A stretch of 64,000 bases of DNA from Owenia fusiformis (lineage: Eukaryota; Annelida; Polychaeta; Sabellida; Oweniidae): NCBI GenBank assembly GCA_903813345.2, contig CAIIXF020000009.1:37069759-37133758 (forward strand). Direction: 5' to 3'. The position numbers and the translations under genes are program-made. The notes beneath the pieces are model-generated. The model had not been told where the DNA came from. It did no database searches and saw only the letters and a list, made by a program, of their open reading frames with translations. Each line of letters starts with the position of its first letter. The stretch's first letter is position 1. This document shows positions 1-64,000 of this stretch, piece after piece.

Positions 1-1154
1 TATCTTAAAGTTAAAAGTTAACGTTGTCAAAACGTTCTTACGATGTGAAATAACCTCAAAACGTGACGTCGAAAATAACGTACATGTATCGTCCAGATCC
101 AACGTTATAAATAAAACAAAATTCCTAACCCTGCTAGGAACGTTAAGTACCCGGTCACCCGGATTTTTACACAAACCCGAAAATTGGACGTTGTTACAAC
201 TTCGAGCCAGTTCAAAATTTTGATGGCATCCATGCTCGTTGCAGGCTACTGTTCGCAGACCGACCTAACTCATCGAATTATTTCCTGAAGTCGGTCAATC
301 CTTACAACAATATGGTCAGTTTTGAGGGACTTGATATAACACGATTCCTCGACGTTCTTAAAGAGTTCGAAATGCTAGTTTCTCATTACATCCATTCGTT
401 TTAAATTTTAGTACCACAGAACATGGTGTGACTGCAGGGGGTAGTATTTTTAGGATTGAATAGGGCGTTTCAAGAAGTGGTGTTGTACCATCATGATAGA
501 CCATGACATCTCATTTCTTCTCAGCCCTGAGATGTTTCAGGTGAAACAGAAAGATGCTATGAGTATCAGAATGGTGATGTACTAGCGTGTATCTAAAGAT
601 TGCATTAGCCTACTTTCTATGAATTAACGTCGACGGCATTCGGCGTTCGCAGCAATATTGTTTATAAACACATAAATATCATTCTGATTTATCAGAGTCC
701 CTCTTTACCTAACGTTTTTGAGAGAACTATTCCAAAAGGATAGTAAAGGCTGTGGATCCCACAATGCATAAATATAACTTCATATATTCAAGAATTTAAT
801 AGCGATAATTGAAGAAGTTTAAACTAGCCTAGATTGTCTTGGACTACTCACATTGAAATCAAATTGTGTAGAGAGATTTGACACGAGTATACAGCTATTG
901 AGCAATATTTGTAATCATGAGTCGAAAACGGACTATGTGTCTTAAAAGTTGTGTAATAACTAAAACATCTTCACATTTGTTGGTTACCATGACAACAAAT
1001 AACAAAAATTAATGTTTAAAATGACTTATACTAGGAAAGTGTTTATGTTCTAATACAGATTTTAAAACATGCATGGATTTCTAGGACAAATTACTATATA
1101 TATCTAGTAACGGGTGACGTGTTCTGTATCACGATGCCACGTTACACCCCAGTC
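1..1154. other. Intergenic, nothing recognised
   Basis: AT-rich, no frame above noise on either strand and no repeat that I recognise. The 3' UTR of the Ly6-like gene should lie just below 1838 (about 1640-1837), but no clear AATAAA is visible. Confidence 0.5.
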
Positions 1155-1640
1155 ACATGTGTCGCACGGCGGCCGCAAGTCGACCGCAGAACAATTAAAT
1201 CGGTGAATTTCTGCGGCGAGCGTAGAAAAACTACGCTCGCCTTGCGTCCTCCGTACGGCGTATCCAGTTTTTTACAGGCCGCAGGGTCGCCGTAGAAATT
1301 ATAAATCGGAGTTACAATATTTGTTCATTTCTGAGGTCCCCGTAGAAATCAACTGGCTCAACAAGATTGAATCATTATTTGTCAATGTTTCACGATCACT
1401 TTTCATTTGATATTACATCCTAGCACTATGAATAACATTTATAAATTGTCCCGATGTAAATAAAATGAAATAAGTATTATTTATCAACAGAAATTTAAAA
1501 TTCACCGTGCGGCTGCCGTGGGAAATGAGACTGCAAAAGTATGAGAGCGCAGAAATTCCACGGCGAGCGTAGAAATATTACTGGCCGCAGAAATGATAGA
1601 CCGCAAGGTCGCCGTAGGAAATGTGACTGGGGTGTTAGAC
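1155..1640. repeat. CpG-rich degenerate repeat with GGCGAGCGTAG hairpin
   Basis: Variants of CCGCAGGGTCGCCGTAGAAAT and TTCTGCGGCGAGCGTAGAAA recur at about 1210, 1275, 1330, 1505, 1550 and 1590. At 1215-1241 GGCGAGCGTAG and CTACGCTCGCC form a perfect 11-bp stem. This is a CpG island-like patch in otherwise AT-rich sequence. Confidence 0.6.
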
Positions 1641-1837
1641 TGTTCAGATTGCCCAAAGAGAAATCATAATTTATATTTCCATATGTTACATTGTCAGTAT
1701 GTCAATGTCAGAATTGAGAGGTCATTTCATAGGAAATTAAGGACCCAAAAATATAGTCAAATTCCATCAAATTAAACCATTTTGATCAAGGCAATTTGAT
1801 CTAATTATTTGTCATAATCCCAAGTGTCTAATGTTTA

Positions 1838-4800
1838 TCACCGTAGTGTCTGTAGTAAAGTGATGCCCGAAATACAGAATCCGAGAGTGATGTGGTCCAA
1901 TCTTGGTGACGTCATGCCTTTGTTGCCTATGTTACAGTAATCCGTTTGACAACAAGAGCGACAGTCCTTGGTTCCTGAAATAGACATCAAACAATATGGT
2001 AGTTGTTTTATGAGCTGATCCCCTTCCATTTTTCTTTACAAATTGCTTCATGTAGTAAACTCTTTGATTTAGATATGATTTTTTGATCCAGAATACTAAA
2101 GAGCGTCCACAAAAAAAGTATACCTAACTTCAAATCCAAATTACTAGAATCCTAAGCAATTTTGACAAAATACAAAGGTAGTAGTAAAAAGCCTGATTTA
2201 TTCTCCATCAAATGGTACCAAGATCATCATGTAACTGTAATGTATGTATGACTGAGCAATCTTGACCATTATGAGAGGTGGTAAAATTAGCACCAGCCAA
2301 GTTATCTTCCTGTGTGGCAATTGATGTGTAATTGGCTTAGTATTCTTTTCTGTTACATTAAGTTAGAGGACAGGCCTTCCATACTGAACCGGACTTGGGA
2401 CTGAATAAACCTCTTATGAAAAAAATGTTTGGCAAAAAGCTTAACCTATTCTAAAATGGACCTGCAAAAATGGTTCAACTGACACCTGAGCAAGAGAGCC
2501 AACAAAAAGTTCTAAAAAGCAAGTCCCTTGTACTGTGTATAGAACCCCTATTCTTACTATTGAAATGGATTCTAGCAGTACTGTCCCACATGAATCTACT
2601 TGTTTAGACTCAATAAACTCGAGTTCTTCTGAGAAAATGAGGATTTCAGCAAGGGTTATTGACTTTACATGGGGATACAATTGACTTCAAAGCTGCATAT
2701 CATCAAGTAGAAGTTTCATTGCTGATCAAGAGGGTCTTTGGATCCCATTTCTCGAAAAGAAGGTACCAATTTAAAGTTATGATGATCTAGGTACCATTGG
2801 ATGGAGGACAAACTAGGCATTTTACTGCTACCTTCGTATTTTTAAAAAATTGCTCAGAATTCTAGTATCCTGGCTTTGAAATTGGGTATACTTTTTTGTG
2901 GACGCCCTGTAGTACTGAGACCGTTTGTTAACCACAATCCAACTACCCAATCGAAACAGTAATCACTGAATATAATGTTGTCATAAGAACATGACATGGC
3001 ATTCATTTCAAAATAAAACCCTAATTTAAAACCACGACAGCTAATTTTAGGGTAAGTATCTTTTCAGCATCAAAACTTTATATTCATAGCCATCTAATGT
3101 ACTTAGTACTGTTAGCTCTGAATCTCGGAGTAGGTAGGGACTTATATCATTTAGAGAAGTTCCTTCTCAGAAGCCCATTTGCCGCAATGTGGTAGATGGG
3201 CACGATAGATAGGATGCTGTTCGAGCACATATTCATGATGATATAAAGGCGGTCACGATTAGACCGAGGCAACCAAAGCCGGTGTGAAAGAAATTATGGT
3301 CTCCCAGGGATTATGGTCCCCCTTTAAAAGGCCCTTACTGGCCCTGATTGTGTATAAGATAATAAGGGAAAGAGCTCAGAGGTCACCATATAAATCAATG
3401 GAGAGTAGGACCATAAATTAATAGGACCTTCTACCCTTTTACACCGGTACTACCCCGGGGTACAGCTTAACAAATGTTTCAAGAATCCAGACCTCAGAGT
3501 AAATGAAACTTCCTTGCTTCTTATAAACATGTCTATTTCAATTCGTGCTAATGATCGGTTCCGTTTAGTTTTACGTTTTTAGCAATATTCAGACTTTGTT
3601 ATTGACATTGGTAACTCCAGATAGAGCTAATTGGTCATCAGACATGGGTGTCAGACAGAAATTAAAAAAACTTGATTTGTTATGTGATTTTGCCAGAATA
3701 ACAGATTGAGAATGATGCAACAAATAACTGGTATACGGTCATATAATTTATTTCGTAACACTAACAGTATTCATTCACACATAGCTAGGCAATGTGTGTC
3801 AGATTCCAGCCAATCCGATCGGAGTATTCACTAAACAGTGTGTGAAATATCAATGACACGTGCAAGGTCACTAGTTAAACAGTTGTCATGGTGATGAATG
3901 GATTTTTCACATTGGATTTGATGACTTGCCAACTTGACCCTTGCAAAAAAATCTTTGAAAATGTGTTCTTTAGTGATTTCGTTCATTTTAGATGATTTTA
4001 TAGAAAACAATTTGCAATGTGTCAAAAGAATTTAAGGCTGCCCAAAACTCAATGCATTTGTAGCTGCTTCATTCCATTCAGGCGTTGTTTCCTAAACTTT
4101 GCGTTCGCGCTACGTGGCCATGGAAACAACACCTTCGTGGTATGATTCAGCAAACAATGCATTGAGTCATGGGCTTAAATCCTATCATTTAATTTTTGAG
4201 CTTAGAGATTATAAAAAACAAAATGGGAGATAACTCACACTTTACACAAGGCACGAGTACTTAAGTTTTTGAGCCGGAGTTGAAAGCGAAAACTACACGT
4301 GCTTACAGGGTGACAACAGCTGCCTTGAAATCTACCTAGCATGCCTAAAATCTAATTAAGTCTAAACCATATAAAGATGCATCCCTGAAGTTTTTAAATC
4401 AATCTCAAATTGTTCACCTGGAAACGCGTGGACAGCAAACTGATCACAATATAGCACCCAATGATGCAATGAAAATTGTAAAATTTTGTCTCGTGTCTGG
4501 CTATGTCCATGTTCATGTATAACTGATATGTATAGTTTTAATGTCACTAGCACAAGTGAAATATTTTTTAGTCTCCAACTTTTTGTGGATAGCTTTCGGC
4601 AGTTGGTGCCCGGAGGCCAGCGTCCCCGTGTCTGTAACAAATGGCAGGTGTTTAATGCGTTGTTAACGTTTAAAAATATAACAGCACATTGTGGATTTGA
4701 TGGCTGTGAAGGGGATTTGGAGACCAATATTACATATCGTTGTCATGAAAAATTGCCGCGAAATCTTACATTTACATGAAGATATATGCCATTTCCACTC

Positions 4801-7800
4801 TGGAATTTTCTAGAAATTTCTGGAACTTATTTTCAATTTTCCGTGGCCATCCTGTAGGTTTAATTTAGTTTGCAGAAAATCCCGAAATAGTTTTCAAACA
4901 TAGACTACATTACAAAATATTATTACATTATAACTTTAGAAATTTTTAGAGGTGTTCTAGTCCATTAGAATAAACACGGGTACGTGTAATATTTGCATCT
5001 ATTTTAACTTTTGAAAGGCGCTCTGCCATTTCTGCTACTAAACGTTCTACGAGCTAACATGCAAAAGACTTTTTTGTCTTATTGCAAGCGTTACGTCAAT
5101 GTTTTGTCCCCACGTGCATTTGCGACCATAAGAACGGATGTACGTCATGAGAACGGAATAACATTTTAGTGCATATTAACTGTTTTTTTTGTTTTCATTA
5201 GAACGGTTGTGATCACTTAGCGCATCCTAATCATCTTTAGATTATTCATTAGTTCATTACATTATCATTTTTGTGCATTATTCATGTTATTTCGAAGCTT
5301 GTATAAAACTTACGTGAGACTTGGCAAATCAATGTAACTTGGGATAAGCTTTAAAATGATATATGACACATTCTATGGAGACATTGGTATATGTCTGCCT
5401 AGGCATGTATTTCCAGAACTTCCAGAAAGTCAAAAATATCAAAAATCAAAAATATCAAAAGTGTCAAAAATTGATGAAAAAAATCAAAAATATCAAACCG
5501 TCAAATCAAAGATAAAAAAACAAAAAATGATGTCTATTTGTTGATCTCTACTTGTTGTATCTGTGGGTTAGGCTTGGGGTTAAATTCATTTTTTGATTTT
5601 TACACACAAGTTTATTGTATTTATGGAATTCATTTTTTAATTTTTATTTTATTTTTTGACACACATATTCATGGTCTTAGGGTTAGGGTTGAATTTTTTT
5701 TTTGACACATAAGTTTATTGTATTTATGGATATTTTTGACACACCTATTCGTGGTCTTTTTGGGATGTTTTGACACCGTTTCATGGTAATTTTTTGACTG
5801 TATTGATATTGCCAAAGTTTTGATATACCTCTGCCTAGGAGGGGGGGTCCCATACTTTCGGGTCAGCCTGTACATTTCAAGGGGTGTTAGAACTCCAATA
5901 TGCAGGTAGACTAATCTTCTAACGTCTATTTTTTGTATATGGAAATTTCCTTCACAAAGGTCGTATGCGTTCTGATATTCATGACATTTTCTTCCATACA
6001 AAAGAAAAGAGTCTGATTGATAAAGAAGAGGTGGTTGATATGCAGCTGTGCTAATCCTTCCACTTTACCAATGCTTACCGTGATTCTCTTGACAATAGTC
6101 CTCGCATTTTTCGTCCTTACATCCCCTCAAAAACTTTTGCAGGTGTTTAGAAAGCACGAACTTTTCAACCTAAAATAGAGTCATGATTTTAAATAGACAT
6201 TTATATGTTTATCCAGGAAAATACCAATCGCGTTTCAATTGCTTATTGCGTTTTTGTTTTTGTTTTGTTTTTGAAAAATGGTGAATTTATTGAAAAATAA
6301 ATTTTAGAGGTCACATATATTTATGAGATACATACCGCTGACAACTTTCTTTTCAAAAGTTTTTTATTTTTTTTATTTTTTTTTTAATTTATTTTTTTTA
6401 TTTCAGTTTATCAAGTACAGTTATACAATATTTTTACATACATATAGTATACAATAATTTCACATGACTTTTCTTATATATAGCTCTTGTTCTAACAAGT
6501 ATTCTAAATTTGGTTATTTTTTCAAAAACCTCTAAAATAATTTTTAAGGTCACAAAAACAGTATATAAATTGAAAAATATATTTTCAAACTATAAACGGG
6601 GCCTTTAAAATTCTAAGCAACCTGATCCTTCTTACTTGCCAAACCAAATGCTAATCAATATCTATATGGTATCTACTTCTACAACAAAAGTGGTACAAAA
6701 CCCAAACAAATGTTCATTTCAAAATATGCATTCCTTATCAATACGCTGAAAGTACCTGTACTACAAGTAGATCTATTTACGGTGCCAGAACTTCACGATC
6801 ACAAGATAGCGAGGACACTACTTTATGATAATAATATCTATTTAGAAAGCATTCAAAAGCGACAATTTGGTCATATAAGTATCTGTAATATTAATCATAA
6901 TTTTGTCTTTAAATTATTTTAAATGATTTATTCTTACGTAACACGAGGCCATGGCACCATCACATTCTTCTGTCGGCATGCTTGTAACGTTTGTAACACA
7001 GGGGTGATTATCAAGGTCAGGGGCATCATGCCCGACGATACACATGTAACATTTGATTGACATCGCCACATTCGTACAATGAATTCCTGAAATTAAATGG
7101 ATAGCCTTTTCCACAAGACAAAATCGTATGGAATAAATTGCAATAAGATGGTTATTAAGCTTGTTATTATGGTCTTACTAGTGGTTATTATTGAGTAATG
7201 GTACAGGTATCTGATATGGTATTGCAGCTTACACTTAAGTAATGGTACACGTATCCTTGGATTTTAGGCCCGAATACCGAGGTTTATTTTTTTGATTATC
7301 GTGTATTATTATTTTGTGTTAATATTAGTTAACCATCTAACTATTGGCTACCCTTTGCATTCGTTTGACTTCACTTCTTAAAATAGAGCTTCGTCTTGTA
7401 GTTTAACTACATGTAGACTCTGCACGCAGGGTAACTATTGGCATGATATTGATAACCTTGTTATATTAATATAGCGCATAGGCGTAGCCAGGGGGATGCG
7501 ATGGGATGCGATCGCACCCCCCCCCCCCTCCATAACCAATGAAAATAGAACCATTAGATAAAAGAGAAAAGTCTTAAATGCTTTTTTTGAAGCTTCTAGC
7601 TCGATTTTGAACGAAGTTGCACCAATTTTTGTAAAATTCAAAACAAATCTTCAAAAACATTTTTAATGCCACGATCGCACCCCTTCCCCCCCCCCCCCCC
7701 CGACTGAAAGCTGGCTACGCCACTGTAACGTGTAATCAATACGCTACATTTTGTATGTTCAATTTGTATAATAAAAACTGTTATTAATCCACAGATTTAG

Positions 7801-10800
7801 ATGAAGACAAGATAAAAATCCGAATCAAGAATGAAAAGGTGTCTAAGTATATAAATTTTAAGGGTAATGCATATTTGAATTAAACAGAGGCGGGTTAATT
7901 TATATTGTACTATGAATTACGCTATTATTCAAAATTGCAGCTAAGATGCCTGTTTTATGATACCCTGCGTGCAGAGTCTAGTTAAACTACGTATACACTA
8001 AGACGAAGCTCTCTTTTAAGAAGTGAAGTCAAACGAATGCAAAGGGTAGTTTTATGAAAAATATCACGAAAGATGTATTCTAGATATCAGTAGTATTCTC
8101 AGAAATTTATTATCCGAAACGGATAACATCTGGCCACTCAGACAAACAATCGCAGACATAGGCTAAGCTTGTTTATTTAACAGTTAGATTTGTTGACTTA
8201 CCGATCCGTATTTCAATCTCCGGGAAGACGTTCTTTTCACTTTGTATTTGCGTGCAGTGTAATATAAGTTGATACTTTTGTTCAAAAATGTACTTTTAAT
8301 GGCCATTTTATGCCTTTTATTTTCAAATTATGTTTTGATGTGAGTGTGAAAAGTCAAGAAACGTCAACCCCGACTTTTAATTAAAAAATGTTGGTTAATC
8401 ACTTATGGCAAATCACAAGGTTGATGATGTCAACGGACCATGATCGTGGAAGGCTATCAATATCAGGTGTATATCGGATAGAAAATAAATATAGCTAATT
8501 TTTCGCACTGATATGATGATGACTATTCTGGCGAATCGGGTAGATATTTCTCAGTTTTTTTCCGATAATAAAACTATTCATTTCTATCAATTTAACAAAC
8601 AGGGTCCTTTGAATGCACATTAAAACTATAAAAGTATTTATTGGGCGTACATACTCGTTCTGTCATGTTACTTTCATTTCATTTGCAAGTTGTCCACATA
8701 TTAATCCAGCGTTTTGTTTAATCAAATTTCCCGCCCCTTGAGGTTTCCGACTGTAAAACTTAATATTTAATACTAACCAATGCATCAGTTAATATTTTCA
8801 GAATACAAATTTTCCATTTTTATTTCTCTGATAGATCGCCCGACCGATGAGTATTTTGTTCAAACTTGTATTCAATTCTGAACAAGATACTCAATCGGCC
8901 GGGCGCCGTAATGAAAATCGGAGCAAATGTTACCAAGTCATAACTGATGAAAAATCAAATGAGAACATGAACATGGATAATAGGGGCACTGTTACGCTGC
9001 GTGCAGAGGCTAATTATAAACTACGAGAAGACGAAACTCTCATTTAAGAAGTGAAGTCGAACAAATGCAAAGGGTAGGGTACTATAGAAGGGGATCATAT
9101 AAAAGCACGATCTATTTTACAACGCCATTAAGTTTTGTTGCCCTTTGTGTATTTCAAAAATAAAATATCTTAATCTGATTTGTTCCACCTTTCTTTTCGC
9201 TCAGTTCTGCAATATATGTCCATATGTTGTTTAGGATTATGTCATTTGCGAAATAGCTGTAAGACATTATGAGAATGAATATGGGAGTTTCCACGATAAT
9301 GTTGTTCACATGATTTTATACACATACCTGCACAACAATCGCAGACAGAAGTCTTAATATTGTCCAATAAAAAATAAGAATCTAACATTTAATGATAACA
9401 AAAGGATTAATTGCTTAGTTCTCTTTGTTTTAGTCTTTGTTTTCTTAAATGCGAAAGTGTACCAACATCACCTAGATTACATAAGAGATCATCTAACAGT
9501 CTAAAATTGCTTTTAATTGCAAGTTAATGCATTCCGACCAAAATTTGTATACCTGTAATTTTTTTTGGGGGGGGGGGGCGATGTTACATCACATAACTAC
9601 AACGTTCATATAGAAATATACAATAAGCATGTCCGTATAAAAGCTAAAATTATAAAAACTCATTTCAAAGTCATTCTGTTGATGGAAGCGTCAAGTTATG
9701 AAAAACAATGCTAAACACTCAAACAAATCGACTTGATTACCTTTGAAAACTTCTTGAGAGGAAATGGACAAATGTATTTTTCTAACTCATTAGAGCGTCT
9801 GTCTGATTGAAATACTATTTTTTAAATACAAACATAAATGATTTAATCTTGGTCAGAAGTCTGAACATTGTCCAACAAAATAATAAGAATCTAACATTTA
9901 ATGATTACAAAAGGATTAATTGCTATATAGTCTTTGTCTTAGTCTTTGTTTTTCTAACGGCGGAAGTGTACCAACATCACCTTGATTACAGAAGAGATCA
10001 TCTAACAGTCTAAAATTGCTTTTAATTCCCGGGTTTTAATTACATTTTATGTATAGACTTTTTGCCTCTATTCTCAATTTTAAACCTGTTTCTGTTTGCT
10101 TATTTAACAATTGTGATAAATTATTCAGTTTGTGTCGAAATCAAAACAATTTTCTACTTTATAGTCCCTCCTCTTGCACTGACTAAATATTAAAATAAGC
10201 CAGTCTGATTGCGAATTTACAAATCCTGTAAAAGTAGCTCCAAACCGCCTTTTAATCAGAGAAAACAATAAGTTAATTCATCTGATTGCGAAAATACGAA
10301 TCAATCTGATTATCTGATCCCCATGCTATTTGATTCGTGCATTATCTACAAGTCAGTCGGGCAAGGGTGAAATTATTTCATTTGAAAACAGAAATAAATA
10401 TCAGAACCCCTCTAGCATAACTATTCGGAAGAAATTCATAAAAAAATAAGGTACACAACTGATGAAGGGTCGCACACAATGCACGCACCCCTCTCCTCCT
10501 CCTCGGCGTTTGCCCACACACGACCATATTTGACAATTTTTCTAAAAGCGTTTTCCCCGGGAATATAGGTGTAGCGGTTGCCAGAAGTCGCACAGCTTGG
10601 GAGTCAGGGTATCCTGATCAATGCCTCAACGCCTCAACGCCTGACGGGTCTGATATTTAGAGGGGGCGCAAGAATTATTAGGGGGCGGGGTAAACGTGAA
10701 AGTTGCATAAATATCCATAGGCGTAGCCAGGAGGGGGGGGGGTGCGATGGGTGCGATAACAATAGGCTTTATATATGCTTTAATGTTTTATTTAGCATGA

Positions 10801-13800
10801 TGCTTTTATGTAGGCTATTAATTACAGTTCTTTTTGCAATATAAAACTGGTATGTTTATGCAAATTCCGATTGGGCTAATATAAAGGGATATTGTTTCAT
10901 TATGTGGACTTGAGAAAGTCCGACATACTCATTGCTTTCAACCCAAAACTTAAAATAGGAAGTTATCAAGATTCCAAGAACACGATCGCTACTTAAACAA
11001 TACGTTTGTAAAATCCCGGCGATCGAAATGCAATCAAACTTTCGCAATCAGGTGCCTAATTAGTCTTTTGATCTCTAAAGTTTTACGACTGAACGTTTCA
11101 ATGAACTCGTGAGAAGCAAACGCAATCATCATATAAACATTTTTGAAAAGTCAGTCTCGGAAGAATTTTCCAAGCATTCCCTGCTTCGATGCGTTTTTAT
11201 TGCAAGGGCCGTTTAGCGCCGATATGAATTCATTATAGGGCATTAGGGTTGTGCTTTATTTGTTTTATTTATATAATGTTATAAATGTGTACGACACTTT
11301 AATGAATTATTTTTAGGGTTACAATGCATATTTGACTTTTCCCTCTATACGTTTAAAATTCATCTTTATACTTTTCTTAGTTTGCTTCAATAAAATTTAA
11401 CATTGGATCCCAGACAGTTATCAAATTCTCAGACATTTGATTAATATAGATATTTGTACTTCCGTTGACCAGTGGTGCTGGTGTGACTGAGATTCGAATC
11501 TAATATGTTTCATTTTTATGTAAATTGAGAGGAATAAAATTTTATTTTAAGCGTTTTAACAATCTTAACGTTTGGCGTGCAGCTCAACTTAATACACAAT
11601 CAAAGGTCAGAACATTCTGGGGTCATAAGGGATATTTGGGGAAGAGGGAGGGGTGGTGGTGAATAGTGAAGTCCGGGAGTGAAGTTAAGGGGTACTGAAA
11701 TCTTTCTTTTGATATTTAGTGCTTGAATGGAGACTTGTTTCCACTCCCCGCATTCTAGTAGAATTTAAATATTTGATCCAAAGGAGTTATTTTAAATCAA
11801 ACTTGCATTCCGATTAATTAACACTCCAATGATTGTACCGCTTCACTATTGTCTAAGATAATTATAATGAATTCACGGGACACTATAGTATGTAGTATAT
11901 TTAAACTTTAGTGGTTGGATGGAGACTTGTTTCCCCACCCGTTACACTAGTAAATTTGTAAATTTTAAATATTTGATTTAGGGAGGTATTTGCAATCCAA
12001 CTCTGATGATGCAAGACTAGTCAACCAAGACTAAATTATGAACTTATTATCATTTAGACTATTGAGTTCATTAAATTATAATTCCATAGATATCATATTT
12101 AATCCTGTCAACACAATAATGGTATTAATTGGCATGATATGTAGTCAGAGACGGTTTAAAAAGTTGTTTAGATTAATGATAGTATTAGGAAAAATCCTAA
12201 CTCAAAGTTTTTGTTCTCTCGCAATCCAGAGCAAACCACTCGCCGGGCAAGCATTCTTTAAAAACGTGAAGTTTTCACCATGTTGAACAGTTTTGAAAAT
12301 TGTCCAATTTGAACCATCGCCTTGTATATTTCTGTAACTGCCCCCCCCCCCTTGACACTCGAGTGTAAGAATCCTTTCCACACTGTCAATGGTTTTACAA
12401 AATAGTTCATGTCAGGAAGGGGGAGGGGTGAGTGTGGAGAACAATCACTGACTGCGATTTGTATGATTGAACATTATGTATGATTATTGTATGATTGATG
12501 TATGCATAGAAGAATGACACTGGTTTTGAAATATCTTAATTATCCCATCCGTCCCTCTGTCCATTCTTAACTCATACTAGTGGACTGATTTGATTTAAAG
12601 GAGAAGTCTCGGTGTAGAACGTGTACACACTAATGGGAACGAATTTTACTCATTTCTATTTAGGATTCGTTTTTTTTTTTACATACTTCATATTTATTTC
12701 TAAAAATCAATCGGTTACATTTTTACAAATTGCCATTGTTGACAGGACAACATTATCGGCAATTGAAACATTTTGATAAATAAAAATTGATATTCAGAAA
12801 TACACAAAATGTTCAGAGAAGCTTTTTCTTTTTTGTTGATGTTTGGTTTGCTTGTTCCCCAGTACCAAGTTGTGGTATCAAGCTCAAATGTTAAAAATTA
12901 CCCTGTCCCAGACTTAGTATAGCTTGAAATGTATAGTGAGCAGTGATTTCAATCAGTTTTTCATTTGTTTCAAAGTCCAAATTTTCATCTCCATTTAATA
13001 GAAAATGTGTTTTCCTTTGAATTGAGTATGCTTCAAAATCTCGTAAACAGTCCAAGTCTGATAGTCCTGCAAGAAGAACTTCACGTTCATTAAGGAGCAG
13101 TGGACACTTGATTAAAAAGTGTTCAGTGGTTTGAAATTTTTCACCACATTGACATTTGGGATCTGTTACCGACAGGAAATTATGAGAATAAAAGTGACTG
13201 TTCAAAAGTAGACCAGCTCTTAGTCTATTGAATTTGATTTAGGATTCGTTCATATACTAGCGGGGCTTTAGAGCATTTACAAACGCACGAATTGTATTGT
13301 TTTAAGGCAACTTTTATGACATACAATGTATTTAAAGCTGATTAATTTTAGATTATATTCGGTTCAATTTTACAAATAATGAATAGTATTACAGTATATC
13401 GAAAAATATACAATGATTTACATTAAATTGCGCAGACTGCAAACAATGTACATGGTTGGCGAATTTGCATGCGCGTTCTTAATAATAAGAATTAAAGGTT
13501 GAACTTAAAAATCAAACATTTTCTTTTTTAAACATAATAAATCTTTAAATCAAGAAAATAAAAATAAGATTGATGATTGAACTTTTCATAGTCAACTGCG
13601 ACTGTGTCGACGCATGTTTATTTACTTAGCTAATTAGATATGTAAAATTGTTAATGGCCGCAACGGATAATACGTACATGTAAGCTGTTCGGATAAGACA
13701 TTTCTATATGATTAATAACAAATCCCGGGCAGAATGTTATTCAGCAGTAACAGATCTTATTAGTTATTATTCAATTTGGATAATAAATCTATTATCTCGT

Positions 13801-15523
13801 CGTATTGATGTTTATTATATAGTGTTTCTCGTTGTGTTCATGAATGGTTGGATCTCACCTTTTTAAAAGAGAGATTCTTCTACAGTAGTAAGTTAGAGCC
13901 AAAGTTCAAGCCCATATATTTCTACATGATTAATAAAAGAGCGGAAATGGTTGATGAGTGATATCAGCTTGATTTGGCTTTGCAATTGTTGAGCTCACGG
14001 GTGACACCCAACTACTTTCATATATAACTGGTACAACTTGTTGATTGAGCTCAGAGATTACTTTTTTGAATAACTACGGTCTATAATAACGCAAATGCGA
14101 GTAGGTAGTTACCAGTTTCACCACCAGGTGGCTCGTTCGGGTCAGATAGCATGGCGCGTATAGTAAAAAATTCCCTTTAACTGAAATTACATCTGTTTTA
14201 GTGGTTCAATTTTCATATATCCCTTATGTATCGAATAGTTATGCAAATTAAAGTATGTCCAGTAAAAGAAAATGTTGGATCCGTGGCATTTCGTGACCCT
14301 GGCCACAACCACACTGTTTCCTTACTAGTTTGACGTAACGTCAATGTAAAAATGGACAACTACCTGTGTTCAGCAAGTTCGGTGAGAATTTTTTGTGTTC
14401 TCGATTCTATCTTTCATTCTATTGAAAGCCCATGACTAAGTGAACTTAATGTATGAAAATGTTTGAATGTTGTCGCAATATCCTCCGCATATTGGTTTTC
14501 CGGAGTATATCGTGGCGATATCCTCCGCAATGATGGCCACACCTAGAGCATGTTGTTCAAAGTGCTGTAACATTTTGACTATCAGTCTGATGGTCATTAA
14601 TTTCTAGAGGCTGATAGGAAATTGAATGATTTACAAATGTTAAACTATAGGGGAGTAATTTCCTAAAATGACAAAGAAATGAAGAAAGTGCAGGTCAGAG
14701 CTTAGAGATGACCTCATACTTTCATTTCTTGCTTACCATCTTCGTTTGTCCGAATTTTCACCATCTAGTTTCTGAATACCACACGTCGATGTAATGTTTT
14801 AATCCATCTAAGAATAGGCCTGACATTTTTTATCTTGACGTGAAATAATAAGCTATCATAGGGAGCGTTTAAGCTTGCAAGTTGTTTTTCACAACCTAAA
14901 CGTGAACGGAAAATATTTAAGCGATGCATTTCTATGGGCGATTGGTCATACGTATAAGTTGGCGTTTCTATTTTATATGCATGCTAGCTTAAACTCCCTA
15001 TTATATAAATACACAAGATATCGAACCGAAGTCGAATGAATGGAACGGCACAACAAACCAAACAAATGACCAAATAGAGATCAATAGATGACTCCCATCA
15101 GTTTCCATTTGTAACTAAAGCCGCCTAATATGTGTAATCTATGGACTCTTTGATTGTCCGAAGCTAATAATTATGATTTATACTGTAGGGATCCAGGTCA
15201 ATATAAAATTGCATATACATGAACCGTTGACCAATAGATGTATTAATTAATGTATTCATGAAGAGAATAGGGAGTTTAAGCTTGCATATAAAATCAAAAC
15301 GCCAACTTATACGTATGACCATAATAATGACCAATCGCCCATACAAATGCACGCTTCGCTTCAATATTGTCCGTTTGCTTTTAGGTTGAGGAAAACACTG
15401 CAAGCTTAAACTCCCTACTATTTTTACCGTGAAAACTGAAAAACACTTAAATGTAAAACACTTACCGATCAGTAGTGTTAGACCAACACGGTAGAACACT
15501 TGAGGAGATACCATACCGAGCAC
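1838..15523 (-). CDS. Ly6/uPAR-like (three-finger fold) secreted or GPI-anchored protein, 4 coding exons
   Basis: Coding exons in order: 15466-15523, 6938-7086, 6079-6169, 1838-1974; lengths 58, 149, 91 and 137 bp give 144 aa plus TGA. Every junction has AG/GT signals (donors GTAAGTG, GTAAGAA, GTAAGC; acceptors ending TTTCAG or TTTTAG) and phases 1, 0, 1 match. Residues 1 to about 29 form a signal peptide with hydrophobic stretch GLTLLIG. The mature part starts near IKCYMC (C32, C35), followed by C49, C61, C68, C86, C91, C95, C104, then the hallmark C107-C108 and C113-N114. The last ~18 residues are hydrophobic, as expected of a GPI-attachment signal. One sequon, N52-V-T. Known of the family: Ly6/uPAR proteins sit on the cell surface and modulate receptors or channels. 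There is an extra cysteine at 23 and a crowded set at 86-95, so this is not a plain ten-cysteine domain. The orthologue group is unknown. Exon chaining across 8-kb introns is inference, but the phase agreement is strong. Confidence 0.75.
2097..2911. mobile_element. 811-bp mariner-like element with about 140-bp TIRs, in the last intron of the Ly6-like gene
   Basis: GCGTCCACAAAAAA..AGTATACC near 2103 and its inverted copy ending 2909 (GTATACTTTTTTGTGGACGCCCTG), each next to TA. The inverted match runs through ACTAGAAT..AGCAATTTT, GGTAG.AGTAAAA.GCCT, and ATGGTACC.AGATCATCAT. No intact transposase. Confidence 0.75.
4032..4178. mobile_element. About 147-bp foldback MITE bounded by TTAA
   Basis: TTAAGGCTGCCCAAAACTCAATGCAT at the left is matched, inverted, by ATGCATTGAGTCATGGGCTTAA at the right. 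It lies in the last intron of the Ly6-like gene. Confidence 0.6.
6335..6608. mobile_element. Partial TTAA-type MITE
   Basis: TTTTCAAACTATAAACGGGGCCTTTAA at the right end equals the right end of the 17262-17910 element; the left end is lost in T-rich sequence. Intron of the Ly6-like gene. Confidence 0.45.
7340..7442. mobile_element. 85-bp miniature element, copy 1, with perfect 9-bp duplication
   Basis: Element 7349-7433 starts TACCCTTTGCATTCG and ends CTGCACGCAGGGTA. It is flanked on both sides by ACTATTGGC (7340-7348, 7434-7442). Terminal inverted bases TACCCT/AGGGTA. Non-coding. Intron 1 of the Ly6-like gene. Confidence 0.85.
7479..7726. mobile_element. Miniature TIR element with G/C tracts
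   Basis: Left end ATAGGCGTAGCCAGG and right end (inverted) CAGTGGCGTAGCCAG. Inside each end is GTGCGATCG beside a long C or G run (7517-7528, 7685-7701). Partial relatives lie at 10717-10760 and 36855-36885. Confidence 0.65.
7952..8057. mobile_element. 85-bp miniature element family, copy 2 (inverted), perfect 9-bp duplication
   Basis: Element 7961-8048 is the reverse complement of copy 1 (TACCCTGCGTGCAGAG ... GCAAAGGGTA). Flanks GTTTTATGA at 7952-7960 and 8049-8057 are identical. Confidence 0.85.
8984..9085. mobile_element. 85-bp miniature element family, copy 3, decayed 9-bp duplication
   Basis: Element 8993-9076 in the same orientation as copy 2. Flanks GGGCACTGT and GGGTACTAT agree at 7 of 9 bases with two transitions, as expected for an older insertion. 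Confidence 0.7.
9343..10025. repeat. About 175-bp direct duplication, copies 512 bp apart
   Basis: 9343-9520 and 9855-10025 share AAGAATCTAACATTTAATGA, ACAAAAGGATTAATTGCT, GTGTACCAACATCACCT and AGAGATCATCTAACAGTCTA. A C/G tract and unrelated sequence lie between. No coding potential. Confidence 0.8.
10717..10765. mobile_element. Fragment of the GGCGTAGCCAGG element
   Basis: CATAGGCGTAGCCAGGAGG followed by a G run and GTGCGATGGGTGCGAT matches the left end of the element at 7479; the rest is missing. Confidence 0.5.
11715..11990. repeat. Diverged direct duplication
   Basis: GGAGACTTGTTTCC.C.CCC, then CTAGTA..AATTTAAATATTTGAT, and GAG.TATTT occur at 11728-11800 and again at 11908-11990. Intron 1 of the Ly6-like gene. 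Confidence 0.6.
12658..13250 (-). mobile_element. 5'-truncated LINE insertion with 14-bp target duplication, in the Ly6-like gene's long intron
   Basis: ATTTAGGATTCGTT at 12658-12671 is repeated at 13237-13250. Between them, on the minus strand, lies the end of a non-LTR reverse-transcriptase ORF (13236 to 12891) closed by a poly(A) run next to the lower copy. That is the pattern of target-primed reverse transcription. The protein part reads NRLRAGLLLNSHFY and then a zinc-knuckle C-x-C...H...C (PKCQCGEKFQTTEHFLIKCP), typical of the C-terminus of metazoan LINE ORF2. The RT core is absent. Confidence 0.85.
14859..15000. mobile_element. About 138-bp TA-flanked MITE, copy A
   Basis: Element 14861-14998, GGGAGCGTTTAAGCTTGCAA to TAGCTTAAACTCCC, next to TA on both sides. 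The interior GCGATTGGTCATACGTATAAG also occurs, inverted, in copy B. Confidence 0.7.
15268..15417. mobile_element. About 146-bp TA-flanked MITE, copy B (inverted)
   Basis: Element 15270-15415, GGGAGTTTAAGCTTGCATATA to GCAAGCTTAAACTCCC, flanked by TA; reverse orientation to copy A, 270 bp away. Both lie next to the Ly6 signal-peptide exon. Confidence 0.7.
15466..15523 (-). CDS. Signal-peptide exon of the Ly6-like gene
   Basis: Short first coding exon reading MLGMVSPQVFYRVGLTLLI and ending in phase 1 at a strong GTAAGTG donor. The leftover G joins GA of the next exon to make Gly20. A second ATG lies at codon 4. A short, hydrophobic exon before the cysteine-rich exon is the usual layout for this family. 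It lies about 8.4 kb from exon 2, so linkage rests on phase and on the lack of another signal exon that I could find. Confidence 0.6.
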
Positions 15524-16494
15524 TAAAAGTTTATGCCGACTTCTTCAATACTATCTTCCAAAGTATCACCAATATATCAACGAAATACTCGAGATTGCAT
15601 CGTCTGATTAATACATTTCCAATACAATATTTGTTTTTCCAATGTCAAATTGTCGAATTCTATTTTTCAAGTTTCGAGTGGTTGTGATTTATTTTGCGAT
15701 AAATCCATCCGGACACGAAATTGCAGCGGATTTATTAACTGATAATGATTCTAACCATTCAAAGATCTATATATTGCTTTGGATAAGCGGGGCAATAATA
15801 GATGATGATAGTCTATGAAATCTCACACGTGGGTTTCGAAATCCCAAATTTTAGGCGCAGTGAATGTCATTGAAGATCATCATATGGATTGTTCCAGTCG
15901 TACTAAAAGTCAAAGTGAGATGAATTTAGTTCAAATTTTCTTTGGCGAATTAGTTGTATTTAAGAGAAATCTAGGTTCGCCTGACACTGATCGCCGTTAT
16001 TCCGCGTGAATGGAGTTCTATCATGCTGTACTACGATTGTTGCGAAGCAATTAAATCTAACTGTGACACTTTAACGTCGTTTTTGCTGCTTCGGTTTTGT
16101 TCACGGTTATACGTTGATGATTCCCTTGGTGCTAATCTCACGTTCCACTTGTTTATCTTTCTGCATATATTACGCACTAGTAAACAACCAGTAAAAGCAG
16201 TGACTAGTGGTTCATTTATTTTGAGGATCCTGATTTCTGGACTGTATTTTGTATGCCTTTGCCGTATGATTTAGAAACAAAACTTTAGGGAAACGTAAAG
16301 CTCATGAGAAGAGTATTTTGATTAGAACCAAATTACTTTTTCATTTCTAAGTTATCCACTTGGCCTTCTACGAGTAAAAACGTTTCCGTTTCAATTATGT
16401 GTTAATTTCTTCCTAGTAATATGTTTTATATTCTGACAGACTCCAAAGTTTTACAAGCTCCTGTGTGTTGCTGAAATCAGAGTAACAGTTGAAC

Positions 16495-16850
16495 ACTACA
16501 TTAACATGACAAAATGTCACCTTGTTGCTCACAATATTATTCGTTCAATTTATGTAAATTGGTCAATAAAAGCAAGTTAATTGAAAAAATAATTTTTTGA
16601 CCTTGAGAAGGTCATTGAAGGTCAAATGTTTTTTGATTTTAGGTCAAATATATAGTCAGATTTGAACTTTTGAAACCTTGTAAATGGTTTTAAAAAAATA
16701 TTGGTCAATTTGAAGCTTGAGAAGGTCATTGAAGGTGAAGGTCATTGAAGGTCAAATCTTATAACTAATTTCAGATTTGAACTTCTGATATCTTGTAGAT
16801 GATTTTGATTTTGTTACAGACACCGATCGCCAACCGCCAACCACTAACCG
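16495..16850. repeat. Interspersed repeat, first copy
   Basis: AACATGACAAAATGTCACC, GTTGCTC.CAAT and GAAGGTCATTGAAGGTCAAAT; closely similar to the start of the repeat at 21317. Contains short GAAGGTCATTGAAGGT direct repeats. Confidence 0.6.
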
Positions 16851-17036
16851 CCGTCAATAACGGAGACCATAACAATGTCACCACTTTTTGAAAAGTGGAA
16901 CACAACCTACCCTGGGATTTGAACATAAAATTAGATGGAGAAATAAAGAACCAATGCCCTTAAGATATTACTGCGATAATATCGATATAAAAAGCGATAC
17001 TGTTTTGCCAGTGTTCGCAGATTTCAAATTGGGAGT

Positions 17037-17261
17037 TTGATTGAAAGATCAGAGGCAAAAGCGGGGGCAAAGGGTGTATCCAACCAGATGACATGTTCTC
17101 CAAGAAGATTTATTAAAAAGTTGATGTCATTTGCTGCCAATCCGGGTCTATGCGAAAATGGTGGAATCAGTGCATGTACAAAAGAAAATAAAGTTGGAAG
17201 TCCAAAGATCAATTTAAAGGATTGGTATCGATATGGTGAACTTTTTGAACACACGTTTCTC
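17037..17261 (+). other. Unrecognised protein-like open frame cut by a MITE
   Basis: An open frame reading IERSEAKAGAKGVSNQ... LCENGGISAC... runs into the TTAA element at 17262. Just upstream, in another frame, 16930-17035 reads EPMPLRYYCDNIDIKSD and VFADFKLG without stops. The balanced composition in adjoining frames suggests a frameshifted relic of a coding sequence, but I recognise no family and see no splice sites. Chance is not excluded. Confidence 0.25.
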
Positions 17262-17910
17262 TTAAAGTCCCCATATAAAGTTTAAACCACTTTGGCTTAT
17301 ATTGTAGTCTTACCCAATGTAATCAAAGTGTGATATGTGAAACTTTTTTTTAATTTCAAAAAGTGGTTTTTGATAGACTTTTTGTTCCAAAATTTGTGAA
17401 TTTATTTATAACTAACTTTTAGAGGTCACACATATATTTTAATTAGCCAAAATTCACAACAATGCATAGCATTCATCCTCGCATGTTTTTGCCGAAAAAA
17501 TTAAGAAAATCGGTTCATAAATAAGCGAGAAATAAACTCATCAGTGCATGAAAATGGTTTTTGCTACCTTAGTGACATCACTAATGTTTCAAAATATTTT
17601 TTATATGCTAAAACATTGAAGTGGCCCATTAAGTATGGCACTTTATTATTGAAATAGAGTGTCCTTTGTTAAATCTTTGCTTTGGTGTTAAAAAGATAAT
17701 CTTTTTTGAAATGCATTAAGAAATATTTGATGATTAAAAAATTTCAACTTTTTTTGAAAAATGACGGGAAATTTGAATATTTGAGAACTGAAATGCTCAC
17801 AACTTTTTTTCAAAATATTTTTTTTTCAAAAATCTCTAAACTAACTTTTTAAGTCATGACAAATAGTAAATGAATGATAAATATTTTCAAACTTTAGACG
17901 GGGACTTTAA
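17262..17910. mobile_element. 649-bp TTAA-flanked MITE (piggyBac/Kolobok-like target)
   Basis: Ends TTAAAGTCCCC...TAAAGTTT and, inverted, AAACTTTAGACGGGGACTTTAA. Sub-terminal GTTTAAACCACTTTGG recurs in other copies. No ORF. Related: 48252-48657 (complete, shorter), 6335-6608 (right part) and 23238-23570 (left part). Confidence 0.7.
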
Positions 17911-18254
17911 ACCAGTCATCAACATTTCTAAAAAAAATTTACAAATCGTCAATTTAATGGTCATCTATTTAATGATAACAATATAATTTGAAAACCAGAA
18001 CAACGGCAACGCCAAAGCGTAGCGAATCCCATCGAACAGAAATGGCTGGCATTTTTACAAACGAATCGCAAATATCATAAAACAACACACCAGAAAGGCC
18101 ACCATTTTCAAAATGGTTGCTCACTAGCCAAGTTGTCACCAGAAGAAATAATATGCTTTTAAGTAGCCACCTCTAAAATTTTGGAAAAATCGCACACGTA
18201 CTTGTAAAATTGCTCCACTACTTTTCGAGTTATAGTAAATCAAAATTGTTTTCA

Positions 18255-18505
18255 AAATGGCCGCCTTCTACCAAAAGTGTCAGAGGACAGTGTGCCATGC
18301 TTATAGTATTCACATACCAAATATGAACAAAATCGCTCCACTACTTTTTGAGTTATAGTAAAATACGTTAAAATGGTGGCCATTTTGAAAAATGGCCGCC
18401 TTCTACCAAAAGTGTCTTTAGACAGTGTGCAATGCTTATAGAATTCACATACCAAATATGAACAAAATCGCTCCACTACTTTTTGAGTTACAGCAAAAAT
18501 CGTAA
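18255..18505. repeat. Tandem 136-bp duplication (ATGGCCGCCTTCTACC repeat)
   Basis: Two near-identical units: ATGGCCGCCTTCTACCAAAAG, then CATACCAAATATGAACAAAATCG and CTCCACTACTTTTTGAGTTA. A weaker copy lies upstream (from ~18160) and a related AATATGAACAAAAGCGGGCC downstream (~18755). An open minus-strand frame through it is a by-product of the repeat. Confidence 0.75.
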
Positions 18506-18794
18506 AATGACGAGTAAAGGCGGCCATTTTTCAAGATGGCTGCCATGTGTTTCTTTAATATCTACATTTCTAGCTTCATTAATGTCCTTTATAATTTTTT
18601 TACATTTAAAACATATTGCTATTACAGTTTTACATATTGCACCTAAATTACTGTAAAATCGTCACTAAAATGGCCGCCATTTTGAAATGAGTGGCCATTT
18701 TGAAAATCGGCTTTCGAGCAGAACTTCTACCCCCATAGGGTATATGTGTACAAAATATGAACAAAAGCGGGCCAACGGTATTTGAGTTATTGCC

Positions 18795-18838
18795 CGGACG
18801 GACGGACGTACGTACGGACGGACGGACGGACGGACGGA
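18795..18838. repeat. (GGAC)n microsatellite
   Basis: About eleven GGAC/GTAC units at the end of the 136-bp repeat family. This pairing of a non-coding repeat with a GGAC tract is commonly seen in marine invertebrate genomes. Confidence 0.85.
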
Positions 18839-19041
18839 GGCGTTCCCTATATCCCTCCGAACTTCGTTCGATGGGATAAAAATATATACATACTGTACTT
18901 TCTCTTTATTGTTTTAGAAAACACATCAGACGCTTCTTTCGTTCTTGGTATCATAATTGTGTTCGGAATGAAACATCTTTCCGAACCTCATTGGAACAAA
19001 ATGACATAAACACAACGTGTTTAGGTCTCTCAATATTGTAA

Positions 19042-19172
19042 TTGTACAAAGGAAATTTTGGTTGATTTTAAAAAAGTTTTTTGTTAATGAAATTTCTATC
19101 TGTTTTAGCGGGGTTTTGTTTTAATTTTTTGGATACTTTTTCTTAAATCAACCAAAATTTCCTTTGTATATT
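19042..19172. repeat. 26-bp inverted repeat hairpin next to the LINE tail
   Basis: ACAAAGGAAATTTTGGTTGA (19045-19064) and its exact inverse TCAACCAAAATTTCCTTTGT near 19148-19167, about 80 bp apart. Probably a small foldback element into whose edge the LINE inserted. Confidence 0.65.
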
Positions 19173-20868
19173 TTTATTTATTTATTTTTTATTTATTTAT
19201 TAGGATAAAACGCTTTTACAACAGCGGCACTACTTTTTAGTGTGCATCCAAAGAGACTAAAATACATACATACAATAGGTTAAAATCATTAAAAATACAT
19301 TTCCTTTAAAAATTCGTAAACACATTTCTCAAATTTATTTATTTGGTCCTGCCCCCATGTCCCTATGTAAAGTGAATCACCAATAATCCATTGTAGCTTA
19401 TCATTAAGGCTCGCTGATAAGTATTCACCTACAAGGGCAACGTCACATGAAGAGATTAAATTGTTAATGAATAGGTTTCTTTTATCCTGGAGGACGGGGC
19501 AAAGGAACAGGCGATGGGACATAGAGTCATAAGAATTGGAGGGGCCTAATTTACAAAAGCCATCACTTTTATTCCACCTTTTAAGGTCTGATTCTAATTT
19601 AAAACAACCCGACCTGGCTAAGAATTTTTGTCTTGCTCCTTGGAAGTTGAATGGGTTTTTTAGGTACTCTTCATGAAAGACATGTCTCTTAACATTTCTA
19701 TAAAGGGATAGGGATGGCCGGTTGCAAATTGATGAAAACAATTCCTTAGTAGTAATTTCGTTGGAAATATTGAGAAAGGATGAGTACCATTCTTCAGAAT
19801 TAACATTCAATTTATTATCGAGCCCATGGAGCACTAATATATTTGCTATGTTAGAAACATACTTCCAATTAGATTCTTTATTTATTGAATATGATTCCAA
19901 GAGGGCAGATAAAACCTTTGATACTAGGGTTTGTGAGTTCTTATTCTTTAGATACTGTAGCAGAAATAGTCAATTTGACGTTTTTGAAAGATCTTTTCAA
20001 TTGGACGCCAGCCCATATCACAGACAAGGGCTTCATAAGCTGGGGAACACTTAAGGCTAAGAATGGATAAACCAGCTTGGTATTGATACGACTTTAAATT
20101 TTTCTTCATTTCGCTTGTGTTTGGAAGGAGGACTCCTGCTCCATGTAATATTGAAGGAAGGAACATGTTATTATACATGGTGTTACCATATTGAATTCGT
20201 TGGATATTACAATGTTTGTTGAGGGTTGAGGTTATGTAACCTTTGAGCTTTTTTGATTTTAAACCAAGAATATTATTAATATGGTGCGAGTCTTTCAGTG
20301 TTTTGTCAAAATAAATGCCAAGGTACTTATATGTTTTTACTTCATTGAGGGAGAGCTCACCAAGCTTCCAAACTTTATGTTTGTTAACTTTTCCACCTAT
20401 GATCATAACTTGAGACTTTTTTGAGCTGAAACTAAACCCCCATTTTTTACCAAATTCGTTTGTAATATCAAGCATTCTACAGAGATCAGATTCGCTGGTA
20501 GCTGTGAGGACGATGTCATCTGCAAAAAGCAATGCGGGTAGAGTTAGATCTTTGAAAGGGATACCCATATCATTTTCGATCAGGCTGTCAATCAAATCGG
20601 TCATAATTACAGTAAATAGAGTAGGTGAGAGTACACATCCCTGTTTTAGGCCAGATTCAACTTCGAAACATTCACTACCAAAATTACCAAATATAACTTT
20701 GTTTTTGACACATGCGTATAGATTTTTCAATACACGCCAGGCTTTGCCCTGGATTCCTTTCTTCCAAAGAGATATAAAGACTTGTTCACGGTCAATAACG
20801 TCAAAGGCTTTCGATATATCGATGAAAGCTAGATAAGTCTTTTGATTTTTATCCCTAACTATATAATA
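19171..20868 (-). mobile_element. 5'-truncated, frameshifted LINE with RT core and zinc knuckle
   Basis: Frame 20860-19948 carries RT motif A (YLAFIDISKAFDVIDRE), SGLKQGCVLSPTLF and the catalytic box LLFADDIVL. A +/-1 shift near 19950-19990 moves the frame to 19289-19950 (YLKNKNSQTLVSKV...), which ends with a C..H..C knuckle (CKLGPSNSYDSMSHRLFLCP). A (TAAA)n-type tail lies at 19171-19203. The endonuclease half is missing. A stop codon just upstream of motif A at about 20870 marks the 5' break. Confidence 0.85.
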
Positions 20869-21316
20869 TTGAGAGGTCTAAGAAAATGTTGTATCTGCAA
20901 TTTTGTTCCAACAAGGTTTGGAAAGACATTTTATTTCATTCCCAAGAATTGGTAGAAAGGAACAAAAACCGATTGCACTAAAAACAATTTTTTTTTAACA
21001 AAAACAGTTATATAAAATATATATAAATTAAATTGTTGTCAATCAGTAAACGTGTTTTTTACAGAATGTTTTCAATAATTGGTTTAAGAGAAAAACATTG
21101 TTTAATTCAGTTCACCATATCGATACCTATCCTTTAGAGGGTTTTAGTGGTTTTATCGATAGTATCACATCACCGTTTTTAGGTTTCAGGTTATAGTACA
21201 ACTGGAGCAATCCATATGAAAAATAAAATCCGATGATATTCGAATGATACCTGTATATTATGTCCCCTGTTGCTTTGATTTCAACCTACGCTCTTGTAGA
21301 GACATATACAAGGCAT

Positions 21317-22095
21317 TAACATGACAAAATGTCACCACCTAGTTGCTCCCAATAGAATTAGTTCAATTTAAAGTCAGATTTGAATTTCTGAGAACTTGTA
21401 GATGATTTTGAAAATAAAAATTGATCAATTTGAAGCAAGTTGTAAAAAGACCTTCTTGACCCTGAGAAGGTCAAATATTTTTAACACACCACCGGTGGGA
21501 TATAGTCGTCATAGTCGTCGTGATCGTGATCGCTCTGGTTTTTTGTCTTCACCATTTCAGGAAAACCGCTCATCAGATTTTCTCCAAATTCGCACTCGTG
21601 ATAGTGGATATCAAGTTCTAGAGCTGATTAACTTTCGAGCGGCCATCCTGTTTTCTGGTGGCCTTTTTGAAGGTTTTTCGGAAAATCTTGTCATCACCAA
21701 TTCAGGAAAACCGCTCATCGGATTTCCTCCAAATTCGCACACATAATAGAGGATATTAAATTCTTGAGCTGATTAACTTTTGGGCGATCATCTTGTTTTC
21801 TGGCGGCCATTTTGAAGATTTTCCGAAAAATCTTGTCATCGCCATCCCAGTAAAACCGCTTGTCAGATTGTCTCCAAATTCGCACACATGATACTTAATT
21901 ATGATGGATAGAGGATATCAAGTTCTAGAGCTGATTAACTTCTGGGCAGCCATTTAATTCTGGCAGCCATTTTTTGATGGTGTGATCTCGTTCACGTCAT
22001 GTGCCTTGTTTTTACATGGAGAATGTAATTGAATGTCAAATCTAAAGTCAGATTTGAACTTGTAAGAACTTCTAGATGATTTTGAAAAATTGTCT
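21317..22095. repeat. Interspersed repeat, second copy, with three internal tandem units
   Basis: After the AACATGACAAAATGTCACC head come three units of CTTGTCATC.CCA, AAACCGCTCATC, TCTCCAAATTCGCAC and GAGCTGATTAACTT. A reverse-orientation scrap of the same unit lies in SPATA20 intron 10 (28505-28600). Confidence 0.65.
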
Positions 22096-22119
22096 CAAAG
22101 TACAAATTATCTATCATCT

Positions 22120-22220
22120 CTATGAGTCCGTGTCCTGGAGTTAATGAATTGGCCTAACATATATGTGAGCCACTGTTTTAAAAGTGTAAGTCGAAATAAA
22201 TAAATAAATAAAAATAAATA
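22120..22220 (+). mobile_element. LINE/SINE 3' tail
   Basis: AAAAGTGTAAGTCGAAATAAATAAATAAA: a short 3' end followed by a TAAA-type tail. A second copy of the same end is at 24935-24965. Confidence 0.45.
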
Positions 22221-22942
22221 TGCACCTGTTGAAATCCTCAGAAAATAGCCAAAATCCAACATATGACTGTCTGAAATCTGTAGATCTTAAGCTGATACCT
22301 TTCTCTACATATTCCAGATGGGAGACATTTGAAGTTCAAGATAGCCGCCAAATTAGCTTAATTTATTCGCTTTATAATTTACAGATACTAAGCTTGAAAA
22401 TACGTTACAGAATTCTACTTGTTGAAACTCCATCCAAAAATTGGTCAAATCATGTTACTTCAAGTATTTCTAAAATAAATTCCATTGGAGTAGGGATTCC
22501 TTAAAAACAGTAGATTTCACTTGGTTTTCGAAGCCTTTGGTTACTTTTAATTATTACAACCCGTTAGGTTCTGAAGATTGTCTCCAATTAAATTTCAGAA
22601 AATCAAGTGATAATTTAGTAGATTGCATTGTTAGGTAGGCTAACCCTAATGTTTCATTTTCTCTCTGGAGAGAGACTTCACCTTCGACTAAATTTGACTT
22701 ATTAGGTATGAGTAACACAGCTATTAGCTAGTATCTCCAATTATAGGTTTGTATGATTCAAAGTGGTTCATAGCTATACCTTTCGTAACTCTACAACTTT
22801 GGGAAGCTATCACCTTTATGGAAGTTTCATCCGAGACTCTCCCCTAACTGAAAATGCTGCCAAACCAACTATACACCATTTATGAAGAATTTTCCTCCTT
22901 GCTCTTAGAGTATAACAGCGTTTTGGTAAAAAAAAACTTAGC

Positions 22943-23112
22943 TTGTATTCGGCAATGCAACTAACGGCTGTCGGCTACAGGATTAACTACTATTTTATAA
23001 CCAACGCATTTAAATATCAATGGAATAAAGGCAGGTAGTATTCGTATCTAAATGAGTTACCCGGTTAATCCGGTAGCCGACAGCCTTTATTTGCATTCGC
23101 TAATTCAAGCAT
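22943..23112. mobile_element. About 170-bp foldback element
   Basis: GCTTGTATTCGGCAATGCAA, AACGGCTGTCGGCTAC and GGATTAAC are matched inverted by GTTAATCC, GTAGCCGACAGCC and TTGCATTCG..AAGC. A short unpaired centre of about 70 bp. Confidence 0.6.
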
Positions 23113-23237
23113 GGTTATGATAACATGTAGTCAGATTCAATTTCATTGACAACTTTGAATCATAAAATTAATTAAAGAACCACATTACAACAGTATGCGA
23201 AAATAGAAACATATGTACAAGACCTAATTTGTTTTTT

Positions 23238-23575
23238 TAAGTTTAAACCACTTTGGCTTATATTGTAGTCTTACCCAATATGATCAAAATGTGATATGTG
23301 AAACTTAGTTTTTAAATTTCAAAAAGTGTTTTTTGGAGGACCAACAGCTGTATAGGTTAAAAAATTTGGAATCTATTCAAAAAGAAATTTTAGAGCTCAC
23401 ACATGCTTTAATATCCAATAGTTCACACCAATACATAGCATTCATCCTCAATTGTCTTTTGAAGATTGAATTTAGAGAAGTAGTTGATAAATAAGCAATG
23501 AACGCATCTAATACTATGCATAAAAGTGGTTCAGAGAAAAATGCATTTCCAATTTTAGTTCTCATAGAAACCAAT
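23238..23575. mobile_element. Partial TTAA-type MITE
   Basis: GTTTAAACCACTTTGGCTTA and the next ~330 bp (CATAGCATTCATCCTC, ATAAGCAATGAACGCATC) parallel the left half of the element at 17262; the right end is missing. Confidence 0.5.
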
Positions 23576-23576
23576 G

Positions 23577-24014
23577 GTATTTGTTTAATCTTCGCAGTGG
23601 TGCTAAAAAGTTAATATGTTACAATGGTGCGAACAATAACACATCTGCATACTAGTAAGTCTAGAATATATGACTTAAAGGGAGTTGCTTATATAGCGGA
23701 CACCCTATACTTTTCAAATCCATGATTTTAAGTAAAGTAACAAAATAAAAGTATTAAATTTTATAAAAATCTCTGTGTAGCAGCCTACATCTTGGCAAAA
23801 CTAGATAATTGATTAAGCCAGATAAAGCAGATAGAGTTACTAAAACCTCAATACGCAATGTAATGAGATGAAATGAGATATTTTTCTGGAGATCAATTAT
23901 TTTGATGGTGAATCATTGTTTCTAAGAACTGATTCATAACCTCATTTATCACATAATAATTATATTTCTATCAATAAATACATTTATTAAAATCATTATC
24001 GGCTTTTGGAACAA
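23577..24014. other. SPATA20 3' flank
   Basis: Apart from the polyA signal at 23983-23988, AT-rich sequence with no feature that I can name. Confidence 0.4.
23983..23988 (-). terminator. PolyA signal of SPATA20
   Basis: AATAAA on the minus strand 27 bp past the TGA at 24015-24017, implying a very short 3' UTR. Confidence 0.55.
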
Positions 24015-27000
24015 TCATGATTTCTCAATCAGAAGCTTGTGTAATTCCTCAGCGGTGTTCACGGGTTGGGCACATGTATAGTTTTCACATACATAAGCAG
24101 TTGCTTGGCCATCTTTACTTTTCATACTGTTCAAAATTGGTATATTTTCACAGAGGATGTTGTCCTTATTTCCATCAGCAACAATCAAGACTTTGTTTGG
24201 AATATAGTGCTGGTGCACTTCCTCTAATAGTCTCTTTGTTGTATCTACTTTTGGGTCCCCCTGTATTATAATCTGCAACAAAAACAGTTTTCCAACAAAC
24301 AGCATGATACACCAATTTTTGTTTTTGATGTTTTTTTATTTTAAAGATCTCAAATGAAATGAAAATACAGAGTTTTAAACCTGTAGATGAGAGAACATGC
24401 CTCAAAACATACAGTGCTTCAGATCATGCATACATTTAAAGAGAACTATTTACAAAATTACACTGATTTTTTCTGCTCCAGGGTTAAAATTTATGGCAAG
24501 AACTGGTTGCTTTAACCTAGAGGAGAACAATAAACGTTTAAAGTAAAGTAATTGTATTTGTCCTCACTGGAAATGTAATGACACTAAAGATTCTATACAT
24601 GATTCATTATATGTAATGCCCTCCCTTTAAAAATGAAAGGTTAGAATTTTAAGAGATATCTTTCAAATATGTTGCTCTTTAAGTAGGTAGTTCATCTTTC
24701 TTTCTTCAAAGAAAAACTAAAATATCTGTGAGGGAGTGATATCTTTGAAATTATGGGGGAAAAGAACGAGGAGTAAAGAATAATATAAGAAATGTTTTAT
24801 AAAAGGTTTTTAAAAACAGTTACCATACAGTAAATATTCCAAATGAATGCTCTTAGTGTAATTTATTAAATATTCGTTTTATCATTATATGTATAACTTG
24901 ACATACCTTTACAGGCAAGAGTGTCACTATTAGAAAAGTGTAAGTCAAAATAAATAAATGAATATTAACATAACTAAATTAATTTGTTGTACTTTATGGA
25001 ATTGATTATCTTAAGACACAATGGTTAATAATTCCTAGCACAAAAACATATAAGAGAATAATCAATTTGTTTTAATATTTGAAATGAATTATTTTTAGTT
25101 TACCTAGTATCCATTCCACTTTTTTTTATATTGATTTAAACAAAATATGAAATCTTTAACAATGTTTTTTTAAAAATACTATGGTTAAAGATATGCTTGT
25201 CTAAAATCATTTGTAATACCTGTTTTTGTGTCTCCAGAGAGTAGAAGAGGGAACATAGCATCTCTGGTAGTGCCATAGGGATCACATTCAACCTTAAAAA
25301 ATTATTAGTAATTACATATAATGGTAGCAAAGAACATGGCAAAAAGTAATTGATTGATAATTATTTAAGTTTAGTCCAAATCGGGCATGGTGTGTGAGGC
25401 CTGGAACAAAATGAGGTTCATTAAGACTCAATTATCATAAAAGAAATTATTTTTTATATAAAAAACAGCAGTCAAAAAATCAGTTAGCATTCAGTTTAAA
25501 TCGATCTGGAGAGTGGTTGAATATTAGTAATGACATATTGAAGTATAATTTTTCCAATTTTGAAATGAAATATCTATGTACTGGTACAAAACCTCAGTTT
25601 ATTGCAAAGTTAAGTTATTGTTAAGTTATTTAAGAAATAAGAAAAAAAGCAACCTGTCTGCAAATAAATTGAGAATCTGCTGTGCCTTAGCACTGTACCC
25701 AGCGTCATTGAAGTAGTGTGAAAGTCTGTACAAGTTACTGGCAGCCACAGAGTTGGCACTTGGCTCAGCACCATCTGCATCTGTGAAACATTGAGTTAGA
25801 GGTGCACATTCAAATCTGTGGGATTGTAATGGCTTTGGTATCTTTAAGTGTTCCACTTGGCAGGTGTTCAACTTATAGAGATTCATTTCATATTAAATTA
25901 ATAAATAAAATGACTTCCACATATGAAAGGTGTTCCATTTGGCAGGTGTTCAACTTATAGAGGTTCATTTCATATTAAATTAATAAGTAAAAGGACTTCC
26001 ACTTATGAAAGGTGTTCCATTTGGCAGGTGTTCAACTTATAGAGGTTCATTTCATATTAAATTAATAAGTAAAAGGACTTCCACTTATGAAAGGTGTTCC
26101 ATTTGGCATATTAAATTAATAAGTAAAAGGACTTCCACTTATGAAAGGTGTTCCACTTGGCAGGTGTTCAACTTATAGAGGTTCATTTCATATTAAATTA
26201 ATAAGTAAAAGGACTTCCACTTATGAAAGGTGTTCCATTTGGCAGGTGTTCAACTTATAGAGGTTCATTTCATATTAAATTAATAAGTAAAAGGACTTCC
26301 ACTTATGAAAGGTGTTCCATTTGGCAGGTGTTCAACTTATAGAGGTTCATTTCATATTAAATTAATAAGTAAAAGGACTTCCACTTATGAAAGGTGTTCC
26401 ACTTGGCAGGTGTTCAACTTATAGAGGTTCATTTCATATTAAATTAATAAGTAAAAGGACTTCCACTTATGAAAGGTGCTCCATTTGGCAGGTGTTCAAC
26501 TTATAGAGGTTCATTTCATATTAAATTAATAAGTAAAAGGACTTCCACTTATGAAAGGTGTTCCACTTGGCAGGTGTTCAACTTATAGAGATTCATTTCA
26601 TATTAAATTAATAAGTAAAAGGACTTCCACTTATGGAAAGTATTCCACTTAATTGGCAGGTGTTCCATTTTATCTATGGAGATGTTTTATGAGCACTTAC
26701 AGTAGAGGCATTCCATTTGCTTTACTGAACTAGAAATAGAAGCAGTCACTACCCCAATATAATCAATCTGATTCCAGATTTTAGGATTTCACCAGCCAAG
26801 TTTCAATGCTGAAGCTGGACTACTTTTGTTTCTAATTGGCTTTGATCAAAATTAGCCTCTTCAGGCAGTTTGAGGAACCTTTGTATCAGTGAAAGGCATT
26901 ATAAAATGAGAACATAGTTCTCTGTTATTCTAATGGTAGAATACAAGTAACTGAGCTGATCCGTCTTATTAGTCTTACATACAAAATTACAAATGTAGTC

Positions 27001-30000
27001 CGCATTAGATTGAAAACTAATAATTTAGGCTGCATGTACCTTATAATGACAATACGGTTTGATTTTACTACATGTATGTTAAACCAGACTATACTATATA
27101 TATTTGTATATATTTATGCAGTTTTAAATTTTGCACCTTCTTTTAGCCTCATCACAATTGAGCTGTCATCAGCTGCACTGGTAAAGTAGCCACCAAATTC
27201 CTTGTCCCAGAATAGTGAGTCCATAGTTCTCTGGAGCTTAGCTGCCCATTCAAGCCAACTGATGTCATAGCAACTTTCATAAAGGTCCAAAAGTGAACGA
27301 ATCAAATAAGAATAGTCATCTGCAAAGCCATTGATAGGGTTGGGACTGAAATTCAACAAGCCACACATTGAACAATATAATACCTTAAAGCAAAAATGGC
27401 TACCAAGCATGACATCATATCATTTTCTGGTGGTGAAAATCGAGAATTTCTTTTCAAAGATTCATGAATTACTCCCAAGTGTTCCATTTCTTGTCATTGT
27501 TTCATCAAATGTGACTTATAATGCTCCATTTACAAACTCACACAATGCATATATATACTACATGTAGTTACGTATAATATCTATATTTTTCTGTGGATAT
27601 AAATCTCATATATAGATCACTGTGAACTTACATTTGAGCAATATTTCCATCCTGGTCGACATAGGAGCTCCTAAGCAAGACGCCTGTTTCCGAATTGTAC
27701 ATGTGTTGCTGTAGAAACCGTGCGGCCTCTGTTGCTCTTTCAATGTACTCGATCTGGCCTAACACTGCGCCAGCTTTTGCAAATGCTGATATGGCAAGAC
27801 CTAAGATAAAGTAAATGAATTGAGATTACTAAACGCAAACACGACAAAAATATACAAAATATATAAAATATACAAATGTATATAAAAGGGTGTCAAATAA
27901 GTCCCCTCCCCCCCTCTACAGCCAAAACCAAGATATTTGGTACCAAGTGTGATATATCATTGGAAAGGTCTTCCAAAGTTACGTTGATAGGCATATATCT
28001 GCCACATGTCAATCAATCTCACAAATTTTTACATTGTATCAATTGAGGTGACCATATGCCTAGAAACATGGCAATTTGGCGTATTTGGCAGGATTTTAAG
28101 AACCGAGTATAAGAAAGGTCAAGGGACCAAAAGATGACTAAATATGTTTATGGCGATGAATTTAACCAATTTCTGGATAGGGTTAGATGTATAGAAAATA
28201 GAGGTGCAAGGAAAGTGGTGAAACCTTTTTGTAACAAGTGGAATGCGAAAAAGATTAACTTTTTGACGTAATTCTGAGGTCATATCCTTGTCATTTTGAT
28301 GCAAAAAAGCTACTTAAAGGATGGCACATTAACTATAAAAGACATCATAAAAGTATAGGTAAATTTCATCCAAAATACTTGAGAGTTGTTGAATTAACAT
28401 AACTTTGGATGATCTTTCCAATGGTATATCACACTAGGTACCGTCTGTTGAGGTTTTAGCTGTAGCAGGGGGGACGGGACTTATTTGACACCCTATTTAG
28501 GAAAATCGTTATTCAATGTATAAATGGCCACCAGAAAACAAGATGGCTGCCCAAAAGTAAATCAGCTCCAGATCTTGATATCCTCTATTGACCGCTTGAT
28601 TTATAATGATGTTTCACTCACCATTCCAAGCAGTAATTATCTTATTGTCCAAGTGAGGTTTTGGCCGGCTTAGCCTTGACTCATGCAGAATCTTCCTGCC
28701 TTTGTGAAGTATAACATTAGTCTCTGGTATGGTGAGGTCAAACTGCATGGCTGTGTGGTTCACAGAACCTCTCACAATTAACACGTTTTGTCCTGCAAGA
28801 TCCCCATGTGCATCCTAGAACATGCGTATCAATTCAATGTAGATAGGACTAAGAATCTGTTGTGATGCTGATAGAGTGTAAAATGTTGCAGAGAAATCTT
28901 TTCAATATAATCAGGAAAATCTGAAAAGATCCTTAATTAAAGTGGATGTCAAATTTTTCAGAATAATTGCCTGAAATCTTAAAAATCAGGACTTAACCAT
29001 ATTTCACAACAAGCAAAAGAAAATCAGTGTATATACCTTTGCTGGATCAACATTTCCATCAGGTTTGATGTTATAATGTGAACACACAACATCAGCCATT
29101 GTGATATTATTTCTCTCATCTACTACATCAGTAAGTAAGCTCCTAGCCTCCTTTTCAGTCCATACGCAGAAAGCACCTTCAGTTTTCTTGACAGAATTGT
29201 GAGTAGGTAGGGAATCTGCATCTTCAGCACTGTAGAAGCCCCCTGACTGGGTGAAAATGATATTAAGAAAGAAATCAACATTTATCAACATTAAATTTAT
29301 CTGGCAAAGTAGTACTAAAACATTCATTCATTTTATCTAACAAATGGTAGAATAATTTAGGACTAAATAAACTTAAGAGAAAAAAAAACATATCAAAATA
29401 CATGTATGTGCATGGTAACCATGAAATAATTCTGATGTTCTTGTTCAATAAATCAAGACCACAAGAACTATCACATTATTTTTATAATTATATGTAATCT
29501 ATAATATAACCAATGACATCTGTAGAAAAGAGACTAAATAATGATTCAAAAATTATCAATGCCATCATTTGTAATTAAAGATATTAGTCATTGTCTTTAT
29601 CAAAGCCACGGGAGACTAAGTACCGTTTCATAAATATAATTGCATATGAGCTCATATCCGATTATAAGGCATTTGTAAGGTGGCAAACCTTGTGACTCAG
29701 ATCTCTCTGCATGTACATCAGTATATCTCTAGCCATCTCTGCAAATGCTTCATCCTTAGTTATTTGGTACATGTTAACATACGCCACCGTTAGCTGCCCC
29801 TGGTCATACAGCATCTTCTCAAAGTGAGGGACGTGCCACTCCCTGTCTGTGCTGTAGCGATGAAATCCCTTCAAAGAAAAAGTCAATATGTTGATTTATT
29901 ATTTTGGGTGGTTAATGGTGTATTAAAACATGTAATAAAAAATACAAAAACAATTATCTATTTCACAACAAATGTTTGATTTGATTAAAAAACATATTTC

Positions 30001-33000
30001 CCTGCACATTGCTCTTTTTTCAAAATTGAGAAGTTTGATTAATTCATTTTTTGAATTGAAAAATCAATCAAAACCTGGTAATGCATTAAATTCTACTTCA
30101 GGTAATACTTGTAGTGTAGTGCAAATGACAATAATATTTTCCACATGTACATGCACATGTAATAACAGGAAATATCCCAGGTATTTCCTGTTATTACAGT
30201 AATAACTCAAAACAGGGTTGATTAATTAATAAAGTGTTGTACAGTATAGTATTTTGGTTACCACCATATTTTGTTATTTGCATTGGTATGTTCCATATTT
30301 TCATATTTTATACATAAAGTCAGACCCAGAATCCCCTCCTTGGAGGAGCCCTGTGTTCTTTTATGTGCTCCGATAAACAGACATACAAGTACACACCACG
30401 GCATATACAAGTTGTGGACTACTCAGTCAAACATCCAGAATTACATAACACATAAAATCTAGACCAGGAAATATTGTGTAGGTTATGAGTAGGTTATTAG
30501 TTTAAATCAACTGAATTTGACTGGTTCTCTTTAACATACAATGTATATGTTCAGTCCACTGTTCACTGTTCTTGGGACAACAGCTCAACTAACCTGAGCT
30601 ATATGGTCATGTATTCCACCTTTAGCCATCATATTGAGGGTATGACCACATATCTTCAGACATTCGGCTCCTTTAATAGATGCTGGTTGGAAGGCATAAA
30701 GACGCATCAGAAAATTGAGGTTAACTGAAATAATTTTAAATAAAAATTCTATCTTTCTGGTAAGAATATGATATGGTTTAGAGCAAAACTTGGAGACAGT
30801 GCATGTGCACTCAAGAAACACACATGACATCTTTACAAAGATAGATATCCCTAAATGGAACTTTCTATTTACTTATGGACATTAAGCTTGTCCAATATGA
30901 AGTATAGCAATGAAATGAACCTTGATTTATTAAACAAAAGAAATACTCGTAAAATGGAAATACTTATACTGGAAATCTAATACTTACTCAAAATCTAATA
31001 CTTACTGGACATCCAAATCTTTAAATAATACTAGAAATCTACTATAATTCTGGAAAGAAGGATAGTCCTGTATAATCCAGATCTTTTTATGTATTATTTT
31101 CATGTCATGTTAAGGGGGGGGGTGTTGTTTAATTGCTCACTGGACATGGGTACTGTACTGGTAAGTATTTGTAAAGTATTTCTTTAATACAAATCTTCCT
31201 GAGAAGTCAGTCACTTACCTGGTTGCGGGAATTTAGGTTCTTTTCCAAATCCACCAAGGTCTTTATCAAATTGTGCATCGAACATTTGGAAGCATTTATA
31301 GATGGCATTAATGTCTACAACTGTTTCAGGAACAGGTTTTATGTCAGAATGACGTAGCAAAGTGTCAAGAATAGATGTGCCTTTCTCTGATATTATTTTA
31401 TGGTCCTTGGCCCACTGGAAAGTGGATAATCATATTTTATTGAAAAACTTTTATATGGATGCATGATGATATATATACATGTATATAGCAGATCAGACAG
31501 GACTGATACAAATTAAGATACATGTACATGACATTTCCGGAAGACTTAAATCTGTATGAATTGTAGTCACAAAGTCACAATTTATCCTATAGAACCAAAA
31601 CTTCAAAATGCTTAAAATAGTGCCAAGTTAAAATTGTGGAATATTGAGGTGGTTGAATATTTTTGACGTATCACTATGTTTGCATATCATCAATTACCAT
31701 AATTTGTTAAATAATTCATACTTCTGATGCAATCTTTAACAGAATTGTCTTGAAGCCTGGTCTGCCCTCATACTTTCCATCTGGTGGGAAGTATGTGCCC
31801 CCAACTATTGGTTTTAGATCTGGGGTCAGCCACACGCTCATAGGCCAACCACCTCCGCCTGATGTGGCCTGAAAAATATGTAAAACAAGTTAAGAGACTG
31901 TAAAATCTGCATGTTTCTAAGTAATCAAATGATATCTCTAGAAGTCAATGCAGATGCAAAAGGCATACTTTACATGTACTGCTGATTTGATGGTATAATA
32001 CTTTCTGCCATTGATACTACAATTTATTTTCACTAATTTGGCAATTTCTGGAAAGTAAGTCTACTGCATTCAGTTTTCCCACTTCAGGTTCCATTTAACA
32101 GTTTGCCTTACACAAAAAGATTTTACCATGAAGAATTTGTACGAAGATTATAAAATCCCCTTTGCCGAAGAAATGGGAATGTTATGTTTTGGAAATTCAG
32201 ACTTCACAGATATTCGATTTGCAAATTTATCCATTTTAATAGCTCGTGAAATATTCATGAAAATACAGAAATAATCATGCAAAACTTGTATAACTGCCAT
32301 ATGTATTACTTGTATAAATGTCATGTAGACTTTGTCCACATCAAGACGTTCCTCTCTGTCCACCTTAATGCTGACAAAGTATTCATTTAGAATATCTCCA
32401 ATTTCCTGGTCCTCAAATGATTCATGTTCCATCACATGACACCAATGACAGGTAGAATACCCAACTAAAATATATGTACATCATATACATCATGTATCAG
32501 GTATTAAACAAATCTGAATTCACACAATTCTGAATTTTTTAGAATTTTGCATCTTTCTAAATACAGTAAAACTTGTGTATAGTGAACATTTTTTTGCCAA
32601 GAAAAAGCGTTCACTGTAGGTAGGTGTTCACTAGAGAGAGGGTAATTTATACAGAAGTCAGTGGACTATGTGCGTAGGAAGGGTGTCCACTAGAGACAGG
32701 TGTTCACTAGAGAGAGATGTTCACTAAGACAGGTTTTACTGTATATGATTTTTTCCATTATTGATACTTCATGTTATGGTAATCATTAAATAAAAAATCT
32801 ATTGTTTCAAAAACAGATTAAGAATAAAAAATATTCTTGTTTCCCTAACACTGAGTTTCTACTTTTAAAAAATACTGTCCCTTTTTATGTCATAAAATCA
32901 TACCATGTTCAAAGATAGCAAAATAATTATCCCAGCTGTGAAAACAGTTGCTGATAAAAAATGTTGTATAGGTTAGAAATGAGCGAGCTGGGACATTTTC

Positions 33001-35710
33001 TTTTACATGGAAAAACCTTTCTGACATCCACTGATCATAAAAACAACTTTTTGAATGACTACCTGATAGGAAAATAAGTTTATCCTCAGCCCTAGCTTTC
33101 TCAAATGCCTCCCTGCCCCATGGATACCTGAAAAAAAGTTGTCTTGAATCAAAAACCATTGTGCATCTCTTACGCCTGCACTTTCTAGAGGGCTTTGTAT
33201 AAAAAACGTCCTACCTCATACCCACCTACCCACGTACGTTGGACATGATACAGTCTTTGAAGGGTTCAATTTTAAAAATCTTAGTTTATTAAATCTTAGT
33301 TTATGATGAATTATAGATGGATTTGTAACGACCCTTGATAGCAAGTTGCTACTACAGCCCAGCTGGGTTTGATTCCCACTCGGGGCATCAAATTTAGCAC
33401 ACTTTCTTTCAATTTCTTTATCTGGCTGGTAGGGTCCTATGCTCACGGTCATTAGTTAGTTATTCCACTGGTGCGCCCTCTGGTCATTACCATTAAAATG
33501 CACCCATATGCCTTTATTTATGGATCTGTCATTCATCTAGTCATAAAATAAAGCTGCTAGTAGAAATGTTAATAATTAGAGCTATTTTGAGATTTAAAAA
33601 TCTTTAAAATTGAACACTTCAATGACTGTATCATGTCCCACGTAGGTGGATAGGTGGGTATGAGGTAGGAGGTTTTTTATACAAAGCCCTTTCTAGAGTT
33701 CTAGGCAGTTTGGGGCTAGAGACTTGTTCAAAGTCTAAATAGATAATGTGACTTCCAAAACTACAGTTACGTGGATGCTTTGGTAGATAGGTGGACTTAC
33801 CAATCTACAGAGTTAGTTGCATGCTTTGGTAGATAGGTGGACTTACCAATCTACAGAGTAACTTGCATGCTTTGGTAGATAGGTGGACTTACAAATCTAC
33901 AGAGTTACTTGCATGCTTTGGTAGATAGGTGGACTTACCAATCTACAGAGTAACTTGCATGCTGTGGTAGATAGGTGGACTTACCAATCTACAGAGTAAC
34001 TTGCATGTTGTGGTAGATAGGTGGACTTACCAATCTACAGAGTAACTTGCATGCTTTGGTAGATAGGTGTACTTACCAATCTACAGAGTTACTTGCATGC
34101 TGTGGTAGATAGGTGGACTTACCAATCTAAAGAGTAACTTGCATGCTTTGGTAGATAGGTGGGCTTACCAATCTACGGAGTTACTTGCATGCTGTGGTAG
34201 ATAGGTGGACTTACCAATCTACAGAGTAACTTGCATGCTTTGGTAGATAGGTGGACTTACCAATCTACAGAGTAACTTGCATGTTGTGGAAGATAGGTGG
34301 AATTACCAATCTACAGAGTTACTTGCATGTTGTGGTAGATAGGTGGACTTACCAGTCTACATAGTAACTTACATGTTGTGGTAGATAGGTGGACTTACCA
34401 ATCTACAGGGTTATTTGCATGCTGTAGTAGATACGGGGACTTCTCCATAGCCAGTCTGTTGGTTCCTCTTGCCTGATCCCCTGATGAAGTAGCCATGGCC
34501 CTGAAACAAGAGGCAAGGTTGATTAAAATATATTTTTCTTCACATTTAAGGTTCAATATGTTCAACTTGTTCATCCCACACCTACTTTCTATCTAAAGAC
34601 TGATAGACATGGAATGATTTACTTTTGCCTGAAGTCTATTGGCTCTATTATATTTTAAAGTTAATATATAGCATGGCAGTTATTTACATTTTGAGGTTTT
34701 CACTTAAACAAGGCGTTTACACACATATTACATAAACTATTTACTCTAAACTGAGTACTCGTTTGCTATCTTTAAAAAAAAGACAAAAGTAGTGACATCT
34801 ACATGTAAATGCATTTATATAAGAAATTTTATATACGATAATTTATTACTATTGAACTACCGGATTTTCTCGCATATAAGCCCTGGGCGTATAACTGAAA
34901 GAAGGGGTAATTTCGTCTGTTATTTTACCTCTTATTTTTCGCCCATGGGCGTATAAGTGTACTACTTTCGATTTTTGGCCCAGTGGGCGTAAAGGTGGGC
35001 ATCAGCCATCTTCCTCAAAGACTACCGTACCTACTCGGTTGTAGTCCTACCGCATGTTTTGTAAGAATTATAAAGGAAATGTCACCTACAACCTTGGACT
35101 TAATGTTGAAACAAAGTAACAACAGAACGATCCACCACTGCCACTTACGGCACAGCGTTGAACTTAATGTTGAAACGACAGAACGATCTGCCAGTGACAA
35201 AATACCCTTGAATTTATTCAAAAAATCAATAAATAGTCATTTTTTATAGGCCCATGGGCGTATAAGCGTTCTACATTCGATTTTTGGCTCATGGGCCTAA
35301 ATTTAGGGGGGCGTATATGCGAGAAAATCCGGTAATACAAGGACAAATTCCTGTCAAATCTATCAGGCCTTAATAGATACAGTAGGGTATATTGTTCAAA
35401 TGTGTTTTGCATGCTTGCCCCATCTTTTTATCTTATTTACTAAGAATCAGGAACAATGAACAAGCAGAACAATGTAAAGCATATACATGCTAAACTCAAA
35501 GGGTAAGATCCCTAACAAAGCCCTAAATACTGCACACATTATAAATATCATATACCTGAATATGCATTTAGAGTATAAGTATCTGCTGTTATTAGTCGCA
35601 GATGTCTGCCTTAATATTGTACCAAATCTTGGGTAATTAGTTGTTCTTAGTGGCTGCACATTTGCCAATAGTCTTTGCACAGTAGGAGCATATGGGACAG
35701 TTCTAAGCAT
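24015..35710 (-). CDS. SPATA20: SPATA20 homologue (DUF255/YyaL family, thioredoxin-like plus six-hairpin domain), complete
   Basis: Fifteen coding exons: 35556-35710, 34399-34500, 33063-33127, 32310-32464, 31722-31868, 31219-31414, 30594-30724, 29689-29868, 29037-29246, 28622-28814, 27632-27800, 27137-27345, 25654-25780, 25220-25292, 24015-24272. Lengths sum to 2370 bp, i.e. 789 aa; human SPATA20 is similar in length. All phases agree and junctions are GT-AG. Residues 1-51 are an Arg-rich, acid-free leader resembling a mitochondrial presequence. Family motifs: [14 protein letters not shown] (about 73-86), the thioredoxin-like GYSTCHWC (109-116), [27 protein letters not shown] (about 328-340), [12 protein letters not shown] (378-389), DGAEPSANS (about 640-648) and the C-terminal QATAYVCEN. 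Known: the N-terminal part has a thioredoxin fold and the rest resembles an alpha/alpha six-barrel; mammalian SPATA20 is linked to spermatogenesis, exact reaction unsettled. The donors of exon 12 (GTGCAA) and exon 5 (GTATGA) are weak. An in-frame ATG at 35788 would add 26 residues. Confidence 0.93.
24905..24965 (+). mobile_element. LINE/SINE 3' tail, second copy
   Basis: GAAAAGTGTAAGTC then AAAATAAATAAATGAAT, matching the tail at 22185-22220. It lies in the last intron of SPATA20. Confidence 0.45.
25857..26665. repeat. 82-bp minisatellite in SPATA20 intron 12, about 9.5 copies
   Basis: The phrase CAGGTGTTCAACTTATAGAG recurs at 25861, 25943, 26025, 26161, 26243, 26325, 26407, 26489 and 26571. 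Spacing is 82 bp, with one unit near 26107 internally deleted. Copies are nearly identical, so the array is young. It lies between exons 12 and 13 and starts about 80 bp from exon 13. Confidence 0.93.
27887..28494. mobile_element. 608-bp TIR element in SPATA20 intron 10
   Basis: Begins AGGGTGTCAAATAAGTCCC and ends with the inverted copy (..ACTTATTTGACACCCT). The inverted similarity runs about 100 bp (GGTACC..TGTGATATATCATTGGAAAG against its complement). Non-coding. Target duplication not clear. Confidence 0.6.
30159..30197. repeat. Perfect 16-bp stem hairpin in SPATA20 intron 7
   Basis: GTAATAACAGGAAATA (30159-30174), a 7-base spacer, then its exact reverse complement (30182-30197). It could form a cruciform or an RNA hairpin. 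The 16-bp stem is short for a microRNA precursor. Confidence 0.7.
32310..32464 (-). CDS. SPATA20: SPATA20 exon 4, thioredoxin-like CHWC motif
   Basis: The split codon from exon 3 (G + TT = Val) leads into [19 protein letters not shown]113 and C116 are spaced like a thioredoxin CxxC active site, which suggests redox capacity is kept. The exon ends at TTTATACAA followed by GTAATAC, phase 0, then joins [10 protein letters not shown] of exon 5. Confidence 0.92.
32572..32743. mobile_element. 168-bp pogo-like MITE in SPATA20 intron 3
   Basis: CAGTAAAAC at 32574 and GTTTTACTG ending at 32741, with TA on both sides. The interior repeats GTTCACTAGAGAGAG. Same end sequence as the element at 41245-41699. 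Confidence 0.7.
33182..33697. mobile_element. 500-bp hAT-like TIR element with 8-bp target duplication, in SPATA20 intron 2
   Basis: Element 33190-33689 is bounded by TTTCTAGA on both sides (33182-33189 and 33690-33697). Its ends GGGCTTTGTATAAAAAACG and the reverse complement continue as an imperfect inverted repeat of about 100 bp each. An 8-bp duplication is the hAT signature. No transposase is present. The middle (about 33330-33400) holds a tRNA-promoter-like stretch with GGGTTTGATTCCC. Confidence 0.75.
33744..34433. repeat. 46-bp minisatellite built from the SPATA20 exon 2/intron 2 junction, 14-15 copies
   Basis: Period is exactly 46 bp: unit starts at 33790 and then every 46 bp to 34388, with a degenerate extra unit near 33744. 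On the minus strand each unit is 35 bp matching the end of exon 2 (TATCTACTACAGCATGC... to GTAGATTG) plus GTAAGTCCACC from the intron. The copy at 34388-34433 is the functional one, as it encodes the conserved [12 protein letters not shown]. Twelve of the 13 downstream copies keep GTAAG after the pseudo-exon end. Confidence 0.95.
34399..34500 (-). CDS. SPATA20: SPATA20 exon 2, carrying the conserved [13 protein letters not shown] motif and the founder copy of a minisatellite
   Basis: 102-bp exon, acceptor TTTCAG at 34501-34506, donor GTAAGTCC starting at 34398. It encodes A-M-A-T-S-S and then the diagnostic [14 protein letters not shown]. Its last 35 bp (34399-34433) plus 11 bp of intron are the unit repeated downstream in the intron. 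An ATG right at the start of this exon (residue 54 of the longer form) could give a leaderless, cytosolic product if transcription began in intron 1; that is inference. Confidence 0.92.
34858..35334. mobile_element. TA-flanked TIR element (mariner/pogo type), in SPATA20 intron 1
   Basis: Element 34860-35332 starts CCGGATTTTCTCGCATATA and ends with its inverted copy GCGAGAAAATCCGG, with TA on each side. The phrase GGGCGTATAAG recurs inside. Non-autonomous; no transposase frame. Confidence 0.7.
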
Positions 35711-38285
35711 TCCGTAACCTGGAATGCAGAAAAGAGTAAGGAATAGAATGTGTTTCCCTGACTCCATTTTACCTAGCAAGTTTGGCACACCAATTTCTGA
35801 TTAATGTAGATGCGTTTAGGTGTGCACCGATGGTTTCCATTCAGTCATATTTGTATTCAAGTATCAAGTTATCATGTGAATTTTGGACTTATAGTTATAT
35901 AAACTGAGAGATCTAAAATGGAGTAGACACATAGAGAATAACTAACACCTGACATCGATTGGTGGCCCAACCTGGAAGAGTAATACTGAATAGACTATAT
36001 AGACCTACCTATTAAGAATAGAAGCTCATTCTATTTCAGGTTTGGCAATAGATCTAGATGTCAGGTGTTGATACAGGTTCCTGTGGATATAGATCAAAAA
36101 TATGTCATGCCAATCATACCCGGAAGTAGGTCAAACGTGCATATACTCTTTTATACACTGTGAATTCACACTCTGCAAATCTACTGAGAGTGATTTCATT
36201 CGTTCCTATTAAAAAAGGACATACCCAGAAATAAATTAATGGAGTTATTCTACAAATCAAAGTCAGAGTGAGATTGAAAATCGATATAAAAGCGACTGAA
36301 TAAAGCTCAACTTACTTATTTTCAAAACAGCTACAAGATTACGTTTGTTTTGAAGCTAAGAACGAAACGCGGGCATACTCTCGTAAAGATTCCCGGGTAT
36401 TTGAGACCTGAGTGGACGTGGATCGTGGACATACTGGAACACCATGTACTAGAAAACCTCTATAGTATATTAATCTTTTTCATGGCAGTTTTCCCTATGA
36501 AAATTGGCATAATTCGTTTTGTCATTTATTGTACAAAGAATACTACGATACATGTGAAATTGGCTGTGCTTTTGTGAAAATGGACCAACATTTTAAAGAA
36601 AGTCGATAAGGTACTATTATAGGGAGAAGCATCCTTGGTCCAAGGGTATTTCATTTCATTCCACATTCCACATTCATTCTATAAAAAATTAAAATAAATA
36701 TCAATGGAATTAGAGCAGATGTGCTCATGAAAATCATCATAACCCATGTCAGTAGGTAAGGTACTTTTGTGGCAGTATCCTTCGTATAAGAGATGATGGA
36801 ACTTAATCGAGTTTTGCCAATATAGTGGAAGCCTTAGAAGAAGGTATAATGGAACACTGATCGCACCCCCCCCCCCACAAAAAAATGCAATTTTGTAAAA
36901 GTTGAAAAAAACATTATTGTTATTACAATAAATTATTGTTTGAAATCCTTTTTATTTCATTTTTTATTTGTGATACTAAATCAAACATGCGACAAGCAAT
37001 TGAAGTTTAAGCAGAGACATATAAGTTTAAGGTACAGAAATGTCCAATTCGTTGGAATTGAAAAGGGTCTCAACTTTTTCAAGTTTTGCTAGATGTCAAT
37101 ACTGTAGATGTTAAAATGAAAGATTATGTTGTGTTTAATGATATTTTTTGATGGTGTGTTTGTTACAATAACGCGCGAAATCTGCATGATCTGAAACTAT
37201 TTCCTATTTCGTAGGTCACTATTTCTGCTATTCTAATGGCAGAATTTGCCTTGATCTCTGATACCCAATGTCCAATACTTGGTAGTATTGACTATGAAAT
37301 ATATTTTTGAATTGCAAATGTGCTTCTCACTATTGAAAAAATGAATCGTGTGGTCATGAGGCAACAAGGACCCTCGTGGGGCAAAGCCCTGTCCTATCAA
37401 ATACTGTAAAAGCCCAAATTTTCAAGGTGCCCTAATTTCCGCTATATTCGCGTTTGGGTGTTGAGTGCGAATTCAAGAGCACGTGGATTAAATAGCACGT
37501 TGATTCAGTGGTACGTGAGTTAGAAAAATCGCACAACCTAATTTTTTTTAATTTCCTTACCGTTTCATTTTACCAAAGTTTATTTTAGACCGTACATTAG
37601 TGAGTTGTCTCACATAACCAATCTGCACTACGTAATCTTACTTATGTATCTGTAACTACTTTGCATCGTATGGTAGGCTTTTACCAAAGACTTACAGAAG
37701 TGATGCAAGATGGGCCACTTTTGGGGACAAGAACCGTTTTTTTTAATCTGGCGCCTAAATGAAATCAATGACCGATGAGGCTGGTAGGAGATCCCCTGTC
37801 AGAGATAATATCAGGCGACATTTTAAAACAATTAATCAAACTTGTCCCGTCCTGTCCCACAGCCCTTATCCCACTGTTCCCTAGTTGTATTTGACAAGTA
37901 AATGCACATTTTCTTTAGACCTTTAGACCTCCTGTCCTGCAGTGCAAATGGTCAAAATGAATAACCTATGCTAAAAACAAATAGTCGTTATCATGAAAAA
38001 ATTGCTGCATGTCACGATGTATGAAATACAAAGGAGAAACAGCTTGAGGACCCATAGTTTAAAAGAAATTAAAATTTGGGGGTTTTAATTTTTCCAATTT
38101 CAATTTTGATAAAAATGTTCGTCACTTGATGTTGGAAATATTAGAAAAATTAAATTGCATCACAGTTTTTACATTGAGCACAGCAATCTTGAGAATAATC
38201 CGTTAAATACCCAGATCAGATATCGATGTGGCTCATCGCGCAACGATGGCTTTTTGGGGGTCCAAAGGTTTTGCTCTCTATCGCA
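35711..38285. other. Intergenic 5' flank of SPATA20
   Basis: Possible 5' UTR exon and promoter of SPATA20. An ETS-type CCCGGAAGTAGG lies at 36119-36130, and a fragment of the GATCGCACCCCC element at 36855-36885. No coding frame with support. Confidence 0.4.
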
Positions 38286-41242
38286 TATATCACGGTGTAT
38301 AACCCAAACGCTCCAACATGCACGACGGAGCGTTTTATTTACGCGGAAACGCTCCGGAGCGAAATAAAATGGCGGCTAATGAAGATTCCACTATGACCGT
38401 CAGTATTGTTTCTCTCGTTTCTCTTACATATCATATGTTATGGTGAAATATTATGTACCATTCGATGAACAATACCGTGAGCAAAGATCTTATTTATTCA
38501 ACTTCTGGTGGTAAACTGTTATTTGCTTGATCAAAGCTCCGTAGTGTAGATCGAACGAATCTCAAGATGACGATTTGACCACAAATTACGAATTAAACTA
38601 GTATTTCTCTGAAAACGTTAATCTTTCTGTTAATGTAGTAGATCAAGAACTCGTATATTCTCATTTCCTAAAATTCCAGTCCAAATCCATTACTTGTTCT
38701 CAAGAAATCGCTTGTTTTCCTCGACACGCTCCGTCGATTTAGAACACAATTTTAGAAACGCTCTTACCATTTTGTTTTGATATCATTTTCAGATTATTAG
38801 AGAAGAGTTTCGAATCGAATCTTTCTCTCAAAAATGGTTTGTACTTGTTAGGCAAATTGAAACATCTGAACCTGGTGGTGCTAAACGTGCAACTAGCTGA
38901 TTTAAGCGGTAGTTTAGAAAATACATCACCAAGAAAATGCATTTTCTAAAATTTTGGGGCTCCCAGAGGGTAAATTTAAATTATGAATTTTACTTTTAGA
39001 TTTTTATGAAACAAATTGCCTTATCATAATGTATGTTGTAATATTATAAATTAATTAATAAGAGGTACTAAAGTATTACAACTACACATTTAATTTTTAA
39101 ATGTTATTATCGAATTCAAATATAAATCAACTATTTTAACTGAGCCAAGTATTGGATGATTGGAGGCAGTATTGATCAAATTTGCAAAGGGTTAATTTTA
39201 TTCTCACCTGTCTCAACAAAAACAGGAATATCCCAGAATTCATACAGTCATACTTCTCTTATGTAAACTATATCATTGATTGGCTAAGGGTTCATCTATA
39301 ATCCTGGGAAATGACCTCTTCTGGACGAAAAGCGTGGGAACATGTGATATGACCAGTTCCCATAACAGTGTGTCACCTCACTGTATGTACAGTGATCGCC
39401 TACTATTAAAAGTGCGTGATCAAAGACTCGACAAGATGCGCAAAATTCGAAATGTCGGAGGAAAGGTATGTTTGTTTCTCTTTTCTTTACCACCTTAATG
39501 ACATTTTACCTACAGATGGTATTCCATATGCTGTATAAGAGACTCAAGATTCATTTGGTAACAGGATTCGGTGATTGGTTCAACCGAAATACCTGAACTG
39601 AGTTAATAAATGAAGCAAAATCAAAAAACCCGCCGAATGAAAATGTATATTTCACCAAATTTTCTGTTTTTAGATTACCAAAACCACAAAACCAACATGC
39701 TTATGGTTAATATACATATGACCTGTTTCCATTTTTCAACATACTACCCCTCCCCCAGGATATCAGCAGCCCTCCTATCTTTTGTTTCATTGCAAGGCAT
39801 TCTACCATTTACAGGTGACATCCAGGTTAAAATGAATATTGTACTTTATTGTTTAATTATATAAGGGGACATCTAATGCTTACAGCGCTTTGCCCCTTGT
39901 AATTGTATCTAAATGACTTGTGCTTACAATAAATATGAAAGATGATAAAAAAAAATATATACATAATACTTAACATTACATGCATATCAGACGTTCCAAC
40001 TCCCCTTCAGTATCGAGTAAGAAGGATGTTATGAAAACAATTTATGATCAGCCAAGTGGGTGATTTTACCATGTGGATTCTAATGATATGTTCTTTGCAT
40101 TTCAGAGTGGTTGGGTTTACATGATTTTACTGTCCTTCATTACGAACTCCTAAATTTCAAATCATTATAAACCACCTTGTAGAACATCATGAAGAAGAAG
40201 AGATGAAGATGAGAAAGATTACTGAAAATAGAGGCAAATCTAGAATGATAACAAGAAATTTCTCTGGAATAATACCAAATTAAGTGAAATCAATAAATAA
40301 ACACATACTTGTAGAAAGTATTGAATTCATGACAATTTCAGTGATTGACAATAATCCAATGAAATAGATAATGTACAATTCAGATTTTATATTTTATTAC
40401 AATTACAATTACATTATAATTCGACAATCATCTTGGATGCCAAGGTGTATAGTTCTCATACCTTGGGATCAGAGGCGTAAAATAAATGGACTAAAATCGA
40501 ACTTAAAAAACGGTTCCACTTGTAAGGTGTTACGCTTCAAGAGGTGTTTCACTTAGCAGGTTCTAGAGGTTCAGTGTATATATCATTTAATGGTAATGTA
40601 TTCAAATCTAGGCAGAAAAACAAAATGAACACACACACAGTGACCATTTAATTGACTGAATCAGTTTGGACATACATTTTGCGAGATCCCCATTTTCTTC
40701 TCTTGAAAAGCATATAGATATGGGTGTATGGTTTGCTGAAACTCACGCTATTGGCTGATCCATTCGTTTCTGTGTTAAAATATTTATTCCATGTTATTGA
40801 AGGGGAAACGTGAATTTCATCATGGTCAAATGGAAGTCCAAGACCCTACCTAAGTATAAAAAATTAAAGAGAGTAAAAATGTTCTATTGTTTTTGATATT
40901 TTCAAGCTTTTTAAATAAAATAACACATATTGTATCGCATTTATATCTTTAAATTGTAAAATCAATATACGATATACGAAAAATGGTCAAACTAATATAT
41001 ATTTCTCAAAGCATATGGGTGTTCTTGTGCCTACAAAACCTAATTGAATCACCAGTAGCCTGTAATATAAACACAAATAAATCTCTTAAAAGTAACCGTT
41101 ACAAAATATTTGAATTTTGCGCATCTTGTCGAGTCTTTGATCACGCACTTTTAATAGTAGGCGATCACTGTATATACAGTGCATCTGTCATTTCTTTGGA
41201 ATGATGTACACTTTCCTCCAAAAGATTGAAAACAATTGTAGT

Positions 41243-41701
41243 ACAGTAAAACCTGTATATCTGAACACTTGGCTAATCCGAACACCTCCCAATGTGAACA
41301 TTTTTTGGTCCCGTTTTTTCTCCCATTGACTCAAATGTTTAAAAAACTTGAAATATGAACATCTCCCAATTTTGACAGTGAACAGTCATGTTTGAAAATT
41401 AACCTATCTAATCTGAACACATAAAATATCACATGTTCCATAAATTGATCAAATATTTGAAAAAAACTTGAATGATCTCACTCATGGTGGGGCTTTCTAG
41501 GATGACTAAATTCATTTGAATCAGATTTTCATGTCACTCTAATGCCAAAGCTAAGTAGTCAAAAGAACTATAATATTTATTGAGAATTTGTTTCTATTTC
41601 TTCAAAAACCCAAATCTTGCAAATGCAAAACCTCAAAATGTGAACACCTCCTAATCCGAACGCTCTGAGCTGGTCCCTTGGATTAGACAGATTTTACTGT
41701 A
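41243..41701. mobile_element. 455-bp pogo-like MITE
   Basis: CAGTAAAACCTGTATATC at 41245 and inverted GACAGATTTTACTG ending 41699, each next to TA; internal (T)CTGAACAC and GTGAACA motifs recur. Confidence 0.65.
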
Positions 41702-41724
41702 GGTACAATCCCCTCTAAAAGTTA

Positions 41725-42090
41725 CTGAAATCACTGGCTGGGAATTGGTGTTCGCTTACACACAGGTGTTCAATAGATTATACTCATATGTTCGCTGGGC
41801 ACAGTATTTCACTAAAGAGCTGTTCATTATGACAGTTTTACTGTACTGGGAATTGGTGTTCACTATACACAGGTGTTCAATAGAGTAGACGCATGTTTTC
41901 ACTGGGCACAGATCTTCACTAAAGAGGTGTTCATTAGGATATTTTTACTGTACTGAACTCACTGGCTGGGACGGAATCGGTGTTCACTATAATATACACA
42001 GGTGTTCAATAGAGTAGAGGCATGTCACTGGGCACAGATCTTCACTAAAGAGGTGTTCACTATGACAGTTTTACTGTACTGAAATCAATC
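41725..42090. repeat. Three tandem copies of a roughly 110-bp GTTCACT/ACTGTACTG repeat
   Basis: The phrase GGTGTTCACTATA..ACACAGGTGTTCAATAGA, then CACTGGGCACAGAT.TTCACTAAAGAG and TTTTACTGTACTG appears three times. It shares words with the pogo-like ends, so it is probably an expanded MITE interior. Confidence 0.6.
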
Positions 42091-43385
42091 ACTGGGAATT
42101 CACTATATACAAAATTGAAATCTGTGTATCATGCCACCCCTGCAAAATAATTGACTTGCCCACTTGGTCTCTTGGATCCACTTGCAAAATATATATAGTA
42201 GATGTGAATATTTTCGAAACAAATGAGTGATATATACACATATTTTGTACCAAATGCGTGACATAAACGGCAATCGCGTGCAAAGACCGAACGGAATGCG
42301 TTCGCTTTTTTCGCCATTCGGTATTTTACCGTGTTGGCCAGGGGGGAGATTCCCCAAAGATGCCCTATCATATTAGCATGTTCGAAAACAAATTTTATAA
42401 ACAGGCCTCAATTTGCCGTTGAAATGGATCTCCAAATTTTCACTGTAGTTTTATGAGTATTCTTTACAAGTATGGATCGAGTAACTTCAATAGTATTACC
42501 GTAGGTTTGAAATGACGATGTTGAACTGATGTAAACGCCATTCCCACGATTTCAAATTTAACTCTGCGCATGCGCAGCACTGAGAGAGCATGTGCCCATG
42601 ATTGTTCACGTGATCGAATCCTGCAATTTGATTGGAGATGAAAAAGCACTTGGTGAAAAATGTGTATACCCTCTGGGAGCCACCAGCATGCATTTTCTTG
42701 GTGTTGTATTCTCTAAACTACCGATTTAAGCCTACATTAGATGATGTCATGCCTACATGTGTGCTAAATCATAAAACTATAGAAAAAAACGAAAATTTAT
42801 ATGTGAATTAATTTTTCTTCTTTTGATGCCAAGGGGTATAATAGATCTTTTCTTTCTCTTCCTGAAAAGGAAAGGCAAGCTCCTAAACTGATCTAGACTA
42901 TCGGAGCGTTTCCAGTTCACTGTGTTAACCAGATCGGAGCGTTTCTTGAATACGAGAATGTCATCATTTTTAAGACTGGATTTTCGGTCATCAAATCACT
43001 ATTACGATTATGTATGGTGCGTTGAAGCATTGGAATTTGACTAAAATATACGTTGGTGCTCTAATCTTGGCTCAACTAATCACATGTATCGACAAAAGGG
43101 GTTTTGACCGGTAGAATGACAGATACGTTTTTGGATTTTGATAACTATACTGCTTCGTACAGCTCTTCCTTATTGCTTCAAACGTCAACAGCCAGCCAAG
43201 TACAACATGAATATCACACCCATCGAATGTGATTATTGGGGAAATTGTCAGACGGCTCATCATTCCCGCCAGCCAGTTTTCCTACTCCGGAGCGTTTCTT
43301 TGTTTAATTTCAGTAATGAAACGCTCCGTCGTGCATGTAGGAGCGTTTGGGTTATACACCGTGTATATGATCAGTTATATGTATA

Positions 43386-44100
43386 GTGATACAGTATGAA
43401 CCACCCGAACAAATGGCATACGCAAATTGGAAACTGGAAATGTTACGTCTTTGGAACAGATATGTCAAAATGGAGGACAATAGACTAATTAACAAATATT
43501 TCTCGAGGATTATCACAATTGTAGAAATGGTTGGTGAACAGACATCAAAAATATTTGTTCCGAATCTGATTTACGTTTATCTCAAAAAATTGATACACTA
43601 GACCATCAATCTGGCTACAGCCAAATCAAGATTTTTTCCGACCACACAGAAAAATGGAAAAGGATATTACTTCACTAAGATATATTGCGCACATGCATTT
43701 ATATCACTTTCAAAGTGAACCCACTACTGAAAATGTCAGTGTCAAATAACATTGTCACCAATAGCATAATTCATGTGTGGCATCCTTCCACTAATAATAG
43801 AGACTTGACGATATAAACAAACAAGAAAACGGCCAATTCAAGAAAGACTGTGTCATGTTTGCAATTAAAAATAGTTAAGGATGGAAACACTAAATGTATT
43901 TGTATGAACAAGACCTATGAAACAGTGAGAGTCCTTTTAAACACTACATATCCATTGTGGGATCAACCGTCTCTATACTATCTCTCTCAAGCCTTAGATG
44001 AAGAGAGACTCTTATAAATCAGAATGCCACATTTTGAATCATTTATAAACATATTTAAAACCAAGAATATTGTTAAGAAACTGTTTTAATTTTAAATGTT
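43386..44100 (+). pseudogene. Decayed LINE ORF2 fragment
   Basis: The opening codons read ANWKLEMLRLWNRYVKMEDNRL, resembling the conserved 'MLRLWNRL.KL.DNRL' block that follows the RT domain in many invertebrate LINE proteins. Downstream the frame is broken several times, with scattered similarity such as GNTKCICMNKTYE and SHKPSWLW. No RT core. Confidence 0.5.
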
Positions 44101-44238
44101 TCCCATATCTCATAAGCCCAGTTGGCTTTGGCTATTTTGTACCATAGGTGACACTATAATAAAATAAAGCATGTTCCTAATATTCTTCATTAATGCAATA
44201 ATGGTGATACAAATTGACCCGGCAGCTCCACCATGTTA

Positions 44239-45231
44239 TACAGTGCGTATAAAAAACGCAACAGATATTGTTATCTCGGAAAAGCACAAAACCAGTGATA
44301 ACAGCATTGATTTCATTCAATGCACCATAAAGCCACATGTCTCCTCTTTACAATGATATATCATTCATTGATATTTGGTCATGGTTGAGCGAGTAATCAT
44401 TCCATTTGCAAAGTGGGCCAAAATTAGCTTGGGGCCAAGTTATAAACATCGCAAAAGTCAGTGTTCGGAGCCCGATGCAATATTGGAAGAAAACATAAAA
44501 CCAATGCTGACTGCATCCTTTTCATTCAATGTACCAAAAAGCCAAATTACTCCTCTTTGCAATGGAATATCATTCATTCACAGGGAGTCATCTCTGGCCG
44601 AATTATCATTAATTTTGCAAAGTGGGGCAAAATTCTGCTGGGACCCAAGTTTTAAACATTGCAAAAGTCGGTACAAGGGGCATAGGGGCTCTTCGAAGAA
44701 GGTGTGACAGGTGTGGCATAGACAGTAAAGTATTCCTACTCATACTCTTGCAAGAATACATCCTATACCCCTCCAAATTGCCACCACTTCCTTGCAGATA
44801 AAGATGCGCTCATCTGTCCATGTTATGCATGGTTCAGCCCTGAGTCATCTGTGTGTTAAAGCAGAGAAAAGCAGCCCATGGGAAATTCTTTCTCAAGGTT
44901 TTGCAATATCTGGTGGAGGAATTGTGAGCACAGATGCTCCTGAGATAGCTCCAAAAGAAAAAGTCACAACAATTCAAGTCAGGGGAACTTCCATGTGCAC
45001 TTAGCCCCTGCACTGATTTTTCAATATCTAAAACTTGGTACAGAGCCGATTTTGACCCACAGTGCAAACATGGAAGGATTTCTCACCAAACCATTGCCAC
45101 ATGTGAATGAATGACATATCATTGCAAAGAGGAGAGACGTGGCTTTATGGTACATTGAATGAAATTGATCATTACTAGTTTTGTGATTTTACGAGATAAC
45201 TACTTGTTGCGTTTTTTTGATACACCCTGTA
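44239..45231 (-). mobile_element. Degenerate Tc1/mariner-type element with about 150-bp TIRs and TA duplication
   Basis: Left end CAGTGCGTATAAAAAACGC at 44241 and right end inverted as CAGGGTGTATCAAAAAAACGC (ending 45229), both next to TA. The similarity extends inward for about 130-150 bp (AAAGCCAC..TCTCCTCTTT). On the minus strand near 44990-44900 a transposase-like SSPDLNCCDFFFWSYL resembles the SPDLNPCDFFLWGYLK block of DDE transposases. Further on, AHLYLQGSGGNLEGY matches the usual C-terminal end. Many stops and shifts; dead. Confidence 0.75.
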
Positions 45232-45773
45232 TTGTAATTGTGTTCTATTGACAAACTAAGTGTCGAATACAATTCAATAATGTTATTTCTTTTAATATTT
45301 GGTTCCATGACCATCCACGTTGAAATTTGAATTTAAACTGAGGCGCCATGTGGCTTGCGTTTTTCACCGATTTTGCGATTTTTTAAGTCGATATTCTGAC
45401 CAATTTCCTTCCTTTTTGAAAGTATGCTCGATAATTCCTTGGTTTCAGCAGCTGTATTTCTGGTTAGAATTCTCCTAACAAATCCCAAAACAACATTCCA
45501 ATTTGAGTTTGTCGATTTAGTTGCTAGATAACAATCTTTGTGACTGAACGCGCGAATAACTTATGGAATATCTTTCTCGCGTTTGTATCATTTTCCTAAT
45601 AAACTTTTTTTCCCTCGAAGAAATTCAGTTTCACCTAGAATTCATTATTTCAATTTGTAGAAAAATTGTAAGAAACATTTGTTATTTTGTTCCTTTGTTG
45701 TTGATAGATCAGTTGAGCTATTTTGCTTCATGTAACTATTAACAAACACTGAATTAAACGTACATGTATCAAT

Positions 45774-45779
45774 TTTATT
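45774..45779 (-). terminator. Candidate polyA signal of the CDR2 homologue
   Basis: AATAAA on the minus strand about 530 bp past the stop codon. The span between holds no exon-like frame and is best read as 3' UTR. Confidence 0.35.
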
Positions 45780-46304
45780 AACATCCAATAATGCTGACCA
45801 CTACAGAATACCGAAAATACAAATGTTAGATGAAATAATAATAAATTCGTAAACCTCGGATAAATAATCACATAATCAAATATTGCAAGTTGCAACACCG
45901 TTTGCCATCTGTTAACCCTTATGCAAGTCTTCCCAGCGAATCCTGCAACAGCATATACTAGTAAGCAAAAGATCGCAATGCTGCAAGCAATGCTTAGAAT
46001 AATAGAATAAATAGATACACGGCGTTGATAATTGCACCAATGTCCCAACCATCAGATACAAACCAAATGCCATTAAAACGCCCAAATAGCAGATACAATT
46101 TATACCAATCAAGAGAAATTTCTAAATAGAATGATTTTATCGGATATGTTCCTTTTATTTCTTGGAGAGGAAACCATATCTTGGGTGATCTTATATATCG
46201 CATACTTAGATGCTTGGCTATCCAGAAAAGGTAGACGTTGTAGATAATAAATCCCATTATGGTGGTACGATAAAGCTAGTATCTGTTTTAGGCTGTTGCG
46301 AAGT

Positions 46305-49300
46305 CTATATCTCTATATCATCTTTCCCACTAGCAGCTTCAGAAATTGTAGATTTTTTCAATGTGTCGAATATCTCTTTGAATAGTTTCTTGTATTCTGG
46401 AGGTCCATGATCAAACCTATGTTGGTCGATCTTTTTAGGACTTTTCACACTAATGCTTGTCGTAATGGAAGACTTGATCACTGTTGTTTGGACTTCTTTG
46501 GTTGAGATCTTTTTGTTCCTAGAGTCAATGAGAGATTCATACTTTTCAACTAGGGAATGATACTGCTGGTCAAGCTCACTGAGGAGTGAGTTGTCCGTAA
46601 GAGAGGTCACCAAATCGTCACTTGTTTCAAGTCCAGCTTTATTGAGGGACTCCCTACTTCCAAACGCGCTACCTCCACTCTTGAGTCGGACGCATACTCC
46701 TTGTCGGACATTTTCAACGTCATACTCAACCTTTGGTTCCAAAACTTTTGCTTCCTTTTCGTGTTGTTCAAATTGTTTTTGACAGCTTCTGCACATCTTT
46801 GTGGCATTTGACCTCTCTATATCCTGTAGCTGTTTTTCGTATTTATGTTCTAGATCTTTAATGAGATCAATTTCCTTGTGTTCTTGATCTTGTATTCTCT
46901 CAGTGAGATGTTTGTTCTCTTGCTCTAAGATCCCAAAATCAGTGTCAAGTTCTGAATATTTTGCTTTTTGAACATTGACTTGATCCCTTAGTTCTTTTAT
47001 GTGATCTTTCAAAGACTGGATCTCATTCTGACTTGGTTGGTGGAAAATGGAGTGTAGCTGTTCGTTATCTTTGGTATGTAAGTTATAAAAATGGAAAAGC
47101 TCTAGAACTTCTTTTTCGGTGGGAACGCTGACGGTGGACCGACGTTCACGTCGTTTGCGTTTACGGTCTGTTTTACGTAGTTCTTCTAGCGTTGCTTGTA
47201 GGTTTTCACACTTTGTCTCTAGGCTACTGATAGTATCATTCAACCTGAAGATCAAATAATGGAAGTACTATAACAACAACAAAAACATATCAAACATATG
47301 GCAATGTTGTACGATCATAAAATCGCAAATAACCAAAACAAAAGAAGCGAAATTATGATTCCGAATTATGATTCAGAGTGCTGTTCGATTGTACAGTGCA
47401 AAATCATGTACGGTTCAGAACGATAAATCCCAGGCTGTATGATATATGCTATATAGATCATATATTTTACCTGTTGATCTTTTGTTTATCGTTGTGGCTT
47501 TGCTGAGTCTGTCGTTTCATGGCATGTTCCAGCTTATGGGAATTCTTGTCAACCTCATCATACACTCTAGACCTGGATTCACCCAAGTCTCTTAGGGTAT
47601 CAACTTGCTTTGCCAGAAACTGAAATCAAGATAATAAAGAAATGGTTACTTACAAGAGCAACACAAACTTAATTGTGGGCTGTTGCACTTGCAGACAACA
47701 GTTGAAGACAGCGGACGTAAAACTGCCATCAGTCTTCACGACACGGTGATATGGCGGGCCCATTTGATGTATGATGTACACGTTGGACTAGAATCCGATG
47801 CGACTAGAATTTCTGTAACACTTGAAATTATCCTTTTCAATATTTTTGAGTTAGTTTCTTTGAATGATAATTACTACTGCAATTCTACTTACGTCTACTT
47901 CAAGTTCTTTTTCATGGTTCTCTTGCTGAAGCAGTGCAACTTGATGTTCCAGTTCCTTATTCCGTTCCAGCAAAGTCTTGCCCAATTCAGCTGCTAATTG
48001 TAAATCTGAAACATAAGAGACTCCTAATGAATCTGAACACTTGGGCGTAAGTTGAATTGCAAGGTATAATGTTTTGATAATTGAAAATCCAACTGGTAAG
48101 CGAGTATAGAATAGATGAATATGGTGTACCCTGGAAAAGGAGTAACAACCTATCTAAACACAAATGCATAACTGGATGGTCTGTGGATTGTCACAAAGGG
48201 TAATATGGTTATGTCATTAATGGCGACGAGCAATATATCTGAGTTATGAACTTAAAGGCCCCGTATGACGTTTGAAAATATCAACTTGGAAACCATTCGA
48301 GACATTTAAAAAAATATGACTTTTGAAAGAATGAGTTGTTCATCTTGTGAAATTATATTAGGCAATATATTTCAACCACTCAATTTATGATGTTATGCTT
48401 TGGTGTAAATTATTTCTTGGCATGCGCTTTTTTATAAATAAATTTGCAATTTTTTGACAAATATTTCTTCAAAATCAGTGTTTTGAAATTAATTTGAAGT
48501 TTTTTTTATATAAATGCACAGTTCTTCGACAAATATTTCTTCGAAATCAGCGTTTTGAAATTTTGAAAAGTTTCACAGACCATATTTTTATAACATTGGG
48601 TAAGAGAGCTATAATACACAGATCCAAAGTGGTTCAAACTTTGTATGAGGCCTTTAAAACGTTTTCTTTTCCAAGAGCTAAAGTCATTAAGTATCAGAAA
48701 CAGCACTGAAACCATTATAGGCTTGGCTATGATAACCGTAACAAGGTGGTGTTTATTGAAGGTGATCCTGACATGACATTTGGTTTGGAAGAACGTAATG
48801 TTCAATGAACAATTGCAAGTTTGGTGAAATAACTTAAAGGTCGAAAGGAAATGTCAAGTTAACATGGACGTCTTCGTCGAGGTCAATCATTCTGATACTC
48901 ATAGCAGGGGCGGATCTAGGAAACAACAAGGGGGTCCATATTTGAAGTATGAAAAAAAGATTTTGGGTTCCTAAAACCAAATACTAGTAGTGGGGCCAAA
49001 TTTTGAAAATTTAAGGCCCATTTGCTTGATAATTTAGCCTAATATTAAAAAATAAGGCGTTAAAATGTGCCCAAAAAGGCCCATTAATCGGGCCCCTTGG
49101 AAAATTTTGGGCCCAATTTCTTCTGGGCCCACCCAAGGGGGGGGGGGGGTGGGGCAGATCCGCCAGTGCATGGCATCTTTCTGTTTCACCAGAAACATCT
49201 CAAGACAGAAGAAATTAGATAGATGTCATGGTTTACCACGATGGAGATCAATCATGCATGATATCTATAAACAATACTTCATCTAAAGCAGGTGACCCTT

Positions 49301-52217
49301 CTCCATGAATTTTTCCTATCTTCCATCGAGCTTTGATGTTCATCTGGACAAAAACGATATACTGGGAAGAGAGACTGGGGCTATATCATTGAATCGTCAA
49401 AGACACAAAATGTTGCTATTCCCTCAAAATGTTTCCCTTATGTGTATTTGATTCCGTTAATGATTTTTCAAGAAAGTTCAATATCATTTAAATGAGACTT
49501 AATGCCGATTAATACAATATAAATATATGAATATCCATTAATTAATCGACAGGCATTCTAACATGTATACACCGGCACTGGTGGCCATCTTGATCAACTG
49601 AATTGCATAAAATGGTACACCAGTTTTACTGGGCAATATTTCGGTCACGGTAAAATCGTTTCACAGCGAAGTTCCTGTCTCGATCCCTAAAGCCTAACAT
49701 CAATGATTCAGTCTTGTTGGTCATTGTCATTTGGCTTTTATTACTCCCTGCCGACAAACTGAATCATACAGCTGCTTAATTTGAAAAACAGGCACCCAAT
49801 TTATTCTCCATACCAGCAATTATCGACAGCTTATCTGGGAATTAGATTCCTACAATTGCTAATTTGCTAGCTGCCTTCTGAATTCTCCACATTAGCAATA
49901 TGAAAATCAATGGCATTCGTGGAACTGGTTGGAACAAAGACAATCGTAGAATGAATCAATGTAATATTTCATATCCAGCCCTTATTCGCATTGTCATGGT
50001 TTTAGTTCCTCTTGTCGTGATGTGGGGTTAGAGACGGTTAGAGATAGGGTTATAATAGGTTTGATATGATAGAGCCACCGGCACATTGTTTTTCTTGACA
50101 AGCTATAGATGTCACACTCCCACTCTTAAGTAAAAAAGGAATTTGATAATTGACAAGACGGTGATAGTCTGATAGATAAAAACGATACAATATGAGTTCT
50201 TGAAAATCCACAAACTAATCCCAAGACGTCAAAATATGTCGAGAGTGGAAATGATCCGATTTCTATACTTTGAACAGAGAACAGATGTGATGAATGTGAT
50301 GATAGAAATGGAGTTATGAAGTGTTAACACATGAGAACTGATCCAGAATGCCACTGATCTATTCAATGAAAAGAGTAATAAGGATGAATGGAAAGCATAT
50401 ACAGAAGAGATTACCATGATAACCCTAATGTGTTATCTGTAACTAACCTCCTTCATATTTGTACTACAATAACAGTTACTATAAGCTACCATATTGAGAA
50501 CAGCATTAGGATTAGGAAGTACTTCAGTTGTGCTGGAATTGTTGGTTCTCATTCCTCTTGTTTACAATGGTTTATGTTTACAAGTAGACGTATAATCTAG
50601 GGGATGTACCATGTACCTTGTTAAATTGCGGGGTTTTAGCTCTCCAGAAAAGTACATTATAGGGGTCTGTCTATTGAAGTCCTTGGATAGCACAAAAATG
50701 ATTAAGGAAACAAGCCTATAGTTGTTCCTGAAAAACTATTTCGTTCTAATGTGGAACCAGAGGCGTGAACTAATGGACCGCCTCTGGTTAGTAGTACAAT
50801 GCAATGCAATGAAAGGATGTGTCCCAGGCTTTTGACCCTTTTGTGAGATCGTAAGCCTTTCCATCCTGGCTGTACAGACATACGGACGTTATATTGGAAA
50901 TATGAATTCAGTCTTGGGCAATAAAAAATGAATGAAATTCTGAATTTGAATAAAAACTCTTGCATTTATTCAATAACTCCCTTGTACAATAAGAAAATCG
51001 TTGCTCAATCTGGATCAGTTTACATAGTCTGGCTTTAATTCAAGAATGTGCTCTTCAGGTTCGACGATGTTCACTCCTCTTAATAACCTCCTAAAATATT
51101 TCTAAGACCACATACTAAACCTCTCCTACATCGGAAATGTAACATTTTCATTCATTACATTTCCTAAGAAACAGTCAAATATAAATAATGTGGTTCACAT
51201 CCTTTGGCAAATTAATTCAGTATTGATTTTCTGAAGTTCCTTATATTTTACATGATGGATGTCCGTTCTGAGAGATCATTGTGAAATGCCAGGATATTAA
51301 CATGTCTAATACATCTTTTGGCAAACTACATTAGGGGCTTGTGCTTCCTCTGCGTGTCTGGAATTGGTTATAACTAGAAACAGTGAACAGAAGCAAAAAC
51401 CCTGAACATAGAATATTGATTCATTGCATTATGTGGATATTGTGATGCAGTATAGTCAGAAAAGGATACAATTTTCATATCTATTGAGATTAATGCAACT
51501 AATTTATTAATTATTTGTTCGCCATAAACCTCCAAGGAAAATGCTCTTAATTTGTCCCTCGTAAAATAAATTTCAATGATGGCTGGTCTCACGGTTATCT
51601 CATCATTTGTAAGGTATGTTTCAATTTGTAGTGTAAGATACACAGAGCTCCGTCGTCTAATATACCATTCAATTGACCAGTTGATAACGAATGTTCTTCA
51701 CATATACGGTTAATAATCATTATATCAGTGACACTGTCTGAATATTAATTCTCAAAAAACGTTCGAATCGTCTCAGACGATACTAGTATCAACTATTAAA
51801 AAGGTCTTGACATCTTTGATACCCTTGGCCCCCTCACGCCTGATACTGATAATAATTCTTAGTGTGAATCAATCAAATAACGTATACAAGGATGGTGAGA
51901 TTATACGACAGTGTGACTCTTTCCTTATAGTGCTGGTTCATTGTGATATTAGTGCATAAATCGAAACCTAAAATCAATCTAAAATCTTAATCATCGTGTA
52001 AATGAAACAGATGTGAATATATACATATAGTTGGTTAGATTTCTCTTATAGTTATGCCTTCAGCCAGACAACACTCCTGGCATAATTTATAAACAATGAT
52101 CGCATACAAAACAGTACAAACATAAATTTACCATTGAGTTAACACTTACTTACCATTTTCATACCATGGAGTATCGCTCTCATAATCCACACTTCCAGTT
52201 GGGGAATTCATTCTCAT
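46305..52217 (-). CDS. CDR2: CDR2/CDR2L homologue, coiled-coil protein
   Basis: Four coding exons: 52154-52217, 47893-48005, 47471-47619, 46305-47244 (64, 113, 149 and 940 bp), 421 aa plus TAG; phases 1, 0, 2 match and splice sites are consensus (GTAAGTAAG, GTAAGTAG, GTAAAATA donors). The N-terminus has DTPWYEND then DLQLAAELGKTLLERN, close to the vertebrate CDR2 opening (EDEPWYD..DLQLAAELGKTLLDRN). The middle is heptad-rich coiled coil (exons 2 to 4, about residues 23-220). The C-terminus ends with PPEYKKLFKEIFDTLKKS, matching the conserved CDR2 tail (PPEYKALFKEIF..IKKT). Known: CDR2 and CDR2L are cytoplasmic proteins that are onconeural antigens in paraneoplastic cerebellar degeneration; molecular roles are not settled. 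Two closely placed ATGs (52217 and 52211) could both start translation. A single invertebrate gene probably represents the ancestor of CDR2 and CDR2L. Confidence 0.92.
48252..48657. mobile_element. 406-bp TTAA-flanked MITE in CDR2 intron 1
   Basis: TTAAAGGCCCCGTATGACG at the left and inverted CAAACTTTGTATGAGGCCTTTAA at the right, sharing CCAAAGTGGTT with the 649-bp relative. Opposite orientation to the copy at 17262. Confidence 0.65.
48905..49168. mobile_element. About 264-bp TIR element in CDR2 intron 1
   Basis: CAGGGGCGGATCTAGG at the left and inverted CACTGGCGGATCTGCC at the right, with a G run next to the right end. The look is hAT-like, but no clear 8-bp duplication is visible. Confidence 0.55.
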
Positions 52218-54017
52218 GTCTTATTGTAGATTTCACTAAGATTCCATCCCTATTGAACGCGCTGAAGTTGTTGATTTTATGTGAAATCTACATGGATTTC
52301 TTCAGTTCCATTCAGAGACGTGGCAGCTCAATGTATATTGCATCTGTCAGTGAGTCTGACCTAGTAGATCACATGACTATCATGTGACTAAGTCAATGAA
52401 GAAAAAATCCTGTTAAATGTTAAATACTAGTATGTTTTTTCAATTCTTTAAACTTCTTTTGAAAATAAATGACTTGCACTCAAATTGTGGCGGTTATACT
52501 GACACTCGAGTCGTAGTTCAATATAACTCTTGTTAGTTATGAGTAAATAAATTAATATTATATCCTTATCATTAAATCCTTTATCGGTCCATGAGTCATA
52601 CGAATGCGGTATACATTGATCGGCTTATAAAATTAATATATCTTCCGAAAACCAATATGATGTTATGAACACGGTGTGGTTTGTATCTATTTATTAATTC
52701 AATGGTTAATATAGATCGATTGAAATCACCCAGGGGTACACCTTGCTCAGTATCATTAATTAACTTGGCCTAATTGTTCAAAATTAGTTATATCAAATAA
52801 TTATGAAATCATCGTGTGTTCGTAGAGCATAGTGGTATCATATTCACCTGTTGGAAACATGTGTTTTTAATTATTGCCGATAGGCATCGAATTATGTCAT
52901 GTACATGTTCCTCACACTCATGTCGAGATGACCTTTTGTCACTCAGTAAAGATATAACCATAAATAATGAAGTTCGTAATGAGCCTGACAGTGACGCAAA
53001 TGCCGCAGAGGTTCCCGGGAGAGGTTCGTGTAAAGGCGGAAATTAAAACATTTTGTGAAAAACGGTATACTTGACCCCCGAGGGACTTGTAATATTGCCG
53101 AGTAATGAGTGCTGATTCCAGGGAGAGAATACTTTTGTCTATGAGCCTTTCTTTCTTGAATTCTAATGTATCTCTCGTTTCCTCACCAAGTTTCGCAATC
53201 TAAAAGTGCTCCATATTAGCTAGAATAAAATGTCTTGACATCAACTTTACATAACAGGTCTTTGGAAATAGTCATGGACGAGTCACCAATTATGTTGTCA
53301 TGTGCCATTAAATAGTATAAAAACAAACTATTTGCGTCCAAGATTTGCGTCACAAATAATGATCTAGCAATTTTAGTTTTGGTTGAGAACAGAAAAAGAA
53401 CATGCTCTTATTATGAGCCAGAAAATAACATTATCGGATACTAACATTTTTCAATTAGATATTTGTTTTTTCACATGCGCCTTCACATCAAAACTTGATG
53501 GAAACGAATTAACCCGAATAATGCTGGAAAATACGAATCTTTCGATGTAAGTATGAAAAATGTATTGAGAGAATTTCTCATAATGTTTTTCTAAGGCATC
53601 TACGACTTTTTACAGACTAAAAATGAATTCATTTGAAAAAACTAAAAAAAATTGAAAAAGCGAAAATCCCACAATCAAAATCATGACATAACATGCACTA
53701 GATGCTACCCCGTACTGTCGAACATTTTAAAGAAAGCGAAAATGCAATGACGAATTTATCTCATATTTTGCCTCAATGACAAACTTTTGCGACCATCCAT
53801 GGATAACCAAATCATGCCAATCAGCGAATGCGCGCAGGTGTTGTGACAAAATCAGTCTTCGAAGTTTGTCGATATGATTAAGTTGTGGCATCCCTCTTCA
53901 AAGAACTTCATTTATGCTTTAAAAAGAAGTGAAATACCCTTTTGGACCAAGGATGAACCTGTGGAGCCTTCAGTCAAATGCCATAACAACTTGAACAAGA
54001 CATACAACTTCAACGAT
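52218..54017. other. Intergenic between CDR2 (5' end) and NDNF (3' end)
   Basis: AT-rich; no gene, TIR pair or tandem repeat that I can support. The CDR2 promoter must lie near 52220-52500, but no clear motif cluster is visible. Confidence 0.4.
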
Positions 54018-54023
54018 TTTATT
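54018..54023 (-). terminator. Candidate polyA signal of NDNF
   Basis: AATAAA on the minus strand about 80 bp past the TAA at 54104-54106. Another AATAAA overlaps the stop codon (54103-54108) and is too early to be the sole signal. Confidence 0.4.
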
Positions 54024-54103
54024 TCGATGATCTAACACTGGTGGTCATTGAATTATTTACAAGTGAATTTCCCATGACGAATTGAACGCCCATAATGATT
54101 TCT

Positions 54104-57100
54104 TTATTTACAATTTTTCGGCGTTCGCATCCATAATTGTTCATATGGCAAAGAAACGCCCAGCGTCTTTGTTACTACAACTTCAAAAACATAGATGGAG
54201 TCGGGCTTTAAATTCCTGACCGTTGCCTTCATAACTGTGTTCCTCTGTTCCTTATATCTGAAATTGCGGCAAAGAATTTTTTCTTTATTTGACCACAAAT
54301 TGCGATCATTCACCTCGTCGACAATGGCGTCATTTGTTGTGAAGCCACACTGTTGGGCTGCATTCTGTTTTGGGAAAAGAGAAAGTTTGTCAATATTTTC
54401 AGTTGTGTAGTTGCTCAGGGCAATCGAACGTTTGTACAGGCAATATTTTTGCCTCTCCCTTGTTCCAGGCCAAACCAATGTTACTGTTTTGCAATCTCTT
54501 GATTTTGTAAGAACTTTAATGGTAGTATCATTTGGCAAACTTGGGAAGGGATTGTTCTCTGGCTTTGTGCTCATGAATAGACGATAGTGAGCATATTGGC
54601 GTCTTGATCCAGTGTTTGTGATTCTTAATTTGAACACAGCATCTTTTTCATCTTTCGATCTTGGGTCAATAGGGAAATGAACAGATCTAAAGTTCTTTGC
54701 CTTCATTGACATCATTGTACGACCTTCATGTGACAGGTGAACATGGACCTTTCCGGAACAAGGTTGAATAGACAAAAACAGTGTCTTTGCATCCTTATTT
54801 ACTGTAAACTTGTACATTTTCCCTTTACTTATTGTCGTTAGCATTCCATTTTCGACAACACCGTCTGTTATGGTTTTCGAAATCATATTTGGCCTTTTTG
54901 TTCTTATGGATGTACCAATATACGCTGAGCTTCTATTTGTCGACTTGCTGATGACAAAAACGTCAAAGAAATAGGTTCTTCCGGGCAATAGCCCCCCGTG
55001 TGTGTAGGTGGTCTTTTTGCCGATACACTGAATAGAAGACTTATTGGAAACTGATTTTCTATCTTTGTGAGGGTTGAAAGAGACGGGTCTATTGTTGTCC
55101 ATTTCACGATCCAACATATGGGGTGCGTTTCTAACAATGTCAAACCCAGTTGTGAGTCTATTCTTTGAATGATCGGATCTATGCAACGCTTGGGCGGAAC
55201 ACATTGTTTGCAGCGCCCTCTTTTTGTTAACAGAAACGCAATATTCAACATCAGAAGGTTCGGACATTGCGTGACTTTTCTTCCATGTTATTGTAACCGT
55301 TGTAGCAGATGAAGCAAGGATGTGGACATGGGGGTCTCGAGGCAATGGAGGATATGGTTGGTCAGAATACGGAGTAGTTGTCGCGTAGATCACCACCCCA
55401 CAATCTCCCCCGTTCGATCTAGCCTCTATGACATAGATTCCAGCTGGGGACTGATCATTCAGATACGTCTGTGCGCCATATTTCGCATTGAAATACTGCA
55501 GGGTAACACCATCTATATCATTTGGAGTAATGTGTTCCTCTTGCTCAAGCAAAGGATCGTCTTCTGAAAGAGCATCAAATTATGATAAGATGACGTCATC
55601 TTGTTGGCTTCACGCCATTCCTGGGGCTCAGATTTTATGTAAAATAATGATTTTTTAAATTATAAGTTGATTTTTGGAATGATTTATTAGCCATGATCAA
55701 AGAAAATTGCAGAAATCACAGCTTGACAAATCTAGTTATCTCGAACCAGGCACTTTCAGAATTACAGAAATTGCACCAAGTAAACAAGCAGAAGGTGCAC
55801 GGCTCCCATCATTCATAGGAACGGTATTTACTATACACAGTATCCTTTTCCCAAAAGTGTGGTTAAAGGGAGAGATGGGACATCAACTTCTTTGAAAAAT
55901 TTACCTGGGAACGAGCCATCACCGCTGTGCTGAACGGGGGCCTCGTGAACGCTGACTCTCCACTCTACCGCACTGCCACAGGGGGTTAACGTAATCATCA
56001 AAGGAGTAGCATCTTCTTCCACCAGAAAATAGTACCTGCAGCGAAAAAATCAATCCACATAAATCATATTTCCAAAATGAAAGCTAATCAATCAGTGAGA
56101 TGGAATCGATGCTGAAAACAAATTATGTTTTTCGTATGGTGTATGAGGTTTATGAACTAACCAATTTTGACAATCATTTATCGTCCTACATAAAGCTATT
56201 TTGTCCCGGGAGCAGATCTGGGATTTATAAAACAGTGCATTAAACTGAAAAATCCAGTTTTTGACCAAATATTTGCACTAGCAGAGGAGTGGTAGAGGAA
56301 AACATGTACGCCGGAATGGACCACTAAGTCACGCCGAAGTATTTACTGCAATGCCCTTTGCATTCGCTCGACCTCGCTTCTTAAAAGAGAGCTTCGTCTC
56401 AATGACCAAACCGAGACTCTGCGCGCAGGATAGCACTACAATGTCAGGGGTCATGTCAAGGCCATTCACTGCATGTTCATTCGAGGTCATGACGCAAAGA
56501 TGTACAATTCCTCCATTCAATTTCTTTTATTTGTCACAATTGACATTAATTGTTAAAAGGACGATTCAGTTGAGTACAATCCTTCGGGGAAAATACACTG
56601 TTGCAGTCGGCGCAGCAAGAAAATACTAAAATGATTTAAAACGTATTAATTTAGAATCACAGCAGAACAACACGGTTATATTCTGATACTGTTATGATAA
56701 AATGTTGATATTTGTTTGCTAATAACCTAGATAAATTGCATCACAACATAACCGTAAAACATACTAGAAAAATATCAAACTCAACAGGAGCTTGGTTTAT
56801 AATTTCGTGAGTCACAGTAGGCGCACATGGATTTCGTTTTACACTCCCACTCTAACAAAATGTCAATTGTCGTTATTGAAGGGCTGTTACAAAATTGATG
56901 TTCAAAAGTTTAACATATGTATGAAACATTCGCACTTAAAAAATATATGCAGAAACCTTTGTTAAAGTCATTAGTTATCGAAAAGGCAGTTGTCAGGGGC
57001 CATTTGTCACACTCACTTTATGTCACATGTGTCCCTAAAAACGGACAACGTGGTTTTCTTAGGAAAATTCTTAATTATTTAGAGCCGATATAAATAGATG

Positions 57101-59400
57101 CCTTGTATTCCAGTTTTGCTGTGAGAACACTGGTCTAATAGAGATAAATCCTACTTAATGCGAATTCCACTGACATTCAGATCACAACTAAAATGAACGA
57201 TAGATTTACCCATTGGGAAAAGCCCATGATTTACCGGAGATGACGTTCTTCATATACTAATATTATCGACAATTGGTCTAAACCGTCACACCACTGTACT
57301 ACATATTCACACAGATATGGAAATTATTTATTTTTCGTATGCATATGTATGGAGTTTCCATATTTAAATAAATTTTCACTTTTTGTCATATTCAGGATGT
57401 AATAATATTTGGTCTCTATAAAAACAACAGTTGAACAATACATATATTAAAGTGTCAATAACATGGCCTTGCCCTCAATAAATATACATAACTTGGCAGT
57501 GGTACAGCGAAGTAAAAGATTGGGTTTTGTGTTTTTTTGACATAGAGGGTCAGGGATCCCCAAGAGGGGGCAGTGAGGTCGCTTTAGTCACTTTTAAATT
57601 TTCAAAATTGTCATTTGTCACATTTTAAATTTACTTGTGATATTTTATCAGTTTTATTCCTTTTTAGTCAGTTAAATAATTTAATGCAACAAATGTTTTT
57701 TTTGTTCCATTTTTGATTACTGGTTTGAATAAGTCACATTTATTTGCATATATTTACATTCGGAACAAATTTTCTATTTTCATCACTATCAAAATACTTG
57801 TCAGTCAGATGAATGTTCAAAATTGTCACATGTAAGGATATATTTGTCACATTTGTTCGTTTTTAAATACCCCAAAGACACATTTAGTCATATTTTTAGG
57901 GGCCATGTTGCCTTATCACACAACCCTTGAGGAGCCCCACATAGTGTACAGAATTCTGGATATTTCACGATTTGTTACTGAACATTTACTTGGTGTTAAT
58001 GCAGATGAAGAAGTAACAAACGAAATCACGGAAAGTACTTATGAAATAATGAAAAATAAAGTATTCCAAAATGTTTGTACGGTGTACTATGGATCTATTT
58101 TTCATGGATGTTTAATGGCACATGTTCTTTCTCAGTTTGATTAGAGCCTGATGTGCTTATATTTTGCTAGTTACATTCTTTACATCGTTTCTGTCATTTC
58201 TAGTGCAGTGTGCATCAATCTTATTAGTAGTTTCGTAGATTGGGCGAGGGAATTGGCATAGTCAGCTCGAACCTAATGTGTAGAAAAACTCCTAATCGTA
58301 AGCGGATCCGAAAGTTTAAAAATACGCATGAAATTTTTAGTGCACGGATTTTTTTCTTGATTTGAATTCCATATGCAGGCTCTCCAACCCTCAAACTAAC
58401 TCAGGGTGTTTTTAACTTGCTTATTCCCACGATTTCACTAAACTACTAGTAACAAAATGAAAATCTAATTAGCATGACGTACTGTACAGAACTACCCCTA
58501 GATGAAGAAATGTTATAGTCCCGGGGTTATAGTAAGGTGTCTTCCCGGGGTGTCTTGGGCCCAATTGAGTTACACACAATGTGTGTCATTATTGCTGGAT
58601 GACAAACAATTTGATAAGTCATCCTCCTTTAAAAAGTACAGTACTTTATTAGTACAAAAGACAAGAATGCATCAAGAGACATGAAATAGCTACCAACAAA
58701 AACAATCGGGCGTTCGTTGTTTACCATTTATTTACAAAGGAATTTTTAATTTGCGCCTGCTGTAAGCCTATAATTTTTTGGGTCATTGCAACTCAAACAG
58801 GATAGAATTTTTTAGATCGGGCCAATGTAGAGAACAGAAATATTTTGCCAATGTGTTATTATATTGTGACATTGTTTATATACATAGGATTTCTAACCAA
58901 AACACTGGCTTGCGCTTAATGTGGATCACAAAAAAGTGTAACTTTTAGCAAGTATCACCATTGCGAATAAAATTGTAAACTAGGCTACTCCAATTACTAA
59001 TGAGGTATTTTGCAAATGACCCGGACCTTTCTGTGTGTGAGGGCTCAAATAGCTGGCAACAAGTTCCTTTCTGAGACTAAAAATTTCAATAACTAGACAA
59101 CAATGTAGTTTAATCAGGCCTTGCTAACAATCGCAATACCCCAACATTTAATACTAAAACTGCCATACTGTGCTCTTACCGTCGTGCGACCAGATCCAAT
59201 AGATACGCCCGAATCTCCGCTCCATCAGGCAAGAGCATGGAGTCATGAAACACCTCCTTTTGCTGCATCTGATAATGGAACTGACTCTCATCTCTCGTTG
59301 GAAGTTTTTGACTTTCAGTTTCAATGAATATCATCAGTAAAAAATTAAGAACGATGAAGATATGTAAACTACGCATTTTGGTTTTATCCTCTTTTTGCAT
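54104..59400 (-). CDS. NDNF: NDNF homologue (neuron-derived neurotrophic factor), secreted
   Basis: Three coding exons: 59180-59400, 55905-56035, 54104-55563 (221, 131 and 1460 bp), 603 aa plus TAA; phases 2 and 1 match. Donors are GTAAGAG and GTAAAT; acceptors end CTGCAG and TTTCAG. The first ATG (59400) is preceded by an in-frame TGA. The ATG at 59376 gives a tidier signal peptide (hydrophobic core IVLNFLLMIFI). Next comes QKLPTRDES, near-identical to the vertebrate mature N-terminus QKLPTRDEE, then FHDS..PDGAEI, RYYFLVEEDATPL and TLTPCGSAVEW. Exon 3 has YATTTPYSDQPYPPLPRDP, which leads into a fibronectin-III-like region with EYCVSVNK and FDVFV, and a second such block with FPSLPNDT and KYCLYKR near the end (..RTPKNCK). 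Known: vertebrate NDNF is a secreted glycoprotein that acts on neurons and endothelium. Length is slightly above human NDNF. Confidence 0.95.
56343..56441. mobile_element. 85-bp miniature element family, copy 4, in NDNF intron 1
   Basis: Element 56352-56432 (TGCCCTTTGCATTCGCTC ... CGCGCAGGATA) is the same orientation as copy 1. Flanks TTACTGCAA and GCACTACAA match at 6 of 9 bases. Confidence 0.65.
57905..58144 (+). other. Unrecognised 79-codon open frame in NDNF intron 1
   Basis: MLPYHTTLEEPHIVYRILD... with an acceptor-like TTTTTAG just upstream; ends HVLSQFD-stop. Composition is protein-like and mixed. No motif recognised; opposite strand to NDNF. Could be a transposon scrap or chance. Confidence 0.2.
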
Positions 59401-59912
59401 ATTCTCAGCCCGTCAAAATGACCTCAACAATTATATATATATACATGAATTAGAAGAGATGTCGCTCAGGTCCGTTCATTTTCAGTTTAATTCGTTCTTT
59501 AATCTTCTTTGGTATTTTTCGACCTGCCTTAACGTTCACTATTTAATACTGCTTTTACGTTTGCAATGCCTGTATACAAGCGTGATACTCGTTTCAGAAT
59601 CACTTCTGTTTTTGTTGTGTACATTTCTAGAAATGTTTATTATTTGTCTCATAAAAGCTAGCATTTCATTTTGCAGTTTTCATCACCGACGAAGTCCAAC
59701 TTACAACTTTGTTTGGAAATGCGCCTCTGCTTGGATTTCGAAGGATCTTATTTGGTATTGGGGAACGTGTCAATATGTCAACTTACGATAAAAAAGTAAA
59801 TAATTATATCATCTTCATATCTTTAGGGTTTGTAAGGTTTCTACTTTTGTTTGCATTTGTTTGTTCTAAACAACTTGCTGTATGTCCGTAGATCTGTATA
59901 ATATACGAATAA

Positions 59913-60037
59913 TAGAGAGGGTTCGCACAACGTTTTTAGCTCAACGCATTTAAAATCCGTAACGCATAGACCAGATTTGGCGTAGCCGTTCAATCAAAAC
60001 GAAATGCGGTTAGAACCCGTTGTGCGAGACCTCTCTA
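59913..60037. mobile_element. About 125-bp foldback element between NDNF and casein kinase 1
   Basis: TAGAGAGGGTTCGCACAACG at the left is matched inverted by CGTTGTGCGAGACCTCTCTA at the right. Similarity continues inward (AACGCATTT/AAATGCGGTT). It is CpG-richer than its surroundings. Confidence 0.6.
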
Positions 60038-60830
60038 ATATATGATAACGGTACGTTATATTGATACGGTCCCCTATAATCGATGGCATACCAAAAGTTC
60101 TATTAACGAATCTACAAATCATATCAGCATTTTTGCGTTTTTACGAATGTGATATTTTCCCGGAATCCTTACCCCTTTGAACTGTATTAACTTATTAATA
60201 TTTGGTTCATATTCATATCCACATTTATATCATGTATTTGAGGTAGAAAGGTGATGGCATACAATATTGGCAAGTATGATGCCAATCTTATTTTACTAAT
60301 ACCTGAACGAATCAAGTTACTCAATTCACCCATGTTCCAACTTCATGTATTATAACTTCAAGTAACTGGGAATAACATATTGTCTTTATCCGTTTGATGA
60401 AGGCCTAATCCAAGACAAAAATGACTCGACTTGTATTTCGTTCGTATTGTCCTGTAATGTATCTGTATTGTTGTTTTTAATTCACGAATGTGGTTAAAAT
60501 TAAACAAATTAACCTTTAAACGAACTTTTATTTGACAGTAATTTTGAAACAATGGATATACCCCAATGAATGAATTTGAGTTATCTATTCTAATCTTTAA
60601 ATACTCATTACATTTTTTATCAGATCTCAATCGAGAAAGTAAACAAGCGAGAAAAACGCATTAACACTACAGTGTAAATTAAGGCCTACTCAGATGAGAA
60701 ATACGGGTATTGTAAATGGAATAATTTTCTCAACAAAAATAATACAACGATCAATTGATAGATGTCACTCAAAATTATACCTCTTTTACGAATGATCGGT
60801 CCCTGATCACCAACATCCTGGTACTTTTTA

Positions 60831-60904
60831 CCCGGAAGTGAAACACGCGCATGCGCACTTACGTCAGCAACCGGAGGAAGAAGTAAATAATGGCGGAGGA
60901 TTAG
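60831..60904 (+). promoter_or_regulatory. Probable promoter and 5' UTR start of casein kinase 1, with ETS, NRF1, CRE-half and YY1 motifs and a 4-codon uORF
   Basis: In 70 bp the plus strand has CCCGGAAGTG (ETS, 60831-60840), GCGCATGCGC (NRF1 palindrome, 60847-60856), TACGTCA (CRE-like, 60860-60866), CCGGAGGAAG (60871-60880) and AATGGCGG (YY1-type, 60889-60896). This set is typical of TATA-less housekeeping promoters in animals; the YY1 orientation fits plus-strand transcription. The ATG inside the YY1 motif opens a tiny frame (Met-Ala-Glu-Asp-stop, 60890-60904). It lies about 270 bp upstream of the coding exon. Confidence 0.6.
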
Positions 60905-61172
60905 ATTTGGGATACCCTTCGTAATCTGTGTCATCATGCCTGTTATATACCAATTGAATGAAATTTGAGGCAATCAGTGTCATAAGCATATATCAGGGCA
61001 TTCTCTGAAGTCTATATTTTATCAATCAAGGACGAATAAATAAGGTAAATCGTCAATTGAAAATGATTGTTTTTCTGTTGTCTCCAGTAAATTTCCTTGA
61101 TCGTCATAGATTTTTCTAAAAAATTCGGTTCACAGTAGCATTTGTGATTAAAATTTTGTACTTCAATTTCAG

Positions 61173-64000
61173 TAATGGAGCTTCGTGTCGGAAACAAGTA
61201 TCGGTTGGGTCGAAAGATTGGTAGTGGATCATTTGGGGACATTTATTTAGGTGAGAAATTTTTCGAAATATTTTAAAAAATAATTTTGATAAAATTTTCT
61301 GACATTTGTCTGAAAAAGTTGTCGGATTCTAAAATCTTGCCTTCGTGGCAATATAATCAGCTTGGATGTGGATTTTGTTTGAAAACAATCGTTTGGTTTG
61401 TTTTGCTAGTGTATTGCAAAAATAGAGTTTTCCTTGCATTCCTTTGCAGGAATTCTTTTCTTTGTTTTTCACAGCCTAGCAATTTTCTGTCGTTTTCCCC
61501 TGAATATGACTAATGATTGCAAGATTAGTCACTACCTACTGGTACATGTAATGGACTAAACATTTATAACTAGTAATTGAGGTTATAAAATGGTATTGAT
61601 TGTGATCTTAATGTGCAGGACAATCAGGCTATGTACATATTTGTTTGTTTGTATCCTTTACTAATGTTATAAAACTGAGCAAAAGGACAACATAGAAACA
61701 AAATCCCTACCAATAAATGTATTGGTTGATATTCTCAGAAACTTCAATAATCGTTTTGTAATGATGTTTGATATTGAACAAGCAAAATGTTTCTTGGATA
61801 ATTGGAGTATACAGTTGGGAATATTTCATGTGGGATAAAGAATATCTCTCAAGTATTAAAATGTCAACCCAAAATATTCATGGGGCGGGGGGTGGACGGA
61901 AAATAGAAGGCAGATGCAGTCCACTGTAACAGCACCTACAATGCTGATACAAAATAATTGATAAGTCGTATAGTTGGCAGTGTGCAAAATAACTTTTTTA
62001 CATGTCGCCATATCTGGCTAGGCGCTTTCAATTGGCCTCGCCATATTTTTTTCTGTGTAGCTAAAGAGCCCTAAAGGGGACCCATTTTGGCTAGTCATGC
62101 AAAATTGCCTCTCGCCAAAACCCTTGCTGCCGAAGTTGATCTCTCCATTCGATAGTTGAACCAAACGACATAAGTATTCCGTTCGTGATCTATAATACTT
62201 TTAGACTTTATGACGTGTTTGATTGGTAGCTTACCACCCAGGCCCATAGCTAGGATTTACAAGAGGGAGCTTTTTTGGCCAAAAATTGTTTAAAAAAGTG
62301 CTCAGAATGGTGAAAAACTGCATGATTTTGAAATCAGACAGGCAGCTGCTTCCTCCCCCCTGGCAATGGGCCTGACACCCCTAAATTCCCTGGAAAAACT
62401 GAAATACAACTAAAATATTTGACAATATCAATCTAAAATATTCCATAATTTAGCTGTTTTCACCTTGATTTTCCTGCGCTTGCATCAACTGAATTGAATG
62501 TATTGTATCATCTTGTATATCCTGTGTGATTGTCTATTGTTTCGAAGATGTTGAAACGATATAAATTCGATTGAAGCTACATTTTACGTCACATGATATC
62601 TCTTGGTCATGATGCGTCATGATTATCACTATTTTGAAACAAATATTAGTCTGTTCATGATATACTTGTCGCTAGTTGTCCAATCATAAATAGTGAATTT
62701 ATTCAATCCGTTCTTATTGTTTATTTCAGTTTCATTTTCGTCAAAACTTTGCTGATTCGATTGTGAGAGACAATTTGAATGGTTCCGTAAAACTTGAACT
62801 ACCGTAAAAATGGCGGACCAATGACAGAATTAATTTTTACCTATAATAGCAAAACTTTTATTTTATTTGTGCATTTTATCTATCAGATAAGAGTCTCCGA
62901 GGTATATAGGCAAATCCATTTTGGTAGGAGCACTCTGTTTAGTTTGAAAACCCTACCTTTATTATTTACTGTCAGCACTATATATTGAAAAGTTACTTAA
63001 ACTATTACATATATTGAACAGGCGATTTCACATTATAGTATTTTGCAATCAATCTCATTCAAATATATTTATTAGTGGACCTTGTTCTTTTACCTTTATT
63101 GTCACAATAAACATCTTAACCTTGTTAACATAATATGTCATGGAATTTTATGACTGCTTGATATCTGCCAAAAGTCAAACACAATGATCTGATTACATGT
63201 ATGATATTTAGTTGTAAGATGTATAATATAATACATGTATTCAATTTATAAGGGTACTGATCTCTTCTGGCCAAGTTTCTGTCAGTTGATTAATTGAAAG
63301 ATTTGATTTTATATGAGCGAATAAGCCCACTTAAAGCAGATATATAGTTGAGCATTAATATATGCACATTGTTTCAAAGTCATTGCCCATCTATTATGCA
63401 TTATCTATTATATCTTTGCATCTATATATGACAATCCATTGACACAAATGTGACAATGACAAATATGTTATATCACACTTTACAAAATATATTCTTGTGC
63501 CAATGTTTCAGAAGGCAAATAAGGTCTCTGTCATAGTTTATTTTAGATTTGATATGTAATGTTGAATGCTACATTTGAATATGATCTTAAAATTTCTGGG
63601 TTATAAAAGTCGGTATCAAATCACCTATTTAAAGGTATATTCCTTGCCAGACCATCTCTCTCCTTATATAGTAGCTATAACCATATATATATATATACTT
63701 TCCGTGTTTAGCAAAACACAGAAAAATGTTTTGATATGGTCAATATTGATCACTTAAACATGTAGTGCCCAATATCAGTGAGCTGTCATCTTATAAGATT
63801 TCTCTCAGGAAGTGACGACAACAGTGACGATAACGACATAATAGGTAAGGAGGTATCAAGAATTGCAAAACCACCTGAATATTCTTTTTCAAATTTGTCA
63901 ATGATTTAATCCTTCTAAAAGTATCTTCTTTTATTCTAAGCTGACAAGCTCTGAAAATATTTTTGCACATAAAGTAAGGACCACTTGTCCAGAAGTGATT
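61173..64000 (+). CDS. CSNK1E: Casein kinase 1 delta/epsilon, 5' part only (first coding exon plus candidate microexon)
   Basis: The exon 61173-61250 begins after acceptor TTTCAATTTCAG, has two UTR bases and then ATG at 61175. It encodes 25 residues starting [14 protein letters not shown], followed by the glycine-rich loop [10 protein letters not shown], and stops in phase 1 at GTGAGA. This is the invariant start of CK1 delta/epsilon kinases, which phosphorylate clock, Wnt and DNA-repair proteins. CK1 alpha differs here. The downstream kinase exons (lysine of VAIKLE, HRD and DFG-like motifs) are not in the window, so the gene is cut by the right edge. The next exon-like segment is 63809-63844. 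The noncoding first exon lies upstream near 60860-60920. Delta versus epsilon cannot be decided; invertebrates usually carry one gene for both. Confidence 0.93.
61251..63808. other. Intron 1 of casein kinase 1
   Basis: Holds the 136-bp TIR fragment at 62239 and a short AT microsatellite at about 63682-63698. No other exon-like segment with matching phase was found. Confidence 0.45.
62239..62374. mobile_element. About 136-bp TIR fragment in casein kinase 1 intron 1
   Basis: CAGGCCCATAGCTAGG at the left and inverted CAGGCCCATTGCCAGG at the right, next to a C run. Resembles the other GGG-tract TIR elements of the window. Confidence 0.45.
63809..63844 (+). CDS. CSNK1E: Candidate 36-bp in-frame microexon of casein kinase 1
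   Basis: Flanked by acceptor TTTCTCTCAG and donor GTAAGG. Entered in the phase left by the exon ending at 61250, it reads (G)[11 protein letters not shown] and leaves one base, so it can be included or skipped without breaking the frame. It would insert 12 mostly acidic residues directly after GDIYLG. The splice signals and perfect phase are seen; expression is inference. Confidence 0.45.

Follow-up and report, generated by a model that had tools for sequence, protein, structure and literature searches.

The window, a 64,000-nucleotide stretch of Owenia fusiformis DNA, carries on its minus strand a DUF255 gene with a PF03190 domain, which we take to be SPATA20 as a relative of human SPATA20. 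Exon 2 (34399-34500, 102 nt) is flanked by the acceptor TTTCAG and the donor GTAAGT, ends in phase 2 at a tryptophan (W), and is supported by PF03190 and by PDB entry 3ira. Exon 3 (33063-33127, 65 nt), running from (W) to (V), is placed by its splice sites and the joined translation, and exons 4 (32310-32464), starting with (V), and 5 (31722-31868), ending GAA|GTATGA, by the PF03190 match and the joined translation. The ends of exon 6 (31219-31414), which has its own donor CAG|GTAAGT, were set by eye. Joined exons 2-5 match Pfam PF03190 (Thioredox_DsbH) with E=3.4e-70 over positions 1-141 of the 163 in the profile, and the protein carries a CHWCH motif. The archaeal homologue 3ira aligns to the joined exons with E=9.6e-60 and without a gap over the exon 2/3 junction, NPVDW|YPWG. 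The PF03190 match and this gapless alignment place the end of exon 2 at 34399. Splicing of these exons is predicted from sequence, including use of exon 2's own donor (34393-34398, minus strand, TTG|GTAAGTCC), for which phase and protein continuity argue. A PF03190 search of the genome gave two matches, both within this gene. Around 32336-32355 (minus strand) REERLDVDK stands in the protein at a place where REERPDID is found in the two best solved homologues. Elsewhere in the window, a tandem array with an 82-bp unit (96-97% match) occupies 25848-26665, and a minus-strand frame near it probably belongs to this gene as one of its later exons.

A second tandem array lies across the 3' end of exon 2. 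TRF places it at 33775-34442, with a period of 46, 14.5 copies, 92% match and no indels, in agreement with the 14-15 copies of a 46-bp unit proposed in the initial annotation. Read on the minus strand, it begins within exon 2 and continues unbroken into intron 2, also as proposed, and the alignment supports the exon being part of it: the founder copy, the exonic part of the repeat unit, covers about 44 nt at the 3' end of the exon (34399-34442), and 38 of its 44 aligned bases equal the unit consensus. There follow 14 intronic units of 46 bp (33755-34398), each opened by a donor-like site, the last one degenerate at the far end. Counting the real donor at 34398, 14 donors thus stand at 46-nt steps from 34398 to 33800. 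All 14 keep GT and 13 keep GTAAG, the exception being GTAATT at 34306; our recount of the copies downstream of the real donor gives the same 12 of 13 with GTAAG as reported before. As a small correction, the pseudo-exon context is not exact in every copy: one donor follows CTG and another TTT, not TTG. A further degenerate copy without GT sits at about 33754, and the stretch 33735-33754 (minus strand, extent by eye), where the donor GT is lost, is either a degenerate array edge or original intron flank. The first unit differs from the consensus at 4 positions, the last at 11 and the twelve between at 0 to 3. Divergent end units are usual in tandem arrays; the inner homogeneity and divergent edges are seen here in few units of a single allele.

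Intron 2 is 1,271 nt long, and the array takes up 644 nt of it. From exon 2 onwards, the intron consists of the array (34398-33755), 55 nt, a 520-nt foldback element and 52 nt before exon 3. The foldback element (33180-33699), which fills most of the remaining intron, has 103-nt inverted arms that are 88% complementary and is dispersed in the genome: of 1372 first-look candidates, the 40 that were scored are without exception long matches at 90-100% identity, and the listed matches are spread over contigs C1 to C12. Another foldback element, with 32-nt arms, lies upstream of exon 2 at 34852-35340, and a 309-codon open frame at 19948-20877 (minus strand) resembles by eye a LINE reverse transcriptase (LLFADDIVL).

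The dispersed element next to the array raises the idea that the array itself is a dispersed satellite or a transposable element, inserted into the intron and like the exon only by chance. Across 498 Mb and allowing at most 3 mismatches, a 25-mer of the unit matches 14 times, always inside the array, and the reversed 25-mer pattern has no match at the same tolerance, so that the array exceeds chance as an array. As a whole it matches one place in the one assembly examined. With no second copy found at up to 3 mismatches in 498 Mb, a dispersed satellite origin was ruled out; as 44 of the 46 unit columns moreover align to a coding exon, we regard a chance likeness as extremely improbable. Tandem arrays are often collapsed or expanded in assemblies, and only one assembly was at hand, but different private variants are found along the units, which simple stutter would not produce. 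A copy number that is an assembly artefact is therefore highly improbable.

The relation between unit and exon shows the exon to be the founder, as the initial annotation held. The unit had been described there as 35 bp of exon plus 11 bp of intron. That split is one possible cut; the best alignment makes 44 of 46 columns exon-like, because GAAGTCC in the exon and the donor GTAAGTCC have the six bases AAGTCC in common. The exon copy encodes a 14-residue stretch that equals the archaeal 3ira protein except for one residue, whereas the unit consensus changes 5 of the 14 codons relative to the exon, none synonymously and all five non-synonymously. Since all five differences are non-synonymous and the protein of the exon is conserved, with the gapless archaeal alignment across the junction, the units are untranslated copies and the exon is their origin.

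Minisatellites across exon-intron boundaries have been described from amphioxus genes as mirages (PMC3087553, PMC3902484). The SPATA20 unit spans the boundary of a real coding exon and its intronic copies keep splice signals (14/14 GT, 13/14 GTAAG), and we consider it probable that this array is a mirage too, a neutral minisatellite born by slippage, in which only the first donor is used and the decoys are silent. Judged from the sequence, the first duplication was probably joined at the shared AAGTCC: a tandem duplication would have joined AAGTCC within exon 2 to that of the donor (GTAAGTCC) and put the exon tail and donor core into intron 2. Slippage or unequal exchange would then have brought the array up to 14 units and evened out those in its interior. 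The spliceosome would pick the first donor, the earliest to be made and the one that delimits the complete exon; the decoys, themselves neutral, would be removed with the intron, leaving the gene working. By analogy with the length instability reported for amphioxus mirages (PMC3087553, PMC3902484), copy number of the SPATA20 array likely varies between individuals (precedent in PMC3087553).

How the first site would win is not visible in its own nine bases, as the computed U1 pairing of 10 of the 13 decoys is equally strong or stronger. The real donor has a computed pairing energy of -9.1 kcal/mol; nine decoys, identical to it in all nine bases, equal this value, one is stronger (-10.5) and three are weaker (-8.0, -5.4 and -5.1 kcal/mol). 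Two further ideas were rejected. A fold exposing the real donor alone is not apparent, as this donor ranks second or third most open of the 14 under two settings and is not distinct, and by reading the units are not recursive splice sites, since they read TTG|GTAAGT and not AG|GT. Several published observations count against silent decoys. SRSF1 with an enhancer between two sites can, it is reported, favour the intron-proximal donor (PMC5585400); such a preference would favour the last decoy in the SPATA20 array and counts against use of the first donor. Minisatellites at exon-intron boundaries in human segmental duplications reportedly give rise to new introns, and 66% of intron modifications are stated to come with alternative transcripts that retain the repeat (PMC2812944); a C. 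elegans minisatellite is reported as over-represented near alternative splicing regions (PMC4039745). The link that these two reports draw between minisatellites and alternative splicing slightly lowers the odds that the array is silent.

Use of a decoy would have consequences. Translation through decoys 1, 2 and 13 stops after residue 33 (TGG-TAA), directly after Val-Asp-Trp as predicted beforehand, and the remaining decoys would do the same because later decoys retain the bases of the first donor. Decoy use could in this way give a non-productive isoform, likely decayed, either regulated or as tolerated noise. The computed strength of most decoys, equal to that of the real donor, and the frequent alternative transcripts at human boundary minisatellites (PMC2812944) fit such an isoform, but nothing in the array favours any particular decoy, and we hold this to be quite unlikely.

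Selective maintenance of the decoys was examined by a column test, whose premise is that selectively kept decoys should vary less at donor columns; it has low power and is blind to weak selection. In the SPATA20 array, variation is seen in 4 of the 9 donor columns and in 10 of the 37 remaining ones. Pooled with eight other arrays, those divisible into units by script (two, L020 and L027, were not and were left out), the counts are 16/81 donor and 55/303 other columns (Fisher p=0.75), and 36/1,206 donor and 124/4,459 other cells are off consensus. Within the limits of this low-power test, no selective conservation of donor columns is found in the SPATA20 array or in the nine pooled arrays. One array goes against the pooled result: next to the DCAF17 exon (L019, C1:15530700-15535400), 17/162 donor cells differ against 12/504 others, GT is kept at 13 of 19 sites, and the decoys may be decaying.

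These counts bear on a role for the decoys of the kind raised in the initial annotation, where they would compete for U1 or tune splicing. They might bind U1, delay or adjust the splicing of intron 2, or shield it from premature cleavage, so that copy number sets SPATA20 output. The computed U1 pairing of 10 of the 13 decoys, which matches or beats that of the real donor, the 644 of 1,271 nt that the array fills and the tie between intronic minisatellites and splicing elsewhere (PMC4039745) speak for a role. Against it stand the absence of excess conservation at donor columns in SPATA20 or the pool, the similar arrays at unrelated exons, at acceptors too, and the report that amphioxus mirages do not interfere with splicing (PMC3087553). 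The proposed role is thus not borne out and we consider it unlikely; neutral decoys are the simplest reading overall.

Donor arrays recur at other exons. We searched the whole genome (498 Mb) for three GGTAAGT motifs spaced 27-57 nt apart. The matches listed, about the first 100, all lie on contig C1 below 58.8 Mb and comprise 13 distinct sites besides SPATA20, all of which were fetched. Ten of these 13 have an open exon-like frame at the array start, most of them with an acceptor-like site by eye. Among the matches listed, the exon ends at five of the 13 sites are supported by Pfam at E<=0.001, a threshold chosen because a translated repeat (L056) scored E=0.0014, which we treat as chance. 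The five are exons of BLOC1S5/Muted (L017), DCAF17 (L019), an NIF phosphatase (L023, with CTDNEP1 in PDB at E=5.6e-12), Ssl1 (L025) and UPRTase (L027, C1:58369300-58374600); their automatically cut peptides pass as well, that of L025 being the identical peptide. The BLOC1S5 array has 32 donor sites, 29 of them with GT. Weaker matches are a tetraspanin (L016, E 0.016-0.058) and TSP1 (L020, E 0.026-0.028), and L018, L021 and L022 are exons by open frame alone; the only Pfam match of L021, to a viral family at E=0.038, was treated as chance. The three remaining sites are negative: no exon at L024, no array at L026, and L028 runs off the fetched stretch. Also on C1, eleven homeodomain matches lie at 17.97-18.47 Mb, one of them (L029) with the Lox5 tail KLTGP, which we take to be a spiralian mark. 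The Hox cluster of O. fusiformis is reported on chromosome 1 (PMC9977687). A search for COX1 gave no match.

As a control, the same automatic cut was applied to the 20 TGAATGG sites listed on C1, leaving out one listed C2 site. One of the 20 reaches Pfam E<=0.001, against 5 of 13 GGTAAGT sites among the matches listed (one-sided Fisher p=0.025); nine of the control peptides were under 20 residues, not scannable and scored as misses, so that 11 were scanned. The one control hit (L072, C1:48883890-48884280) is itself another mirage, an array that starts where a histone deacetylase exon ends in G|GTCAGT, a rarer donor. A further two control sites are possible mirages: at L077 an open frame precedes TGAATG|GTAAGT, and the array of L063 is, on the opposite strand, that of site L083 in the GGTGAGT listing. 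This listing has eight sites, with an open frame at five (L083, L084, L085, L088, L089) and none at L082, L086 and L087; L085 (Rieske, E=3.4e-8) is the only Pfam-supported site among the eight. On the acceptor side, 20 TTTCAGG sites on C1 were considered, 19 of them fetched for this purpose and one lying in L027, and the peptides of eight, picked by eye, were scanned. A Pfam-supported exon directly follows the last copy at 4 of the 20: Neur_chan_LBD (L044), 7tm_3 (L051), nSTAND3 (L058) and UPRTase (L027). Two dispersed repeats seem instead to account for at least five of the 20 sites (L045, L050 and L059; L049 and L052). The UPRTase-like exon has acceptor copies upstream and donor copies downstream, hence mirages on both sides, and boundary arrays occur at both exon ends.

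Raw motif matches were 675+483 for the GGTAAGT triplet against 559+680 for the reversed motif, 528+443 against 335+203 for GGTGAGT, and 518+637 against 229+86 for TTTCAGG. For GGTAAGT these raw matches show donor arrays to be no commoner across the genome than arrays of the reversed motif; such counts are swayed by a few large arrays, and no conclusion rests on them. We make no claim that donors are over-represented, because some GGTAAGT sites will be true donors in any case. Six GGTAAGT sites in the window lie outside the array, one a certain donor and three more possible donors without a Pfam match at E<=0.001, and on these six no array enrichment above the true-donor share is established. 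The units may be biased towards exon sequence: their intronic part is at most 13 nt in 9 of 11 arrays (mean share p=0.0037, or 0.013 without SPATA20), with the exon shares of L020 and L027 taken from TRF edges. This is only a lead, and the GGTGAGT sample is mixed, with exonic parts of 31/33 nt (L084), 36/41 (L089) and 6/38 (L085) and the periods of L083 and L088 misjudged. In an eye count noticed post hoc, 4 of 10 arrays have AGT in common between the exon and donor positions +4 to +6. By arithmetic, and not as a count, ten sites per 58.8 Mb scale to about 85 in 498 Mb for the GGTAAGT motif at this spacing. We offer tentatively, as somewhat doubtful, that in this genome splice sites are minisatellite hot spots and that on the order of at least 100 exons have arrays of their own donor or acceptor. 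Such arrays would arise by slippage between a short exon match and the splice signal, and a robust first-donor rule would keep genes working despite runs of near-identical donors.

Boundary minisatellites beyond lancelets are already known from human segmental duplications (PMC2812944), and we found no report of a mirage from an annelid in the open-licence literature searched. The new part is the scope, namely SPATA20 and several Pfam-confirmed exons on one chromosome of a spiralian genome, and this recurrence over exons is the part worth following. As mirages are described in that literature from few amphioxus genes, it indicates a process that is no lancelet oddity. The arrays also offer natural donor series in real genes (14 in SPATA20, 32 in BLOC1S5) for a direct test of choice among equal 5' splice sites, and are possible raw material for new introns. 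Amphioxus mirages are the nearest published counterpart: their tandem units are reported to straddle the boundary on its 5' or 3' side and to retain splice signals in many copies, and homogenisation is described for the interior of a cluster but not for its edges (PMC3087553, PMC3902484). Regular splicing is reported to be undisturbed there, according to Adh3 data and globin RT-PCR (PMC3087553, PMC3902484). The case here differs in its spiralian host, in its gene, SPATA20, in the 14 donors of a single intron and in its recurrence at several exons of one chromosome. The human minisatellites have units of about 30 bp, and some share the boundary location, but they are tied by report to alternative transcripts and new introns of recently arisen paralogues (PMC2812944), whereas SPATA20 is one gene with an apparently unaltered coding sequence. 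Splice signals are also copied in intron gain through tandem duplication of AG/GT proto-splice sites (cited in PMC3087553); there a new intron arises within an exon, whereas here an existing intron is enlarged. In DOK7 intron 4, too, neighbouring donors compete for U1, but that system is described with two sites under SRSF1 control (PMC5585400), whereas SPATA20 has 14 near-identical sites in which no sign of such control is seen.
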